Shown: piece by piece, positions 1 through 56,382 of the stretch
Layout of the letters: the number at the start of each line of letters is the position of its first letter
Position numbering within the stretch: the first letter of the stretch is position 1
IMG/VR virus record: IMGVR_UViG_3300049919_000129
Span: 1 to 56,382 of that record
Source of the DNA: a virus
DNA: 56,382 nucleotides
Strand: one strand, 5' to 3'
The notes under the pieces: model-generated
The model's database searches: none
The model's input: the letters and a program-made list of their open reading frames with translations, nothing else
What the model was told of the DNA's origin: nothing
Position numbers and translations under genes: made by a program

Positions 1-2
1 AT

Positions 3-209
3 ATTGATGTTGGGAATTCGTTTGATCTCCTGACAAATCAACTCCTGCTTGAGGACGGTGGAAGAATTCTTATATCTGATTGTGACACATTGGTCATGGA
101 CATTCAAACAGAAAACGAAGCTTCGCTGCAGTATGACAAATCGGATGAGTTTAAAGCTGAAGCAGACTCCCTCTCATGGAGTGTCACTGATCCATTTTCG
201 GGGAATTAA
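3..209 (+). CDS. 14: C-terminal fragment of a probable neck protein (gp14-like)
   Basis: An open frame enters from the left edge and ends with TAA at 207-209, giving 68 residues that are acidic and end in 'SVTDPFSGN'. The start lies outside the window. It stops two bases before the ATG of the gp15 homologue, so both belong to one operon. In T4 the gene before 15 is 14, which encodes a neck protein that closes the filled head and joins it to the tail. The assignment rests mainly on synteny, because the visible fragment has no motif I can call decisive. Confidence 0.55.
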   Translation: MDVGNSFDLLTNQLLLEDGGRILISDCDTLVMDIQTENEASLQYDKSDEFKAEADSLSWSVTDPFSGN

Positions 210-211
210 TA

Positions 212-898
212 ATGTTCGCAAATAGCCCATATTATCATGCAACGATACGCAACGTAGTGGTGGCGGTTGGTCAACTCTTTTCTGGTATAACCCTAGTCAA
301 TAGAGATGGCACCACCAGAGAGCAAGCTCTTCGTGTGCCAATATCATATGGCCCAAAAAACAAGTGGCTAGAAAGATTAAAGACCCAACCAAATCTAGAC
401 AGTCAAGTCGTTGAGACCACATTGCCTAGGCTGTCTTTTGAATTCACAGATTACAAATATGATGCAATCCGGAAGATCGGAACTCAGGGCAATAGTGTGG
501 CTGGAACAATGGGGGCGAGTGGAATTAAACTCTTTAATCCGGTTCCGTATGATATTACCGTACAGTTGTATTCAATCACGAAGGATCAGGATGATTCTTT
601 GAAAATATTGGAGCAGATTCTCCCGTATTTCGCACCAAGTTTGAATATAAACATTCTAGTCCTACCTCAGCTAGGAATCAGAAAAGATATCCCTCTAGTT
701 CTCGATGCGGTTTCCGTTGTAGATACATACGAAGGTGATAGGGACACGTACAGAACTGTCGTCCAGAACTTTACCTTCACCGCCAAGGTTGATTTGTTTG
801 GGCCTGTAAAGAAGATGAGTTCCAAGGTCGAACAAGTTGAGATCGGCATTTCTCAATTTGCAGATATTCCCCCACTAGAATCTCTACGATTTGTTTGA
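212..898 (+). CDS. 15: Tail sheath stabiliser / tail completion protein gp15
   Basis: The 228-residue product resembles T4 gp15, the hexameric cap that ends the tail tube and sheath and presents the tail to the neck. The N terminus with 'YHATIRNVVVAVGQLFSGI', followed by 'RVPISYGPKNKWLERL' and the central 'ILEQILPYFAPSLNI', parallels the T4 protein (RVPITYASKEHF, VEQILPYFQPHFN). It is shorter than T4 gp15 (about 270 residues), lacking the proline-rich C-terminal extension. A GGGGA sequence precedes the ATG. The position directly before the terminase genes is the T4 order. Expressed late with its neighbours. Confidence 0.9.
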   Translation: MFANSPYYHATIRNVVVAVGQLFSGITLVNRDGTTREQALRVPISYGPKNKWLERLKTQPNLDSQVVETTLPRLSFEFTDYKYDAIRKIGTQGNSVAGTMGASGIKLFNPVPYDITVQLYSITKDQDDSLKILEQILPYFAPSLNINILVLPQLGIRKDIPLVLDAVSVVDTYEGDRDTYRTVVQNFTFTAKVDLFGPVKKMSSKVEQVEIGISQFADIPPLESLRFV

Positions 899-919
899 AG
901 AAATCCATAGGAGTTTGTG

Positions 920-1390
920 ATGAGCGCAGCACTTAATAATTTATTTGGAATGAAGCCAGAAGGGGATACTTACGAAGTTTCTCCTTCTTATCACACAGAT
1001 ACTCCTATGGAATCGGTGCTGAAAGAAGTGTCGCCAGAGGATGATGTTAATACCGAGGAAGAAGACTTCAAATACACTCGGAAAAACCAATACGACTTAA
1101 TTGAGGTCGGTAAGGCTGCTGTTCAGACCGCACTTAAAATCGCAAGTGAGTCAGAGCAGCCGAGGGCAATTGAGACGTTGGCTTTGATGTTGAAAACCGC
1201 TAGCGAAATGAACAGACAATTAACCATGATGTCGAAAGATAAATCTGAAGCCAAGAAAGCTAAGAATGAGGTTAATGTTGGTCAGGCTGTTCCACAGATT
1301 GGAAATCAGACGAATAATATGGTTGTTATGAGCGGCAGTTTAGAAGAAGTTCTAGCAAAAATAAAGAAAGATAGAAATGAACCTATCTGA
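920..1390 (+). CDS. 16: Small terminase subunit gp16
   Basis: The product of 156 residues is the expected size for the small terminase subunit, which recognises concatemeric phage DNA and stimulates the ATPase and nuclease of the large subunit. It has an acidic N-terminal stretch, a central helical segment rich in Ala, Leu and Glu (about residues 50-110, the likely oligomerisation coiled coil) and a polar tail. An in-frame GTG at 917 is possible, but AGGAG at 910-914 is correctly spaced only for the ATG at 920. The 3' end overlaps the start of the large-subunit gene by 14 bases, which suggests translational coupling. Identification rests on size, composition and synteny. Confidence 0.82.
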   Translation: MSAALNNLFGMKPEGDTYEVSPSYHTDTPMESVLKEVSPEDDVNTEEEDFKYTRKNQYDLIEVGKAAVQTALKIASESEQPRAIETLALMLKTASEMNRQLTMMSKDKSEAKKAKNEVNVGQAVPQIGNQTNNMVVMSGSLEEVLAKIKKDRNEPI

Positions 1391-1781
1391 AATCGCTGAA
1401 TTCATAGAAAAGCTCAGCTTCAAAAACAACCAAAATCTTCGACCGGTTGGAGTGTCTTTTCCGTATACCGAAGCGGACATCCTAGAAGTCGCAAAGTGTG
1501 AGGCAGACCCGATATATTTCATCGAAAATTACATAAAAGTTATTCACCCAGATAGAGGGCTTGTTCCCATGCTTCTGCATGGATATCAAAAGAGAATGGT
1601 GACTGCATATCACACGAACAAGCAGGTCGTTACTATGGCATCACGACAACTCGGAAAATGTTGCTGCATAAATACTAAAGTTAAGGTTAGATCAAAAATA
1701 ACCAATACAACATACGAATTAACTTTAGGAGAATTTTATGAGTGGAACAGGTTTAAAGAAATGCTCAGGATGCCAATCTGA
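1377..1781 (+). CDS. 17: Terminase large subunit gp17, N-terminal half with N-part of a split intein
   Basis: This 134-codon gene encodes only the start of the packaging motor ATPase. Residues 1-94 are N-extein and end in 'TMASRQLGK', the first half of the Walker A loop (T4: SRQLGKTT). Residue 95 starts an intein: 'CCCINTKVKV' fits intein block A with a catalytic Cys1, and 'LTLGEFYEW' is typical of the short N-part of atypically split inteins. The last 12 residues are encoded within the overlap with the endonuclease gene and the frame stops at 1781. Intein block B is not here but in the second half. On its own the product cannot bind ATP. It must be trans-spliced to the product of 2796-4523, giving about 547 residues. 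Confidence 0.9.
   Translation: MNLSEIAEFIEKLSFKNNQNLRPVGVSFPYTEADILEVAKCEADPIYFIENYIKVIHPDRGLVPMLLHGYQKRMVTAYHTNKQVVTMASRQLGKCCCINTKVKVRSKITNTTYELTLGEFYEWNRFKEMLRMPI
1659..1778 (+). other. N-terminal fragment of the split terminase intein
   Basis: This forty-codon region begins at Cys1 (1659-1661), immediately after the Lys codon of the P-loop. It holds block A only (Cys, then Asn-Thr-Lys-Val at positions 5-8) and the LxLGEFYE segment. Canonical split inteins break after block B, at about residue 100. Here the break is before block B, as in the AceL-TerL type described from viral metagenomes. The ribosome-binding site of the inserted endonuclease gene (AGGAG, about 1726-1731) lies inside this coding stretch. 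Confidence 0.85.
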
Positions 1782-2820
1782 ATTTCATCCAGCGCATCCA
1801 AACCGCAAATTGTGCAACACATGTAGCGGTAAAAAGGTGTGCCAGATATGTCGTGGATATTTTGATAGGGTATATCATGTAAAGCAAGGAAAACATCACG
1901 TGAAATGTCATGCTTGCATGGTAAAGGGATCAAAAGAATTATTCGACGGCGCTCACATAGAGTCATACGTAGAATGTAACCTGTGCGGATACAAATCACA
2001 AGAGATAGGACTTCATCTAAAAAACGTACACGGGATATCCGCCGAAATATACGGAAAGCCGACAAAATCAAAGGATATGTGTGATAGGGTTCGCGGGGAT
2101 AAAAATCCAGCATATAACCATGGTGGCAGACTCTCTCCTTGGTCACTAAAATCCGAATATCACACCAAGGAACAAGTGGAAGAGTGCCGAAAGGTATCGT
2201 TGGAAAAGGCTAGGGCTAATGAAAACTGGAGTGCGCACACTACCACGCTGGATTTCTATTTAAATAAGGGAATGTCTGAAGATGACGCAAAGGCAGCACA
2301 ATCGGAACGCCAGACGACCTTTAGTCTAGAAAAGTGTCAGGAAAAGCATGGGATGTTGGAGGGATTTGCCGTGTGGCAGGATAGGCAGGATTCATGGCAA
2401 GACACCCTAAAGGCAAAACCAGAAGAAGAAATGCGAGAAATAAATAAAAGGAAAGTCTGGCGAAATGGGAAAACTTCAAAGACGGAATTGGAATTGCTCT
2501 TAGAGATTCAAAAACAGCTGGAAGTGAATTCTCAATTCATGATAGCAAATGAACGATCCTACTACTTCTTTGATATTGCCCTTGGAAATAAACTCATCGA
2601 ATTCAATGGGGATTATTGGCATGCCAACCCTAATAAATACAAAGATGAAAATAAGATAATCTATCGAGATAGAACCGCTAAGGTCATTTGGGATAGGGAT
2701 GAAAAGAAGATAAACACAGCAAATGAAAACGGATATGAAGTTCTCACCATATGGGAATCCGATTTCAAAAAGAATAAGGATGAAGTTATCGCACGATGTA
2801 TAACCTTTCTGACGAAGTAA
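1738..2820 (+). CDS. Vsr-like (EDxHD-type) homing endonuclease between terminase halves
   Basis: The product of 360 residues comes from a third reading frame. It overlaps the N-half gene by 44 bases and the C-half gene by 25. N-terminal zinc-binding pairs are visible (Cys9/12/26/29 and Cys35/38/57/60), followed by a C2H2-like finger (Cys80, Cys83, His93, His98). Residues about 248-345 look like a Vsr/PD-(D/E)XK nuclease: Glu250, 'FDIALGNKLIEFNGDYWH' (Asp279, Glu288, His295), Asp321 and the closing 'GYEVLTIWESD'. This matches the endonuclease family reported with fractured phage genes. It probably cuts intein-free terminase alleles near the P-loop codons and so spreads the split intein. AGGAG with good spacing precedes the ATG, and 'ATAAATACTA' at 1668-1677 may be a late promoter. 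Confidence 0.88.
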   Translation: MSGTGLKKCSGCQSEFHPAHPNRKLCNTCSGKKVCQICRGYFDRVYHVKQGKHHVKCHACMVKGSKELFDGAHIESYVECNLCGYKSQEIGLHLKNVHGISAEIYGKPTKSKDMCDRVRGDKNPAYNHGGRLSPWSLKSEYHTKEQVEECRKVSLEKARANENWSAHTTTLDFYLNKGMSEDDAKAAQSERQTTFSLEKCQEKHGMLEGFAVWQDRQDSWQDTLKAKPEEEMREINKRKVWRNGKTSKTELELLLEIQKQLEVNSQFMIANERSYYFFDIALGNKLIEFNGDYWHANPNKYKDENKIIYRDRTAKVIWDRDEKKINTANENGYEVLTIWESDFKKNKDEVIARCITFLTK

Positions 2821-3161
2821 CCAGAAAATTTGTTGATACAATTTCCGCCTCGGATTGGGAAATCGAGACGGAATCCGGCTGGGTCGACATTTTTCATATT
2901 AACAAAACCATACAATATGAAAAATGGATTTTGGAAACGGAATCTGGATTGCGGATAGAATGTGCAGATAACCACATTTTGTTCCTAGTGTCTGGGCAGG
3001 AAGTGTTCGTAAAAGACCTAGCTAAAGGGGACGTGGTACGAGGGCAGTTTGGAGGAGAAGTAGTATCCTGCGTAACCAAAACTTCCGAAAAGGAACACAT
3101 GTATGATCTTTCGGTTTCTGGAAATCATACATACTATGCAGAAGGATTACTGCACCACAAT
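2796..3161 (+). other. C-terminal fragment of the split terminase intein
   Basis: One hundred and twenty-two codons from the start of the second gp17 gene to the terminal Asn (3159-3161), followed by the +1 nucleophile Thr. The fragment contains blocks B, F and G, and its penultimate residue is His. Together with the 40-residue N-part it makes an intein of about 162 residues without an internal endonuclease domain, because the endonuclease has become a separate gene. Confidence 0.87.
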
Positions 3162-4523
3162 ACTACGGTTGCCGCCGCATATATCTGCTGGTATCTAATA
3201 TTCAATAAAGAAAAAACCGTAGCAATCCTAGCAAACAAGCAGGCAACTGCATATGAAATCATGGATAGGCTTCGTCTAATGTATGAATCTTTACCAAAAT
3301 TCATCCAGAGAGGGGTAATCACGTGGAATAGGGGTTCATTCTCCCTAGATAATTTGAGTAGGGTTTTTGCCTCAGCCACATCAAAAACTGCGATCCGGGG
3401 AAGAAGTCCGCAATTCGTTTATTGCGATGAGTACGCATTTATTGAAACTAGTCAGGCAGAAGAATTTTTCACTGCCGTATATCCGGCGCTTTCCGCAGGG
3501 AAAGAATCGAAGATGGTAATATCTTCAACTCCGAATGGCTTCAACTTTTTTGAAAAGCTCTGGAAAGAAGCGGAGAAGGGGATAAATGGGTTCGTCCCAA
3601 TTTTATGCATGTGGAATGAACACCCTGACCGAGATCAGAAATGGCTAGACGAACAAGTTGCAGCGTTAGGGGAGTTGAAATCTAACCAAGAGATATTCTG
3701 CACCTTTCTTGGAAGCTCGAAGCAGCTTCTTTCTGCCGCTGCCTTATCCCGCCTGTCATATGACACCCCAATTAAAGAATACCTAGATCAATATCGTGGA
3801 TTAAAGATTTACACCGCCCCAATTAAAGGGCACTCATACGTCACGACAGTCGATGTCTCTCGTGGTAGGCACTTAGATGCATCTGCGTTCTGGGTAGTTG
3901 ATGTTACCCAACAACCATATACCATCGCAGCTACATATAACAACAACGAAATATCTCCAATGATGTATGCAACCTTGCTACATCGAGTTTGCACTAATTA
4001 CAACGATTCTTATACCCTCATTGAGATAAACGATGTAGGCGCTCAGGTTGCGGATATTATGTATTCGGAATTGGAATACGACTCGATGTTCTGGACAAAA
4101 TCTGGAGATCAAGTTGGTAGGAAGGGGGCCGATCCTTACCCCGGAATCAGGACTACGAAGAAGACTAAAAGAATAGGATGTGCAAATCTGAAGGATTTGG
4201 TTGAGAAGAATAATTTAATTATTAATGACTTTCAGACGATTCAGCAGTTAAGCACCTTCGTACAATCCAAGACAGGATCATATGAAGCAGATGAGGGATT
4301 TAATGATGATATGGTCGCATGTGGATTTCTTTTTGCTTGGTTAGCATCACAACCATGGTTTAAAGATTTAACAGATCAGGATATGCGCATGCAAATGTAT
4401 TCGCAGGCGGAAAAGGATATCGAAGACGATCTACCAAAAGGATTTGGTTTTGCTGATGGAACTGAAGAATATGCTTCAGGGAATTTATCTTATGACAAGG
4501 AAGCCATGGCGGTTTTGCTTTGA
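2796..4523 (+). CDS. 17: Terminase large subunit gp17, C-terminal half with C-part of the split intein
   Basis: This gene encodes 575 residues. Residues 1-122 are the intein C-part: block B-like 'CADNHILF', then 'EHMYDLSVSGNHTYYAEGLLHHN' split over blocks F and G, ending with the catalytic Asn. The extein resumes with Thr-Thr at 3162, completing the Walker A loop as SRQLGK+TT. The ATPase Walker B is 'FVYCDEYAFI', with the coupling motif 'SSTPNGF'. The packaging nuclease acidic residues appear in 'TTVDVSRGRHLDASAF', 'LIEINDVG' and 'NDDMVACGF'. The frame is the same as the N-half. The nearest ribosome-binding sequence (AAGGA, 2776-2780) is far from the ATG, so translation may be coupled to the endonuclease gene. 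Only trans-splicing yields a working motor. Confidence 0.92.
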   Translation: MYNLSDEVTRKFVDTISASDWEIETESGWVDIFHINKTIQYEKWILETESGLRIECADNHILFLVSGQEVFVKDLAKGDVVRGQFGGEVVSCVTKTSEKEHMYDLSVSGNHTYYAEGLLHHNTTVAAAYICWYLIFNKEKTVAILANKQATAYEIMDRLRLMYESLPKFIQRGVITWNRGSFSLDNLSRVFASATSKTAIRGRSPQFVYCDEYAFIETSQAEEFFTAVYPALSAGKESKMVISSTPNGFNFFEKLWKEAEKGINGFVPILCMWNEHPDRDQKWLDEQVAALGELKSNQEIFCTFLGSSKQLLSAAALSRLSYDTPIKEYLDQYRGLKIYTAPIKGHSYVTTVDVSRGRHLDASAFWVVDVTQQPYTIAATYNNNEISPMMYATLLHRVCTNYNDSYTLIEINDVGAQVADIMYSELEYDSMFWTKSGDQVGRKGADPYPGIRTTKKTKRIGCANLKDLVEKNNLIINDFQTIQQLSTFVQSKTGSYEADEGFNDDMVACGFLFAWLASQPWFKDLTDQDMRMQMYSQAEKDIEDDLPKGFGFADGTEEYASGNLSYDKEAMAVLL

Positions 4524-4537
4524 CCTAATTAGATATT

Positions 4538-4546
4538 GATAAATAC
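4538..4546 (+). promoter_or_regulatory. Putative late promoter element GATAAATAC before gp18
   Basis: GATAAATAC lies 50 bases before the gp18 start, in an AT-rich gap after the terminase gene. The same nonamer recurs before other late-type genes in the window and resembles the T4 late -10 box TATAAATA. A small hairpin (TTGATT, GGAAAA, AATCAA) follows in the leader. Confidence 0.7.
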
Positions 4547-4596
4547 TTGTATTGATTGGAAAAAATCAACGAGATTAATTTAAAGGAGTAATAACA

Positions 4597-6903
4597 ATGG
4601 CCACACAACTATCACCTAGTATTGCAATAGTAGAAAAAGATTTCACCACCATCGTCCCACAAGTCGCGTCTTCTTTCGGCGGTCTGGTCGGTAGATTTGC
4701 TAAAGGTCCAATTTCAGAACCCGTTTTGATTAGTAGTTTCTCCCAATATGTCGAAGTGTTCGGAAAACCAACGGCAGGCAATTACCAAGAATGGTATGCT
4801 GGAGCAGAGTTCCTAAAATATGCAAATAAAATGTGGTGTGTTCGCCCAGAAGCAGCCTCAGCCCTTAATGCCACAACTGGTAACAAAGGTAGTCTGGTAA
4901 CAAACAAAACCACGTTTGATACCCTCAACGCAGACCCAACGGCCAATTTTCCATATGCTGACGTTGGTGAATTCGTTGCTAAGAGTGCCGGGTTAGGCGC
5001 AAATAGTTTGCAAGTTTATATGATTGATGCGGGTACTTGGAAAGAGTTTAAAGCATGGGCAGACGCAAACTCATTCTCATACCCAAATCAAGTGTCTCTT
5101 GCTAAGTATTTTGCACAGCCACCAAGAACGAGTGCATTCGTTGAGGCTCGCTCAGAATCTGGTTCTGGTTCTTCTTTGCGCACTGTCGTTACACTAGGCT
5201 CAATATCTAGTGTGGAAATTCTCGACAGTGGATTTAAATTTAACACCGGAGCCTACATCGAGGTTGCTGGAACTGGTGGTGCTGAACTTGTACCAGTGCT
5301 GGCTGACGGTGTTATACGGAATGTAGAAATTCTATCTGGTGGGGCTGGGTATTCTGATGGGGTGCACACGGTAGCAACTGGTGGTGCAGCAGGCGCAGGT
5401 AGTGGGGCCACAGTAACATATACGGTTAGTTCTGGTGTGATTACTTCTGCGGTTCTTACCTCTGAGACTGTCGGAACCACCATCAGGAAAAAAGGTGGAA
5501 CTGGTTATAGCCTAACCCCATTCACACAAAACGTGTCCGGTGGAGTTGGTGGAGTTCTTAGATTCACCGCATATGACGACGCTATATATTCAATCACAAT
5601 AAATAACGGTGGTTCTGGATATGGGGTTGTTGCGCCATCCGCGATGGTTTTCGATTCAAATAAGAATGACGAAATGCACATTCTTATCGTAGACACAGAT
5701 GGTTCTGTCAGTGGAGTCCGCAATCAGGTATTGGAACGGTTCGAAGGTCTATCGAAGGCTTCTAATGGAAAGCTAACAAATGGAGCCGACAATTACTACA
5801 TAAACGTAATCAACACCAGATCGAGTTATGTTTATGCGGTCAACGCACCAACGCAGCTTAGTGTTGGTGGTAATGAAGTATCTTGGGGTGCCACTGTTGA
5901 AGATGTGTATGCATCTAATAAATCTTTTAAGACAATGGTATCTGCTTCATTGACCACAGGTAACGTTGTCTCAGGGTTTTACAATCGTAAACTCGCTGGT
6001 GGTGTCAGCGGCACTGCACCAAGTGATTATCAAATCAAGCAGGCATATAACCTTCTAGCTGACGTTGATAATTATGACGTGAACCTGTTCCTAACAGGAG
6101 CATACTCGACTGATGTTATTCGTCATGTTGTGGAAAACGTTGTTTATTCAAGAAAAGATGCGATGGCATTCATTTCTCCACATAAAAATGGCCTCCCGCT
6201 ATCAAAGATGCAAGACCTCTTAGACTTTAAGAATATCGAACTTGCCCTTGCTGATCAGTATGCTATGTATGCAGTCATGGATACAGGATTTAAGTATATT
6301 GGTGATAGTTTCAGTAATACATATCGTTGGGTTCCAATGAACGGCGATACCGCTGGCCTATGCGCAAGAGTGGATGAAGAAGCCGATCCATGGTGGAGTC
6401 CTGCTGGATATAATCGCGGTGGCGTTAAGAACGTTATCAAGCTTGCGTACAATCCAAACTTGTCAGAGCGTGATGTTCTTTATCCAAAGGGAATTAACCC
6501 AATCATCACTATCCCCGGCTCTGGAACCCTTCTGTTCGGAGATCGTACTATGACTAGCAAGCCAAGTGCCTTCGACAGAATCAACGTTCGCAGATTGTTC
6601 AACATTTTGGAAAAGGCCATAAGCATTGCTGCTCGGTACAAGTTGTTCGAATTCAACGACACCTTCACCAGAGCACAGTTCGTTAGTATGGTCGAACCAT
6701 TCCTTCGGAATATTCAGGGTCGTCGTGGTATTACAGATTTCCGTGTTGTCTGCGATGCAACTAATAACGGTGGGGATGTCGTTGATTCAAATCGATTTGT
6801 TGCAGCAATATACGTCAAACCTGCTAGGAGTATTAATTTTATTACTCTGGAATTTATTGCTACATCCACCGGAGTCGATTTTTCTACGGTGATCGGTAGA
6901 TAA
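4597..6903 (+). CDS. 18: Tail sheath protein gp18
   Basis: The product of 768 residues forms the contractile tail sheath. Typical sheath segments are the N-terminal 'SIAIVEKDFTTIVPQVASS', the central 'NLFLTGAYSTDVIRHVVEN' with 'AFISPHKNG', and the C-terminal 'INVRRLFNILEKAIS' with 'RGITDFRVVCDATNN', the conserved tail that docks neighbouring subunits. It is about 100 residues longer than T4 gp18. Residues about 188-352 contain repeats of the 'GGSGYG / GGAGYSDG' kind, which look like a surface-exposed beta-rich insertion and would account for the extra length. A strong AAAGGAG precedes the ATG, with a late promoter element upstream and a hairpin after the stop. Confidence 0.95.
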   Translation: MATQLSPSIAIVEKDFTTIVPQVASSFGGLVGRFAKGPISEPVLISSFSQYVEVFGKPTAGNYQEWYAGAEFLKYANKMWCVRPEAASALNATTGNKGSLVTNKTTFDTLNADPTANFPYADVGEFVAKSAGLGANSLQVYMIDAGTWKEFKAWADANSFSYPNQVSLAKYFAQPPRTSAFVEARSESGSGSSLRTVVTLGSISSVEILDSGFKFNTGAYIEVAGTGGAELVPVLADGVIRNVEILSGGAGYSDGVHTVATGGAAGAGSGATVTYTVSSGVITSAVLTSETVGTTIRKKGGTGYSLTPFTQNVSGGVGGVLRFTAYDDAIYSITINNGGSGYGVVAPSAMVFDSNKNDEMHILIVDTDGSVSGVRNQVLERFEGLSKASNGKLTNGADNYYINVINTRSSYVYAVNAPTQLSVGGNEVSWGATVEDVYASNKSFKTMVSASLTTGNVVSGFYNRKLAGGVSGTAPSDYQIKQAYNLLADVDNYDVNLFLTGAYSTDVIRHVVENVVYSRKDAMAFISPHKNGLPLSKMQDLLDFKNIELALADQYAMYAVMDTGFKYIGDSFSNTYRWVPMNGDTAGLCARVDEEADPWWSPAGYNRGGVKNVIKLAYNPNLSERDVLYPKGINPIITIPGSGTLLFGDRTMTSKPSAFDRINVRRLFNILEKAISIAARYKLFEFNDTFTRAQFVSMVEPFLRNIQGRRGITDFRVVCDATNNGGDVVDSNRFVAAIYVKPARSINFITLEFIATSTGVDFSTVIGR

Positions 6904-6911
6904 ACCATATT

Positions 6912-6935
6912 GGGAATCCTAGAAATAGGATTCCC
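6912..6935 (+). terminator. Perfect 10-bp hairpin with GAAA tetraloop after gp18
   Basis: GGGAATCCTA, loop GAAA, TAGGATTCCC. The stem is perfect and the loop is of the stable GNRA class. There is no T-run, so it may be an RNA processing or 3'-end stabilising structure, or a weak terminator, between the sheath and tube genes. Confidence 0.6.
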
Positions 6936-6939
6936 TCTG

Positions 6940-6948
6940 AATAAATAA
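6940..6948 (+). promoter_or_regulatory. Possible weak late promoter AATAAATAA before gp19
   Basis: AATAAATAA lies 30 bases before the gp19 start and just after the hairpin. It differs from the GATAAATAC motif at the first and last bases. Because tube protein is needed in large amounts, a second promoter here is plausible, but the match is imperfect. Confidence 0.35.
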
Positions 6949-6977
6949 CCAATAGCAATTAAACAAAAGGATAAAAA

Positions 6978-7559
6978 ATGAGCATACAGCAATTTAAGGG
7001 GTCTCTAACAGGGGGCGGAGCCAGACAAAACCAGTTCCGCGTACAATTAGCATTCCCAACAGCCGCTTCAGTAGGTGGATCAGCCGCGTCGAAAGCAGAG
7101 TTCCTTTGTTCTGCTGCTTCCCTCCCCGGTTCTACAATCGGAGTTACCCCAGTACAATTTCGCGGCAGAAACGTCCCATTGGCAGGAGAAAGAACATTTC
7201 AGCCATGGACAATTCAGTGTATCAACGACACTGATTTCGCCCTACGGGATGCGTTTGAAAAATGGATGGAAAAAATCAATGGGGTTAAGGATAACACAGG
7301 CATAACAAACCCAAATCTTTATGGTGCACAACTTGCAGTGCATCAACTAGATCGCAATGGTAGTACCATAAAGACATATACTTTCATCGATGCTTGGCCT
7401 TCTGATATTGGAGAAATCCAACTTGACTTCGGGGCAAACAACCAAGTTGAAGTTTTCCCTGTCACTCTTCAATATTCATACTGGGAAACCAAGACAACTT
7501 CATCTGGTGTATCTGCAAACGTTGGTATCGCTACTCCGTTTGGCTCAGTCAGTCTCTAA
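6978..7559 (+). CDS. 19: Tail tube protein gp19
   Basis: The product of 193 residues is the main tail tube subunit, which stacks as hexamers inside the sheath and conducts the DNA. The N-terminal 'GGGARQNQFRVQLAFP', the segment 'SAASLPGSTIGVTPVQFRGRNVPLAGERTFQPWTI' (two consecutive family motifs) and the C-terminal 'VTLQYSYWE' are typical of T4 gp19. Length compares with 163 residues in T4. AAGGA six bases before the ATG is a good ribosome-binding site. It lies between sheath and portal genes, as in T4. Confidence 0.93.
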   Translation: MSIQQFKGSLTGGGARQNQFRVQLAFPTAASVGGSAASKAEFLCSAASLPGSTIGVTPVQFRGRNVPLAGERTFQPWTIQCINDTDFALRDAFEKWMEKINGVKDNTGITNPNLYGAQLAVHQLDRNGSTIKTYTFIDAWPSDIGEIQLDFGANNQVEVFPVTLQYSYWETKTTSSGVSANVGIATPFGSVSL

Positions 7560-7591
7560 AATAATTTAGCACAATTGAGAGAAACTATATA

Positions 7592-10588
7592 ATGCAATTA
7601 TTTGGCATCAATATCGAGAAGATCAAAACTGCGGAGGAAAAATCCGCAGCTATAGTGGCCCCATCCAATGAGGATGGGGCTTCTCAGATCGTATCCTCTG
7701 GAAGTGCATTCTTTGGCGTTTATCTAGACGTTGAAGGTGCAATCAAGAATGAGTCACAGGCTATACAGAGTTATCGTGAGATAGCTTCGTATGCCGAGGT
7801 TGATGCTGCCATTTCAGACATCGTGGATGAAGCTATCCCGAACGAAGATGATTCATCGCAAATCGATCTGATCTGTGATGAAGAGATATCGGAAAACATA
7901 CGAGAGAGCATTCAGGCTGAATTTAAAACAGTCCTGAATCTTCTTAATTTTGGAGATGTTGGTTCTGATGTTTTTCGCCAGTGGTATGTTGATGGTCGAA
8001 TTAATTATCAAGTTCTTGTGGATAAAAATAACCCAAATCGTGGAATCCTAGAACTGCGCAAGATCGAAGCTACCAAGATTAAAAAGATTCGTGAAATAAA
8101 AAAGGAAAAGTCTGAGTCCGGTGTTGATATCATCACAGGGGCGGAAGAGTATTTCTTGTTCAACGAAGCTGGATTTATCACCTCTGCTGGTCCAAGTTCT
8201 AATAGTGTTGCGGGGGCTGCTGTTGGAGTTAAACTAAGCCCAGACTCCGTAATTTATGTCCCCTCTGGTTTGACTGATGTTACAGGGCAGACAGTTCAAG
8301 GACATTTGCATAAAGCAATTCGCCCCGTCAACCAACTCAGGTTGATGGAAGACTCGCTGTTGATTAATCGTATCGCACGAGCACCCGAACGACGTATTTT
8401 TTATGTCGATGTTGGTACTTTACCAAAGGGTAAGGCAGACCAATATATGAAAGATATCATGAACCAATATCGTAATAAGATGGTTTATGACTCGGTTACT
8501 GGACAGGTGAAATCGGAAAAGAAACACCAGTGTTTGGCAATGGACACAAAAATCCCTCTGCTGGATGGCAGAACCCTAACAATCGAAGAAATCGCAAAAG
8601 AGTATTCTGCTGGGGAAACCCTATGGGCATATTCTTGCGATCCTATCACAGGCAAGTTCGCACCGGGTCTTATTTCATGGGCAGGGAAGACCCGTGAGAA
8701 TGCAGAGGTCTTGACCATCACGTTGGATAACGGAAAAACAATTACCTGCACCCCAGATCATAAATTTCCTGTGTGGAATAAGGGATTCGTCTCTGCAGAA
8801 GACTTACTGATCGGTGAGTCGATGGTTCCACACTATACTCGGGATGAAGTCCTAAACAAAAAAACGAACCAAAGAGACAGAAAACCTAAACCATATGCAC
8901 AAATTTTCGCAAATGATCTAAAAAAATGGCAATTCTTGCATCGAGCTGTTTCTGCTTGGAAGGATTCCGTTGGTATTGACAATGAATTCGTGTATAAAGA
9001 ATCCCGCTTTGATCTAGATAAGAAAACCATACATCATAAAAACTTCAACAAGTTTGACAATTCACCGGACAATCTCGTTCGCATGAATTCTTCTGATCAT
9101 GCGAATTATCATAGGAACATAATTTCTCTAGAAGTCAGACAAGCAATGGGAAGACATACTCGCGATCTAGGGCTTGGATTCTTTAATAGAAATCATCCAG
9201 AATATCATCAGTGGCATGTAAACGCAGGGCATTCTGGTGGAACCGCATCTTCTATCAGCGGGGCTTCGTTGGCCAACTACGCAAAGGGTCGCACAGTTCT
9301 GGCCGATCTGATGCAAGACCAAGAATGGAATTCGTGGTTTAGAGAGCAACAAACACTCGGATGGACTGCTGATCTACGGAAAAAATCTAGCGACAATGCA
9401 AAACTGCACGGGCTATCTGCAAAAGGAAATGCCGCCAAACAGGAGCTTTACGCAGACAAAGATTCTGATACCTGTAAGTTGCACTCCCTTCGATATAAGA
9501 CAGAGTATTCACAGAGCATAATTGAACACGTCATGTCTTATGCGCAGCAGCAGTTTAGTGCAAAAGAAGCAGCAAGACTCATCAACGAATGTTCTGATTT
9601 GGTTGCCGAATTTGCTGAAATGAACGCAGATAAAGTGATGTCGAATAAAGATTACTCAAAAATCACAGACGACGATGTGACTCGGATTGCATTGCATCTC
9701 GTTGGCGGATACACTAAACTAAAAGAATCGATGCAATTCAGGAATCATAAAATTGTTAATATCGAGCGGTTGACTGATCGCATGGACACTGGGTGTATAA
9801 CAATCGACGGCGAAGAAAAATACCATAATCATCACACCTTTGCATTGGATGCTGGAATTTATACCAGAAATTCGATGTTGGAAGATTACTGGCTTCCACG
9901 TAGAGACAATTCAAAGTCAACTGAAATCACTACTCTCCCCGGTGCCACAAATTTAAATCAAATTGATGATGTTACGATATTCAAGACGAATATGTACCAG
10001 TCATTAAATGTTCCAATGTCAAGAATGCAACCAGAGACTGGCTTTAGTCTTGGTCGCACCACGGAAATTTCAAGAGACGAATTAAAGTTTCAAAAGTTTA
10101 TTGACCGTCTTCGCAAAAAATTCAGTCAACTGTTCTACGATACCCTCAAGACCCAGCTGGTACTCAAGGGAGTTTGTAACGATATCGAATGGAAAGAACT
10201 TCGTGAGTATATCCATTTCAGATTCCAAAGAGATAATTTCTTCTCTGAATTAAAGAACCTTGACGTTCTTCAGGCTCGTATGGCAATCATGCCCCAGATC
10301 GACCCATACCTAGGTAAATACTTTAGTAAGTATTGGGTACAGAAAAACATCCTCAAGTTCACCGACGAAATGGTTGAGCAGATGGATCAGGAAATCTACG
10401 ACGAGAAAGACGATCCTATGGCTAAACCTTCATTCGCTGGTGGCATGGACCCTAGCATGATGGGAGGCGGAGGCGGAATGCCGCCTCCACCAATGGGAGG
10501 AGACCCTAGCGGTGCAGATGGGTCTGGTCAGGACGATGATGGACAAGATCAACAACAATTTCCGCTTCAAGGGCAACAGGGACAATGA
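7592..10588 (+). CDS. 20: Portal protein gp20 containing an intein
   Basis: The precursor has 998 residues. Residues 1-313 and 761-998 together form a portal of 551 residues (T4: 524). Portal signatures include 'YAEVDAAISDIVDEAI', 'WYVDGRINYQVLVD', 'RIARAPERRIFYVDVG' and, after the intein, 'MLEDYWLPRRD' and 'TEITTLPGA'. Residues 314-760 are an intein inserted between 'KSEKKHQ' and 'SMLEDYW'. The dodecameric portal is the head vertex through which gp17 pumps DNA, and it starts prohead assembly. The C-terminal tail is rich in Gly, Pro and Gln. The ribosome-binding sequence is weak. Splicing must occur before assembly because the insertion splits a conserved region of the protein. Confidence 0.94.
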   Translation: MQLFGINIEKIKTAEEKSAAIVAPSNEDGASQIVSSGSAFFGVYLDVEGAIKNESQAIQSYREIASYAEVDAAISDIVDEAIPNEDDSSQIDLICDEEISENIRESIQAEFKTVLNLLNFGDVGSDVFRQWYVDGRINYQVLVDKNNPNRGILELRKIEATKIKKIREIKKEKSESGVDIITGAEEYFLFNEAGFITSAGPSSNSVAGAAVGVKLSPDSVIYVPSGLTDVTGQTVQGHLHKAIRPVNQLRLMEDSLLINRIARAPERRIFYVDVGTLPKGKADQYMKDIMNQYRNKMVYDSVTGQVKSEKKHQCLAMDTKIPLLDGRTLTIEEIAKEYSAGETLWAYSCDPITGKFAPGLISWAGKTRENAEVLTITLDNGKTITCTPDHKFPVWNKGFVSAEDLLIGESMVPHYTRDEVLNKKTNQRDRKPKPYAQIFANDLKKWQFLHRAVSAWKDSVGIDNEFVYKESRFDLDKKTIHHKNFNKFDNSPDNLVRMNSSDHANYHRNIISLEVRQAMGRHTRDLGLGFFNRNHPEYHQWHVNAGHSGGTASSISGASLANYAKGRTVLADLMQDQEWNSWFREQQTLGWTADLRKKSSDNAKLHGLSAKGNAAKQELYADKDSDTCKLHSLRYKTEYSQSIIEHVMSYAQQQFSAKEAARLINECSDLVAEFAEMNADKVMSNKDYSKITDDDVTRIALHLVGGYTKLKESMQFRNHKIVNIERLTDRMDTGCITIDGEEKYHNHHTFALDAGIYTRNSMLEDYWLPRRDNSKSTEITTLPGATNLNQIDDVTIFKTNMYQSLNVPMSRMQPETGFSLGRTTEISRDELKFQKFIDRLRKKFSQLFYDTLKTQLVLKGVCNDIEWKELREYIHFRFQRDNFFSELKNLDVLQARMAIMPQIDPYLGKYFSKYWVQKNILKFTDEMVEQMDQEIYDEKDDPMAKPSFAGGMDPSMMGGGGGMPPPPMGGDPSGADGSGQDDDGQDQQQFPLQGQQGQ
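8531..9871 (+). mobile_element. Full-length intein with HNH homing endonuclease domain in portal gene
   Basis: In-frame element of 447 codons. It starts 'CLAMDTKIPLLDG' (block A, Cys1), has block B 'TCTPDHKFPVWN' and ends 'HHTFALDAGIYTRN' (blocks F and G) before a Ser nucleophile. The central domain carries 'TIHHKNFNKFDNSPDNL' followed by 'SSDHANYHRN' (about residues 478-512), an HNH nuclease motif. A helical region follows that may bind DNA. All residues needed for cis-splicing are visible except the usual penultimate His, which is Arg here. Confidence 0.92.
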
Positions 10589-10611
10589 ACATGAAAACAA
10601 AAGGAACCATT

Positions 10612-10968
10612 ATGACCATCAAACAAATTAAAGAAGACATTGCCGATATGATCGCCAAGGTCGCAGAAGGCAACGAGAAAGAAGCCTTTGCCATGTTTAA
10701 CCAGATCGTGTCACAACGAGCATCTGACGCCACAGAAGGCATCAAGCAAGATGTTATGCAAGCTCAATTTAATGGCGGTGTTCGTGAATCTGTAAATGAA
10801 GCATATGGGGACAAGAGAGACCATAAGAAAATCGACTTGCATCTCAAGACAGGAAAATATATTGCGTCAACCACATGGTCACCGAGTTGCGCACATGCAG
10901 TTAAACAGTACGAAGATAAAAACCCAGAACATAAAGGCCAAGTAAAAGCCTTTTACGCAGAGAAATAA
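10612..10968 (+). CDS. Probable prohead core protein (gp68-like position)
   Basis: The product of 118 residues occupies the place of T4 genes 67/68, between portal and protease. The N-terminal helix 'MTIKQIKEDIADMIAKVAEGN' is acidic and amphipathic, as in core proteins that fill the prohead before cleavage. The C-terminal part, 'KKIDLHLKTGKYIASTTWSPSC', is basic and not recognised. AAGGA six bases before the ATG at 10612 favours this start over the ATGs at 10585 and 10591. The function is inferred from position and composition only. Confidence 0.55.
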   Translation: MTIKQIKEDIADMIAKVAEGNEKEAFAMFNQIVSQRASDATEGIKQDVMQAQFNGGVRESVNEAYGDKRDHKKIDLHLKTGKYIASTTWSPSCAHAVKQYEDKNPEHKGQVKAFYAEK

Positions 10969-10970
10969 TA

Positions 10971-11504
10971 ATGAAAGTAACTAAACTATCCCGTAGATTC
11001 ACCGTAACAGCCGCTGCTTGGGCCACAGGTGACTGGACGCTCACAACATCTGCTGCCCATGGCTTGACCGTTGGTGATGTAATCACCTTCACAGATGCAA
11101 AGATTCCTGTCGTTTATGTTGTTGCCACCATCGCAGGCACAACTGGATCAACAATTAAATTCACCCACGCAGATACAACGTTGAAGTTTAATGAGGTTAC
11201 ATGCGACTCTTTCAGCACTGGTGTTGCAGAAAGCAACGTGTTCACCTTTAGTTTTGTGGACACCATCAATGGATTGGTTCATGTTGTGTCAAACGGCACC
11301 GCGACTGTCACTGCAAAACTTCAGGGGTCTCTGGATAATATTCATTGGGTTGACCATGGGACTGCAACTGCAGTAACAGCAGGTTCCCAGTTGGAGATTC
11401 CGGTAACCAAGCCTTATGCATACGGCAAGATCGTTTTTACTGTTGCCCCAGCAAACTCTTCTGGTGCCATTAATAACATCAAGGTATTTAAAGCTGGATG
11501 CTGA
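10971..11504 (+). CDS. Beta-rich putative virion protein of unknown function
   Basis: The product of 177 residues is rich in Thr, Val, Gly and Ser and looks all-beta. It contains 'AAHGLTVGDVITFTDA', a short pattern common in phage surface and fibre proteins, and a C-terminal half with alternating hydrophobic strands that could be an Ig-like or jelly-roll fold. It starts 2 bases after the preceding stop and ends 3 bases before the next gene, so it belongs to the head operon. T4 has no counterpart here. A head decoration role is a guess from location and fold impression. Confidence 0.6.
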   Translation: MKVTKLSRRFTVTAAAWATGDWTLTTSAAHGLTVGDVITFTDAKIPVVYVVATIAGTTGSTIKFTHADTTLKFNEVTCDSFSTGVAESNVFTFSFVDTINGLVHVVSNGTATVTAKLQGSLDNIHWVDHGTATAVTAGSQLEIPVTKPYAYGKIVFTVAPANSSGAINNIKVFKAGC

Positions 11505-11507
11505 TCC

Positions 11508-11810
11508 ATGTTTAAGAACGCAAAAGTAACTGATATGGGGAAAGATGGCATAGAGCATAAGCTCCCTGCCAACACTCCCCATGATGAAATCCATTCAACC
11601 TTAGCAGCTAATGGATTTCAACAGAGAAAGGGTGCGGACATAGGCATGTATCATAATCCAAAAACTGGGAAGAAAGCAATACTTCAGAAAACCGCAACAG
11701 GAAATTACGTTAGCGTATATGAAGATCACACACAGAAAAGCTTCTTAGAATCAACGAACAGGTTCATCGTTGAAATGCAAGAGAAGATTTGGAAAAGGGA
11801 AATGAAATGA
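11508..11810 (+). CDS. Hypothetical protein in head operon
   Basis: One hundred residues, not recognised. The middle part 'GMYHNPKTGKKAILQKTATGNYVSVYEDH' (seen as two adjacent segments) resembles small phage domains that occur alone or attached to longer structural proteins. The stop codon overlaps the start region of the protease gene (ATGAAATGA arrangement), so translation is probably coupled to gp21. Confidence 0.6.
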   Translation: MFKNAKVTDMGKDGIEHKLPANTPHDEIHSTLAANGFQQRKGADIGMYHNPKTGKKAILQKTATGNYVSVYEDHTQKSFLESTNRFIVEMQEKIWKREMK

Positions 11811-12439
11811 AATTTTTAGCTGAAATGAATGATCAGGTTGAGTGCCTAATCGAAAACACTATGCAAGGTAAAAAGTTTTATATTGAAGGCCCGTTCCTTT
11901 CATATGACACGCCAAACAAAAATAATCGAGTGTATTCTGAAAGCATCATGCGGCCTGCAGTAGGAAAATACATCAGCGAATATGTTGAGCCGAAGAGAGC
12001 AGTTGGTGAGTTAAACCACCCAGCAAGCCCTTCCATTAACCTAGATAGGGTTTCTCATATCATCGAATCGCTTAATTTTAGAGAGTCCACCAAGCATGTC
12101 ATCGGGAAGGCAAAACTTCTAGAGACCCCTATGGGAAAAATCGCTCAGCAGTTGATGGAAGGCGGAGTAAAGCTTGGGGTTTCGTCAAGAGGATTGGGCT
12201 CAGTAAAAATGATGGAAGGTCGTGGGTACGTTCAGAATGACTTCACCATTAACACAGTTGATATCGTAAATGATCCAAGTGGATTTGGATGTATGGTCGA
12301 CCCAATCCTAGAAAATGCAGAATGGATTCTCCGCAACGGCGAATGGTTACAAATCACGATTGATCACGCCAAGAAAAAGATTAACGAAGACACCGCAATT
12401 AAAGAATTCGCTAAGTTAATGAAGTTGTTGAAGGCTTAA
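11807..12439 (+). CDS. 21: Prohead maturation protease gp21
   Basis: The product of 210 residues belongs to the T4 gp21 serine protease family. It digests the scaffold and trims the capsid proteins after prohead assembly, cutting after Leu/Ile-X-Glu. The catalytic His is in 'RAVGELNHP' (His71) and the catalytic Ser in 'LGVSSRGLGS' (Ser126/127), both as in T4. An upstream in-frame TTG at 11789 exists, but AAGGGA is correctly spaced for the ATG at 11807. The gene lies directly before the inserted GIY-YIG endonuclease gene, which separates it from its usual neighbour 22. Confidence 0.93.
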   Translation: MKFLAEMNDQVECLIENTMQGKKFYIEGPFLSYDTPNKNNRVYSESIMRPAVGKYISEYVEPKRAVGELNHPASPSINLDRVSHIIESLNFRESTKHVIGKAKLLETPMGKIAQQLMEGGVKLGVSSRGLGSVKMMEGRGYVQNDFTINTVDIVNDPSGFGCMVDPILENAEWILRNGEWLQITIDHAKKKINEDTAIKEFAKLMKLLKA

Positions 12440-12676
12440 TTAACTTAGCATAAAAATTTATGGAGCGAATTATGTTCGCTGTGAAACCGCCAAAATAGTT
12501 CAATTAATTAGCATTGATTTTCATAAATTTGTCATTTATATGGAAAAAGTGGATTTGAGCTATGATGAGAATGATAAATAATAATATGAATAATCAAGGA
12601 GTTACATAACAAGGCATCTCGCGGGACGGCAATCCCCAGATGCTCTAATTCTAAAAATTTAAACAGGAGAATCAGC
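12440..12676 (+). other. AT-rich leader of the GIY-YIG gene with two hairpins
   Basis: This 237-nt stretch has no coding capacity I can defend. It holds a hairpin just after gp21 (AGCGAA, TTATG, TTCGCT at 12464-12480), a TTGATT-17-TATATG pair that may be a weak host-type promoter, the late-like box at 12573, and a nested hairpin at 12614-12643. In the nested hairpin, GCATCT pairs with AGATGC and GGGA with TCCC inside it. The last structure sits about 20 bases before the ribosome-binding site and may modulate endonuclease translation. Confidence 0.5.
12573..12581 (+). promoter_or_regulatory. Putative late promoter GATAAATAA before the GIY-YIG gene
   Basis: GATAAATAA matches the window's late motif in eight of nine positions. 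It lies about 95 bases before the endonuclease start in a leader without other genes, so the endonuclease and the downstream gp22 and gp23 genes could be transcribed from here. Confidence 0.5.
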
Positions 12677-13276
12677 ATGGATATTTATGGGCCTCTTCCA
12701 TACGTCTACAAAGTAACAAACATAGAGGATGGTAGATTTTATATAGGATGTAGAAAAGAAAATGTTGGAAGGAATAGATATGCTTCCGACGATTTATTAA
12801 AGTTTTATTTTACTTCTGGGAAATTGAAAGATGATATCAAAAAATTTCCAGAGAAGTATAAATATGAAATATTGATGGAATTTGGAGATTTCGACGTTAT
12901 ATTTTGGTATGAACAAATTTTGATAAGGGAAAATATAAAAAATCCATTGAATATGAATTATCGGGTTATCGACCCAGATAATGGAACACAAAAGTTATGT
13001 GGGTCAAAAGAAACAGCGGTGCCTAGAATATGGACGGATGCAGAAAAATTGGAAAAGTCTAACCTGTATTCTGGGATTCCAAAATCAAAAGAATTTGTGG
13101 ATAATATAACAGCATATATGGCATCTCCAGAAAGTGAAGAACACAGAGCAAAAATGTTAGCGGGACTCAGGAAAAGAGCAGCATCTGGAATTCCTTGGGG
13201 GCACAGAGATAAACCATGGTCGCAGGCTAGAAGAGATGCGCATAATAGAAGGAAAAATAATGAATCTGGAAACTAG
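12677..13276 (+). CDS. GIY-YIG homing endonuclease (Seg-like) between genes 21 and 22
   Basis: The product of 199 residues has an N-terminal GIY-YIG nuclease: 'PYVYKVTNIEDGRFYIG' at residues 8-24, a following Arg and a conserved Glu79 in 'FWYEQILI'. The C-terminal part is basic, with 'PWGHRDKPWSQARRDAHNRR' resembling DNA-binding modules (NUMOD3-like) of phage endonucleases. Free-standing Seg endonucleases in T4 spread neighbouring markers by cutting genomes that lack them. The gene overlaps gp22 by 17 bases and uses lower-GC codons than its neighbours, consistent with a recent arrival. AGGAG precedes the ATG. Confidence 0.88.
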   Translation: MDIYGPLPYVYKVTNIEDGRFYIGCRKENVGRNRYASDDLLKFYFTSGKLKDDIKKFPEKYKYEILMEFGDFDVIFWYEQILIRENIKNPLNMNYRVIDPDNGTQKLCGSKETAVPRIWTDAEKLEKSNLYSGIPKSKEFVDNITAYMASPESEEHRAKMLAGLRKRAASGIPWGHRDKPWSQARRDAHNRRKNNESGN

Positions 13277-14480
13277 AATCAAGCAACTGATGGAAGGTAA
13301 ATCAGAGGCAAAAACAGAAGACGAACTAATCGAAAAAGTTACCATTGAAAAGGGTGCTGGCTCCGACGAGGATATCGATATCAAGGGCGAAGAAGAAAAG
13401 GCCAAGGAAGATGGTGCCGACGTTTCTGATGACGGCGAAGAAGACGATGAAGAGAATACCGATGTCGCTAATGATGCCGAAATGAAGAAGAATAAGCTTG
13501 ATGTTAAAGAAGATTTCTCTGCTTCTGACTACAACAACAGCAAGACAAAACCCGGACTATCTAAGAAGGATGCTATGGAAAAAATCACCCCTGACACTCA
13601 CAAAGATGCTCAAGATGACAAAGGTCTAAACGCAAAACTAAAAGTCGGTCTTGGTAAGAAGGAAGCTTCACAACTAAAGAAAGCCTCAGCTGAACAGAAC
13701 CCAGCCAACTCAAAGAACGATGTCGACACCCAAAAGGGCGGCGCTGCATCAGTCAAAGAGCATATGGATGCGATGTTTGAAGGTGAAGACCTTTCAGAAG
13801 CATTTGTATCAAAAGCCGCTACGATTTTCGAAGCCGCTGTTGCCGATCAGGTAGCCCAGCGTTTGGCCGAAGAAGTCGAAGCTTTGCAAGAAGAATTCCA
13901 AGTTAAATTGGATGAAGCAGTTGAAGAAGTACAAGACGCACTTGTCGAAAATGTTGATGGATTCCTCAACAAAGTTGTGGAAATGTGGTTGGAAGACAAT
14001 GCCGTTGCACTGGAAAGTGGTATCAAAGTAGAAATGGTGACCTCCTTTATTGATGGAATGAAAACTCTGTTCACAGAGCACTACATTGAAGTACCAGAAG
14101 AAAAACTAAACGTTGTCGAAGAGCAAGCCGCTCAAATCGAACAGCTTAAGAAAGTGGCAATCACACTTGATGAATCAAACGACGAACTTTCAGCAGAACT
14201 CGTTGCTGTTAAGAAGGCCCGTCTTGTCGAGCATGCATCAAAGAGTTTGACCTCTATCCAAGCTGAGAAATTTGCCGGTCTGTGCGAAGGCATCGAGTTC
14301 ACTTCAAACACTGAATTTGAAAGCAAGATCAAAACCATCAAGGAAAGTTATTTCCCTGCAGGAAAGGTTAGTTCTGTTATCCCTGAAAAGGATGTTGCCG
14401 CAGTCGCTAAGGTTGAAGATCACCTAGATGCACATATGTCAGCATACTCGAAGGCGCTATCAGGCCCATTGAAGTTTTAA
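13260..14480 (+). CDS. 22: Major prohead scaffold protein gp22
   Basis: The product of 406 residues forms the inner scaffold of the prohead and is later digested by gp21. It is extremely charged, with an acidic N-terminal third ('EEEKAKEDGADVSDDGEED') and long helical, coiled-coil-prone stretches from about 180 to 350. The C-terminal part 'SAYSKALSGPLKF' fits T4-type scaffolds. GAAGGA before the ATG at 13260 supports this start rather than the one at 13236. It lies between the protease and capsid genes as in T4, apart from the inserted endonuclease. Confidence 0.88.
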   Translation: MNLETRIKQLMEGKSEAKTEDELIEKVTIEKGAGSDEDIDIKGEEEKAKEDGADVSDDGEEDDEENTDVANDAEMKKNKLDVKEDFSASDYNNSKTKPGLSKKDAMEKITPDTHKDAQDDKGLNAKLKVGLGKKEASQLKKASAEQNPANSKNDVDTQKGGAASVKEHMDAMFEGEDLSEAFVSKAATIFEAAVADQVAQRLAEEVEALQEEFQVKLDEAVEEVQDALVENVDGFLNKVVEMWLEDNAVALESGIKVEMVTSFIDGMKTLFTEHYIEVPEEKLNVVEEQAAQIEQLKKVAITLDESNDELSAELVAVKKARLVEHASKSLTSIQAEKFAGLCEGIEFTSNTEFESKIKTIKESYFPAGKVSSVIPEKDVAAVAKVEDHLDAHMSAYSKALSGPLKF

Positions 14481-14513
14481 GAATCACCTACAATCACTAA
14501 AAGGAGCAATACA

Positions 14514-15830
14514 ATGTCATATTTGACCGAAGCACAACTAGCAGAAAAATGGACACCTGTCCTAGAGCACGCCGATCTTCCTAAGATCGAAGATTCATAC
14601 AAGCGTAAAGTCACAGCCGTTCTTCTAGAGAACCAACAGCACAGCCTTAACGAAGATCGCAAGATGCTTGCAGAAGCTGGCGAACAGGGTAACATGGTTG
14701 CTAACGTTGCCAAGTACGATCCAATCCTAATCGGTCTGGTTCGTCGTTCCATGCCACAACTTATCGCTTATGATATTTGTGGTGTTCAGCCGATGACTGG
14801 CCCGTCTGGTCTAGTTTTCTCACTCAAGTCACGCTTTGGTGGTTATGCCGCTAACGCTGATGCCGCTCTTCGCGACGAGGCTCTGTTTAACGAAGCCAAC
14901 TCTGCTTACTCTGGCGCTGGTACTCAAGCCGGTGGTAACCCAGTTGATGGTACTACTGGTCTTGGCCCTTGGGATGGTTCACCCGGTTACACCCACGGTA
15001 CCACTATGGCTACTGCTACTGCAGAAACCCTAACCCCAGCCGAGATGTCATTCAGCATCGAAAAGCAAACTGTTACCGCTGGTAGCCGCGCTCTGAAAGC
15101 TGAATACACCATCGAACTTCAGCAGGATTTGAAGAGCGTTCATGGTCTTGATGCCGAAGCCGAACTAAGCAACATTCTTTCGACTGAGATCACTGCCGAA
15201 ATGAACCGCGAAGTCGTTCGTCGTATCTACACTGCCGCTGTTACTGGTTGCGAAACTGGTACTGTTGCTACTGCCGGTACATTCGACCTCGATGTTGATG
15301 CAAATGGTCGTTGGTCAGTTGAGCGTTTCAAGGGTCTAATGTTCCAGATCGAGCGTGAAGCTAACCGTATTGCCCAGACTACCAAGCGTGGTCGTGGTAA
15401 CTTCATCCTCTGTTCCGCTGACGTGGCTTCCGCCCTTCAGATGGCTGGTGTTCTTGACTATAAGACTGGCATTCAAGCCAATCTAAATGTTGATGACAGT
15501 TCAACAACTTATGCCGGTATGCTAAATGGCAAGTATAAGGTTTATGTTGATCCGTATTCGGCCAACGGTGCTGCTAGCCAGTTCTGCGTGGTTGGTTACA
15601 AGGGTTCTAGCCCATTCGATGCAGGTATGTTCTACTGTCCATATATTCCTCTTCAGCTGCTTCGCGCTGTTGATCCTAACACCTTCCAGCCGAAGATTGG
15701 CTTCAAGACCCGTTATGGCATCGTTGGTAACCCAATGTCGAAGAATGGTGTTGCAATATCGAATGATATTGGTCTGACTGCACAGTCGAACAATTTCTAC
15801 CGCGCTTTCCGTATCACCAATCTAGCCTAA
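14514..15830 (+). CDS. 23: Major capsid protein gp23
   Basis: The product of 438 residues is the HK97-fold capsid subunit, related to T4 gp23 (521). Recognisable segments are 'PILIGLVRRSMPQLIAYDI', 'GVQPMTGPSGLVFSLKSR' and 'RGRGNFILCSADVASAL'. A gp21 cleavage site is likely after 'KMLAE' (Glu54), which would remove an N-terminal delta piece as in T4. GC and codon use are noticeably richer and more uniform than in the flanking endonuclease genes, as expected for a highly expressed protein. A strong AAAGGAG site precedes the ATG and a terminator follows. Gene 24 (vertex protein), which normally follows, is not found. Confidence 0.96.
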   Translation: MSYLTEAQLAEKWTPVLEHADLPKIEDSYKRKVTAVLLENQQHSLNEDRKMLAEAGEQGNMVANVAKYDPILIGLVRRSMPQLIAYDICGVQPMTGPSGLVFSLKSRFGGYAANADAALRDEALFNEANSAYSGAGTQAGGNPVDGTTGLGPWDGSPGYTHGTTMATATAETLTPAEMSFSIEKQTVTAGSRALKAEYTIELQQDLKSVHGLDAEAELSNILSTEITAEMNREVVRRIYTAAVTGCETGTVATAGTFDLDVDANGRWSVERFKGLMFQIEREANRIAQTTKRGRGNFILCSADVASALQMAGVLDYKTGIQANLNVDDSSTTYAGMLNGKYKVYVDPYSANGAASQFCVVGYKGSSPFDAGMFYCPYIPLQLLRAVDPNTFQPKIGFKTRYGIVGNPMSKNGVAISNDIGLTAQSNNFYRAFRITNLA

Positions 15831-15850
15831 GCTTTACTTTAGGCGAAAAG

Positions 15851-15875
15851 AAAAGCCCCTTAATTGGGGCTTTTT
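15851..15875 (+). terminator. Rho-independent terminator after the capsid gene
   Basis: AAAAGCCCC, loop TTAATT, GGGGCTTTTT. A nine-pair stem followed by a T-run, 20 bases after the gp23 stop, ends the head operon. Confidence 0.92.
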
Positions 15876-15887
15876 GTCGTCCAGAAT

Positions 15888-15925
15888 TTGACATAGAATC
15901 GACCATATGGTAAAATGATAAATAT
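15888..15925 (+). promoter_or_regulatory. Host-type promoter fused to a late box before the first endonuclease gene
   Basis: TTGACA (15888-15893), a 17-base spacer, TAAAAT (15911-15916), and directly after it GATAAATAT (15917-15925), the late-motif relative. The spacer contains the palindrome CCATATGG. An almost identical block stands before the second endonuclease gene at 17419. Confidence 0.8.
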
Positions 15926-15953
15926 ATAAAACAACCAAACATGAAAGACTGAT

Positions 15954-17417
15954 ATGAAAAATAAGATACTAGAAGTGCTTTATAAAAACGGCAGGCCGAT
16001 ATCAAGAAGATTCAATTCAGAATGGCTGCAGCATAATGAACCAGAACTCTTTAATGATATACTGTCAAATACATCATATCTAGTAGAATGTGATATTTCG
16101 TCTCGCGTACATACCGTCCTTAAGGATATAAAAGAACAGCCCGTGTGTAAAACATGCGGGACACCAACCACATATCCAAACACAGAAAGGACGGGGTTCA
16201 AAACTTACTGCAATTCTGCTTGTATGTCGAAAGACCCAAACTTATCTGCAATAATGAAGGTGAGAAAAGCAAAAACGGATCATGATGCGGCAAATGAAAA
16301 AAGAAAGGCTACGACAGTAGAAAAATATGGAGTCGAGTTCAACTCACAGCGCCCAGAAGTAAAAGAAATTTTACAAAAGTCAAAACTGGAAAAATCAAAT
16401 CCACTAGCCCTAGAAAAACTAATGGATCGTGATTGGCTGAACACCCAATATAATAAGAACAAAAGAACTGCTCTTGACATATCGCATGAGATTTTTGTGG
16501 ATTACACAACAGTAATATCATATTGTGAAAAGTTTGGATTCGAGATTAGGGCAGGCGGAAGCTCATCCCAATATGAGGAAAAAATATGCAGAATGCTGGA
16601 TTCTAATGAGATATCCTATATCCGCAGAACCAGAAAAATAATTTCACCGTATGAACTTGACATATATCTACCACAGTTTAATTTTGCCATTGAGGTTGAT
16701 GGATTATATTCGCATTCCTTTCCGAATTTTGAACGGGCTAAGGATAAGGGGTACCATTTAATGAAAACCAATATGTGCGAAAAGCTGGGAATTCACCTAA
16801 TGCATTTTACCTGCGAGCAAATATCCACCAAATGGGAAATCGTTGAGTCTATCATTTTAAACAAATGTAAAAAATCCAAAATGGTGTATGCAAGAAAATG
16901 TAATATCATTGATGTTTCACCAGAAAGGGCAACAGACTTCCTGAATAAAAACCACATACAGGGCAAGCTCGGTTCCACCATTAGACTTGGACTGGAATGC
17001 GATGGAGAATTGACTTCAATTATGACCTTTGGTAAGGCTAGATACGACGATTCTGAATACGAGCTTCTTCGATTCTGCAATAAAACAGGAGTGTCTGTGG
17101 TTGGTGGGGCCGGTAAATTATTCGCATGTTTCATAGAAAGGCATGCTCCAAAATCAGTTATGTCATTTGCAAATAAATTATGGGCGTCTGGTGCCATGTA
17201 CGCAGCACTAGGGTTTGTTCGTGAGAAAGACACGAAGATCGGATATTGCTGGACAGACAAAACGGTGACAATAAGTCGCTACAAGGCAATGAAACACAAT
17301 TTAGCATCTTGGCTACCTTCATATGACGATACCAAATCGGAAGCTGAAAACATGTTCGCGGCAAAATACCGTAGGATATGGGATTGTGGGCAGCAGGTGT
17401 GGAAATTTAGTAGGTGA
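15954..17417 (+). CDS. Vsr-like (EDxHD-type) homing endonuclease, first of a tandem pair
   Basis: The product of 487 residues has a zinc-binding module (Cys65, Cys68, Cys86, Cys90), a helix-turn-helix-like linker and a nuclease core: Glu208/209, 'ELDIYLPQFNFAIEVDGLYSH' spanning Asp236, Glu247 and His254, then 'GIHLMHFTCEQI'. The second half, 'VYARKCNIIDVS' through 'IMTFGKARY' and 'VVGGAGKLFACF', is an extra domain typical of phage endonucleases of this kind. The nuclease motif matches the protein between the terminase halves. It was inserted after the capsid gene with its own promoter and terminator. AT-rich codon use contrasts with gp23. A likely target is the same intergenic site in related phages. 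Confidence 0.83.
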   Translation: MKNKILEVLYKNGRPISRRFNSEWLQHNEPELFNDILSNTSYLVECDISSRVHTVLKDIKEQPVCKTCGTPTTYPNTERTGFKTYCNSACMSKDPNLSAIMKVRKAKTDHDAANEKRKATTVEKYGVEFNSQRPEVKEILQKSKLEKSNPLALEKLMDRDWLNTQYNKNKRTALDISHEIFVDYTTVISYCEKFGFEIRAGGSSSQYEEKICRMLDSNEISYIRRTRKIISPYELDIYLPQFNFAIEVDGLYSHSFPNFERAKDKGYHLMKTNMCEKLGIHLMHFTCEQISTKWEIVESIILNKCKKSKMVYARKCNIIDVSPERATDFLNKNHIQGKLGSTIRLGLECDGELTSIMTFGKARYDDSEYELLRFCNKTGVSVVGGAGKLFACFIERHAPKSVMSFANKLWASGAMYAALGFVREKDTKIGYCWTDKTVTISRYKAMKHNLASWLPSYDDTKSEAENMFAAKYRRIWDCGQQVWKFSR

Positions 17418-17418
17418 T

Positions 17419-17456
17419 TTGACAAAGAATCGACCATATGGTAAAATGATAAATAC
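17419..17456 (+). promoter_or_regulatory. Second copy of the host-type plus late promoter block
   Basis: TTGACA (17419-17424), a 17-base spacer with CCATATGG, TAAAAT (17442-17447), then GATAAATAC (17448-17456). It differs from the 15888 copy by very few bases through 36 positions. It lies one base after the previous endonuclease gene and 26 bases before the next start. Confidence 0.82.
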
Positions 17457-17482
17457 ACATATCAACCAAATATAGGATTCCT

Positions 17483-18973
17483 ATGTATTCAAATGAAATA
17501 TTAGAATTGGCGGCTGCTTCAAAAGACACATCGATGATGATTAGACTGTCTTTGGATAAAATAAATCGGCAAAAAATCATAGAGGCCACTGCTTTTATGG
17601 ATTCGTTTTATCCGAAAATCCCACTGAAAATTCGGTGCATTGCAATCATACAATCGTATAATGAATCAAATTTTCCTAAGTGTAAAAACTGCGACTCTCC
17701 GGTTGGGTATGATAAAGAATATAATAATTCATTCAATACATTTTGCTCAGATAAATGCGCAAAGGACTACGGAAGACTACCAGATGATATACGAGGAAAG
17801 TTGAATGATCCAGATTGGTTATACCAAAAGCGGATACATGACCGAATGCCGTACCAAACAATCGCAGACGAGCTTGGGGTTTCTGATTACAAGGTAAAAT
17901 CTGCATGCATTGCGCTTGGAATTCCATTACTTCGATACAACGAATCCACCTCTGAGGTGTTGGTCAAACTACAGGATAAGGAATTTCTTGAGGCAGAGTA
18001 CAGCAAGGGTAAGACCATGCAGCAGATATCGGAAGAGATAAAATCATCGAAGGCGACGGTGCAAAAATCATTTATATTTCATGAGATTACAGTCAGACCA
18101 CCAAACTCATATGCGAGAAAAGTAAATAAAAGATCAAAGGAAGAGGTTGAATTGGAAGAGTATATCAAAAGTCTTGGTGTTGTGACCGAACATTCAAACA
18201 GAAAAATATTGAATGGGTTGGAAATCGATATCCTTTGTCCGGAGTTAAACATCGGATTTGAATATAACGGCATATACTCACATCTAGAAGAGAACGGTAA
18301 GGGAGCAAAATATCACATCACAAAGACGGAACTTGCTGCAGCAGCTGGGATAAAATTATTTCATATCTTTAGTGACGATTGGATTCTAAATAAAGATGTG
18401 ATGAAATCTGTAATATCTAGCAAATTGGGAAAGGCAATCACCACATTACACGCAAGAAAATGCAGCATTTCCTCACTTTCAGCGAACGATAAGAACCTCT
18501 TCCTAGACTCAAACCACATTCAAGGAAAGGATTCGTCTAGTATAAATTATGCGCTATCGTTTGATGGTATGCCGGTTGCAATAATGACTTTTGGGAAGTC
18601 TAGGTACAATAAATCCACAGAATGGGAACTCATTCGATTTGCGTGTAAAAAGAACACCTCGGTGGTGGGCGGATTTTCCAAGTTGTTATGCGAATTTCGT
18701 AAGAATAATTCCGGTAGCATCGTTTCTTATGCGGATCGTTCCATAAGTGATGGCGGAGTATATTCAAAAAATGGGTTTGCCTTAACTAGAGTAAACCCAC
18801 CAAACTACAAATATGTCAACCTAAACAAAGGGTTAAAGAGATTGCATAGGGCAGCGTTCATGAAGGGTAAGATATCTGATGATGGGGACACTCGATCCGA
18901 GAGGGAGATAATGCTTTCTCGTGGATATAAGCGGATATGGGATTGCGGCACGCTCACCTATATTATGCAGTAA
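17483..18973 (+). CDS. Vsr-like (EDxHD-type) homing endonuclease, second of a tandem pair
   Basis: The product of 496 residues is a diverged paralogue of the preceding protein, with the same layout. Zinc pairs are Cys67/70 and Cys88/92, a helix-turn-helix-like repeat region 'MPYQTIADELGVSDYKVKS' follows, and the nuclease core is 'LEIDILCPELNIGFEYNGIY' with Asp249, Glu260 and His267. The C-terminal domain contains 'LHARKCSISSLS', 'IMTFGKSRY', 'VVGGFSKLL' and ends 'RIWDCGTLTYIMQ', almost as in its neighbour (RIWDCGQQVWKF). The repeated promoter suggests the whole unit was duplicated or acquired twice. A bidirectional terminator follows. Confidence 0.82.
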   Translation: MYSNEILELAAASKDTSMMIRLSLDKINRQKIIEATAFMDSFYPKIPLKIRCIAIIQSYNESNFPKCKNCDSPVGYDKEYNNSFNTFCSDKCAKDYGRLPDDIRGKLNDPDWLYQKRIHDRMPYQTIADELGVSDYKVKSACIALGIPLLRYNESTSEVLVKLQDKEFLEAEYSKGKTMQQISEEIKSSKATVQKSFIFHEITVRPPNSYARKVNKRSKEEVELEEYIKSLGVVTEHSNRKILNGLEIDILCPELNIGFEYNGIYSHLEENGKGAKYHITKTELAAAAGIKLFHIFSDDWILNKDVMKSVISSKLGKAITTLHARKCSISSLSANDKNLFLDSNHIQGKDSSSINYALSFDGMPVAIMTFGKSRYNKSTEWELIRFACKKNTSVVGGFSKLLCEFRKNNSGSIVSYADRSISDGGVYSKNGFALTRVNPPNYKYVNLNKGLKRLHRAAFMKGKISDDGDTRSEREIMLSRGYKRIWDCGTLTYIMQ

Positions 18974-18978
18974 AAATA

Positions 18979-18998
18979 AAGCCCCAATTAAGGGGCTT
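18979..18998 (+). terminator. Bidirectional terminator between convergent genes
   Basis: AAGCCCC, loop AATTAA, GGGGCTT. It sits between the + strand endonuclease and a minus-strand gene. The minus-strand reading is followed by TTTATTTTTA, a better U-tract, so it probably ends transcripts from both sides. Confidence 0.85.
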
Positions 18999-19013
18999 CT
19001 TCACTTCACGGTT

Positions 19014-19463
19014 TCATACCATTCCTATCCAACCAATCGTGCCAATACCCCTTGGTTCCAATCCTAGAAGATTCCGCTTTATTAACCCCCATTTTATCTT
19101 TCCACTCCTTTGAACGCTGCTTGCTCTCTTCCACATCAAACCCCTTGTGGTCAGATGATATACCTTTGGGTCTTTTGACTGCTTGGTGACCTTCGTAGAG
19201 CCGTCTGGATGAACCTTTATTGAGTCCCCAACGGTTGGTTCGTGAGCAGTCTCAAAATCAGGGGAGTGGAGGAACGAAAACGTTCCTTCTTTTTTGTTGT
19301 GCTTGACTACGGTGTATTCATGACCAGCAGGAAGGTGCTTCTTTGCATTTTCCAGATCGTCTTTTGGTAGGACGTGTTCATAATCCTTATGGACGTAATG
19401 ATCGCCACCGATCTTCTTACCTATGGTGGCAGATTCAATCAGGAATTGCTTGAATGATATCAC
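19014..19463 (-). CDS. Hypothetical protein with capsid-targeting-like N terminus
   Basis: The product of 149 residues starts 'MISFKQFLIESATIG', which resembles the T4 capsid-targeting sequence (MKTYQEFIAE) cleaved by gp21 after Leu/Ile-X-Glu; cleavage after FLIE would fit. The rest is basic with His-rich turns and ends in a strongly basic, hydrophobic tail. I do not recognise a domain. The GTG start overlaps the stop of the preceding gene, so it is translationally coupled to the methyltransferase-like gene and shares its late promoter. A role as an internal head protein is inferred. Confidence 0.6.
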   Translation of the reverse strand: MISFKQFLIESATIGKKIGGDHYVHKDYEHVLPKDDLENAKKHLPAGHEYTVVKHNKKEGTFSFLHSPDFETAHEPTVGDSIKVHPDGSTKVTKQSKDPKVYHLTTRGLMWKRASSVQRSGKIKWGLIKRNLLGLEPRGIGTIGWIGMV

Positions 19464-20131
19464 TCCTCTGGATTCCGCATCTTCATATGGACTTCCACAC
19501 CATTAGCAGACAATCCGGCAACCTTCTTGACTTCAACCTCATGCCCATGGCGCTTAGCTTCACCTTCGATATAATTCTTTAATTCGTCGCCATCGAAGCC
19601 TTTTTGGTAAACGTGCTGGCTTCCTTTTTTAACCCAAACCGCTTTATCCTCATCTGCAGGTTTCGTGTTCTTGGCAGTGTCGATATCGCCTTTAAACTTC
19701 CTAGTGCCGATATGTGCAACACCACCTTCTTTCATCGAAGAGAAGATATGTCTGGTGATGTGGTCTCTGATATGCGGCTCAACTACGTTCAGAACGTTAT
19801 GACAAACGACTGCATGATAATGATCCTTTGGCACCTCTTCCGACTTTGTGAAGGTCGGCTTTTCTTTTCTGCGGTCTGCAAATGGCTCGTAATCATGAAC
19901 AGCGTGTTTACTTGTATCACCACCAAGACCAGCCTTTAGCCCATGGGTAGTCTGCTCTAGACCGGCCCCATAGTTCAATACTCTTCCATCGACTGGAATC
20001 TGTTGTTTTAGCCTCTCGCCAGATTTCTTGTATGTTCCTGCGGTGGTTGCCACCTGAGTGGTACCAGAACCAGCTTGATGTTCGATCTTGTGTACGATGG
20101 ATTCTAGGATAAAATCTTTAAGGGTTTTCAT
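19460..20131 (-). CDS. SAM-dependent methyltransferase-like protein with capsid-targeting-like N terminus
   Basis: The product of 223 residues starts 'MKTLKDFILESIVHK', closely matching the T4 internal-protein leader with a gp21-type cut after ILE. The body looks like a class I methyltransferase: motif I 'GRVLNYGAG' near residue 50, an acidic residue in 'AVHDYEPF', motif IV 'YHAVVCHNVLNVV' and 'EGGVAHIGTRKF' as the next strand. Substrate unknown. It has a late promoter on the minus strand (20160-20168) and an AGGA site. If packaged in the head it could act on host molecules or DNA at injection. The catalytic competence of the fold is not certain. Confidence 0.68.
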   Translation of the reverse strand: MKTLKDFILESIVHKIEHQAGSGTTQVATTAGTYKKSGERLKQQIPVDGRVLNYGAGLEQTTHGLKAGLGGDTSKHAVHDYEPFADRRKEKPTFTKSEEVPKDHYHAVVCHNVLNVVEPHIRDHITRHIFSSMKEGGVAHIGTRKFKGDIDTAKNTKPADEDKAVWVKKGSQHVYQKGFDGDELKNYIEGEAKRHGHEVEVKKVAGLSANGVEVHMKMRNPEE

Positions 20132-20159
20132 TGGTTGGTTCCTGATTGCATGCGATATA

Positions 20160-20168
20160 GTATTTATC
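20160..20168 (-). promoter_or_regulatory. Putative late promoter GATAAATAC, minus strand
   Basis: The minus strand reads TAGATAAATACTATATC, an especially good match to the extended T4 late consensus (TATAAATACTATT). It lies 29 bases before the methyltransferase-like gene and touches the stop codon of the upstream HNH gene. Confidence 0.72.
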
Positions 20169-20776
20169 TATGGAGCATTCTTAGTCATTTTCATCACAGG
20201 TTTAGTGGTAGCATCTTCCATCGACCACCCAGCATGCAAACGGCTGTAAAATGTATTTCTGCTAATCCCATTATTCTCTGCTATTGTAGCTGCCATAGTA
20301 CCGTCATCCGTTCGGATATTATTGGTTCTATTTGATTGCTGTTCCTTATGTGTCAACCATCTGCAATTTGACGGAGCATAGTTGCCGAGGGTGTTTATCC
20401 GATCTAATGTCAAATTATCGGAATATCCATTAGATATTGCCCAAGCATAGAATGCAAGAAAATCGTTCTTCCATTCTTCACATACAGTAATGCCGTTTTT
20501 AATATAACTTTGGCGCTCTTTACATCTACTAATCATACCTCTCCATGAGTCTTTTATTCTTCTGCGATTCATACCATGCGGTGTTTTATTTTTCTGCGCA
20601 CACGGTAAGCATTTTGTAGGATTTTTACGTCGGAGGTAGTCTGTCCTAATAATTTTGATCGTGCCGCAAGAACAACGACACTCCCAAAAAGCAGACTTGA
20701 CATTACCAATAGCAGCTTTTTTTATAACCAACCATTCACCAAATGTCTGACCAGTTAAATCAATGCGTTTTCCCAT
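20168..20776 (-). CDS. HNH-type homing endonuclease
   Basis: The product of 202 residues starts at the ATG whose upstream sequence is TTGGAGTGGAT, better than an in-frame start further out. An N-terminal zinc module (Cys33/35/37 and Cys56/59, 'WECRCSCG') leads to an HNH-like core, 'NLTLDRINTLGNYAPSNCRW' (residues 121-140), followed by 'LTHKEQQSNRTNN', a signature shared by many phage endonucleases. The C terminus 'TIAENNGISRNTFYSRLHAG' is a helix-turn-helix of the NUMOD type for DNA binding. It lies between the vWA gene and the late methyltransferase-like gene, and its terminator-side position suggests independent insertion. Confidence 0.82.
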   Translation of the reverse strand: MGKRIDLTGQTFGEWLVIKKAAIGNVKSAFWECRCSCGTIKIIRTDYLRRKNPTKCLPCAQKNKTPHGMNRRRIKDSWRGMISRCKERQSYIKNGITVCEEWKNDFLAFYAWAISNGYSDNLTLDRINTLGNYAPSNCRWLTHKEQQSNRTNNIRTDDGTMAATIAENNGISRNTFYSRLHAGWSMEDATTKPVMKMTKNAP

Positions 20777-20793
20777 ATCCACTCCAAATACGG

Positions 20794-20817
20794 AAAGTCC
20801 CCAATTAAGGGGACTTT
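20794..20817 (-). terminator. Terminator after the vWA gene
   Basis: On the + strand AAAGTCCCC, loop AATTAA, GGGGACTTT. Both flanks are T- or A-rich, so it works on either strand. It ends the minus-strand vWA operon 20 bases before the HNH gene begins. Same loop and C4/G4 core as the structures at 15851 and 18979. Confidence 0.85.
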
Positions 20818-20837
20818 TCTTCAATAAAATTAAAACA

Positions 20838-22970
20838 TCAGACCGAGATTTCTTTTTCTTCAAGATCGGCGGTCACCGTGATATCAAATCCGTTGATATT
20901 CAATTCCATGCTGTTCTGGTCTGCAGCTAGGTCGTTGAACCAAACATGCCCGACGATGATCGCAAACTTGGTCTTGGAAAGCTCAAGGTTCAGCTTACGA
21001 ACCTTTGCAATCGCTGCATCAGCTTCCATCTTCAACCACTCCTGCTTTTCCTCTGCAGTCTTCGTAGGAGCAATCGCATTGACCGCATTGATGGAAGCAG
21101 TCATGATGGATTCACGCAGCGTCAGAGCCTTGCCAGATGCCATTTTAGCGATAACATCTTCGACCTTCGGAAGGGATGACAGCTTGGCAACAGAAATGCT
21201 CAATTGCTTGGACATATACATATCACTGGCTGCTTCCTTAGTGCTCTTCGGGCTAAACCCGTTGTAATCGGTGATGCCGATTTCCTTGAGCCAGTCCGCA
21301 GCATCTTCACCAAACAGGATACTGAAACCTTCGGAACGCTTCTCGGTAACCTCATCACGGAAATGCTTGAACACCTTTTGTGCGGCCTTCAGGCATTCAA
21401 GTTCGAATACTTTGGCAAAGGTTTCCTTGGCAGAAACATTCTTAACCATCTGGCGATTGATCACCGGAAGTTTGGCAATATTCAGATTGAATTTCTCACC
21501 GGCAATGGCACTATCAATTACACCGACAGCCTGTAACTTTGCGATGGTGATAGCGGATAGCGAGACCGGAAGAATCCGAGTATGCACGATACCATCACGA
21601 ATGATCGTATAGTTACGATATACGAAGGACGGTACGTTATTAGGAAGCTTCGGGAACTTCTTGCGTTCGTCAGGTAGAGCGACAGTGCCGTTCATTCGAG
21701 TCTGCAAGGAAGCATTTGGACGCTCGCTGTTATAAACGATGCAATTCATCTTGATGCCGGGGTTCTCTTCATTCGGCGTGAACTTTAATGAATCATCATT
21801 CCTTTTCTCGCCTGCACCAATTCTCTTGTATCCGAATGCTGGATCAAGCGGGAACAGGAGATTACCTTCGTCTTCGGAGAGGTCATTCAGAAGATCGATT
21901 ACCGTGTAGGCATCTTCCTTCGGAACAGCGTTCATATCCTTGCCTAGAGCATATCTTGCCGCAGGATCAACTGCCGCTTGCATGCACATGGTTTGGAAAT
22001 CTGAATAATCCTGCTTGGAGAATGCATTAACAAATTTGTTGACCAGTGCAACGTCACCGAGCGATGCCAGAACATCAAAAATATCGCTGGCTAGCATGCG
22101 CTGGGATAGTGTTGCGAGACCGGCATATACCAGTTGGAATGATGCTTCACTGGGGGCAACACCGCCAGTTCCAGTTGAGAAGAATGCGACAGACTCAACG
22201 GATTCAGGGACAATAACGGTGTTATTTGGTGTCACAGAATATGTTACGAGTTTACCTGCGGCGTCAATGGTGAATGCATATCCAAGCTTGGCTTGGTTCG
22301 TCAGTGCAATCGCAACCTTCTTACCACCACCAATGGTCTTGGTGAGTTCTCCCTCGAAAGTGGTCTGATAGTCAGATAGGTTTTCAGAGAAGATCAGGTT
22401 GGCACCCATAGCCTCCGCCATCTTTGTGAGAAGTGGGCGATTACAATTCCAACCAAATTCAATAATTGCCGACGCATCAACGTAAGCAGATATTTTCTCC
22501 GAAATATCCAAAACAGCTTTTTGTGTGTTTTGGTTCTCGTATCCATCCGTCATGAAAAGGACGTTGATGAGCGAGTCTGCCCGTTTGGCCTTAAGACGAC
22601 CAACGACGTTGATAACTTCACCCAGAGGCTGAACGAATCCAGTCAGACAGACTGGTTGAAGGAAGCGATCAATGGCCGCATTCAATGCAGACATGTCGGA
22701 TAGGCTGCGAATGGGAACGCCTTCCTGCAGAACACCGAATTGGTTTGTGCCAGAGAACCAAATCAGGGTGATGGTGTCATCCACGCCAACAAGAGTTGGT
22801 AGCTTGTTTTTCAGGTGGCGACGGAGTTCTGGGAGATCACTTGACATTGAGCCAGATACGTCGATGATGGCGATGTGTTCGACAGGCAGAACCACTGGGG
22901 CTGGCTTTTTTGTCGAAACGTTTTGTACGATCAAGGCAAGATTATTCTTACCTGCGAATTGAATATTCAT
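20838..22970 (-). CDS. Von Willebrand factor A-domain protein
   Basis: The product of 710 residues has an N-terminal vWA domain with a complete metal-ion-dependent adhesion site: 'IAIIDVSGSMSS' (Asp37, Ser39, Ser41), Thr109 in 'CLTGFVQ' and Asp141 in 'FMTDGYENQ'. The remaining two thirds are not recognised. The ATG at 22970 has AGGA upstream; an in-frame ATG at 23003 lies within the -10 to +1 area of the promoter and is unlikely. It is transcribed leftward from TTGACA-17-TACACT, so probably early. vWA proteins usually bind partner proteins, often with AAA ATPases, but no such partner gene is adjacent. A host-interaction role is speculative. Confidence 0.85.
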   Translation of the reverse strand: MNIQFAGKNNLALIVQNVSTKKPAPVVLPVEHIAIIDVSGSMSSDLPELRRHLKNKLPTLVGVDDTITLIWFSGTNQFGVLQEGVPIRSLSDMSALNAAIDRFLQPVCLTGFVQPLGEVINVVGRLKAKRADSLINVLFMTDGYENQNTQKAVLDISEKISAYVDASAIIEFGWNCNRPLLTKMAEAMGANLIFSENLSDYQTTFEGELTKTIGGGKKVAIALTNQAKLGYAFTIDAAGKLVTYSVTPNNTVIVPESVESVAFFSTGTGGVAPSEASFQLVYAGLATLSQRMLASDIFDVLASLGDVALVNKFVNAFSKQDYSDFQTMCMQAAVDPAARYALGKDMNAVPKEDAYTVIDLLNDLSEDEGNLLFPLDPAFGYKRIGAGEKRNDDSLKFTPNEENPGIKMNCIVYNSERPNASLQTRMNGTVALPDERKKFPKLPNNVPSFVYRNYTIIRDGIVHTRILPVSLSAITIAKLQAVGVIDSAIAGEKFNLNIAKLPVINRQMVKNVSAKETFAKVFELECLKAAQKVFKHFRDEVTEKRSEGFSILFGEDAADWLKEIGITDYNGFSPKSTKEAASDMYMSKQLSISVAKLSSLPKVEDVIAKMASGKALTLRESIMTASINAVNAIAPTKTAEEKQEWLKMEADAAIAKVRKLNLELSKTKFAIIVGHVWFNDLAADQNSMELNINGFDITVTADLEEKEISV

Positions 22971-23006
22971 TTGAATTCCTATAACGAGTTTATAAAACAA
23001 CACAAA

Positions 23007-23035
23007 AGTGTACCATAGGTTAACTTAAATGTCAA
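23007..23035 (-). promoter_or_regulatory. Host-type promoter for the vWA gene
   Basis: The minus strand reads TTGACA (23035-23030), 17 bases, TACACT (23012-23007). Transcription would start about 30 bases before the AGGA site of the vWA gene. The -35 lies inside the 3' end of the upstream small gene. Confidence 0.85.
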
Positions 23036-23273
23036 TCTCCTTTAGCATATTTTCCATCTTTGTTGTTTCCTGCTCCCTAGATGAATTTTCGAGCATCAAC
23101 ATCAAGGCTGCATTTTTTCTAGAGAGGTCTAAACAAACCTCAACTGTAGATTCATACTTGACTACCAGCTTCTTGTATGCATCATACAATTCGGATGCAC
23201 TGTAGAATCCGGCTTCTAATGCCTCTGACATTTCTGCTTGATAAAGCTCGATCATTTCCTTTTCTGATATCAT
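23025..23273 (-). CDS. Small hypothetical coiled-coil protein
   Basis: The product has 82 residues and is almost entirely helical by composition, with heptad-like hydrophobic spacing and no Pro or Gly clusters. It begins 'MISEKEMIELYQAEMSEAL'. Not recognised. AAGGAAATT precedes the ATG. It is part of the leftward early run (24452 to 23025) starting at the promoter near 24500, and its 3' end contains the promoter of the vWA gene. Confidence 0.6.
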   Translation of the reverse strand: MISEKEMIELYQAEMSEALEAGFYSASELYDAYKKLVVKYESTVEVCLDLSRKNAALMLMLENSSREQETTKMENMLKEIDI

Positions 23274-23282
23274 AATTTCCTT

Positions 23283-23669
23283 TCAATATTCGATTGTTCC
23301 GTGGCGATCAAAAGTCGATACCCCACGAAGTTTTGCGTTGATATAAAATACCTTTTTTTCTAAGTATCGACCAGCCTTTATGTCGTCGCGTGTAACGAAG
23401 TCGTTTGACTCCCAAACACAATACTTTGCATATGATTTTTTCAGATCGGTTATTTCTGCTTCTGGCATGGTATAGGTAAAGTCTTTACGATCTCTCTTTT
23501 CTTCAAATTCAACATGCATGTGATATTGAGCAAAAGGCTGTTTTACCAGTGATCCTTCTACGAGCGTGGCATCAATATCCATCCAATCCCCAACAAAACC
23601 GTTCCATAGAACGATATCTGGATTGCCTTCGAGCGACTGAAGCAGTTCAATGAGTTTATTCTTTTTCAT
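23283..23669 (-). CDS. Hypothetical early protein
   Basis: The product has 128 residues and starts 'MKKNKLIELLQSLEGNPDIV', a leader common in small phage proteins of unknown function that contain an acidic GxxD-type patch ('NGFVGDWMDID'). The remainder is mixed alpha/beta with several aromatic residues. The 5' end overlaps the upstream gene by 14 bases, which indicates coupling. No catalytic motif can be named. Leftward early operon. Confidence 0.6.
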   Translation of the reverse strand: MKKNKLIELLQSLEGNPDIVLWNGFVGDWMDIDATLVEGSLVKQPFAQYHMHVEFEEKRDRKDFTYTMPEAEITDLKKSYAKYCVWESNDFVTRDDIKAGRYLEKKVFYINAKLRGVSTFDRHGTIEY

Positions 23670-24063
23670 TACATAGCTCCTGTGGGATTTCGATTTCTTC
23701 CCCTAGTTTAGCACAACAATAGCATCGCATGGCTGAGATAAGGTTCGTCTTTCCATTGCCTTTGTAGGTAGTAACTCCTCCATCAGTGAAGCGCAGTATA
23801 AAGGCATCATACGCATCTGGAACTCCAATCCCCCAACACGATATACTGATCTTCTCTCGATCAATGATCGGGCCACTCAAAGCCCAATTTGCACCAAAAT
23901 CCAAATCAAACAAATAAACCGGCCTTGGTTGGATTTTTGGTGGAGTCATGATGAGTTCATTGTCCCACGCATGCGGATTGACTCGCAAGTCTGAGTACCC
24001 TTCACAGGTTGCCACAGCCCAATCGAGAACACGCCCAACCAAGTCTGATGTTTTGATTTTCAT
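23656..24063 (-). CDS. DUF2591 / NinX-like protein
   Basis: The product of 135 residues begins 'MKIKTSDLVGRVLDWAVATC', the characteristic opening of the DUF2591 (NinX-like) phage family, followed by 'NPHAWDNELIM' and 'PDAYDAFILRFTDGG'. Proteins of this family are widespread in tailed phages, often in early accessory runs, and have no known function. It has a C-terminal Cys pair (CYCC). It overlaps the next gene downstream by 14 bases. Confidence 0.75.
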   Translation of the reverse strand: MKIKTSDLVGRVLDWAVATCEGYSDLRVNPHAWDNELIMTPPKIQPRPVYLFDLDFGANWALSGPIIDREKISISCWGIGVPDAYDAFILRFTDGGVTTYKGNGKTNLISAMRCYCCAKLGEEIEIPQELCNEKE

Positions 24064-24073
24064 GATTACCCTT

Positions 24074-24253
24074 TCAATACGCTGTTTTAATATCAGCCCT
24101 TAACATCACAAATCCGATGGATACCTTGCAATTATAACTGCCGTCTTCAGTATCGTCTGCACATAAAGAAGCATACTTAGCCTCAGCTTCTTCCCATGAT
24201 TCAAAGTAATCAACGGAAGGATAATACGGATTGTTTCTTGTCACGACGTACAT
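24074..24253 (-). CDS. Small hypothetical protein
   Basis: The product has 59 residues and starts 'MYVVTRNNPYYPSVDYFESW'. An AAGGAGA site stands five bases before this ATG, so longer in-frame starts are unlikely. The sequence suggests a small alpha/beta protein with a central helix ('WEEAEAKYASLC'). Not recognised. Leftward early operon. Confidence 0.6.
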   Translation of the reverse strand: MYVVTRNNPYYPSVDYFESWEEAEAKYASLCADDTEDGSYNCKVSIGFVMLRADIKTAY

Positions 24254-24263
24254 GATTCTCTCC

Positions 24264-24452
24264 TTAAATCCAATACTTCCAGTTGCTAGGTTGCTGACGA
24301 TTCCAATCATTGATCAATCTCATCTTCACGAGTTCCACTCCGCGAGGAGGATACCCCATCAGATCACCAAACACAGGATCATGTGAAGCGTTGAAAGTGC
24401 CTACTGATGTTATGCCAGTCACCAGATGCAGTCTGTTGAATGTATGTTCCAT
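24264..24452 (-). CDS. Small hypothetical protein, first gene of a leftward early operon
   Basis: The product has 62 residues, starting 'MEHTFNRLHLVTGITSVGTF'. The ATG at 24452 is chosen because AAGGA lies eight bases upstream and the promoter's -10 box is at 24490-24485; the in-frame ATG at 24497 would be upstream of the transcript. The C terminus 'INDWNRQQPSNWKYWI' is rich in Trp. Function unknown. Confidence 0.58.
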   Translation of the reverse strand: MEHTFNRLHLVTGITSVGTFNASHDPVFGDLMGYPPRGVELVKMRLINDWNRQQPSNWKYWI

Positions 24453-24484
24453 ACTGTCATTCCTTGTTTCGTTTCGATGACTGA

Positions 24485-24513
24485 ATTCTACATACAACCA
24501 CGGGTCAGGTCAA
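24485..24513 (-). promoter_or_regulatory. Host-type promoter of the leftward early operon
   Basis: The minus strand reads TTGACC (24513-24508), 17 bases, TAGAAT (24490-24485). It starts the run of five small minus-strand genes and lies back-to-back with the rightward late box at 24542. Confidence 0.82.
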
Positions 24514-24541
24514 ATGATACGGTAACTTGATGTTTCAAAAG

Positions 24542-24550
24542 GATAAATAC
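24542..24550 (+). promoter_or_regulatory. Putative late promoter GATAAATAC
   Basis: GATAAATACTAG lies 24 bases before the membrane-protein gene. With the leftward promoter at 24485-24513 it forms a divergent early/late control region of about 70 bases. Confidence 0.72.
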
Positions 24551-24574
24551 TAGAACAACAAATAAGGAAAACAC

Positions 24575-24964
24575 ATGACAATCATGGATATCATCAAGAT
24601 TCTATCAGAAAACATAGGATTACTCAACAACTTTCTTCTGATAGCGTTCTTTGCCACCTTTGCACACCTATTCATGAAGGAGAGTAAGAACGACAAGTCT
24701 CCTTTGTTATGGACAGACATGCTATTGGATTCCAAGACGAACAAGTTGTCGATATCAAAGCTCGGACAATTTTGGGGCATAAGTATCAGTTCATGGGTCG
24801 CAATCTACATGGCACAAAAACTTACACCAGATCAAATCGCAAGTATGTATCCATGGATTTTTGGAACATGGTTGGCTTTCCTAGTATCCAATTCTGGAAT
24901 CAAGGCATTCACCGCCATTAAACGAGACGCAAAAGAAGAGACTAAGGAAGAGGATTCGAAATGA
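24575..24964 (+). CDS. Small membrane protein
   Basis: The product of 129 residues has a clear hydrophobic segment at about residues 15-35 ('GLLNNFLLIAFFATFAHLF') and two more near 66-82 and 90-106 ('SISSWVAIYMAQ', 'WIFGTWLAFLVSN'). The C-terminal tail is highly charged (KRDAKEETKEEDSK). It is expressed late with AAGGA before the ATG. A holin or a virion membrane-interaction protein would both fit the topology, but no family was recognised. It overlaps the next start by four bases. Confidence 0.65.
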   Translation: MTIMDIIKILSENIGLLNNFLLIAFFATFAHLFMKESKNDKSPLLWTDMLLDSKTNKLSISKLGQFWGISISSWVAIYMAQKLTPDQIASMYPWIFGTWLAFLVSNSGIKAFTAIKRDAKEETKEEDSK

Positions 24965-25386
24965 GTAACTTAAAAGAACTTATTGAGGCTCAACTCGTAG
25001 AGGCATTGCAACCTCTTAGTATGACAAAAGAGAATTTCGCCAATAAATACCACGAATTAAAAAGATCAACCACTTTGAAGTCACTCGATATAGCAGATGA
25101 TCTTCAAAGCCACGCAGAAAGAGAGCACGGTAAAGAATTCGCCAATGATCTTTATACACATGAACATCGTGTAAATATGGGCGGTAAGGACGAATATCAT
25201 CATCCAGAACTTGTTGCATGGAGAAAAAAGCATAATATCGTTATGCCATATTACGAAAAGAAGTATGGTGCATCAGTGACGACGCCACTTGCATCACAAC
25301 CGAAACCTAAATCCATAGTAGATAAATACGCGGATAAATCGAATTCTCCCCTAGCTACAATTATTAGAGCGTTTAGAGGTAAGTAA
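24961..25386 (+). CDS. Hypothetical late protein with capsid-targeting-like N terminus
   Basis: The product of 141 residues begins 'MSNLKELIEAQLVEALQPLS', an amphipathic acidic helix containing LVE, a potential gp21 cut site. It continues with a basic, His-rich body ('HAEREHGKEFANDLYTHEHR', 'KDEYHHPELVAWRKKHN'). The basic composition after a cleavable leader is the pattern of T4 internal head proteins. No enzymatic motif seen. It lies in a late cluster with the tube-like and kinase-like proteins. Confidence 0.6.
   Translation: MSNLKELIEAQLVEALQPLSMTKENFANKYHELKRSTTLKSLDIADDLQSHAEREHGKEFANDLYTHEHRVNMGGKDEYHHPELVAWRKKHNIVMPYYEKKYGASVTTPLASQPKPKSIVDKYADKSNSPLATIIRAFRGK
25321..25329 (+). promoter_or_regulatory. 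Possible late promoter GATAAATAC inside a coding region
   Basis: An exact GATAAATAC lies within the preceding gene (encoding Asp-Lys-Tyr), 56 bases before the tube-like gene. The spacing is like that before gp18, so it could drive the tube-like gene, but the coding context makes a chance match possible. Confidence 0.4.
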
Positions 25387-25877
25387 TGCCATGCGATAAC
25401 GAAACCGGTTCTGTCTTTATGGCAGACGGAAGTGAGGTGTCTTATGATGGACTACCGTCAATCTCATTCCAGTGTAGCTTTAGCAAGCTTCCCAATACAA
25501 TGTTTTTTCTCCAAAGATGGAATGTACCAGGGGTTTCTGTTGGTAAGGTCACTAGACCAACACCATTCCTTGACATAGATGAAATCGGCGAAAAGATGAT
25601 ATTTGAGCAGTTCACCATAGAATTTTTGATCGATAAACAGCTCAAGAATTACAAGGAAATATTTGATTGGATGAAGAGAATCACGGTAAACGCATCTCAG
25701 AGAGATGAGGTAGGTGATGCTAGTATCATTATAGCAGGATCAAAGATGGTTAGATTCATCGATGTCTGGCCTGCTTCCCTAAGTGGGATGGAATTCAGCA
25801 CAAACGCGACTAATGTCGATTACCTAAAATGCACTGCCACGTTTAATTACGACTGGTATGAATTTACAAATGTTTAA
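25386..25877 (+). CDS. Tail-tube-like (gp19-fold) virion protein
   Basis: The product of 163 residues has the layout of T4-type tube domain proteins: 'LPSISFQCSFSKLPNTMFFL', then 'WNVPGVSVGKVTRPTPFLD', where tube proteins carry their PG(v/i) turn, 'EQFTIEFLIDKQLKNYKEIF' as central strand and helix, and a C-terminal strand 'CTATFNYDWYEF'. Its length is close to gp19 and it is clearly distinct in sequence. In T4 tube-fold relatives such as gp48 and gp54 cap the baseplate end of the tube. This gene is far from the tail operon, so it may be a tube initiator or a specialised paralogue. The fold call is by eye. Confidence 0.6.
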   Translation: MPCDNETGSVFMADGSEVSYDGLPSISFQCSFSKLPNTMFFLQRWNVPGVSVGKVTRPTPFLDIDEIGEKMIFEQFTIEFLIDKQLKNYKEIFDWMKRITVNASQRDEVGDASIIIAGSKMVRFIDVWPASLSGMEFSTNATNVDYLKCTATFNYDWYEFTNV

Positions 25878-25885
25878 GGAATATT

Positions 25886-26725
25886 ATGTACTCATTTAAA
25901 GACTATATGCTTTACCCAATTCTGAACGAGGATTTGCATCCAGAGTTGAAAGATAAATCAGATAACCTACCACAATTCTTAAAAAAGAAAAAGGAACTAG
26001 AGAAGAGGGGAGAGGACACTGGTCTTTCTGGGGAAGCACATGCAGGATCGTCTAGAGTTTATATGCCACATTCCGGAACGCATAAAATTATGCTGGATGG
26101 TAAGGAAGCACATGTTCCTATCGGCACTAAATTTGCGAAGAAATTTGCTCTTGATGCACATACCGGTGATGACAGATCGCTAGGTGCTCAACAAAATGAG
26201 GCGGAGTCGGATGCTGCACTACATCACGGAATATTCAGAAAGCATGGCGATGGATCATACACAACTAATCCTCATGGGGTTGTTGCACCTGTAGTTGATC
26301 ATCACGACGAGCATGAGCATATCACTAGCGTAAGATGCGATAAGTTTTCTGCTGCTAAGTTTAAGGAATGTACGGTAAATAAAGATTATCCAAAAGGACT
26401 ATCGTATAAGCATTTCCATGGTGCTTTGATGCGAGAACATGATCTTTCTAATGGAAAGAGCTTCTCACCAGCGTCCTATGGTGCTAAGTCGCATGAAGAG
26501 TTGGATAAGGCGGCTGAACATCCACTCACCGAAAAATTCCTTAATCACATGCATGACACTGGTCATCATCCAGGTGATGTTCGTCCTGCTAATTTAGGTA
26601 TCCTTCATCATCCACATACTGGAGAGAAACATGTAGCGTTACTTGATGCTGGTTATGATCATAACGTGCAGGCCAGTTACAATCGTGCTAGAACCAACCA
26701 GATGAAGTCCAACCTGCGCTGGTAA
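25886..26725 (+). CDS. Kinase-like protein with capsid-targeting-like N terminus
   Basis: The product of 279 residues opens with 'MYSFKDYMLYPILNED', which resembles a capsid-targeting leader (LNE as possible gp21 site). It is His-rich. Near the C terminus 'HHPGDVRPANLGIL' (Asp231, Asn236) followed by 'HVALLDAGYD' (Asp254) mimics the catalytic loop and DxG metal-binding motif of protein-kinase-like folds. The N-terminal nucleotide loop and Lys are not obvious. If active it could phosphorylate host or virion proteins after injection. Last gene of the late cluster; followed by a terminator-like region. The kinase call is tentative. Confidence 0.55.
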   Translation: MYSFKDYMLYPILNEDLHPELKDKSDNLPQFLKKKKELEKRGEDTGLSGEAHAGSSRVYMPHSGTHKIMLDGKEAHVPIGTKFAKKFALDAHTGDDRSLGAQQNEAESDAALHHGIFRKHGDGSYTTNPHGVVAPVVDHHDEHEHITSVRCDKFSAAKFKECTVNKDYPKGLSYKHFHGALMREHDLSNGKSFSPASYGAKSHEELDKAAEHPLTEKFLNHMHDTGHHPGDVRPANLGILHHPHTGEKHVALLDAGYDHNVQASYNRARTNQMKSNLRW

Positions 26726-26735
26726 TTTTCTCTCA

Positions 26736-26826
26736 AGAATCATTCTGAATTTAGCGAAGTTACTTAAGTACACCCTTCGGGTGGTCGCTTCGCTCCAGAT
26801 TCTGGTTTCTCTTTTTTTGTTTTTTA
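26736..26826 (+). terminator. Compound stem-loop and T-tract after the kinase-like gene
   Basis: AGAATC (26736) can pair with GATTCT (26798), and AGCGAAG (26753-26759) with CTTCGCT (26788-26794), enclosing the small hairpin CACCC-TTC-GGGTG. The sequence TTTCTCTTTTTTTGTTTTTT follows directly. The arrangement looks like an elaborate intrinsic terminator for the late cluster. Confidence 0.7.
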
Positions 26827-26871
26827 AGTTTTATTTAAGTTATTCTAGAATCGCAGTTATATGCTGGGTGT

Positions 26872-26916
26872 TCGATGGATACAATTTTCCCATCACAGGA
26901 AAATTGTATCCATCGA
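26872..26916. repeat. Perfect 19-bp inverted repeat (long hairpin)
   Basis: The arms TCGATGGATACAATTTTCC and GGAAAATTGTATCCATCGA are separated by CATCACA. This is the most stable local structure in the window. It lies at the distal end of the proposed minus-strand transcript and could be its 3' boundary, a processing site or a cruciform element. Confidence 0.9.
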
Positions 26917-27315
26917 GGGGTGATGCTGTAACGTCCCGACGTATTACAAACTGAATCAGATACCTGTGATAAGCAGGGTGAGCGCGGCTAGCGGTTGTTC
27001 TCGAATTACATCTGGTTTCTCCCATTGAAGGGCCAGCGGAACCATTCTTAGACGATTTCAGTCATTTCTAAGCGGTTTGAGGTTGCAAACATTCTAAAAC
27101 AGAGCCTCCCAGATTGCCTATCTGGCTGGTGTCAATCCACCAGTCATCCTTTGCTATGCATGATATATACAGGATAGTTCATGCATTTTGATACTTACGG
27201 CGACCTCTCCACACCTGCCTCTGCCAGTGGTTGTCCGTTCCATAGAACTCTAGTCCTGCTCGAATTGTGTTACCTCGTATATTAATTATCATGGCTACAT
27301 CTTTACATCGGATGA

Positions 27316-27351
27316 ACGCTTTGGTGAAACTCGCTTTTATACGCTTTGGTG
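27316..27351. repeat. 11-bp direct repeat
   Basis: ACGCTTTGGTG occurs at 27316-27326 and again at 27341-27351, 25 bases apart start to start. It lies near the start of the proposed minus-strand transcript. It could be a protein-binding pair (iteron-like) or part of an RNA fold. Confidence 0.75.
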
Positions 27352-27411
27352 CCGCACGATTGTATCGGTTATTTATCTAGCTGGATACAGGTGAAAATTT
27401 AACTACCGCCG

Positions 27412-27440
27412 ATCATATCGGAAAAAATACTTGTTGTCAA
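27412..27440 (-). promoter_or_regulatory. Strong leftward host-type promoter
   Basis: The minus strand reads TTGACA (27440-27435), 17 bases, TATGAT (27417-27412). It points away from uvsY into the gene-free region. No coding gene follows within 680 bases on that strand, so its product is presumably RNA or a transcription-primed replication fork. Confidence 0.85.
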
Positions 27441-27459
27441 CCCCTCAAGGAGAAGAAAC

Positions 27460-27906
27460 GTGAGCTACACATTTGAAACGATGGTCGATGAATGGAAAAT
27501 CGATGCAACCATCAATGAAACCCAACTATCGCAAGAGATTACTAGAACCCCTATGCTACATGCGAAATACCTTGAAATCTACATGTATGCCAAGGCTAAG
27601 CTGATTTCTGCAGAGAAGAAGTTTAACACGACTAAGTGGATCAAGAGAAAATATTTTAGGGGTGAACTCGAAAAGCATGAACTCGTTGAAAGAGGCTGGA
27701 GTCAATGGGGTGGATTGAAACCGAGCAATTCCGAGTTAAACGATCTCTTCGAATCCGACCGAGACCTCAACGAACTAGACGAAAAGGTCAAGTATTACAA
27801 ATCCTTCGTGTCCGGTGTGGAATTCGTGCTCAAGAACATTTCCCAAAGGGATTGGGGTATAAAAACTCTGCTAGAACATCAGAAATTTATGGCCGGGGCC
27901 GGTTGA
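27460..27906 (+). CDS. uvsY: Recombination mediator UvsY
   Basis: The product of 148 residues (T4: 137) loads the RecA-like UvsX onto ssDNA coated with gp32. The match to T4 UvsY includes the opening helix, 'EITRTPMLHAKYLEIYMYAK' followed by basic 'WIKRKYFRGELE' and the C-terminal 'GVEFVLKNISQRDWGIKTLL' pattern (T4: ALDAIKSRGFAIKHIQDM). The start codon is GTG with AAGGAG seven bases upstream. The stop overlaps the uvsW start (TGATG), a tight translational coupling that pairs two recombination genes. No rightward promoter is evident directly before it. Confidence 0.88.
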   Translation: MSYTFETMVDEWKIDATINETQLSQEITRTPMLHAKYLEIYMYAKAKLISAEKKFNTTKWIKRKYFRGELEKHELVERGWSQWGGLKPSNSELNDLFESDRDLNELDEKVKYYKSFVSGVEFVLKNISQRDWGIKTLLEHQKFMAGAG

Positions 27907-29402
27907 TGGACACCATTAAGTTATACATTCAGGATGAAGTTTACTTCAAGGTCAAATGCGATGCTGGAATTGGCTTCGAGCTTAGTGATCATTTCGCATA
28001 CCTTGTACCAAATGCAAAGTTTCATCCGATGTGCAAGTCCGGGCGATGGGACGGGAAGATCAAAATGTACAATCTTTCAAAGTCCATCATCCCAAGAGGA
28101 ATCCTGCCCGAACTCGAAGACTTCTGCAAAACGTATGATTATAAACTAGAACATGCCTATGATCAGGGGACAACAAAAACTCAGATTTCTGACAAGGAAC
28201 TGCATGATTTCATTGATGAAATAAATCCACATTCCGGTGGGGTGAAGTTGACGATTAGGGACTATCAATTCGATGCGATAAAGAAGTCCATTGAAAATAT
28301 GCGAGCTACGTGTGAGTCTCCTACGGGCAGCGGAAAGTCTCTGATCATATACATCCTGATTCGATGGATGGAACGGCTTGGAAAAAAGGTTCTTTTGATC
28401 TGCCCAACAACAGGCTTGGTTGAACAGATGTATAAAGATTTTTCCGACTACAGTAGCGAAAATGGCTGGGTCGTGCCAGATAATGTGCATCGCATTTATT
28501 CAGGTAAGGAAAAGATTTCAACCCATTCCACCGTTATCAGTACGTGGCAGAGTTTGAATTCTAAGTTGATCCCGCCCGATTTCTTCGATCCGTTTCAATG
28601 TGTGTTTGTGGATGAATGCCACCTAGCCAAGGGATCGGTTTTGCAGAAGATTCTTTCTCAGTGTAAGAATGCTGAGTATCGTAATGGATTCACTGGTTCC
28701 CTATCTGACGTAGAAGTTGATCGAATCACTATTAAAGGTATGCTCGGCCCAATCATCAGAGTCGCCTCAACTAGAGCTTTAATCGATAAAGGTCAGTTAT
28801 CGGATATCCGGATAAAGGTTCTGATGCTTAATTATTCAAAGGAAGTAAAAAAGGCAACCTCAAAGTTTTCATACCCAGAGGAAATTGATTTCCTTGTATC
28901 AAACGAAAAACGGAATCGATTCATTAGGAATCTTGCTGGTGCTATGGTTGGTAACACTTTAGTGCTCACCACGCTAGTCGAAAAGCACGGTCAAGTCATA
29001 TACGATATGTTGAAAGAGAAATATCCTGATAGGCCGATATATTTCATACATGGTGGGGTCGATGTTGATGACAGAGAAGATATTCGAGCGTTGATGGAGC
29101 AAGGTTCCGATGTCATCGTGGTTGGCTCGTCTGCCACTGTTGCGACTGGGACAAACATCAAAAATATTCGTAATGTCATCGCTGCAGCACCATCCAAATC
29201 ATTGGTCAGGGTACTGCAATCAATCGGCAGAGGTTTGCGTAAAATGGAAGGCAAAACACACTTTACGTGGTATGACATCGCAGACAAGATAAATCCATCT
29301 AAGAGCAACATGAATTTTGCATATGCTCATGCGATTGAGCGTTTGAAAATTTACGTTGATCAGGAGTTTGATTACAACATAACTGAGGTTGATTTTGAAT
29401 GA
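27906..29402 (+). CDS. uvsW: DNA/RNA helicase UvsW
   Basis: The product of 498 residues (T4: 503) is an SF2 helicase that unwinds R-loops at origins and remodels replication forks. An N-terminal DNA-binding domain contains 'RWDGKIKMYNLSKSIIPRG', as in T4 (NWDGRIRLLDYNRLLPFG). Walker A 'ESPTGSGKS' lies at 137-145, the DECH box in 'CVFVDECHLAKG', motif III 'GFTGSLSD', and motif VI 'LQSIGRGLRK'. The ATG at 27906 is chosen because it overlaps the uvsY stop and begins the conserved region. In T4 UvsW is made late and ends origin-dependent initiation. Confidence 0.96.
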   Translation: MDTIKLYIQDEVYFKVKCDAGIGFELSDHFAYLVPNAKFHPMCKSGRWDGKIKMYNLSKSIIPRGILPELEDFCKTYDYKLEHAYDQGTTKTQISDKELHDFIDEINPHSGGVKLTIRDYQFDAIKKSIENMRATCESPTGSGKSLIIYILIRWMERLGKKVLLICPTTGLVEQMYKDFSDYSSENGWVVPDNVHRIYSGKEKISTHSTVISTWQSLNSKLIPPDFFDPFQCVFVDECHLAKGSVLQKILSQCKNAEYRNGFTGSLSDVEVDRITIKGMLGPIIRVASTRALIDKGQLSDIRIKVLMLNYSKEVKKATSKFSYPEEIDFLVSNEKRNRFIRNLAGAMVGNTLVLTTLVEKHGQVIYDMLKEKYPDRPIYFIHGGVDVDDREDIRALMEQGSDVIVVGSSATVATGTNIKNIRNVIAAAPSKSLVRVLQSIGRGLRKMEGKTHFTWYDIADKINPSKSNMNFAYAHAIERLKIYVDQEFDYNITEVDFE

Positions 29403-29860
29403 CAATATTCCACGTATTTAAGCTCAGAACCGGCGAAACGTTATTCGCCGAATTGATCGAAGAGTCTGATTACACATACCACCTAAGACATCCTATGGAG
29501 GCAAAAACATTTAGATATTCTGATTCCCAAGAAGGACTCATTTTGAATAAGTGGATACCCTATACGGATGATGAATTGTTTGACATAAGTGCAGAAGTAG
29601 TATATTATGTAGGTGCTCTCAGCGATAATTATATTAAGTTTTACGGAAGCACTTTGTTGAGAGAAGAGATAACCAAGTTAGATCAATCAGGGAAAATACG
29701 AATAATGGCAGGTGAATCTCGTTCAGCCATACATGAAGAAATCTCCGAGAAAATCAAAAATATTGGTATTGATTATAGTATAAAATATGGACTCGAACCA
29801 CTTGAAGAGCCTAAAGAAATTTCAATAAAAGATATACCGAAGGATCGAGTCCTCCACTAA
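29399..29860 (+). CDS. Sm-like hypothetical protein
   Basis: The product has 153 residues. The N-terminal 70 residues, 'FKLRTGETLFAELIEES' followed by 'YTYHLRHPMEAKTF', look like the first strands of an Sm/LSm fold (a gene family often seen next to uvsW or sigma genes in T4-like marine phages). The C-terminal half is helical and charged ('EEISEKIKNIGIDYSIK'). It overlaps the uvsW stop by four bases and ends nine bases before the sigma-factor gene, so it lies in the uvsY-uvsW-55 operon. RNA binding is suggested, not shown. Confidence 0.6.
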   Translation: MTIFHVFKLRTGETLFAELIEESDYTYHLRHPMEAKTFRYSDSQEGLILNKWIPYTDDELFDISAEVVYYVGALSDNYIKFYGSTLLREEITKLDQSGKIRIMAGESRSAIHEEISEKIKNIGIDYSIKYGLEPLEEPKEISIKDIPKDRVLH

Positions 29861-29869
29861 GGAGACCCC

Positions 29870-30442
29870 ATGGCAGAATATGTAAATAATGCAGAATTAC
29901 TAGAGTATCTAACAAAACGAAGGGTGATTGTGCAAGCGGAACTTGCAGCAGGAAGACCGAAACCTGTATTGGATAATTACCTAGGTAAATGTATCATCGC
30001 AGTATCAACAAATCTTTCATATCGACCAAATTTCATCGGATATTCTTTTCGCACCGAAATGATTGGTGACGCAATCGAAAATCTTTTAGTTAAACTAGAT
30101 AATTTCGACCCAGCTAGATCAAAGTACCCATTTGCATACATGACTCAAATTGCATGGAACGCATTTGTTCGTAGAATTCAGAAGGAACAAAAGGAACAGC
30201 GCATCAAGGGAAGACTCATTCAGGAAATGCCCATCGAAGACCTCCTGACGACTGGTGATATGGATGAAGATGGTATTCCGTATTACAACCATTTCGTTGA
30301 TTATCTCAGAGACAATAATTTCATTGGGGTTGAGGATAAAGTCATCACCGTCAATAAAGTTTTGGAAAAGGAAGGCTTGGAGATATTCTTTGATGCCGAT
30401 CCAGAACTAGCAGAACTGGTGGAAGAACTTGAAGCAGAATAA
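29870..30442 (+). CDS. 55: Late-transcription sigma factor gp55
   Basis: The product of 190 residues (T4: 185) is the small sigma-like factor that replaces the host sigma on RNA polymerase and recognises the late -10 element. 'LSYRPNFIGYSFRTEMIGDA' followed by 'NFDPARSKYPFAYMTQIAWN' and 'AFVRRIQKEQKEQR' align well with T4 gp55 (KRFNFSGY..KQEMIADG.., NFDE..[24 protein letters not shown]), the region-2 helices. The C-terminal acidic end would bind sliding clamp gp45. AAGGAGA precedes the ATG. Its presence supports reading the GATAAATAC motif as the late promoter. Confidence 0.95.
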   Translation: MAEYVNNAELLEYLTKRRVIVQAELAAGRPKPVLDNYLGKCIIAVSTNLSYRPNFIGYSFRTEMIGDAIENLLVKLDNFDPARSKYPFAYMTQIAWNAFVRRIQKEQKEQRIKGRLIQEMPIEDLLTTGDMDEDGIPYYNHFVDYLRDNNFIGVEDKVITVNKVLEKEGLEIFFDADPELAELVEELEAE

Positions 30443-31505
30443 GAAGGTTCTTATTCTCACTGATTTACATTTGGGAGCTAGGGGTGCATCAGTCCCTGTT
30501 GCCGAATATCAGATCGCGTTTTTCGAAGAGCAGATTTTTCCAGAACTTAAGAAGAGAAAAATCCACGAGATTGTTTGTCTAGGTGACATGTTTGATGTTC
30601 GCCAGCACACCAGCAACAAGATTCTAGAAATGTGGAAGTCTCGCGTGTTCGACGTTATGCATCGAGATAAAATTAAATTCCACATCATCGTCGGAAACCA
30701 TGACGCCCAGTCAAAGAATACGATTTCGGTAAACTCCCCTAAACTTCTTCTCTCACATTATTCTAATGTGGTAGTACACGATGTTCCTAGAGAGGTTGAT
30801 GTTGGAGTAAACCGATTCTTGTTCTCCCCTTGGATATGCATCGATAATTTTTCTGAGACTATGAAGCTGGTAAAAGAATCTAAGTGTTCTACTGTCATGG
30901 GGCACTTCGAGTTTTCTGGTTTTGAAATGTTCAAGGGTCAAATGGCAGAAGAGGGACTAGACCCAAAACTGTTTGATAAATTCAGGTATGTTTTCTCCGG
31001 TCATTATCATCACAAGTCTGATGATGGAAGGATTCATTATCTAGGAAGTCCTTATGAGTTCACATGGGCAGACTATGATGATCCAAGAGGGTTTCATATT
31101 TTTGATACCGAATCACTAGACTTAGAATTCGTAAAGAACACTAAGACAATGTTCTTGAAGTATCACTACGACGATACCGATATGCCAGACGATTATTGGA
31201 AAAGGTTTGACTGCTCGTCCATAGACGGGAAATACCTAAAGCTGATCGTTGTCAACAAAACCAAGCCACTTATGTTCGACAAACTGGTTTTGGCGTTGAA
31301 TGATTCTGGTCTTTCTGATTTCAAAATCATCGAAGACATGTCTGAATTTAACGCTGACATGATCGATGACGACGATTTACAGCTTGAAGACTCTGCTACT
31401 TTGATTGATTCATATATTGATGCACTTGATGTGTCCGTGGATAAGACAAAGCTTAAGTCTTTGGCAAAATCTATGTACATAACAGCATTGAACTCGCTGG
31501 AGTAA
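30429..31505 (+). CDS. 47: Recombination nuclease subunit gp47 (Mre11/SbcD-like)
   Basis: The product of 358 residues (T4: 339) is the phosphoesterase subunit of the gp46/47 exonuclease that resects DNA ends for recombination-dependent replication and degrades host DNA. Motifs: 'LILTDLHLGARG' (DxH), 'CLGDMFDVRQHT' (GDxxD), 'IIVGNHDAQSKN' (GNHD), 'MGHFEFSG' and 'FSGHYHHKSDD' (GHxH). The start is TTG at 30429, overlapping gene 55 by 14 bases. A later start would truncate the first strand before DxH. It is followed at once by gene 46. Confidence 0.95.
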   Translation: MKQNKKVLILTDLHLGARGASVPVAEYQIAFFEEQIFPELKKRKIHEIVCLGDMFDVRQHTSNKILEMWKSRVFDVMHRDKIKFHIIVGNHDAQSKNTISVNSPKLLLSHYSNVVVHDVPREVDVGVNRFLFSPWICIDNFSETMKLVKESKCSTVMGHFEFSGFEMFKGQMAEEGLDPKLFDKFRYVFSGHYHHKSDDGRIHYLGSPYEFTWADYDDPRGFHIFDTESLDLEFVKNTKTMFLKYHYDDTDMPDDYWKRFDCSSIDGKYLKLIVVNKTKPLMFDKLVLALNDSGLSDFKIIEDMSEFNADMIDDDDLQLEDSATLIDSYIDALDVSVDKTKLKSLAKSMYITALNSLE

Positions 31506-31507
31506 TT

Positions 31508-33217
31508 ATGGTAATTTTTGAAGAATTGAGTATCGCTAATTTTATGTCGGTTGGTAATTCGCCGCTCGTTGTCCAACTTAATAGATCATCAAGTACGCTA
31601 GTTTCTGCTGAAAATGGCAGTGGTAAGTCATCCATCCTAGATTCAATTTGTTTCGTCTTATACGGGAAGGCATACCGCAACATCAATAAACCACAACTCA
31701 TAAATTCGATCAACCTAAAGCAGTGTTTGGTTAGCATCAAATTCAGTGTTGGTAAAAAGAAGTACGAAGTTAAACGTGGTATGAAACCTACGGTATTTGA
31801 GATTTGGGAAGATGGTAAGATGATCAACCAAGACCCTAATGTTCGAGACTATCAGAAGGTTCTTGAGCAGCAGATTCTCAAAATGAATTTTCGTGCCTTC
31901 ACTCAAGTTGTTGTTATGGGCAGTGCAGCATATATTCCTTTCATGAAGTTATCCCCACCTCAGAGAAGAGAGTTCATTGAAGACCTTCTAGATATTCGGG
32001 TGTTTAGTGTGATGGGCAAGTTTTTATCAACTGAAACAAAGGCAACAAAGACCAAGCTAACCCTTGCAGATGCGGACATCACCTCAACCAAAGAGATCAT
32101 CAAGCTTATCGAATCTCACATAGAGGCTAAAAAGGAAGAGACATCGGAGAAGATCGCCGAAATATCTTCCAATATCGATTCGGTGATGGCCGATATTGCG
32201 CTGGAGACGGATTCCGTGAAAGACCTATCTAGTCAGATAAAACAGGAAACCGAATTGTTGAAAAGGGCTACAACAAACAAAAAGACCTTTCTAGACCTAG
32301 TTTCCATGAAGGAAAAGGTGGATGGAAAGGTTCGCTCCCTCCTAGCGCAGAAAAATGATTATGCCTCCTTAACTACGTGTTCATCATGCAATCAAGAAAT
32401 CGGCGAGTCAACAAAGGCTGAATTCATTAAAACCGTGGCGGCTAAATTGGAAGAATATGCTGCAGGAATAGCTTGCCTAGAAAAGAAGATGAAAGCCGCC
32501 GAGGGAACACTAGAAGAATACGATGCGATACAACTTCGGTTATCCACGTTGAATTCTTCGATGCAAGCAGCGAATCAAAAGATATATGGAAGCAATCTTC
32601 TCCTAACAAAATATAATGCAGAACTCGTTAAGCTTGAGAAAATCGCAAACTCTGGGTCAGATGATGGGGTTAAGCTTAAAGATGCAGCAAAAAAGGTCGT
32701 TGGGCTTTCCAAGCAGAAAAAGGAATTGACCGAGACTCTTCAGATACATGATGTGCTTTCAGTTTTGCTTCAGGATTCCGGCATAAAGTCCAAGGTCATT
32801 AAGCAATATATTCCCATGTTGAATAAATTGGTTAATCGGTATCTGTCCCATCTTGAATTCTTTTGTTCGTTTAATCTTGATGAGGGATTTAACGAAGTGG
32901 TGAAATCCAGACATAGGGATACCTTCACATACGATTCTTTTTCTCAGGGTGAGAAGATGAGGATAGATTTTTCCTTGATGCTCACATGGCGTGATATAGC
33001 AAAACAAAAGAACTCTGTCAACACAAACCTAATGATCATCGATGAATTGTTCGACTCATCGATGGACTCTGCAGGTCTTTCCAATTTACTTTCAGCATTC
33101 GATAAGATGAGCAACACAAACATATTTGTGGTGTCTCATAGGCTTGACCTAGTGGACAAATTCCCCAACACTCTCCGTCTAATAAAGAAGAACAATTTCA
33201 CCCAAATTGCTGATTAA
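31508..33217 (+). CDS. 46: Recombination nuclease subunit gp46 (Rad50/SbcC-like)
   Basis: The product of 569 residues (T4: 560) is the ABC-type ATPase partner of gp47. Walker A is at residues 35-41 ('AENGSGKSS'), a zinc-hook CxxC in 'CSSCNQEIGE' lies midway between two long coiled coils, and the C terminus has the signature 'SFSQGEKMRIDF' and Walker B 'NLMIIDELFDSSMD' followed by the His switch in 'FVVSHRLD'. It starts three bases after the gp47 stop. All catalytic elements are intact. Confidence 0.96.
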   Translation: MVIFEELSIANFMSVGNSPLVVQLNRSSSTLVSAENGSGKSSILDSICFVLYGKAYRNINKPQLINSINLKQCLVSIKFSVGKKKYEVKRGMKPTVFEIWEDGKMINQDPNVRDYQKVLEQQILKMNFRAFTQVVVMGSAAYIPFMKLSPPQRREFIEDLLDIRVFSVMGKFLSTETKATKTKLTLADADITSTKEIIKLIESHIEAKKEETSEKIAEISSNIDSVMADIALETDSVKDLSSQIKQETELLKRATTNKKTFLDLVSMKEKVDGKVRSLLAQKNDYASLTTCSSCNQEIGESTKAEFIKTVAAKLEEYAAGIACLEKKMKAAEGTLEEYDAIQLRLSTLNSSMQAANQKIYGSNLLLTKYNAELVKLEKIANSGSDDGVKLKDAAKKVVGLSKQKKELTETLQIHDVLSVLLQDSGIKSKVIKQYIPMLNKLVNRYLSHLEFFCSFNLDEGFNEVVKSRHRDTFTYDSFSQGEKMRIDFSLMLTWRDIAKQKNSVNTNLMIIDELFDSSMDSAGLSNLLSAFDKMSNTNIFVVSHRLDLVDKFPNTLRLIKKNNFTQIAD

Positions 33218-33224
33218 TCAAGGA

Positions 33225-33253
33225 GTTACATTTTCCAAAACATGTGATATGAT
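33225..33253 (+). promoter_or_regulatory. Host-type promoter before a small gene
   Basis: GTTACA (33225-33230), 17 bases, TATGAT (33248-33253). It lies in the 67-nt gap after gene 46 and about 30 bases before the small gene at 33285. Confidence 0.65.
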
Positions 33254-33284
33254 TCTTCCACCAAATAACTGAAAGGAAGCAAAT

Positions 33285-33482
33285 ATGTTCTGGCCGACTG
33301 TGTTGATTGAAGCAAAGAATTTTGAAGTTAGTAATGGGGATGTTGTTTACGGAAGCTACGGAAAGTTTTACTCTGATGAAGAGCAATCTCCAGTCGCAGC
33401 ACCGGCACCAGTTAAGGCGGATCGCAGTTTCACCTTCCCAGCAGAACTTGAAACGTTCAACAAAATCAACGAGTTAAAATAA
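33285..33482 (+). CDS. Small hypothetical protein upstream of rIIA
   Basis: The product of 65 residues begins 'MFWPTVLIEAKNFEVSNGDV', with an N-terminal beta-like segment followed by an Ala/Pro linker ('VAAPAPVKADRS') and a short C-terminal helix. AAAGGAAG precedes the ATG. It lies between two host-type promoters. Not recognised. Confidence 0.6.
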   Translation: MFWPTVLIEAKNFEVSNGDVVYGSYGKFYSDEEQSPVAAPAPVKADRSFTFPAELETFNKINELK

Positions 33483-33485
33483 TTC

Positions 33486-33514
33486 TTTACATTTTTAAAA
33501 ATATGTTTTAGTAT
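33486..33514 (+). promoter_or_regulatory. Host-type promoter before rIIA
   Basis: TTTACA (33486-33491), 17 AT-rich bases, TAGTAT (33509-33514), about 40 bases before the rIIA start. The AT-rich spacer and position favour early expression of the rII genes. Confidence 0.75.
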
Positions 33515-33553
33515 TCGGTCTTCTGATTGAGCAACAACTTTACGAGGTATATC

Positions 33554-35644
33554 ATGGAATTGAACATCGGAACTGCGGTTGAAACCAACATCAAGGGTGC
33601 AGTTGAATTCAAACTGTCATCTAATGCGTCGAAAATCTTTGCCGCACTTGGTAACTTCTTGTACTCCAACAAAGAGCTTTGTGTCCTGCACGAACTCTCT
33701 GCCAATGCGGTTGATGCACATCGCATGGTTGGTAAGCAGGATGTTCCTTTTTCTGTCACGCTTCCGACTAAACTCGATAGCAATCTTCGCGTTCGTGATT
33801 ACGGCCCCGGCTTGTCTGAGGATAGTGTTTATAATCTTTTGTCGACGTATGGCGAAAGCACTAAACAGGGCGAGAACGATTCCATTGGTGGATTTGGTAT
33901 TGGTTCAAAAAGCCCAGCTTCCATCACTGAAACTTGGACTGTTCGCTCCCATCATGGCGGAGAACTGAAGGATTATTTGGTGTTCATCGGTGCCACTGGA
34001 ATTCCGTCGATCACCATGATTCGTGCAGTGCCGTCTGATGAAACCGGAATTGAAGTTGTTATTCCTGTGCAGTCGGATAAGGCATACCAGTGGAAACAGC
34101 TTGCTGCGACTGCATATCGCCACTACACCCCGCATCCGATTGTCCATAATACGGACATTACCATCGCACCTATCACCAATATAAGCTCTGGTGCCAATTG
34201 GGTTGTTTGTAATTCCGAAAAGAGTTCTCGCCTAACCGTAGTCACGTCATTCCGCGAGTACCCAATTTCGGATTCGGAACTGTCGAAGATTTTCGCTGCT
34301 GTTGGAATGGACTCTGTCGGCCAGCAAATTCTCAAACTCCCTATCATCATGTATTTCAATATCGGCGAGCTTGATCTTAGCCTTTCTCGTGAGACTCTTC
34401 AATACACGAAAAAGACCATCGATGCCTTGAGCGCAATGGCTCTTCGCGTCAAGACCGAAATTATTGCGAAGATGGTTGCTATTACATCAACTTCAACGGA
34501 TTCCCTCGATCTTCGGGTTAATGTCCTCGATGCTTTCCAGTCTGTTCTTGGTATTAGTAATGATACCCATCGGTTCCGTAATTTTTCTGGGGTGTTTCCT
34601 TTACTAGGGCTGAATTCCGCTGACGATGTTTCTGTTTTCTTTAATCCGGTCACCATACCATCCGTGGAACTGGATAAGATTAAGGTTATTCATAATGGTC
34701 AGACGCGTGCCATGACAAACGCCTTTAATTGCTGGCGCACATATTCAATTTCTCGTGAGCAGCGCCACAATAATCAGGGCGTTACCCAACATGGGTTCCG
34801 GTTTAAAATTTCTGTTTTAAACCGAGTCAAGCTTGTTATTGCTGATTGCAGCGATGCGCTGAGTCGTGTCCGTAACGCAAGTGCAACTGGTGGTGGCGGG
34901 TATTACGTTGTTTCTAAGACCAACCTGTTTCACGCCGATCTGCAAAAATACGTTATCAATGCAAGCACCCTAGATAAGGTCGCTCGTGCACCAAGAGTTG
35001 CTGGTACCAAGACTGCTGCCGTTGTTACCGATCTGACGATTCGTCTTTTGTCGACTTCGCTTCGTTCATGCACCAAAACAGAATATGACAAAACGGAAAA
35101 GTATTGCCACGTTATTGTCACTTCTTATTCCGATTTGGATATGGCCGGAACAATTGGAGTCGAGGCTCGGCATCTTCAAGACCTTGGATATTCGATTATT
35201 GTGGTTAAGAATGTCTCTGAATTGCCGGATAAATCCATTCCGACTACTTCTGTTGCATTGAAGTCGTCGTATGATAGGCTAGCTGCGCTGAATCTGCCAA
35301 AGAAAAAGGCGGACTATGAGAACACCTTGCAATTCCGTCGATTCTTTAACGGCAAGATCATGTTGAGCTTCTTTTCTAATGTAATCGGTGCCCCGATTTG
35401 GGACTCCATTGTTTCAAAATACAACACTGCCTCATACGATGGGAAGGAGTTTCACACTTTTAACTCGATTTCAAACTTTTACAAGATTCCAGTTGTGCCT
35501 TATTCGCATTCTTATGATCAGGTGCAAAAAGACTTGACACTTATCACTGAAACGTATAAAATGGTCAAACACCTATCCACCTGCGCATCAACTGGTGACA
35601 TGACATCTGATTTGACCGAGTATCTTCTTTCTGTAGGCAAATAA
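33554..35644 (+). CDS. rIIA: RIIA-like GHKL ATPase
   Basis: The product of 696 residues (T4 rIIA: 725) is a membrane-associated protein tied to lysis timing and lambda exclusion in T4. The N terminus has a GHKL ATP-binding fold: the N box 'HELSANAVDAH' (Glu47, Asn51), G1 'RDYGPGLSED' (82-91) and G2 'GGFGIGSKSP' (112-121), plus 'STYGESTK'. The ATG at 33554, after an AGGT site, begins the conserved region; a TTG further upstream at 33527 lies too close to the promoter. rIIB follows, as in T4. In this phage the pair sits between gene 46 and gene 45. Confidence 0.9.
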   Translation: MELNIGTAVETNIKGAVEFKLSSNASKIFAALGNFLYSNKELCVLHELSANAVDAHRMVGKQDVPFSVTLPTKLDSNLRVRDYGPGLSEDSVYNLLSTYGESTKQGENDSIGGFGIGSKSPASITETWTVRSHHGGELKDYLVFIGATGIPSITMIRAVPSDETGIEVVIPVQSDKAYQWKQLAATAYRHYTPHPIVHNTDITIAPITNISSGANWVVCNSEKSSRLTVVTSFREYPISDSELSKIFAAVGMDSVGQQILKLPIIMYFNIGELDLSLSRETLQYTKKTIDALSAMALRVKTEIIAKMVAITSTSTDSLDLRVNVLDAFQSVLGISNDTHRFRNFSGVFPLLGLNSADDVSVFFNPVTIPSVELDKIKVIHNGQTRAMTNAFNCWRTYSISREQRHNNQGVTQHGFRFKISVLNRVKLVIADCSDALSRVRNASATGGGGYYVVSKTNLFHADLQKYVINASTLDKVARAPRVAGTKTAAVVTDLTIRLLSTSLRSCTKTEYDKTEKYCHVIVTSYSDLDMAGTIGVEARHLQDLGYSIIVVKNVSELPDKSIPTTSVALKSSYDRLAALNLPKKKADYENTLQFRRFFNGKIMLSFFSNVIGAPIWDSIVSKYNTASYDGKEFHTFNSISNFYKIPVVPYSHSYDQVQKDLTLITETYKMVKHLSTCASTGDMTSDLTEYLLSVGK

Positions 35645-35681
35645 TTTTCGAGCAGTACCTTTATAATCAAGGAGAAACACC

Positions 35682-36647
35682 ATGAACAAGCATTCTTTTA
35701 TCGTAGGCCAGTCCTTTGTCAATCTCACCAACACGGAAACCGGAAATTCGGTGACCATCACGGAAGGGGACTCCAATTTCAAAATCGCAATCGACATGAT
35801 TCGTGCGGAAAAGTTCGATGAACTGGAACTGCTTCTCGACAAGAAAGTTGCAGTTGCCGCCAACATTGTCGAGACCGGATCGACAAATGATATTAAGGTG
35901 TCATTCGAAAACGGTCAGGTCGTATATCGCTACAAGGGCGCTAGTCCCGTTCCGCTGTCAAATGCCATCGTTGATCGAATCATTTCCATGTCTGCCGATG
36001 GGTTCAACATCAAGCCGATGTGCATGTTCCTTGAGAACCTGCTGTCAAACCCTTCACAAACTGCGATCAACGAACTTTACCTGTTCCTTGAGGCATGCAA
36101 GCTTCCTATCACGGAAGATGGTTATTTCATCGCATACAAGATTGTCCATTCTGATTACATGGATATCTACAGCAAGACGATGGATAACTCTGTTGGTAAG
36201 GTTCTTGAAATGCCGCGCTTTGAGGTTGATGCAAACCGCAACAACACCTGCTCTCGTGGTCTGCATTTCTGCAGCAAGGCTTATCTTAGCTCGTATGGCT
36301 CTGGGTCGAAAGCCGAGGATCGTGCAATGCTGGTGAAAATCAATCCTGCCGATGTTGTGTCTATTCCATCTGACTACAACAATGCCAAGGGCCGCGCATG
36401 GCGCTACGAAGTTGTTGGTGAGGTTCCTGCTGGCTGGCGTGCCACTCTTCCGCAGGTAGATTACACTGCTTCTTCCGTGGTCGATACCTTCGGCAACGAT
36501 TTTGCTGACAGCTATGACGATAACTACTTTTTCAACGCTGTGACGCAACGTTGGCAGGATTCCGATGGTGGTCGCATGGTTAGTCGTGCGAAGGTTATGC
36601 AGGAACGTGGCTGTACCCTTGAAGAACTGAAAGAAATGGAGGAGTAA
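35682..36647 (+). CDS. rIIB: RIIB-like protein
   Basis: The product of 321 residues (T4: 312) is the rIIB partner. The region 'DGYFIAYKIVHSDYMDIYS' followed by 'DNSVGKVLEMPRFEVDANR' and 'TCSRGLHFCSKAYLSSYGSG' is the typical rIIB core, with 'AWRYEVVGEV' after it. The C terminus carries two short motifs, including 'RMVSRAKVMQERGCTLEEL'. AAGGAGAAAC precedes the ATG, and a TATAAT at about 35663 may be an extra -10 element. Acts with RIIA at the membrane in T4; exact biochemistry unknown. Confidence 0.88.
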   Translation: MNKHSFIVGQSFVNLTNTETGNSVTITEGDSNFKIAIDMIRAEKFDELELLLDKKVAVAANIVETGSTNDIKVSFENGQVVYRYKGASPVPLSNAIVDRIISMSADGFNIKPMCMFLENLLSNPSQTAINELYLFLEACKLPITEDGYFIAYKIVHSDYMDIYSKTMDNSVGKVLEMPRFEVDANRNNTCSRGLHFCSKAYLSSYGSGSKAEDRAMLVKINPADVVSIPSDYNNAKGRAWRYEVVGEVPAGWRATLPQVDYTASSVVDTFGNDFADSYDDNYFFNAVTQRWQDSDGGRMVSRAKVMQERGCTLEELKEMEE

Positions 36648-36648
36648 T

Positions 36649-36885
36649 TTGTCTGACGAAGTAAATCACCCAAAACATTACACTTCGCACCCTAGTGGTG
36701 TGGAGTGTATTGAAATCACAGAGCATTATTGCTTTTCCGTTGGTAATGCGATAAAATATCTGTGGCGAGCAGGTCTTAAGGAAGATGCAGATAAGACCTC
36801 TTCTGAGAAGGAGATACAGGATTGCGAGAAGGCAGTCTGGTACATTAAACGTCATATTGAAAAATTACAAAAGGAACAAAAATGA
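36649..36885 (+). CDS. DUF3310 protein
   Basis: The product of 78 residues begins with TTG after GGAGGAG. The pattern 'VNHPKHYTSHPSGVECIEIT', 'FSVGNAIKYLWRAGLK' and 'DCEKAVWYIKRHIEKL' is the full DUF3310 signature, a small helical family common in tailed phages and sometimes labelled nucleotide kinase-like without proof. The ATG of the next gene overlaps its stop by four bases. Confidence 0.85.
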   Translation: MSDEVNHPKHYTSHPSGVECIEITEHYCFSVGNAIKYLWRAGLKEDADKTSSEKEIQDCEKAVWYIKRHIEKLQKEQK

Positions 36886-37133
36886 AAAAAGGCCCAAATA
36901 AGCAAAAAGCATGGCGAACCCTCGGTAAAGGTCGCAAAGGTAAATTCATGGAGTCTAATATGCCAGCATATCCGTCGTATAAGATTCAAGAGCTTTTCGT
37001 TCGTGCTATTCAAGCTGGAACCATCTTTGAAGCGCCGAAGACGAAACGCCAGTTGGCTAGGGATGCTGCGATGGCAGTACAGGCGGCTGCAGCAGCACCG
37101 GCGCAAGAACAAACTTTAGAAGTCACGGAATAG
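36882..37133 (+). CDS. Small basic hypothetical protein
   Basis: The product of 83 residues has a strongly basic N terminus ('MKKGPNKQKAWRTLGKGRKG'), a central helix 'YKIQELFVRAIQAGTIF' and an Ala-rich acidic tail. The composition suggests nucleic-acid contact. It precedes the sliding clamp gene by seven bases and overlaps the DUF3310 gene. Not recognised. Confidence 0.6.
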   Translation: MKKGPNKQKAWRTLGKGRKGKFMESNMPAYPSYKIQELFVRAIQAGTIFEAPKTKRQLARDAAMAVQAAAAAPAQEQTLEVTE

Positions 37134-37140
37134 GGAATAT

Positions 37141-37812
37141 ATGTCACTCAAATTTAGCAAAGAAACATTGAGCCTCCTAAAAACTTTCTCCACAATCAAC
37201 AATAACCTTTTATTCAAACCCGGTAATAAGATTTCGACAATGGCTGCTGCCAAAGACATCATGGCAGAGGTTGAAGTTGCTGAGACATTCAATAAGGAAG
37301 GTGGTATTTTTAATCTTCCGGAATTGCTTGGGGTTATCTCCCTTTTCCCATCGCCGGAAATTGTTATGGAAGACCGATTTATGACAATCAAGGAAGGTAA
37401 GAATAAGATCAAGTACGTTTATGCCGATGCCTCGCTACTGACCGTCCCGACAAAGTCGATCAACATGCCTGCAGCAGAAATTAGCTTTACCCTAACTTCT
37501 GCGGTGCTGGTCAAGATTCAGAAAGCTTCTGCTGCACTATCAGTAGCCGATCTGGTGTTCCGTGGTGACGGCAAGAATATTATTGCATCCGTCCTTGATG
37601 CTAAGAACCCAACATCAAACAACTTTGATATCGATCTGGAAACCGCAACAGGAGAGACCTTCGAAGTGTTCTTTAAGGTTGATCGACTTAAAATGCCAGT
37701 TGCTTATGATTACACCGTCGACATTTCATCGAAGATGATTTCAAAATTTCATGCAAAGGATATCAAACTCACTATGTGGGTTGCGGTAGAAGGCACATCC
37801 AAGTTCAATTGA
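37141..37812 (+). CDS. 45: DNA polymerase sliding clamp gp45
   Basis: The product of 223 residues (T4: 228) is the trimeric processivity clamp, which also activates late transcription by contacting gp55 and gp33. 'FSKETLSLLKTFSTINNNLLF' (N-terminal helix and strand), 'KPGNKISTMAAAKDIMAE' and 'NLPELLGVISLF' match T4 gp45 (SKDTTALLKNFATINSGIML, LNEFLSILSLV). It is followed by both clamp-loader genes in T4 order, 45-44-62-regA. Spacing to gp44 is 25 bases. Confidence 0.95.
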   Translation: MSLKFSKETLSLLKTFSTINNNLLFKPGNKISTMAAAKDIMAEVEVAETFNKEGGIFNLPELLGVISLFPSPEIVMEDRFMTIKEGKNKIKYVYADASLLTVPTKSINMPAAEISFTLTSAVLVKIQKASAALSVADLVFRGDGKNIIASVLDAKNPTSNNFDIDLETATGETFEVFFKVDRLKMPVAYDYTVDISSKMISKFHAKDIKLTMWVAVEGTSKFN

Positions 37813-37837
37813 TCAATTCGCTTTGTAGGGGAACAAA

Positions 37838-38785
37838 ATGGATGTGAATCCTAATGAGTATATTTGGTGTCAAAAGTACAGACCAAAGCGAACATCGGAG
37901 ACAATCCTACCAGCTGCAACGAAAATTGCAGTTGATGGATTTATTTCTCAGGGTAGAATACCGTCCATGCTTCTCAAGGGCAGTGCCGGAACCGGTAAGA
38001 CGACATTGGCAATGGCATTGTGTGAGGAGTTGGGTGCGGATTACATTATTATAAATGCATCAAGTGAGAGCGGTATCGATACCTTTCGTATCAGAATTAC
38101 CCAGTTTGCATCTACTATGTCATTCAGCGATGCCAAGAAAGTGGTCATCCTAGACGAGGCAGATTCAATGTCTCCTCAAATGCAATCCGCCCTTCGTGCT
38201 GGTATGGAAGCAGTGTCCGGTAATTGTTCGTTCATCCTGACCTGTAACTTCCCATCCCGTATCATAGAACCGATTCACAGCAGATGCTCGTTTTTGGATT
38301 TCCAAATCCCATCCTCTGAAAAGCCTTTGTTGGCTATGCAGTTTTTCCGCAGGGTGTGTAATATCCTAGAATTGGAGGGTATCGAGTATGATAAACCGGT
38401 AGTCATCGAACTGGTCAACAAATACTTTCCTGACTTTCGTAGATGCTTAAATGAGTTGCAAAAATATGCTTCTTCTGGTAGAATAGATGCTGGTATCTTA
38501 GTTAGTGTTAGTGAGGCATCATTTACCGAGTTGCTAGAGACCTTGAAGGCAAAGAAGTTTAATTCCATGCGGACTTGGGTTGTTAAAAACTCTGACATGG
38601 ACCCGAATATGTTATTTCGTTGGTTTTATGATAATGCGGCTGATGTTATGCAACCAAAGATTCTACCTGAGTTGATCATACTGATTAATGATTATTCATT
38701 TAAATCAAGTCAGGTTATGGATCAGTCTATAAACCTAGCAGCATTTTTGACAGAGGTCATGTCTTTGAATGTGGAGTGGAAGTGA
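37838..38785 (+). CDS. 44: Clamp loader large subunit gp44
   Basis: The product of 315 residues (T4: 319) is an AAA+ ATPase that opens gp45 and places it on primed DNA. Walker A is at 48-55 ('LKGSAGTGKTT'), Walker B 'KKVVILDEADSMS', sensor 1 'FILTCNFPSRI', and the SRC arginine finger in 'PIHSRCSFLDF'. The opening 'EYIWCQKYRPKR' is the usual start of the family. The stop overlaps the next small gene, so the clamp-loader genes are tightly packed. Confidence 0.96.
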   Translation: MDVNPNEYIWCQKYRPKRTSETILPAATKIAVDGFISQGRIPSMLLKGSAGTGKTTLAMALCEELGADYIIINASSESGIDTFRIRITQFASTMSFSDAKKVVILDEADSMSPQMQSALRAGMEAVSGNCSFILTCNFPSRIIEPIHSRCSFLDFQIPSSEKPLLAMQFFRRVCNILELEGIEYDKPVVIELVNKYFPDFRRCLNELQKYASSGRIDAGILVSVSEASFTELLETLKAKKFNSMRTWVVKNSDMDPNMLFRWFYDNAADVMQPKILPELIILINDYSFKSSQVMDQSINLAAFLTEVMSLNVEWK

Positions 38786-39036
38786 AGGCGCATAATCCAT
38801 TAAAGGCGATGCTGTATATAACAGTTGAGGGAAAATGGTATAACGTAGAAGATTTTTCTTTAATTGTTGGCTTCCATCTTAAGCTGGCTGGCGTTGATTT
38901 CAGAACATCATCCGACCTAGCTGATTGCTTGCTAGAATTGGTTAGATCACATTTTGTTGAAGTGCATCCAACCAATGATTTGCGGGTTAGGATTCGCCCG
39001 TATTGGTTTGGAGAGAGCGATGCCGACGCCGTTTGA
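38776..39036 (+). CDS. Small hypothetical protein between gp44 and gp62
   Basis: The product has 86 residues if the GTG at 38776 is used (a second GTG at 38782 is possible, and neither has a strong ribosome-binding site). It is alpha/beta by composition and contains 'EGKWYNVEDFSLIVGFHLKL' and 'SSDLADCLLELVRSHFVEV'. It overlaps gp44 by ten bases and gp62 by 17, so it appears to be a genuine part of the operon rather than a shadow frame. Not present in T4. Function unknown. Confidence 0.6.
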   Translation: MEVKAHNPLKAMLYITVEGKWYNVEDFSLIVGFHLKLAGVDFRTSSDLADCLLELVRSHFVEVHPTNDLRVRIRPYWFGESDADAV

Positions 39037-39412
39037 ATATGTTAGGTCTTATTCTGATAAACAGGGAGACCTTATGCTAACCGAAAAGGATGAGGAGGAT
39101 TACACACCATTCACAATTAATACCATCATGTCTCTAATGCCAGACACGATCTTTTTTGCAAATGAAATAAATCGCATGTGGCGACTCGATAACAAGTTGC
39201 AACACGATTTCTACTATTGCGGAATACCGAAAGGGAAGAGGTCATACAAATGGCAAAAGAAAGAAATCGATCATGATGATATTCTCCTAGTGTCCGAATT
39301 TTTCACGATAAATAAAACGAAAGCATCCAAGTATTTGGAAATTCTTTCTGTTGATCAACTAAAAATAATTCGTGAAAAAATGGATAAAGGCGGGAGAAAT
39401 GGAAAAGCATGA
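39020..39412 (+). CDS. 62: Clamp loader small subunit gp62
   Basis: The product of 130 residues (T4: 187) is the short accessory subunit of the clamp loader. Similarity is weak but specific: 'FTINTIMSLMPDTIFFANEI' matches the T4 helix ahead of 'FYYCGIPKGKRSYKWQKKE' (T4: YLMAAVPRGKRYGKWAK), and the C-terminal helices are similar in layout. GGAG stands five bases before the ATG at 39020. The N terminus is shorter than in T4. The stop overlaps regA, as is usual in the family. Confidence 0.85.
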   Translation: MPTPFEYVRSYSDKQGDLMLTEKDEEDYTPFTINTIMSLMPDTIFFANEINRMWRLDNKLQHDFYYCGIPKGKRSYKWQKKEIDHDDILLVSEFFTINKTKASKYLEILSVDQLKIIREKMDKGGRNGKA

Positions 39413-39791
39413 TGTGGGGATCAAGGTAACTCTGGTTAAGCCAGATAACTTTTTGTTATGCAAGGAAACCTTAAGTCGCATTGGGGTTTCCAATAACAAA
39501 GAAAGGCGACTTTATCAGACAGCACATATTTTGCACCGAAAGGGCAATTATTATATCTGTCATTTCAAGTCGCTCTTTGAACTTGATGGTAAGCCTTCTA
39601 CGATATCACCAGATGATATTTTAAGAAGAAATACCATCACTAAATTGTTGCATGATTGGGGGCTTCTGATCATAGACGATCTAACGTTAGTAACTGATCG
39701 AGCGCCCATGTCGGCAATAAAGATTCTACCCTTCGGTGAAAAGGGTAAATGGCAGTTGATTGAGAAGTATTCACTTGGCAATAAATATTGA
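39399..39791 (+). CDS. regA: Translational repressor RegA
   Basis: The product of 130 residues (T4: 122) binds ribosome-binding sites of early mRNAs and shuts off their translation. 'VTLVKPDNFLLCKETLSRIG' and 'YQTAHILHRKGNYYICHFK' align closely with T4 (ITLKKPEDFLKVKETLTRMG; YQSCHILQKKGLYYIVHFK), as do 'RRNTITKLLHDWGL' and the end 'WQLIEKYSLGNKY'. The ATG at 39399 overlaps the gp62 stop by 14 bases. Confidence 0.95.
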   Translation: MEKHDVGIKVTLVKPDNFLLCKETLSRIGVSNNKERRLYQTAHILHRKGNYYICHFKSLFELDGKPSTISPDDILRRNTITKLLHDWGLLIIDDLTLVTDRAPMSAIKILPFGEKGKWQLIEKYSLGNKY

Positions 39792-39813
39792 TTTTAACTT
39801 TGGAGAAAACAAA

Positions 39814-39972
39814 ATGGAAGAAACCCTAAAATTCGAATTCACTGCAGCACAAGCAAACCTAATCCTCGCAGCTTTGGGTAAATTGCCTGCTGAGACCAGC
39901 ATGAACCTGATTCTTGAGATTCAGAAGCAGGCACAGCCGCAGCTAACGGTTCCCGAACCAGAAGCTGAGTGA
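39814..39972 (+). CDS. Small conserved-looking hypothetical protein after regA
   Basis: The product of 52 residues begins 'MEETLKFEFTAAQANLILAA', followed by a second helix 'PAETSMNLILEIQKQAQPQL'. GGAG lies eight bases before this ATG, so the longer frame starting inside regA is not used. Two-helix proteins of this sort are frequent in T4-like phages near regA, without known function. The 108 bases after it, up to the Hsp20 gene, hold no further gene. Confidence 0.62.
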   Translation: MEETLKFEFTAAQANLILAALGKLPAETSMNLILEIQKQAQPQLTVPEPEAE

Positions 39973-40080
39973 TAATGGATTGGTTTAAGGGAACCTAAGC
40001 GAAAGCAGACAAAATCCCTTCGGTATGCCTAATTCTAGGGTGCCGTATTTCAATCTTGCTATAACTATAGGAGAAGCACT

Positions 40081-40509
40081 ATGTCACAAAATTTTCTTTC
40101 ACGATTTCCGTCAATGGTTGGATTTGACGATATGTTCCACACAATGGACTCATTCATCGAATCAGCCAAGAGCAATGCCAAGAGTATTGCTCAAATTTGG
40201 CCACCGTATAACGTGGTAAAGACTGGGGATCGCACTTATTCAATTCAGATGGCTCTGGCTGGATTCTCGAAAACGGATATTGAATTGGAACTCGATGGTT
40301 CCCTTCTCAAAGTGAAGGGCGAAACTAAACCTTCATCGGAAGTAGAATATCTGCATAAAGGAAGTGCGGAGCGTGCCTTTGAACGAAAGTTCACTTTGGC
40401 CGATTCTGTTGAGATTAAGAACGCAGAATTGATCAATGGAATTCTGGAGATCACCCTAGAAAACCAGATCAAGGCGATTGATGCAGTGAAGAAAATCGCA
40501 GTAAAGTAA
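40081..40509 (+). CDS. Small heat-shock protein (Hsp20/alpha-crystallin family)
   Basis: The product of 142 residues has the IbpA-like layout: an N-terminal 'FPSMVGFDDMFHTMDSF', then the alpha-crystallin domain 'PPYNVVKTGDRTYSIQMALA', 'DIELELDGSLLKVKGETK' and 'RAFERKFTLADSVEIKNAEL', ending in 'NGILEITLENQ'. It acts as an ATP-independent holdase, which in phages may protect virion or replication proteins; similar genes are well known in marine T4-like phages. It has its own terminator. AGGAG before the ATG. Confidence 0.93.
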   Translation: MSQNFLSRFPSMVGFDDMFHTMDSFIESAKSNAKSIAQIWPPYNVVKTGDRTYSIQMALAGFSKTDIELELDGSLLKVKGETKPSSEVEYLHKGSAERAFERKFTLADSVEIKNAELINGILEITLENQIKAIDAVKKIAVK

Positions 40510-40525
40510 TTTAGGGTTATTCCCG

Positions 40526-40552
40526 ATGGGGCTTCGGCCCCATTTTCTTTTT
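40526..40552 (+). terminator. Rho-independent terminator after the Hsp20 gene
   Basis: ATGGGGC, loop TTCG, GCCCCAT, followed by TTTCTTTTT. A seven-pair stem with the very stable UUCG loop and a T-run, 17 bases after the stop. It ends the 45-44-62-regA-hsp transcription unit. Confidence 0.93.
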
Positions 40553-40561
40553 GAGGGTTTT

Positions 40562-40753
40562 ATGTTATTGGTGCTTCTCGATCCTGTTGAATTTGGTGAA
40601 TGGACTTTTAAAGCATCCGTAAATCAAGATATCCACAACATTATGGTGTTAGCTTTCAATCGAGTATCGCATCAATGTGAGGTCAGGTATTTTGGCTCGG
40701 ACTTTGTGGCTAACGTGTGGATGGAGCGAAAGATGCGCGGAGAGTCGTTATAA
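40562..40753 (+). CDS. Small hypothetical protein
   Basis: The product has 63 residues, starting 'MLLVLLDPVEFGEWTFKASV'. GAGGG four bases before the ATG at 40562 supports this start, directly after the terminator T-run. Mixed alpha/beta, with 'VRYFGSDFVANVWMERKM' at the end. Not recognised. Expression would require read-through or a promoter inside the terminator region. Confidence 0.55.
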   Translation: MLLVLLDPVEFGEWTFKASVNQDIHNIMVLAFNRVSHQCEVRYFGSDFVANVWMERKMRGESL

Positions 40754-40787
40754 TTTATTCAATGAAAACAACGAGTTGGTGAAAAGC

Positions 40788-40815
40788 TTCCAATATTAAT
40801 AACTTAGTGTATAAT
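40788..40815 (+). promoter_or_regulatory. Host-type promoter with consensus TATAAT
   Basis: TTCCAA (40788-40793), 16 bases, TATAAT (40810-40815), 38 bases before the next gene. The -10 is perfect and the -35 weak. Confidence 0.65.
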
Positions 40816-40853
40816 TAAATTCATTCCATCGAATCAACACGCGGAGAACTGAC

Positions 40854-42059
40854 ATGACTACCAAGACCATCATCCTCAAGGAAGAAGCGATTCCTAAGAT
40901 GAACGAGTACATCGCCAAGGTGAATGCTCGTGCGCACAAGATCGGCCAAGCCTTCATCGAAGCAGTTGAAGTCTCCCGTGAAATGGTTCCGAACAAGCCT
41001 GCTCAGTGTGATTGCACTAAGAACCCAATCGTAACTTACACCTGCATGGTCACCATTGAAATTCGTGGCGAAACTCCGAAGATCAATGGTTGGGACTTTG
41101 TTGCTCGCATCGAACACGATTCGACTCTTGGTAACATCCTTCGTGTGGCTCCGGGTCAATCCCTTCCGCGTGAATTTTGGGAGCGTGATTGCCTGTGTGA
41201 CCATTGCAACACGAAGCGCGTTCGCAAGGACACCTTCATTCTTCGTAATGCTGCTGGTGAGTACAAGCAGATTGGTCGCCAGTGTGTTCGTGACTTCATT
41301 GGTTATGACAATCCGGCTGATATGTACTGGTGGGTTGGTATCATGGACACCATCGAGTCTGAGTGTGACGGTTGGAATGGCTCGGTTCGCGAAGCTCCTT
41401 TGTTTAGCGTCGTTGAGGTTCTTTCCACTGCGATCTCCACCATCAAGTTGTTTGGTTATGTCTCGACTCGTATGGTCGAAGAAGGTCGCGCCAATGTGAC
41501 TACAGCTTCGTATGTTCGTGACACGTACATGCACTACCCTAACGGAAAGCCACAACACGTTGTCGACATTCTCAACGGTGTTGCAGATGTAAAGGAAGCT
41601 GCAGAACGAGTTCTTGCTTGGATTTCCGGTTGGGATGATGTCACCAAACAACAGTCTGAATTCAACTTCAACGTTTCCAAGATGGTTGCAGCAGACTTCT
41701 GCCGTGGTCGTGACTTTGGTCTTATTGCTTGCCTCCAGACGATGTATATGAAGGCAATGGACCAGCTTTCTGCCTCTTCGGTGGTTCGTTCTAACATGCA
41801 CATCGGTGAAGTTGGAAAGAAGATTGAGACCACTGCCACCATCAAGACCGTGTTCGCGATGAGTGGTTTTTACGGTGTTACTAACCTCGTCATTCTTGAG
41901 GATGCTGCTGGTAATTGTTTTAAGTGGAACGCATCTAATCTTGGTGATTTTGCTAAGGATGATGTTGTTTCTCTCAATGGCATCGTCAAGGCGCATGATG
42001 AGTACAAAGGTCGCAACCAAACCGTTATCACCCGCGCCAAGCTCGCCATTTTGTCGTAA
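40854..42059 (+). CDS. Zinc-ribbon/OB-like probable nucleic-acid-binding protein
   Basis: The product of 401 residues has a Cys4 motif 'RDCLCDHCNTKRVRKDTFIL' followed by 'YKQIGRQCVRDFIGYDNPAD', a combination seen in a widespread phage family with no assigned function. The C-terminal 80 residues, 'VGKKIETTATIKTVFAMSGF' and 'NLVILEDAAGNCFKWNASNL', look like an OB fold (strand, insert, strand with conserved W). GC content is higher and more codon-optimised than its neighbours, suggesting strong early expression. It has its own promoter and GGAG site and precedes ligase. A single-strand DNA-binding role is only inferred; gene 32 itself is not seen in the window. Confidence 0.65.
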   Translation: MTTKTIILKEEAIPKMNEYIAKVNARAHKIGQAFIEAVEVSREMVPNKPAQCDCTKNPIVTYTCMVTIEIRGETPKINGWDFVARIEHDSTLGNILRVAPGQSLPREFWERDCLCDHCNTKRVRKDTFILRNAAGEYKQIGRQCVRDFIGYDNPADMYWWVGIMDTIESECDGWNGSVREAPLFSVVEVLSTAISTIKLFGYVSTRMVEEGRANVTTASYVRDTYMHYPNGKPQHVVDILNGVADVKEAAERVLAWISGWDDVTKQQSEFNFNVSKMVAADFCRGRDFGLIACLQTMYMKAMDQLSASSVVRSNMHIGEVGKKIETTATIKTVFAMSGFYGVTNLVILEDAAGNCFKWNASNLGDFAKDDVVSLNGIVKAHDEYKGRNQTVITRAKLAILS

Positions 42060-42068
42060 AGGAATAAT

Positions 42069-43388
42069 ATGTCTATCTTAAAAATCATCGAAGAAATTGC
42101 AGGCACCGCAAGTAAACTCACCAAGGAGTCGATTATTCTCCGCGAAAAGGACAACGAAACCCTGAAAAGGGTTTTCGTTGCCGCGTACAATCCTCGTGTG
42201 GTTTATGGCATTAAGGCTATCCCACAGCCTATCAAGTCACCAGAGAGAATCAACCTGCAGTACGCTTTAAACAAGCTTTCAGACTTCTCTGATAGGGTTG
42301 TATCTGGCGGCGCTGCCACGGAATTGCTCGCCAAATTACTCGGCCAACTGGAAGAAGATGATGCTGTTGTTCTTTCAAGAATCATCCTTCGCGACCTTCG
42401 AATGGGGTGTTCCGATTCGACTATTAACAAGGTACATTCTGGATTGATATCTGAATATCCATACATGCGATATAACCTTTTCAGTAAGGTCAAACATGCC
42501 AACTACACTTGGAAGGACGGCGTGTATGCGCAGACTAAAATGGATGGTATGTGGACTTCGGTAAACCATCACACAGACGGTACTGTAACAGGTCTAACTC
42601 GGCAAGGTGGTGAGCAACCAGAGAAGTTCTTTTCTGACATTTTTAAGCACATCAAGACTTTTTTCCCTGCTGGGTATCAGTATCATGGGGAAGTTCTCGT
42701 TGATCATAATGGCAAGTATCTTCCACGAGAAGAGGGTAATGGGATAACCAACTCCATTGCAAAGGGTGGAGAACTCCCTTCTGGTATGAAATTGGTGTAT
42801 GTAATTTGGGATGCTGTTCCGATATCTCATATCGATTCTGGGGTCTCTAACACTAGATATTCTGTTAGGTTCTCGTTGATGAATTCATTGCATTATTCGG
42901 ATGTGGTCAAATTGGCGAAAACGAAAGTGGTGAATTCAATGAAGGGTGCATTTGTTGTCTATAACGAAGCTCTTGCTGCTGGGGAAGAGGGGATCATGTT
43001 GAAGAGTGGTGATCTTCCTTGGAAGGATCATACAACGTCACTTGGTGCCAAGTTAAAGTTGTCTGTTGATGTTGATTTGAAGATCGTTGGATTCACTGAG
43101 GGCAATGGCAAATATGCAGACCTTTTTGGTGCTGTCATGTGCGAGACCTCTGATGGTCTGTTGAAGGTGAATGTGAGCGGGTTTAAGGAAGATGTTCGTA
43201 AACAGATTCATGCAACTCGTGCAGCCCTGCTTGGTACGATCATGACGGTGACCGGAAATGAAGTGATGCTAGGCACTCCTGCATCGATCTTTTTGCCCCG
43301 CTTCGCAGAACTCCGGGCGGATAAGAAAACTGCAGACACGCTCCAACAGGTTATCGATCAGTTTGAAAATGCCAAGCAAGGAAAGTGA
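42069..43388 (+). CDS. 30: ATP-dependent DNA ligase gp30
   Basis: The product of 439 residues (T4: 487) seals nicks and joins Okazaki fragments. The catalytic Lys157 lies in motif I 'VYAQTKMDGMWTSV' (KxDG). Other motifs are 'LTRQGGEQ' (III), 'YQYHGEVLVDHNG' (IIIa), 'GEEGIMLKSGD' (IV) and 'AKLKLSVDVDLKIVGF' (V). An N-terminal helical domain precedes the nucleotidyltransferase core, as in T4. It starts nine bases after the zinc/OB-like gene and shares its promoter. Confidence 0.94.
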   Translation: MSILKIIEEIAGTASKLTKESIILREKDNETLKRVFVAAYNPRVVYGIKAIPQPIKSPERINLQYALNKLSDFSDRVVSGGAATELLAKLLGQLEEDDAVVLSRIILRDLRMGCSDSTINKVHSGLISEYPYMRYNLFSKVKHANYTWKDGVYAQTKMDGMWTSVNHHTDGTVTGLTRQGGEQPEKFFSDIFKHIKTFFPAGYQYHGEVLVDHNGKYLPREEGNGITNSIAKGGELPSGMKLVYVIWDAVPISHIDSGVSNTRYSVRFSLMNSLHYSDVVKLAKTKVVNSMKGAFVVYNEALAAGEEGIMLKSGDLPWKDHTTSLGAKLKLSVDVDLKIVGFTEGNGKYADLFGAVMCETSDGLLKVNVSGFKEDVRKQIHATRAALLGTIMTVTGNEVMLGTPASIFLPRFAELRADKKTADTLQQVIDQFENAKQGK

Positions 43389-43417
43389 TTGACTTTCCGA
43401 GTCAGATCGGATAAAAT
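43389..43417 (+). promoter_or_regulatory. Host-type promoter of the DNA polymerase operon
   Basis: TTGACT (43389-43394), 17 bases, TAAAAT (43412-43417). It starts one base after the ligase stop and drives the two small genes and gene 43. Confidence 0.85.
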
Positions 43418-43439
43418 AAATTTTATTTGGAGGATGCAT

Positions 43440-43667
43440 ATGTCGAAATATACGTTCATGCAACAAGATGGTTCTGTTAAAGTTACCGTTGAGGTTGAAA
43501 GTGATGAAAGCGATGCTTGGTCTGGTCATTCCGGCCCGATGTGGAATTTCTTTGACTTTCTTAAGGGCTGTGGTTTCATCTTTAACCCGTCTGATGAAAT
43601 TGGCATTATGAGGTATAATGAAGACGGTACCACAGAATTCATTTCTGCTTCTAGGTGGGAGCCATAA
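43440..43667 (+). CDS. Small hypothetical protein
   Basis: The product of 75 residues begins 'MSKYTFMQQDGSVKVTVEVE'. The ATG at 43440 follows GGAGG by six bases, and a longer reading would start within the promoter. It contains 'PMWNFFDFLKGCGFIFNPSD', a short aromatic helix found in small phage early proteins. Its stop overlaps the next start by one base (TAATG). Function unknown. Confidence 0.62.
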   Translation: MSKYTFMQQDGSVKVTVEVESDESDAWSGHSGPMWNFFDFLKGCGFIFNPSDEIGIMRYNEDGTTEFISASRWEP

Positions 43668-43858
43668 TGTCAGGTAAAGTTGTGGATTCAATTTTCGCAA
43701 ACATCAATTCTTTGCCCAATGCAACCTCGATTAAGAAGCTTCTTTATCTCAAGCTTGAGATTGAATTTGGAGCAAAGCGATGTGAAAATTATGACGATTG
43801 GAATCCAGCAAAACCATCACAAGACCAACAAGAAACTATAACCCTAGAAGGAAATTGA
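43667..43858 (+). CDS. Small hypothetical protein upstream of DNA polymerase
   Basis: The product of 63 residues starts 'MSGKVVDSIFANINSLPNAT', with a helical centre 'IKKLLYLKLEIEFGAKRCEN' and a polar tail. GGAG stands five bases before the ATG. The stop overlaps the polymerase ATG by one base (TGATG), so both are coupled. Not recognised. Confidence 0.6.
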   Translation: MSGKVVDSIFANINSLPNATSIKKLLYLKLEIEFGAKRCENYDDWNPAKPSQDQQETITLEGN

Positions 43859-46359
43859 TGACGTATTTTTATACTTCTGTCACCCAACACTCAAATAATA
43901 TTTGCTTTCGTGGGGTGCGGGACGGGAAGCGGATCGAAGCAAAGGTTCCGTACTCTCCGACATTGTATGCCGAATCCAATAAGTCAGTCGAATTCCGTGG
44001 TCTTTATGGGGAGAAGCTGGTTCCTGTTAAATTCGAATCCATTCATGCAGCAAAAGAATATATTGGTAGGTATGAAGAGGTTAAAGACTTTACAATTCAT
44101 GGAATCCAGCAATTCCAATATCAATATATTTCCGACAAGTTTGTTGGTGATATCGATTGGGATATTGATCAGGCTAGGGTAGTCTTTCTGGATATCGAAA
44201 CTAAGGTTCCAGAAAATGGGTTTCCAAACATCGAAACTGCCAACTGCGAGATACTGTTGATCTCTCTGATGAATCGTTTCACCCAGAAGATCGTGGTGTT
44301 CGGTACAAGAAGTATTTCTGCACCGAATCCCCTCTTTGAATATCGTCTTTTCAAGAACGAGGCTTCCATGCTGGAAGCATTTTTGGATTTCTGGTCTTCT
44401 GCTTATCCTGATGTCATTTCTGGTTGGAATATTGATGGGTTTGATATGCCGTATATAGCAAACCGCATTCATCGGGTTCTTGGAGAAGCTGAAATGAAGA
44501 GACTTTCGCCGTGGGGCGTGTTGAACAGCAGAAAGATCGAAGTTCGAGGTCGTGAAGTCGAGGTCGTGGATATCGTTGGTATAAACTCACTTGACTACCT
44601 TGATCTTTACAAAAAATTCAGCTTCAGACCACAGGAATCATATTCCCTCGGGGCTGTGTGTCAGGTCGATCTTGGTGAAGGTAAGGTTGATTTTGGTTGT
44701 ACATTTAAAGAGAGCTATTCTACAACCCAAGAAAACTGGGATAGGTTTGTTCTTTATAACGCCATGGACTCCCAGTTAGTATTCAAGCTGGATAAAATGT
44801 ATGAATTCATTCCGCTATGCTTTAGTATTGCTTATCTAGCCAAGTGTAATATCAAAGACGTTTTCAGCCCAGTTAAAACGTGGGATATTTTCACTTATTC
44901 CGAGTTACTGAAAGAAAATATTATCGTCCCACCACACACCATAAAGAAGGCTGGCACCATCGAAGGTGCTTATGTCAAGGCGCCACAGTTAGGAATGCAT
45001 AATTGGGTCGTCACCGTTGACTTTGGTTCCCTATACCCATCTGAAATGCGGCAATGGAACATTAGTCCTGAGACGATCCTAAAGGAAAAATTCGATTTGC
45101 ATTACATCGACTTCATCGAAGAGACTGATGCATACAAGGATGCTATCGAATATGCTAGGGCGCATGACTATAGCCTAGCGGCGAACGGTTCGATGTATCG
45201 CAGGGATATTGTTGGCATCATTCCAAAGATGCTGAAAATGTGTATGGATGGTAGAAAGGTAGCGAAGAAGGAAATGCTTCGGTTGGAGCAACTTCTTGTG
45301 GACACTGGGGACTCTTTATTAAAGTCAAAGATATCCGTGCTTAATGGTAGGCAGCTTGCATTGAAGCTACTAGGAAACTCGTTGTATGGTGGTCTCGCCA
45401 ACGTAGGTTCTAGATACTTCAATCTAGATATGGCCGAGTCCATTACGATCACAGGGCAGTTATCTAACGTTCATGTGTCAAAATGTTTGAACGAATACAT
45501 GAATTCGAATATTGGCGGAGAATATAAGGATTACATCATATATGGGGACACGGACTCTTCGTTCCTTAATTGTGGGCCGTTAATTAAGAAAATTGCAGCT
45601 GGAAAATCTGATCAGCAGATAACAAATCTGTTGATGAAAATGGAACCAACCTTACAACGTGTTTTGAACAAATCGATTGATGATGTTTTCGCACTTTGTA
45701 ACTGTTTAGATCGAGTCATGTCGATAAAACAGGAAAAGGTTTGCTCAAAGATATTGTTTGTTGCCAAAAAACGATATGCTGCAAAGGTGCATAACTCTGA
45801 GGGTGTGATGTACGATCCACCTGAAATTAAAGTCACTGGACTCGATCTTGTTAAGACCTCTACCCCTATGGCGATCCGGAAGATGCTTAAGGCTTCGATA
45901 CCGGTCATTTTTGATGGTGGAGAAGGTGCAACACAAAAATATCTTGTCGATTGTAGGGAAAAGTTTGACTCTATGACGACGGAAGAAATTGCAAGACCAA
46001 CCGGTGTTAGTGAAGTTGACAAGCATATGATTGGGGAGTATTATGTTAAGGGGTGCCCAATTAATTCTAGGGCATCCATAATATACAATGTTGCAACAAA
46101 GAGTATGCGAGAGAAGTATGCACAGATTTCCAATGGGGATAAGATTCGGTATCTTTATTTGACCGTCCCAAACCCAGTTCGATCAGACGTTATTGCTTTT
46201 CCTGCAGATGGGGTTTTACCAAAAGAGCTTGGCTTGCATAATTATGTTGATAGGGACACCCAGTTCTACAAAACTTTCATGAAGCCGATTGAAGGAATGT
46301 TACACCCTATTGGTTGGAAAACTGAAGTACAGGCTAGTTTGGAGGATTTTTTCGGATGA
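43858..46359 (+). CDS. 43: Family B DNA polymerase gp43
   Basis: The product of 833 residues (T4: 898) is the replicative polymerase with a 3'-5' exonuclease. Exonuclease motifs: 'VVFLDIETKVP' (Asp112, Glu114), 'GWNIDGFDMPYIANR' and 'YNAMDSQL'. Polymerase motifs: A 'VTVDFGSLYPSEM' (Asp388), B 'KLLGNSLYGGLAN', C 'YGDTDSSF' (Asp564, Asp566). The C terminus 'TEVQASLEDFFG' is the clamp-binding tail (T4 ends ASLDFLFG). The ATG at 43858 after AAGGA is chosen over an in-frame start 60 bases upstream. Motif A has Phe-Gly where T4 has Leu-Thr. Confidence 0.97.
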   Translation: MTYFYTSVTQHSNNICFRGVRDGKRIEAKVPYSPTLYAESNKSVEFRGLYGEKLVPVKFESIHAAKEYIGRYEEVKDFTIHGIQQFQYQYISDKFVGDIDWDIDQARVVFLDIETKVPENGFPNIETANCEILLISLMNRFTQKIVVFGTRSISAPNPLFEYRLFKNEASMLEAFLDFWSSAYPDVISGWNIDGFDMPYIANRIHRVLGEAEMKRLSPWGVLNSRKIEVRGREVEVVDIVGINSLDYLDLYKKFSFRPQESYSLGAVCQVDLGEGKVDFGCTFKESYSTTQENWDRFVLYNAMDSQLVFKLDKMYEFIPLCFSIAYLAKCNIKDVFSPVKTWDIFTYSELLKENIIVPPHTIKKAGTIEGAYVKAPQLGMHNWVVTVDFGSLYPSEMRQWNISPETILKEKFDLHYIDFIEETDAYKDAIEYARAHDYSLAANGSMYRRDIVGIIPKMLKMCMDGRKVAKKEMLRLEQLLVDTGDSLLKSKISVLNGRQLALKLLGNSLYGGLANVGSRYFNLDMAESITITGQLSNVHVSKCLNEYMNSNIGGEYKDYIIYGDTDSSFLNCGPLIKKIAAGKSDQQITNLLMKMEPTLQRVLNKSIDDVFALCNCLDRVMSIKQEKVCSKILFVAKKRYAAKVHNSEGVMYDPPEIKVTGLDLVKTSTPMAIRKMLKASIPVIFDGGEGATQKYLVDCREKFDSMTTEEIARPTGVSEVDKHMIGEYYVKGCPINSRASIIYNVATKSMREKYAQISNGDKIRYLYLTVPNPVRSDVIAFPADGVLPKELGLHNYVDRDTQFYKTFMKPIEGMLHPIGWKTEVQASLEDFFG

Positions 46360-46419
46360 CACACGATATCAAATTTAACTGATCACGCTACAATAAACGG
46401 CAGTGTTGTTGATTTACAT

Positions 46420-46623
46420 TTGAATAAAGAATTCATCGATTTATGGACTGAGGTTCGAGACCTTAAACTGAAATATGAGAATGAGATATTCGTTATAAAG
46501 GACACCATGCGAAAGGCCAGAGAAGCGGAAGCATTCAAAAAGCATACTAAGGAGTTTTATTGGATGACGGCAGCTGAACAAAAAATATCATTTGAAAGGG
46601 TTTATAAAGATGGCATCATTTGA
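46420..46623 (+). CDS. Small hypothetical helical protein, start uncertain
   Basis: The product has 67 residues if TTG at 46420 is used. No clear ribosome-binding site precedes it. Strongly helical and charged ('DLWTEVRDLKLKYENEIF', 'KDTMRKAREAEAFKKHTKEF'). It overlaps the next gene's ATG by 14 bases in the manner of real neighbours here. The composition and uninterrupted frame support a gene, but the start is uncertain. Confidence 0.48.
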   Translation: MNKEFIDLWTEVRDLKLKYENEIFVIKDTMRKAREAEAFKKHTKEFYWMTAAEQKISFERVYKDGII

Positions 46624-47050
46624 CACTTCGACAAATTGCGTGAGCGAGTCGTTTAGGAGAGTTGTTGGAGAAGTTGTGAAGCTTAAAGTTGGCACCCGAT
46701 TTTCTGCTTTGCGTGGTATAAAATTTGATATCGATTCCATGGTAGATATGGTTACCGAAGATTTGCTTTTCGGTATGCAAGCAAACGTCACTGCCGTTAA
46801 GGGGAAGAGGTCATCCGAAACAAAAACGGATAGGGATACCGTGACTAAATTGTTCCCTAAGACATGGTTTGATCATTTTAAACAAGATTGCTTCCCAAAA
46901 TGGTTGCTAACTAAATACCCCGCTGATTACGAAACGGTGTTAGTTGAAATTGCCAAACACCACACCACCATAACAACGGTGACTCGGATGTGCCCACATT
47001 TACATACAGACCCTTCCAACAAGCATATTGAATTTTTGGTGCGCGAATGA
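46610..47050 (+). CDS. Hypothetical protein between gp43 and a nucleotidase
   Basis: The product of 146 residues starts 'MASFDTSTNCVSESFRRVVG', with AAAGGG nine bases before the ATG. It is alpha/beta, with 'LFPKTWFDHFKQDCFPKWLL' and 'TTITTVTRMCPHLHTDPSNK' near the C terminus. Small proteins of unknown function in this position occur in other T4-like phages. No catalytic pattern is clear. The following 86 bases are AT-rich leader to the nucleotidase gene. Confidence 0.6.
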   Translation: MASFDTSTNCVSESFRRVVGEVVKLKVGTRFSALRGIKFDIDSMVDMVTEDLLFGMQANVTAVKGKRSSETKTDRDTVTKLFPKTWFDHFKQDCFPKWLLTKYPADYETVLVEIAKHHTTITTVTRMCPHLHTDPSNKHIEFLVRE

Positions 47051-47136
47051 CGTTTAAAATTTTACTTTGAAATTTTTATATCCGTTTTCGGCAATTTTGT
47101 CTTTTATATTTTCATATTTATATAGGAGGTAACAAG

Positions 47137-47626
47137 ATGAATAAGATTTATCTTGATCTTTGACGGCGTCCTAGTTAACTTCCATACTCGCGTCTCTGAG
47201 ATTTGTGGAAAGCCATTCGACTCTTCATGCTGGCCGATCATAGACAAGATTCCTACCTTGTTTCTTGATCTCGACATTCTCCCGCAGGCTAAGGAATCAT
47301 TCGATTTTATTATGCAGATGGGGTATCCTGTAGAGATTCTTACTGCACTACCAAGACCAACATGCTTGCTTTCTTCTGCTGCATGTGATAAAATCGAATG
47401 GGTAAGAAGGCATTTGCATCCAACCATTCAGGTTAATTGTTCCGATGGTTGGGATAAGAAAATACACTGGGTTGCGCCAAAGCATATCTTGATAGATGAT
47501 ATGGAAAGAAACGTGCACCATTGGGTGCAGCATGGTGGGATTGGTGTTCATCACACCGGAGACTGGTCAGTGACTTTGCATAACCTGAATTTAAATATTT
47601 TAACCATGAATAAGGAATCCTCATGA
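47137..47626 (+). CDS. HAD-family 5'(3')-nucleotidase-like protein, with an RF2-like +1 frameshift site
   Basis: AGGAGG seven bases before the ATG at 47137 marks the start. The first eight codons read Met-Asn-Lys-Ile-Tyr-Leu-Asp-Leu and are followed by TGA (47161-47163). Skipping one base at CTT-TGA-C gives 'MNKIYLDLDGVLVNFHTRVS', exactly the HAD nucleophile motif DxDG (Asp7, Asp9), and then runs open to 47626. Later HAD motifs are present: 'VEILTALPRP', Lys in 'DKIEWVRRHLHP' and 'HILIDDMERNVHHW'. Starting at the TTG at 47153 instead would lose the first Asp. The full product of 162 residues would dephosphorylate nucleotides. Either programmed +1 frameshifting or a one-base insertion (real or sequencing) explains this. 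Confidence 0.78.
47158..47164 (+). promoter_or_regulatory. Candidate +1 ribosomal frameshift site CTT TGA C
   Basis: CTT-TGA-C is identical to the slip site of bacterial prfB (release factor 2). Slipping of the Leu tRNA by one base restores the HAD frame. Unlike prfB there is no Shine-Dalgarno element three bases upstream; the nearest is the gene's own AGGAGG, 28 bases before the CTT. Confidence 0.5.
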
Positions 47627-48021
47627 CAAAGGAAAAGAAGCAAAAAGAAGCAACCATTCCAAATTGGACGATCTTCGGGACTAGATCAGTGGCAATCGAA
47701 GTGCATAAGTTTGTTGGTGAGGGCGATGACGTATATCGACCAGCACTGACATTTATGTTAGATAACGGCGAGGATGTTGATGAGAACGATATTGTTGAGA
47801 AGGGGCAGTTCGTTACGATTTATGTTGATGGAATTTACGATAGTGCAGAAGAAGCGATCATTGAAACAGCTAAGTCGATAATGAACCTGTTTGAAAATAT
47901 TTCGAATTCTGTCACGGTAATTGAAGATGATGGTTCTGCTGGTGCGTTTGAATACAGTTTAGACCAGTTGTTTTCTGCAGATGGCGGCGCTGAGTCTGGC
48001 CCGAAAGTCACGTTCCACTGA
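47623..48021 (+). CDS. Hypothetical protein upstream of uvsX
   Basis: The product of 132 residues has a basic N terminus ('MTKEKKQKEATIPNWTIFG') followed by an acidic alpha/beta body ('YRPALTFMLDNGEDVDENDI', 'DSAEEAIIETAKSIMNLFEN'). It overlaps the nucleotidase stop by four bases. An AAGGAATCC sequence precedes the ATG. Not recognised. Probably part of the nucleotidase-uvsX operon. Confidence 0.6.
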   Translation: MTKEKKQKEATIPNWTIFGTRSVAIEVHKFVGEGDDVYRPALTFMLDNGEDVDENDIVEKGQFVTIYVDGIYDSAEEAIIETAKSIMNLFENISNSVTVIEDDGSAGAFEYSLDQLFSADGGAESGPKVTFH

Positions 48022-48095
48022 TGCTAAACCTAGACGACACCCCTTATTACGGCCCGTCAGACAGTAAACCAAATATTAAAATTAAAGGAGCGTCA

Positions 48096-49139
48096 ATGTC
48101 ACTGTTAGACAGATTGAAAACAATTGGAACGACTAAGCATTCAAACACAATGTCGGAGTCGACATTTTTTAAACCTAAAGATCATTGCCCAACACCAGTA
48201 CCGATCATAAACGTTGCCCTATCAGGTTCTTTGAGTGGTGGATTGATCAGCGGATTGGTTAGCCTAGCAGGCCCATCCAAGCACTTCAAATCCCTTTTGG
48301 GGTTGTTGTTAGTCAAGGCATATATGGATAAGCACCCAGACTCAATGTGCCTCTTTTACGACAGCGAATTCGGCGTGACTCCTGAGTATATCAAGGCGAA
48401 CGGAATCGATGGTTCTAGGGTTCTGCATGTTCCAATCGAGAACGTTGAGCAACTAAAATTCGATATGGTTAAGAAGCTCGACTCAATAGAAAAGTCCGAG
48501 AAGATCATCATCTTCATCGATTCGATTGGAAACCTAGCATCCAAGAAGGAATTGGAAGACGCTATGAGCGAAAACTCTGCCGCAGATATGACAAGATCAA
48601 AACAGCTGAAAAGTTTTTTCCGTATGGTCACCCCGCATCTGACTATGAAAGATATTCCGTGCGTAGTCGTCCAGCATACATATCAGACACAGGAAATGTT
48701 TTCGAAGACCGTTATGTCTGGTGGAACTGGCGGGATGTATTCAAGTAATTTGGTGCTACTAATCGGAAAGTCTCAGGAAAAGGATACCGAAGGCATTAAA
48801 GGGTGGAATTTCAACCTAACAGTGGAGAAATCCAGATTTGTTAAGGAGAAGTCGAAGCTGTCATTTTTGGTCACCTATGAGGGCGGTCTGAATAAATGGA
48901 GCGGTCTGATGGAAGAGGCTCTTGAGTCTGGTCATTGCACTAAACCAAAGAACGGATGGTACGCTAAGGCTGGCACAGACAAAAACTACCGTCTTGCCGA
49001 CACAAACAACAAGGAATTTTGGTTGCCAATCCTAACCGATCCTACCTTCAACGAATTTATTTCAAACAAATATAAGCTCGCACATTCAGTTGCGATGATC
49101 TCAGAAGAAGTCGAAGAGGAGGATCAAGATGAGCAATGA
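48096..49139 (+). CDS. uvsX: RecA-like recombinase UvsX
   Basis: The product of 347 residues (T4: 391) catalyses strand exchange and recombination-dependent replication. 'INVALSGSLSGGLISGLVSL' then Walker A 'AGPSKHFKS' (58-66) and 'SMCLFYDSEFGVTPEYI' match T4 almost residue for residue, as do 'KIIIFIDSIGNLASKKE', 'DIPCVVVQHTYQTQEMFSK' and 'TVEKSRFVKEKSKL'. AAAGGAG before the ATG at 48096 and alignment with the T4 N terminus favour it over an in-frame ATG at 48021. Acts with UvsY and UvsW encoded at 27.5 kb. Confidence 0.96.
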   Translation: MSLLDRLKTIGTTKHSNTMSESTFFKPKDHCPTPVPIINVALSGSLSGGLISGLVSLAGPSKHFKSLLGLLLVKAYMDKHPDSMCLFYDSEFGVTPEYIKANGIDGSRVLHVPIENVEQLKFDMVKKLDSIEKSEKIIIFIDSIGNLASKKELEDAMSENSAADMTRSKQLKSFFRMVTPHLTMKDIPCVVVQHTYQTQEMFSKTVMSGGTGGMYSSNLVLLIGKSQEKDTEGIKGWNFNLTVEKSRFVKEKSKLSFLVTYEGGLNKWSGLMEEALESGHCTKPKNGWYAKAGTDKNYRLADTNNKEFWLPILTDPTFNEFISNKYKLAHSVAMISEEVEEEDQDEQ

Positions 49140-49293
49140 CCAAGATCGTGAGGAACTGCACAAAAGCACTGGTTGGATTTGTCCTCGCTGCAAAAATGCG
49201 ATTGCTCCAACCATGAAAACGTGTCCCCTGTGCCCACCACCAACGAGGGTTGAATCATCTTTTTCTGCCCAGCAGGAGTTGTTGATTGACTAA
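49129..49293 (+). CDS. Small zinc-ribbon protein
   Basis: A short gene of 54 residues overlaps the end of uvsX by 11 bases, with AGAGGAGG before its ATG. The centre 'GWICPRCKNAIAPTMKTCPL' continues with another Cys, giving two CxxC pairs that should bind one zinc ion. The polar N terminus and C-terminal helix 'FSAQQELLID' are otherwise plain. Its stop overlaps the next gene. Tiny zinc ribbons like this are common in T4-like genomes and may bind nucleic acid or RNA polymerase. Confidence 0.75.
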   Translation: MSNDQDREELHKSTGWICPRCKNAIAPTMKTCPLCPPPTRVESSFSAQQELLID

Positions 49294-49588
49294 ACTTGCC
49301 CATCATTATACGGAGAAGGAAGCCAATGCAATAATTTCCGCTTCCTTCTCCGACCTAGCCAAGCATGGGTTCAAGGTATATCTTAGCCACAACGGAACTC
49401 TGTGTGTGGTCTTTAGTAAGAATTCTGGTGGGGTTTGTCCTCTGTTAGGTGCTTATTATGATGGTGAAGAGCAATGGATTCCGGTTAAATGGGATTCCGC
49501 AGGGCTCTACCTCGGCATCAACCCGAGTACAAATCATACAGGATTAGACTTACTCATGCCGGATGTCGTAGAAAAGGAGACAGCATAA
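49286..49588 (+). CDS. Hypothetical protein
   Basis: The product of 100 residues uses TTG at 49286, with AGGAG seven bases upstream. It starts 'MTKLAHHYTEKEANAIISAS', then 'GFKVYLSHNGTLCVVFSKNS' and 'EEQWIPVKWDSAGLYL', giving an alpha-beta pattern. It overlaps the zinc-ribbon gene by eight bases and its stop touches the next ATG. Not recognised. Confidence 0.6.
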   Translation: MTKLAHHYTEKEANAIISASFSDLAKHGFKVYLSHNGTLCVVFSKNSGGVCPLLGAYYDGEEQWIPVKWDSAGLYLGINPSTNHTGLDLLMPDVVEKETA

Positions 49589-49878
49589 TGTTAGAAAATA
49601 TTAAAGTATGTGGTGAAGATATCGGTGGTAAGGTGGTTCTTTCCATCACGTCAGGTAAATTTGAAGGCTGTAATTTTTACTATGATGGGCTAAGATTTGC
49701 AGAAAAGGAAAACGAAGACGGCTCGATGAATATGTCTTTTGATTATGAAATCACGAACGGGTTTGATGTTCAAGCTGAAGCTGTGGAAGAACTTCAAACA
49801 TTGCTCGGTGATAATTTGTTGTGCCTAGTTGAAGATTCCGTGAAGATGGGTTCCACCGTTTTCACTGGCGGAACTTGA
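49588..49878 (+). CDS. Hypothetical protein upstream of gp41
   Basis: The product of 96 residues starts 'MLENIKVCGEDIGGKVVLSI' after AAGGAGA. It is acidic and strand-rich, ending 'VEDSVKMGSTVFTGGT'. The final codons overlap the -35 box of the gp41 promoter. Not recognised. It is the last gene of the uvsX unit. Confidence 0.58.
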   Translation: MLENIKVCGEDIGGKVVLSITSGKFEGCNFYYDGLRFAEKENEDGSMNMSFDYEITNGFDVQAEAVEELQTLLGDNLLCLVEDSVKMGSTVFTGGT

Positions 49879-49903
49879 CATTCGACGCCCAATTTCGTAA
49901 AAT
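49875..49903 (+). promoter_or_regulatory. Host-type promoter of gene 41
   Basis: TTGACA (49875-49880), 17 bases, TAAAAT (49898-49903), 52 bases before the helicase start. The -35 is perfect and the -10 is of the same TAAAAT type as before the polymerase operon and the endonuclease pair. Confidence 0.87.
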
Positions 49904-49922
49904 GTATGATACGAAATTGGGC
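49887..49922. repeat. 12-bp inverted repeat overlapping the gene 41 promoter
   Basis: GCCCAATTTCGT (49887-49898) and ACGAAATTGGGC (49911-49922), separated by 12 bases that contain the -10 box and the expected start point. It could be an operator for a dimeric repressor, or a hairpin in read-through transcripts from the uvsX unit. Confidence 0.9.
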
Positions 49923-49955
49923 AGATTTGCCTAATACGTGATACCTAGGAGAAAT

Positions 49956-51365
49956 ATGGCAACATCAAGAATCGAAGAAGTCATTTTAAGTAATTTGGTT
50001 AATAGCGAAGAATACTGCAGAAAAGTTTTACCATTCATCAGCCCAGACTACTTTTCCGACCATTCAGAAAAAGAAATCTTCACTGAAATAAAGTCTTTTT
50101 TCAACCAATACTCAAAAGTCCCGAACCAACAAATTTTAAAAATAGCGTTCGAGGATCGGCAAGATTTGAAGCAGTCTGAATATGATGATGCGATGGAGCT
50201 TATTAGTTCCCTTGTCGAATCAGAACCAAACCAGATATGGCTTATCGAACGCACCGAGAAATTCGTAAAGGACTCTGCCCTTTATAACGCAGTAGCAGAG
50301 GCTGTATCAGTCCTTGATGGAAAGAACACAAAGCTATCAAAAGATGGCATCCCATCGTTGCTTCAGGAGGCACTATCGATCTCTTTTGATAAAACAATCG
50401 GGCACGATTTCTTTGATGATGCGGATAAACGATATGAGTTTTATCATCTTAAAGAAGATCGAGTTCCATTCGGATTGGATATGTTTAACAAGATTACCGG
50501 TGGTGGGCTACCCAAGAAAACGCTATCGTGCGTCCTTGCTGGCGTTAACGTTGGAAAGTCTTTGGTTTTATGTGACTTCGCAGCTAGTGTCTTACTTCAA
50601 GGCAAGAATGTGCTGTACATCACACTGGAAATGGCAGAGGAGCGCATCGCTGAGCGAATCGACTGCAATATGATGGATATTCCAATCGACAAACTCCCAC
50701 ACATAAGCAAGGAAGATTTTTCCTCTAAGATTGATAGTATAAGAAGAAAGACAGAAGGTAAGTTGATTGTAAAGGAATACCCAACTTCTGGTGCTCATGT
50801 TGGACATTTTAAAGCATTGCTAGATGAGTTGGTCATAAAAAGAGGGTTTGTTCCCGATTTTATTTGTGTTGATTATATCAACCTATGTCTTTCTCAGCGT
50901 CTCGTTGGTGGTCATGGTGCTAATTCGTATACCATTATAAAGTCCATCGCAGAGGAGTTGCGTGGAATGGCAGTTGAGTATGATGTTCCGATCCTAACTG
51001 CAACCCAAACAACACGGCAAGGGTGGCAGAATTCTGATATCGAAATGTCAGATACTGCAGAAAGTGCTGGGTTGCCTGCAACCCTCGATTTCATGTTTGC
51101 ATTAATTCGAACAGACGAATTGGATGAACTCGGTCAGCTTATGGTGAAGCAATTGAAATCCAGATTGGGTAATCCAAATTTTTACAAAAGGTTTGTTATT
51201 GGAGTAGATATAGCAAAGTTTAAATTATATGATGTTGTCCAACCAACTCGTGATTTGTCTGATGTTGGCAAGACGGACAAGGCAGACAAGCCGGTGTTTG
51301 ATAAATCAAAATTTGGTTCCAGAAATAAATCTGAACGGAGTATTGCAGAGATAGACTTTTCGTGA
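49956..51365 (+). CDS. 41: Replicative DNA helicase gp41
   Basis: The product of 469 residues (T4: 475) is the hexameric DnaB-type helicase that works with primase at the fork. Walker A 'LAGVNVGKSLVL' lies at 195-206, Walker B 'PDFICVDYINLC', and 'YITLEMAEERIAERIDCN' and 'TATQTTRQGWQ' are the other RecA-core motifs. An N-terminal helical domain (1-150) is present. It is uninterrupted: the P-loop, where split inteins occur in gp41 of some environmental phages, is intact. AGGAG precedes the ATG at 49956. Confidence 0.96.
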   Translation: MATSRIEEVILSNLVNSEEYCRKVLPFISPDYFSDHSEKEIFTEIKSFFNQYSKVPNQQILKIAFEDRQDLKQSEYDDAMELISSLVESEPNQIWLIERTEKFVKDSALYNAVAEAVSVLDGKNTKLSKDGIPSLLQEALSISFDKTIGHDFFDDADKRYEFYHLKEDRVPFGLDMFNKITGGGLPKKTLSCVLAGVNVGKSLVLCDFAASVLLQGKNVLYITLEMAEERIAERIDCNMMDIPIDKLPHISKEDFSSKIDSIRRKTEGKLIVKEYPTSGAHVGHFKALLDELVIKRGFVPDFICVDYINLCLSQRLVGGHGANSYTIIKSIAEELRGMAVEYDVPILTATQTTRQGWQNSDIEMSDTAESAGLPATLDFMFALIRTDELDELGQLMVKQLKSRLGNPNFYKRFVIGVDIAKFKLYDVVQPTRDLSDVGKTDKADKPVFDKSKFGSRNKSERSIAEIDFS

Positions 51366-51396
51366 ATTGATAAATACTAGATTAATTCACGAAAAG
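51356..51396 (+). promoter_or_regulatory. Late promoter inside a 13-bp inverted repeat that ends at a ribosome-binding site
   Basis: The arms CTTTTCGTGAATT (51356-51368) and AATTCACGAAAAG (51384-51396) enclose GATAAATACTAGATT, which begins with the late motif (51369-51377). The right arm runs into AAAAGGA, the ribosome-binding site of the next gene. Read-through RNA from gene 41 would fold and partly hide that site, whereas RNA started at the late promoter would lack the left arm. T4 uses this logic for gene e, soc and the I-TevI gene. Confidence 0.8.
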
Positions 51397-51406
51397 GAAT
51401 CCCGCC

Positions 51407-52012
51407 ATGAAATCACTAACCGAAGCCGCAACATCCATAATTCTAGATGCCAATGTCAAGACACTGACAGAAGAGTTTCTTATCGAAAATGTCGATGAAA
51501 TTGCAGATCGTATGCTCGACAAATTATGCGAAAACAATTTGGAGGTGTTCTCTATGGATGAAGCGGAATTTGATTCAATTTTGGATTCTGTTATTGAAGA
51601 ATCCGCACATGAGTTGGATGAAAGTATTTTCGGTGCAGTTGTAAAGAAGGTTGCTGGTTTGTTCGGTGGTTCCTCTGCACCAACACACAATCAACTTGCG
51701 AACGGGCTTTCGCCTAATCCAAAGCGGTTATCTAATCAACCAAAGAATCCTGCTGTTGTTCAAGCAAAGGAGCAGATCAAGAAACGCATTCAGCATGGTA
51801 GTCGTGCTCGCAAGTCCGTTTTGTCACAGTTGACAGCAGACCAAAAAGCAAGTCTTGGGGACAACCGAATGGTTAGTAGAACTCGCAACGGGGTTGTTGC
51901 CCACTACATGGTGCCAAAGGGTGAGAAGTTTAGCGCAAAGACACACAAGTCTTTCATGCAATCTAAGATAGGCAGTGACGGTAATTATAGCCACGAGAAA
52001 TTCGAAGACTGA
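51407..52012 (+). CDS. Putative internal head protein
   Basis: The product of 201 residues has an acidic helical N-terminal half ('MKSLTEAATSIILDANVKTL', then 'LTEEFLIEN') with several potential gp21 sites (LIE, VIE), and a basic C-terminal half ('KKRIQHGSRARKSVLSQLTA', 'VPKGEKFSAKTHKSF'). This acidic-to-basic layout after a cleavable leader is like T4 internal proteins packaged with DNA. A short Gly-rich hydrophobic piece 'KKVAGLFGGSSAP' lies between. Transcribed from the late promoter in the inverted repeat. No enzymatic motif. The capsid role is inferred. Confidence 0.58.
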   Translation: MKSLTEAATSIILDANVKTLTEEFLIENVDEIADRMLDKLCENNLEVFSMDEAEFDSILDSVIEESAHELDESIFGAVVKKVAGLFGGSSAPTHNQLANGLSPNPKRLSNQPKNPAVVQAKEQIKKRIQHGSRARKSVLSQLTADQKASLGDNRMVSRTRNGVVAHYMVPKGEKFSAKTHKSFMQSKIGSDGNYSHEKFED

Positions 52013-52013
52013 T

Positions 52014-52739
52014 ATGAATTCGTCCAGAATTATTTCTTTTGCTGAGTATGTTTATTTGGAGGAATCTCGGATCGAGGTTTCTCCATTAACGCATCGCAAC
52101 AGGAAGGCATCAGATTACGAGACTGAAATAGCCAGAAAGATTCATGGGAGTGGTTGGGGTGCGGATGAACCAACCGCCACTGCAGCTGGGTTCGATCCAA
52201 ATATGCCAGATTACCGTATTCGTGATGTTGATGGCAATCATCATAATCTGGAAATTAAATCTGGACATTCTTCGATGTTTGGTCAGATTGCACTTGAACA
52301 ACATCCGGAACATGGCTGGGTGGTTTCTTCTGATACCAAGAAGAAGAAACCTAACACTTCAGCATATATTGAAAGGTCTGGCATTCTACATCGTCTCAAT
52401 CATGAGTGGGGGCCACTACCAGAGGGTGCTCCAAGAAAAGACATTAATCATGATGCCCCGAATGGTGCAGAAGGTGTTAATTTGCATTATGGCTCAGACA
52501 AACACACGCCGTATATCCACATTAAAGATCACGGAATGTTCCATACGTCAAACGATTCTGCAAACCTCGGGACTCCGCAGTTATCCGGCAATTTTTCACT
52601 TCGTGCTAGACATAAAAAGATTAGAACCAACGCAGACGGAACACATAAATACGTTACATTAATAAATTTCCATGTTAAGAAGCAGCACCTACCTAGGTCT
52701 CCGTTGTCATTGGATGCCGACATACCAGCAGCAAAATAA
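52014..52739 (+). CDS. PD-(D/E)XK nuclease-like protein with capsid-targeting-like N terminus
   Basis: The product of 241 residues starts 'MNSSRIISFAEYVYLEESRI', a leader like other putative capsid-targeting sequences (YLEE). The middle carries 'FDPNMPDYRIRDVDGNHHNL', then 'EIKSGHSSMFGQI': Pro65-Asp66 and Glu80-Ile-Lys82 spaced as in PD-(D/E)XK nucleases. An upstream acidic helix 'ASDYETEIARKIH' could supply the usual conserved Glu. The ATG at 52014 overlaps the previous stop; longer in-frame starts lie inside the previous gene. If delivered with the DNA, it could cut host nucleic acid at the start of infection. Activity is inferred. Confidence 0.65.
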   Translation: MNSSRIISFAEYVYLEESRIEVSPLTHRNRKASDYETEIARKIHGSGWGADEPTATAAGFDPNMPDYRIRDVDGNHHNLEIKSGHSSMFGQIALEQHPEHGWVVSSDTKKKKPNTSAYIERSGILHRLNHEWGPLPEGAPRKDINHDAPNGAEGVNLHYGSDKHTPYIHIKDHGMFHTSNDSANLGTPQLSGNFSLRARHKKIRTNADGTHKYVTLINFHVKKQHLPRSPLSLDADIPAAK

Positions 52740-52762
52740 TTTTTCGTGAGTGAGGAGTAACT

Positions 52763-54250
52763 ATGCATTGTGAATATTGCGGTTCTATCAATTTAAAAAG
52801 TCTTGGTGTTCGGATGTTGGGCAAGGAGCGAAAAATCAAATATAAGTGTGGTTCTTGTAGCCGCACCCAACATTCAGATTATTCCGTGCCTAAACCCGTT
52901 ATCGGTGTTAGCTACGTGGTCACGTCAGCAACAGACTCCTTCCCTATTAATAAGAGATTCCTTGCAGTGCTCAAAAAATATTGTGCGCATAATTCGGCAA
53001 AGCTTGCAGTTATCCCTGTGAATAATAAACAACCATTTAACGAGTTTAGATATTCCGATGAAATTAAACCACATTTGGTTTCGGATAATATCAATCTAGG
53101 TGATGATTCGGTCATAATGGGTTCCATTCATTTGGGTACAACTTTGGAGAACCCTTTAGGTAGCCTAAATTCATTTTCAAAAGGAAAGACCGTTATCCTA
53201 GGTCATCCGCAAATTCAGATGCGAACTCTCCCCAGAAAGAATGAAAAATACCCGCCTATCATGACAACTACTGGTAGTGTATCAATCCCAAATTATGGTG
53301 AAAACAAAACCTCGCAAAAGGCAAATTTTAACCATTCTTTTTCGGCGGTTTTCATTTCTGGAACGACACCAAGATCGATTCGTCACCTTAATTATGATGG
53401 CGTTGGGTTCTATGACCTTGGTACATATTACACTGAAGATGCAATCACAGTTGAGAACAAGATCACCGCTATCGTTACCGGCGATGAACATGTTATGTTC
53501 TACGACAAAGAAGTTTTTGATGCCACGTATGGTAAGGATGGTATTGTTGCTGCGTTGAAACCAGATTTCATTGTTCGACATGATGTTTTGGATTGCTATT
53601 CCATATCACATCATCATAAACATAACGTGTTTACTCGATATGCAAAGAATATGAGTGGGATCGATTCGATTGAACGAGAACTTAACCAGACGCTTAAATT
53701 TATCGAAGATACCACCCCAGAAAAGACTCAATCCATTATCGTCCCGAGTAATCATAATAGCCATCTTTTCCGCTGGTTAAACGAAGCCGATCCAAAGGTC
53801 GATCTTGTTAATGCAAAGATTTACCATAAATTAATGTGGTTGATGCTCGACAATGGTACCGTTGTTAATAACACACCGAAGTACCCAGACCCATTTGAAC
53901 TGTATAGCCGAGAGTTGTATAAAGAGGGAAAAATGTCTAAGGATAAGATTCGATTTTTGACTTCAGACGATGATTTTTTGATTCATGAGATCGATGTTAA
54001 TAACCATGGAGATTTGGGTGTTAATGGCGCAAAGGGAAATCGACTTCAATTTAAGGATTTGCCGAATAAATCGATTGTTGGACATAGCCATTCCCCCGGA
54101 ATAAATGCAGGGTGCTACCAAGTTGGGACATCTTCGAACCTGAGACTTGAATATAACAAAGGTCTAAGTTCATGGCACACCTGCCATTGCATTATTCATA
54201 AGAATGGAAAGCGGCAGTTGGTTTTCCTTGTGGATGGAAAATGGAAATGA
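52763..54250 (+). CDS. Zinc-ribbon plus calcineurin-like metallophosphoesterase protein
   Basis: The product of 495 residues. A Cys4 zinc ribbon at the N terminus (Cys3, 6, 29, 32) is followed by a domain with metallophosphoesterase motifs in order: 'IVTGDEHVMFYD' (240-243), 'IVPSNHNSHLFRWL' (SNH at 329-331, replacing GNH), 'NNHGDLGVNGAKG' (His415) and 'VGHSHSPGINAG' (GHxH at 440-443). The region 'DFIVRHDVLDCYSISHHHKH' is rich in possible metal ligands. The family is seen in large tailed phages. It probably hydrolyses phosphodiester or phosphomonoester bonds; a DNase or nucleotidase role is possible. Late-expressed with the nuclease-like gene upstream. AGGAG precedes the ATG. Confidence 0.72.
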   Translation: MHCEYCGSINLKSLGVRMLGKERKIKYKCGSCSRTQHSDYSVPKPVIGVSYVVTSATDSFPINKRFLAVLKKYCAHNSAKLAVIPVNNKQPFNEFRYSDEIKPHLVSDNINLGDDSVIMGSIHLGTTLENPLGSLNSFSKGKTVILGHPQIQMRTLPRKNEKYPPIMTTTGSVSIPNYGENKTSQKANFNHSFSAVFISGTTPRSIRHLNYDGVGFYDLGTYYTEDAITVENKITAIVTGDEHVMFYDKEVFDATYGKDGIVAALKPDFIVRHDVLDCYSISHHHKHNVFTRYAKNMSGIDSIERELNQTLKFIEDTTPEKTQSIIVPSNHNSHLFRWLNEADPKVDLVNAKIYHKLMWLMLDNGTVVNNTPKYPDPFELYSRELYKEGKMSKDKIRFLTSDDDFLIHEIDVNNHGDLGVNGAKGNRLQFKDLPNKSIVGHSHSPGINAGCYQVGTSSNLRLEYNKGLSSWHTCHCIIHKNGKRQLVFLVDGKWK

Positions 54251-54258
54251 ACAGGATG

Positions 54259-54267
54259 GATAAATAC
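54259..54267 (+). promoter_or_regulatory. Putative late promoter GATAAATAC
   Basis: GATAAATACTACATAC lies 30 bases before the next gene, just after the stop of the metallophosphoesterase gene. It is a close match to the extended T4 late element. Confidence 0.73.
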
Positions 54268-54297
54268 TACATACTAACCATTATGCAGGAATAATAA

Positions 54298-54861
54298 ATG
54301 ACACCACAAGAAGCCAAATCCATCGTTGATTCGATGAAACTCGAAGAAGGTAAAGGCGCTGCAGCTATGGCTCTAGTCGGAACCATGATCCTCGGTGGGG
54401 CTTCTTTGGTGGGTGCTGATGCAAACGGCGATAATGCTAGGGCACATGCCGCAACCCAGAAGGAATATGATTCTGCTAAGAAAGTAGCAAATCCGATAAC
54501 TGATCCAGTTAAATTTCGGAAGGCTTTGGCAAAGGCTAAGAAGATCAACGAAAGTATCGATCTTTATGAAGGGTATGCACTAGATAATGCAAAGGCAGCT
54601 GGTGCGCACCGTGATATGAGTTTTCAGGCGGCTGCAGACCATAATGCAGAAATGAATAAGACTGGTGGGGTTAAGCCTAACGTACACACCGTTATGATAA
54701 AAAGTAAACTTGGAATGGCATGGAGCACACATCCGAATAAAGAAGCTGCGGAAAAGCATGCAGAAATGTTGCGTGAAGGTCTGGGTTCGGATAAAACAGC
54801 TTTCGTTAAGCATTATATGTTTGATGAAAACGGTAAAGAAATCGTTCATTCAAAGGGGTAA
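54298..54861 (+). CDS. Hypothetical late protein with a hydrophobic segment
   Basis: The product of 187 residues has an N-terminal charged helix ('MTPQEAKSIVDSMKLEEGKG'), one small-residue hydrophobic segment (about 21-40, 'AAAMALVGTMILGGASLVGA') and an Ala/Lys-rich body. LEE before the hydrophobic piece could be a gp21 cut site. The C-terminal 60 residues, 'AWSTHPNKEAAEKHAEMLRE', are alpha/beta. Transcribed from a late promoter. A virion or membrane-contact role is possible, not demonstrated. Confidence 0.58.
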   Translation: MTPQEAKSIVDSMKLEEGKGAAAMALVGTMILGGASLVGADANGDNARAHAATQKEYDSAKKVANPITDPVKFRKALAKAKKINESIDLYEGYALDNAKAAGAHRDMSFQAAADHNAEMNKTGGVKPNVHTVMIKSKLGMAWSTHPNKEAAEKHAEMLREGLGSDKTAFVKHYMFDENGKEIVHSKG

Positions 54862-54865
54862 CACG

Positions 54866-55039
54866 ATGAAAACAAAAACATACAAAGTTATTGCAACATA
54901 TACGGAAAACGGCAAACAAAAATCGGAGAATGCAACGTTTACTGGAATGGATCGAAGTGAGGCTGAAGCGCACCTTAGACATTACGCTAAATCTGAGGGT
55001 TGGACTAACCTGAAAATCAAGCACCTTACTGTTCAGTAA
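54866..55039 (+). CDS. Small hypothetical protein
   Basis: The product of 57 residues begins 'MKTKTYKVIATYTENGKQKS' and has the pattern strand-strand-helix-strand ('MDRSEAEAHLRHYAKSEGW', 'LKIKHLTV'), like tiny ferredoxin-like folds. AAAGGGG lies eight bases before the ATG, so a longer frame starting in the upstream gene is not used. Function unknown. Confidence 0.6.
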   Translation: MKTKTYKVIATYTENGKQKSENATFTGMDRSEAEAHLRHYAKSEGWTNLKIKHLTVQ

Positions 55040-55042
55040 TAA

Positions 55043-55831
55043 GTGAAAAAATACAGCCAGATCATTGAGCAGTTCGCAGCGGATTCCGTCAAACCGAATC
55101 CGCTGGGATACAATCGTGAAAAATATCTTAAAGGTGATATGTTCAAGGTTGGCGACATCGTTGAATGTGCTTCTGGAACGGCTGAGATTCTTTCTCTTGG
55201 TACAAATTATGTTACCCTCATCCGTGAGGGTAAGACCTTCAAGTCGTGGATTTCTGATATTCATATTTCAAAGATTAAACTTGTTGAAAAAAGTGCATCT
55301 GGATTTCAGTATAAGGGATACTCAACAAAGAATCTCCCGAAGTCGATCATAGAAGAATTTAAGGGTATCGAGGTTTCATACTCCGATTCATTTGCCATGT
55401 TTAATTGCATAGTATCATGTGATAAATTGTTTGGTGTGACTGAAGCATCCATACAGGAAGATTTTGGTAAGTATAAAAGAGAGTTCGACAAAACAAACAG
55501 GTACTTGAAAAAGTTTAAAATTAAGCTGGATGAGATTTCTTCCATAGAAGATGCTCTTCTTGAATATGCGATTTTAAATGACGTTAGTTTTTGCGCAGAC
55601 AAGCTGAAGATAGCCAATGCCATCGTTGTAGCTCTCGGTGGGTCTCTTGATGAGGGGTGCAGTTTATCCGATATGATAAATAGTTCAGTAACTGAATTTA
55701 AGAATCGCAGAAATCCCGACGAAGCTTGGAAGTTAGCAGGATCGATGCTCAATAGGGCTAGTGACTCTGGTATTTCTTGGGATAAAGATATTTTGAAACA
55801 AAGCACACGTAAAATTATGGGAATAAGATAA
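55043..55831 (+). CDS. Hypothetical protein
   Basis: The product of 262 residues uses a GTG start directly after the preceding gene. A segment near residues 30-70 ('KGDMFKVGDIVECASGTAEI' and 'NYVTLIREGKTFKSWISDI') looks like a small SH3/KOW-type barrel. The rest is helical and charged ('REFDKTNRYLKKFKIKLDEI'). The opening 'MKKYSQIIEQFAADSVKPNP' weakly resembles the capsid-targeting-like leaders. It overlaps the next ATG by one base. Not recognised; possibly virion-associated. Confidence 0.58.
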   Translation: MKKYSQIIEQFAADSVKPNPLGYNREKYLKGDMFKVGDIVECASGTAEILSLGTNYVTLIREGKTFKSWISDIHISKIKLVEKSASGFQYKGYSTKNLPKSIIEEFKGIEVSYSDSFAMFNCIVSCDKLFGVTEASIQEDFGKYKREFDKTNRYLKKFKIKLDEISSIEDALLEYAILNDVSFCADKLKIANAIVVALGGSLDEGCSLSDMINSSVTEFKNRRNPDEAWKLAGSMLNRASDSGISWDKDILKQSTRKIMGIR

Positions 55832-56091
55832 TGTCAGAATCACTAAAGTTAAGAGCCGAAGCCAAAGCTGCTGCATTCACCGCAGCTGGATATGTTGTCG
55901 GCGATATAGTTCATGAAACCGGTAGAAGTTTTTTCAAATCTGTTGATATTCATGGAAATGAGAGGGTGCACGCTTACACAGACGGTGGGGCAGAAGTCCT
56001 AGCTAAGGAGACCCCAGTTGAAGTCGCTGTTGAACCAGTTGAAGTCGCTGAGAAAAAGAAACCAAAACCTGCAAGGAAACCTAAAAAATGA
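55831..56091 (+). CDS. Small protein with one copy of a VEPVEVA-type repeat and basic tail
   Basis: The product of 86 residues. The N-terminal 60 residues ('AAFTAAGYVVGDIVHETGRS') resemble the N-terminal part of the next protein, so the two are paralogues. The end contains PVEVAVEPVEVA followed by a Lys/Pro-rich tail (KKKPKPARKPKK). DNA coding for the repeat is the same 21-bp unit that is expanded in the next gene. The stop overlaps the next ATG (ATGA). Confidence 0.62.
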   Translation: MSESLKLRAEAKAAAFTAAGYVVGDIVHETGRSFFKSVDIHGNERVHAYTDGGAEVLAKETPVEVAVEPVEVAEKKKPKPARKPKK

Positions 56092-56382
56092 ATTTCAAAG
56101 ACCGCGCCGAAACCTCATATAAAAGATATTCTGCCACCGAGGCATATGTCATGGGGATGATTGTTAACACAAAAGATTCTAGTTATTTTTATGCTACCGA
56201 CTCTTCTGGTATTATTCGTAAATTCTACTTCGATGAAAATACAACCCACATCACAGTTGAACCAGTTGAAGTCGCTGTTGAACCAGTTGAAGTCGCTGTT
56301 GAACCAGTTGAAGTCGCTGTTGAACCAGTTGAAGTCGCTGTTGAACCAGTTGAAGTCGCTGTTGAACCAGTTGAAGTCGCTG
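56088..56382 (+). CDS. Repeat-containing paralogue, truncated by the window edge
   Basis: An open frame starts at ATG 56088 and runs off the right edge. The first 56 residues ('MNFKDRAETSYKRYSATEAY' onward, with 'SYFYATDSSGIIRKFYFDEN') are similar to the preceding small protein. They are followed by at least six perfect heptapeptides Val-Glu-Pro-Val-Glu-Val-Ala. The acidic, proline-containing repeat should form an extended, flexible stalk or linker. True length and C terminus are unknown. Confidence 0.7.
   Translation, partial: MNFKDRAETSYKRYSATEAYVMGMIVNTKDSSYFYATDSSGIIRKFYFDENTTHITVEPVEVAVEPVEVAVEPVEVAVEPVEVAVEPVEVAVEPVEVA
56256..56382 (+). repeat. Tandem 21-bp coding repeat, at least six copies
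   Basis: GTTGAACCAGTTGAAGTCGCT repeated from 56256 without a single difference up to 56381, then the window ends inside the array. A related stretch (GTTGAAGTCGCT, then one full unit) occurs at 56018-56050 in the preceding gene. The identity of the copies implies recent expansion. Confidence 0.97.

What the first reader, a model, noticed from the sequence alone, without database searches (positions are those of the whole stretch)
1377..4523. Fractured terminase: packaging ATPase split in its P-loop by a split intein with a separate Vsr-like endonuclease gene
Seen: two same-frame genes encode SRQLGK and TT of one Walker A motif, each attached to part of an intein, with a third-frame endonuclease gene between them that overlaps both. 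Known: fractured genes with split inteins and this endonuclease class have been described mostly from environmental DNA. Inference: the phage makes an inactive motor in two pieces that only becomes an ATPase after trans-splicing, and the endonuclease spreads the arrangement by cutting the P-loop codons of intact terminase genes.
Basis: partly seen in the sequence, partly recalled or inferred. Interest (0 to 1): 0.92.

Follow-up and report, generated by a model that had tools for sequence, protein, structure and literature searches.

The report
Mobile split intein breaks packaging motor
A virus of bacteria carries its DNA-packaging motor as two separate genes, whose products should glue themselves into one working enzyme, with a DNA-cutting 'spreader' gene wedged between them; this is a clear new example of a known kind of mobile element, and some of its relatives pack the spreader gene out of frame inside an unbroken version of the element, which I did not find described.

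Summary
Confirmed. Terminase gene 17 of a T4-like phage (IMG/VR fragment) is split at its P-loop. The N-half (1377-1781) ends SRQLGK plus a 40-aa intein start. The C-half (2796-4523) is a 122-aa intein end (…HHN) plus TT…. Ligation would give 547 aa. Between them, in the +1 frame and overlapping both, lies a 360-aa endonuclease; its predicted catalytic domain best matches I-Bth0305I, then Vsr (EDxHD/Vsr-like). The closest intact terminases (L091, L092) show the exact empty site. Intein and terminase trees conflict (p-AU 0.001), so the intein moves horizontally. Fractured genes, atypically split TerL inteins and P-loop TerL inteins are known, so this is a new member of a known kind. It is abundant in viral contigs; cultured phage PhiW-14 has an unannotated split gene 17. 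Two extras came from relatives. (i) Six distinct loci keep the intein frame stop-free across the whole out-of-frame endonuclease gene, with strong codon-level evidence of selection: an overprinted endonuclease in a continuous intein. The window shows no such signal (34 stops). (ii) Two near-identical phages differ by a second split intein, whose diverged flanks supply its +1 Cys. Trans-splicing and P-loop cutting remain inferred.

The parts
917..1390 (+). gp16 terminase small subunit, overlaps the N-half start by 14 nt
   Evidence: Pfam DNA_Packaging 4e-7, PHROG terminase small subunit
1377..1658 (+). gene 17 N-extein (94 aa, ends SRQLGK of Walker A)
   Evidence: PHROG terminase large subunit 1.7e-22; aligned to intact L091/L092
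1659..1781 (+). N-intein, 40 aa from Cys1 to the stop at 1779-1781; split lies before block B
   Evidence: conserved start in relatives, C..(I/L)NT.V ... GEFYE
1728..1740 (+). GGAG ribosome-binding site and ATG of the endonuclease, embedded in the N-intein GEFYE codons
   Evidence: start at the same offset (79) in most relatives, ribosome-binding-site-like motif in 27 of 37 loci
1738..2820 (+). endonuclease gene, +1 frame, 360 aa, overlaps both halves
   Evidence: PHROG 22677 7.8e-20; relatives
2473..2817 (+). Vsr/EDxHD-like catalytic domain (D279, E288, W294-H295, E340 invariant)
   Evidence: alignment A2, AlphaFold2 model, Foldseek best hit 3r3p, then 1vsr/1cw0
2796..3161 (+). C-intein, 122 aa, block B CADNH, block F D104/H111, block G H121-N122
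   Evidence: Pfam Intein_splicing 2.8e-8; PDB profile hits VidaL, gp41-1, CatC
3162..4523 (+). gene 17 C-extein, 453 aa, +1 Thr, ATPase remainder and nuclease domain
   Evidence: T4 gp17 6e-72, Terminase_6N and 6C

Best explanation
Gene 17 (terminase large subunit, the packaging ATPase-nuclease) of a T4-like phage has been invaded in its Walker A motif (GK^T) by a mobile class-1 intein that is split near its N end. The two intein pieces (40 and 122 aa) on the two gene-17 products associate and trans-splice (Cys1, block-B His, terminal His-Asn, +1 Thr), giving the 547-aa motor; neither half alone has a complete P-loop. The endonuclease gene, started from a ribosome-binding site inside the N-intein codons and overlapping the C-half start, encodes an EDxHD/Vsr-like homing endonuclease that would cut intein-free gene 17 at or near the P-loop, so that repair copies the intein-endonuclease unit. 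Shown: anatomy, homology, exact empty site in relatives, conserved splice residues, horizontal intein movement, presence/absence polymorphism of a sister element. Inferred: trans-splicing, cutting site, active homing today.
For: Anatomy. Splice residues invariant in 11 aligned C-halves (A57 D58 H60 D104 H121 N122) and HN^[T/S] in nearly all loci with a located junction. Intact terminases L091 and L092, 63% and 60% identical in the C-extein, read RQQGK-TTV and SRQLGK-TTT: exact empty site. C-inteins of window, L002, L083, L082, L095, L100 form one clade (99%), but exteins of these six reject one clade (p-AU 0.001), and intact L092 and L091 sit inside the window's terminase clade. C-intein under purifying selection in pairs of split relatives (dN/dS 0.07 and 0.10). 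Endonuclease fold = I-Bth0305I/Vsr. Sister element: L082 vs L085, 99.8% identical upstream, differ by a whole second split intein + HNH-like gene with ~37 bp diverged flank. Endonuclease relative beside an intact gene 17 in Caulobacter phage Cr30.
Against: No splicing or cleavage assay. No very close relative of the window with an empty site (best 60-66%), so recent homing at this very site is not shown. Endonuclease identity among intein relatives is low (44% L002, 29% L082) and some alleles lack it, so it may be replaced or idle. Foldseek E-values are weak (0.03), though probability is 1.00 and TM on target 0.70.
Confidence: 0.85

Rival explanations
1. The two halves work as a non-covalent two-part motor without ligation, as an endonuclease-split ribonucleotide reductase does (case cited in PMC10448857).
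For: Endonuclease-split two-peptide enzymes exist in phages (literature).
Against: The split falls inside the P-loop, each half carries a conserved intein piece with all splice residues, and the intein is under purifying selection in relatives.
Confidence: 0.05
2. The endonuclease is not the homing enzyme of this site: it is a passenger that uses the intein as a safe home, or it cuts elsewhere.
For: Different nuclease families (EDxHD, T5orf172/GIY-YIG-like, HNH/NUMOD3) sit at the same break in relatives; low endonuclease identity versus intein identity; alleles without it (L083, L084, PhiW-14).
Against: Same family next to an intact gene 17 in Cr30; overlapping start and stop fixed in the intein in most loci.
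Confidence: 0.2
3. RNA-level removal (group I/II intron) or translational bypass joins the halves.
For: An intron in a phage terL is known (ICP1, PMC10448857).
Against: No Rfam match in the window; the insertion ends are intein protein motifs, and frame 0 has 34 stops.
Confidence: 0.02
4. Dead or misassembled gene.
For: None found, beyond its being a metagenomic contig.
Against: Same layout in independent contigs from other samples, intact reading frames, purifying selection in relatives.
Confidence: 0.02
5. The split has been kept because it delays or tunes motor assembly (a regulatory switch).
For: P-loop placement would make splicing a strict on-switch; gp20 of the same phage also carries an intein.
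Against: Intact relatives and patchy distribution fit a selfish element better.
Confidence: 0.08

Closest known systems
Fractured genes with split inteins and the EDxHD/Vsr endonuclease family (Dassa et al. 2009; paper not held, cited in PMC6892783 and PMC12350094; AceL-NrdHF fractured gene in PMC7891396)
   Same: Two half genes with a split intein, free endonuclease gene between them, phage host
   Different: Host gene and site here: gene 17 P-loop, atypical split (40/122)
Atypically split TerL inteins GOS-TerL (37/115) and AceL-TerL (25/104) (table in PMC11766414)
   Same: TerL host, short IntN and long IntC
   Different: They use Cys+1 (with Ser1 or Cys1); here Cys1 and Thr+1 in Walker A, so probably a different insertion site
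Continuous P-loop inteins of TerL: mycobacteriophage TerL1-a (PMC5050341), Ackermannviridae such as Salmonella phage Maynard
   Same: Same position between P-loop Lys and Thr; some mycobacteriophage TerL intein endonucleases cut intein-free terL of related phages
   Different: Continuous gene
I-Bth0305I (PDB 3r3p), prototype EDxHD homing endonuclease
   Same: Best fold match of the catalytic domain
   Different: Encoded in a recA group I intron (recalled); here between split-intein halves, with N-terminal zinc-finger-like modules
Aeromonas phage Aes508 gp43 split intein with VSR gene
   Same: Overlapping order N-half, VSR-like endonuclease, C-half
   Different: DNA polymerase; typical split (about 120 / 40 aa)
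[quoted passage not shown]
   Same: Endonuclease overprinted on a stop-free host frame, as in the relatives L003, L119, L133, L138, L141, L153
   Different: No intein motifs there; here the open frame is a recognisable intein. The window itself is not overprinted

Membership tests
Class-1 intein (Hint splicing domain) | N-terminal Cys, block B His, block F, C-terminal His-Asn, nucleophile at +1 | tested here: met
   Cys1 at 1659, CADNH, D104/H111, H121-N122, Thr+1; Pfam and PDB matches
Class-1 intein (Hint splicing domain) | Splices | not testable with these tools
   needs expression
Fractured gene with split intein | Two gene pieces each with an intein part, nuclease gene between | tested here: met
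Fractured gene with split intein | True split, not a read-through frame | tested here: met
   34 stops in frame 0; no avoidance of T-ending codons (34/128 vs 53/231, P 0.81)
Atypically split TerL intein | Short IntN, split before block B, in TerL | tested here: met
   40/122 aa, TerL exteins
Atypically split TerL intein | Same insertion site as AceL/GOS-TerL | tested here: inconclusive
   +1 is Thr here, Cys in those (PMC11766414); their native flanks were not available
EDxHD/Vsr homing endonuclease | Vsr-like catalytic fold | tested here: met
   3r3p prob 1.00 TMt 0.70, 1cw0, 1vsr; sequence-only search found no EDxHD entry
EDxHD/Vsr homing endonuclease | Cuts the empty insertion site | not testable with these tools
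   needs purified protein
Group I/II intron | Conserved intron RNA | tested here: not met
   no Rfam match
Overprinted endonuclease in a continuous intein (relatives) | Intein frame stop-free across the endonuclease | tested here: not met
   not met in the window; met in six distinct relatives

The most novel reading that the evidence does not exclude
The window's fractured terminase is one state of an element that solves the same problem in several ways: split halves around an endonuclease (window), split without it (L083, PhiW-14), and an uninterrupted cis-intein on which the whole endonuclease gene is overprinted in the +1 frame (L003, L119, L133, L138, L141, L153), the intein frame being held open by selection on the endonuclease's codons. 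Split and overprinted states interconvert; the window's same-frame halves may descend from an overprinted ancestor. The existence of the overprinted form is close to shown; the interconversion and the window's descent from it are open.
Probability: 0.55. Interest if true: 0.75.

Novelty: new member of a known kind. Interest (0 to 1): 0.6.

Why it matters
It shows that an essential phage motor can be cut at its catalytic loop by a mobile element across many phage lineages, and it supplies natural short-N split inteins with Thr+1. The family gives a comparative series (empty, continuous, split, overprinted, endonuclease deleted) for asking how split inteins arise. The overprinted relatives are a measurable case of two proteins on one DNA stretch, one a homing endonuclease and the other an intein that must only stay open. 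The L082/L085 pair suggests that flanking DNA carried along in homing can deliver the +1 residue that the recipient lacks.

Tried and rejected
Group I/II intron: no Rfam match. Chance or artefact: rejected by L002 and many others. Gap length divisible by 3 in 29 of 38 endonuclease-bearing loci as proof of an overprinted ancestor: rejected, because the overlapping ends and the endonuclease's own frame preserve the phase by descent. Intrinsic terminator between the PhiW-14 halves, suspected by eye: not found by the scan. Sequence-only search for EDxHD in PDB failed; the fold search succeeded. Dassa 2009, Taylor 2011 and Bachmann 2015 are not held.

Full report
What is there. The window is a 56,382-base virus record with T4-like order gp15, gp16, gp17, gp18, gp19, gp20, gp23. 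Gene 17 is in two pieces. The first (1377-1781) holds 94 aa of terminase ending SRQLGK and a 40-aa intein start; the second (2796-4523) holds a 122-aa intein end (…AEGLLHHN) and 453 aa of terminase starting TTVAAA. Ligation would give 547 aa with SRQLGKTT restored. A 360-aa gene (1738-2820) lies between them in the +1 frame and overlaps both. Frame 0 between the halves has 34 stops, so read-through is excluded.

Intein. The C-piece matches the Pfam splicing domain and, as a profile, VidaL, gp41-1, CatC and other solved inteins. Splice residues are invariant in the aligned relatives. The split is before block B, the atypical kind known from GOS-TerL (37/115) and AceL-TerL (25/104), but those use Cys+1 (PMC11766414); here +1 is Thr of Walker A. 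In pairs of related split alleles the C-intein is under strong purifying selection (dN/dS 0.07 and 0.10).

Endonuclease. Sequence searches are weak (Pfam MTES_1575 0.004; no EDxHD entry in PDB by sequence). The AlphaFold2 model from 17 relatives has a confident C-terminal domain, whose best PDB match is the catalytic domain of I-Bth0305I (3r3p, probability 1.00, TM on target 0.70), followed by E. coli Vsr. Its ATG and a GGAG site are written inside the N-intein codons for GEFYE, at the same offset in most relatives.

Relatives. States at the same P-loop site: empty (L091, L092, Cr30); continuous mini-intein (Ackermannviridae, annotated in phage Maynard); split without endonuclease (L083, L084, and cultured Delftia phage PhiW-14, whose N-half at L086 3482-3949 is not annotated); split with endonuclease (window, L002 and many). 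Cr30 has a 35% relative of the endonuclease directly upstream of an intact gene 17. Different nuclease families sit at the same break. Related endonucleases also flank split inteins in DnaB-like helicase genes.

Mobility. Six C-inteins including the window's form a clade (99%). Their exteins do not: holding them together is rejected (p-AU 0.001), and the intact terminases L092 and L091 fall inside the window's terminase clade. Window versus L083: intein 69%, extein 45%; window versus L002: 61% and 63%. A sister element shows presence/absence directly: L082 and L085 are 99.8% identical over 5.6 kb upstream and 99.2% downstream, but L082 has a second atypically split intein with an HNH-like gene inside terL (after AIRG.SIS), and about 37 bp at the site differ; the filled allele has Cys at +1 where the empty one has Leu. 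That pattern is expected of co-conversion.

Overprinted relatives. In L003, L119, L133, L138, L141 (EDxHD) and L153 (HNH/NUMOD3) the intein frame is free of stops, although a complete endonuclease gene lies across it in the +1 frame. Shuffling the endonuclease's synonymous codons gives 14-19 stops on average and never fewer than 6 in 2,000 trials each. Codons ending in T are absent before AA-, AG- or GA-starting codons (0 of 90-118 per gene) while making up about 30-40% elsewhere (Fisher 2e-11 to 1.5e-16). The window shows no such avoidance (34/128 vs 53/231, P 0.81), nor as a rule do the other split loci; the lowest are L136 (P 0.004) and L140 (P 0.04), both with more than 35 stops. Among 99 distinct endonucleases screened without regard to inteins, only the five EDxHD cases have zero alternate-frame stops. 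In L106 versus L122 the endonuclease frame is conserved (dN/dS 0.09) while the intein frame shows no constraint on its residues in that stretch. L104 differs from L106 by an exact 714-bp in-frame deletion that destroys the endonuclease and keeps the intein frame. L003 has no start codon at the C-half position. These loci therefore appear to be continuous cis-inteins with an overprinted endonuclease. The nearest precedent found is the ShiLan insertion (PMC11855218), which has no intein motifs. They fall in two supported clades plus L153, among split alleles, so the state has probably changed more than once; direction is not resolved.

Verdict. As a system it is a new member of a known kind. What is new lies in the breadth of the family, in the overprinted relatives and in the L082/L085 pair. 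No splicing or cleavage was measured. The literature check covers only held open-licence papers.

Noticed in passing
window 7592-10588: Portal gene gp20 carries a continuous intein (about aa 314 to 745) with an in-frame HNH-like motif; so the same phage has one ordinary and one fractured intein.
   Followed up: partly
window 12677-13273: SegE-like GIY-YIG ORF between head genes, just under the Pfam cut-off.
   Followed up: no
L082 5591-7180 versus L085 5591-5627: Second atypically split terL intein with HNH/NUMOD3-like gene present in one of two near-identical phages, with diverged flanks giving Cys+1.
   Followed up: partly
L003, L119, L133, L138, L141, L153: Endonuclease overprinted out of frame on a stop-free intein, with codon-level selection.
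   Followed up: yes
L104 2903/2904 versus L106 810-1523: Exact in-frame 714-bp deletion of the overprinted endonuclease that keeps the intein open.
   Followed up: yes
L086 3482-3949 (Delftia phage PhiW-14): Unannotated N-half of gene 17; the annotated gp17 lacks the start of its Walker A motif.
   Followed up: partly
L089 4995-6017 (Caulobacter phage Cr30): Endonuclease relative directly upstream of an intact gene 17 with unusual P-loop SRQSAKST.
   Followed up: partly
L016 6681-7403, L044 5955-6686: Related endonuclease plus split intein at Ser+1 of DnaB-like helicase genes.
   Followed up: no
L195 2978-5740: Window-type split gene 17 on a contig binned as a Nitrosarchaeum MAG, probably a phage contig in the bin.
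   Followed up: no
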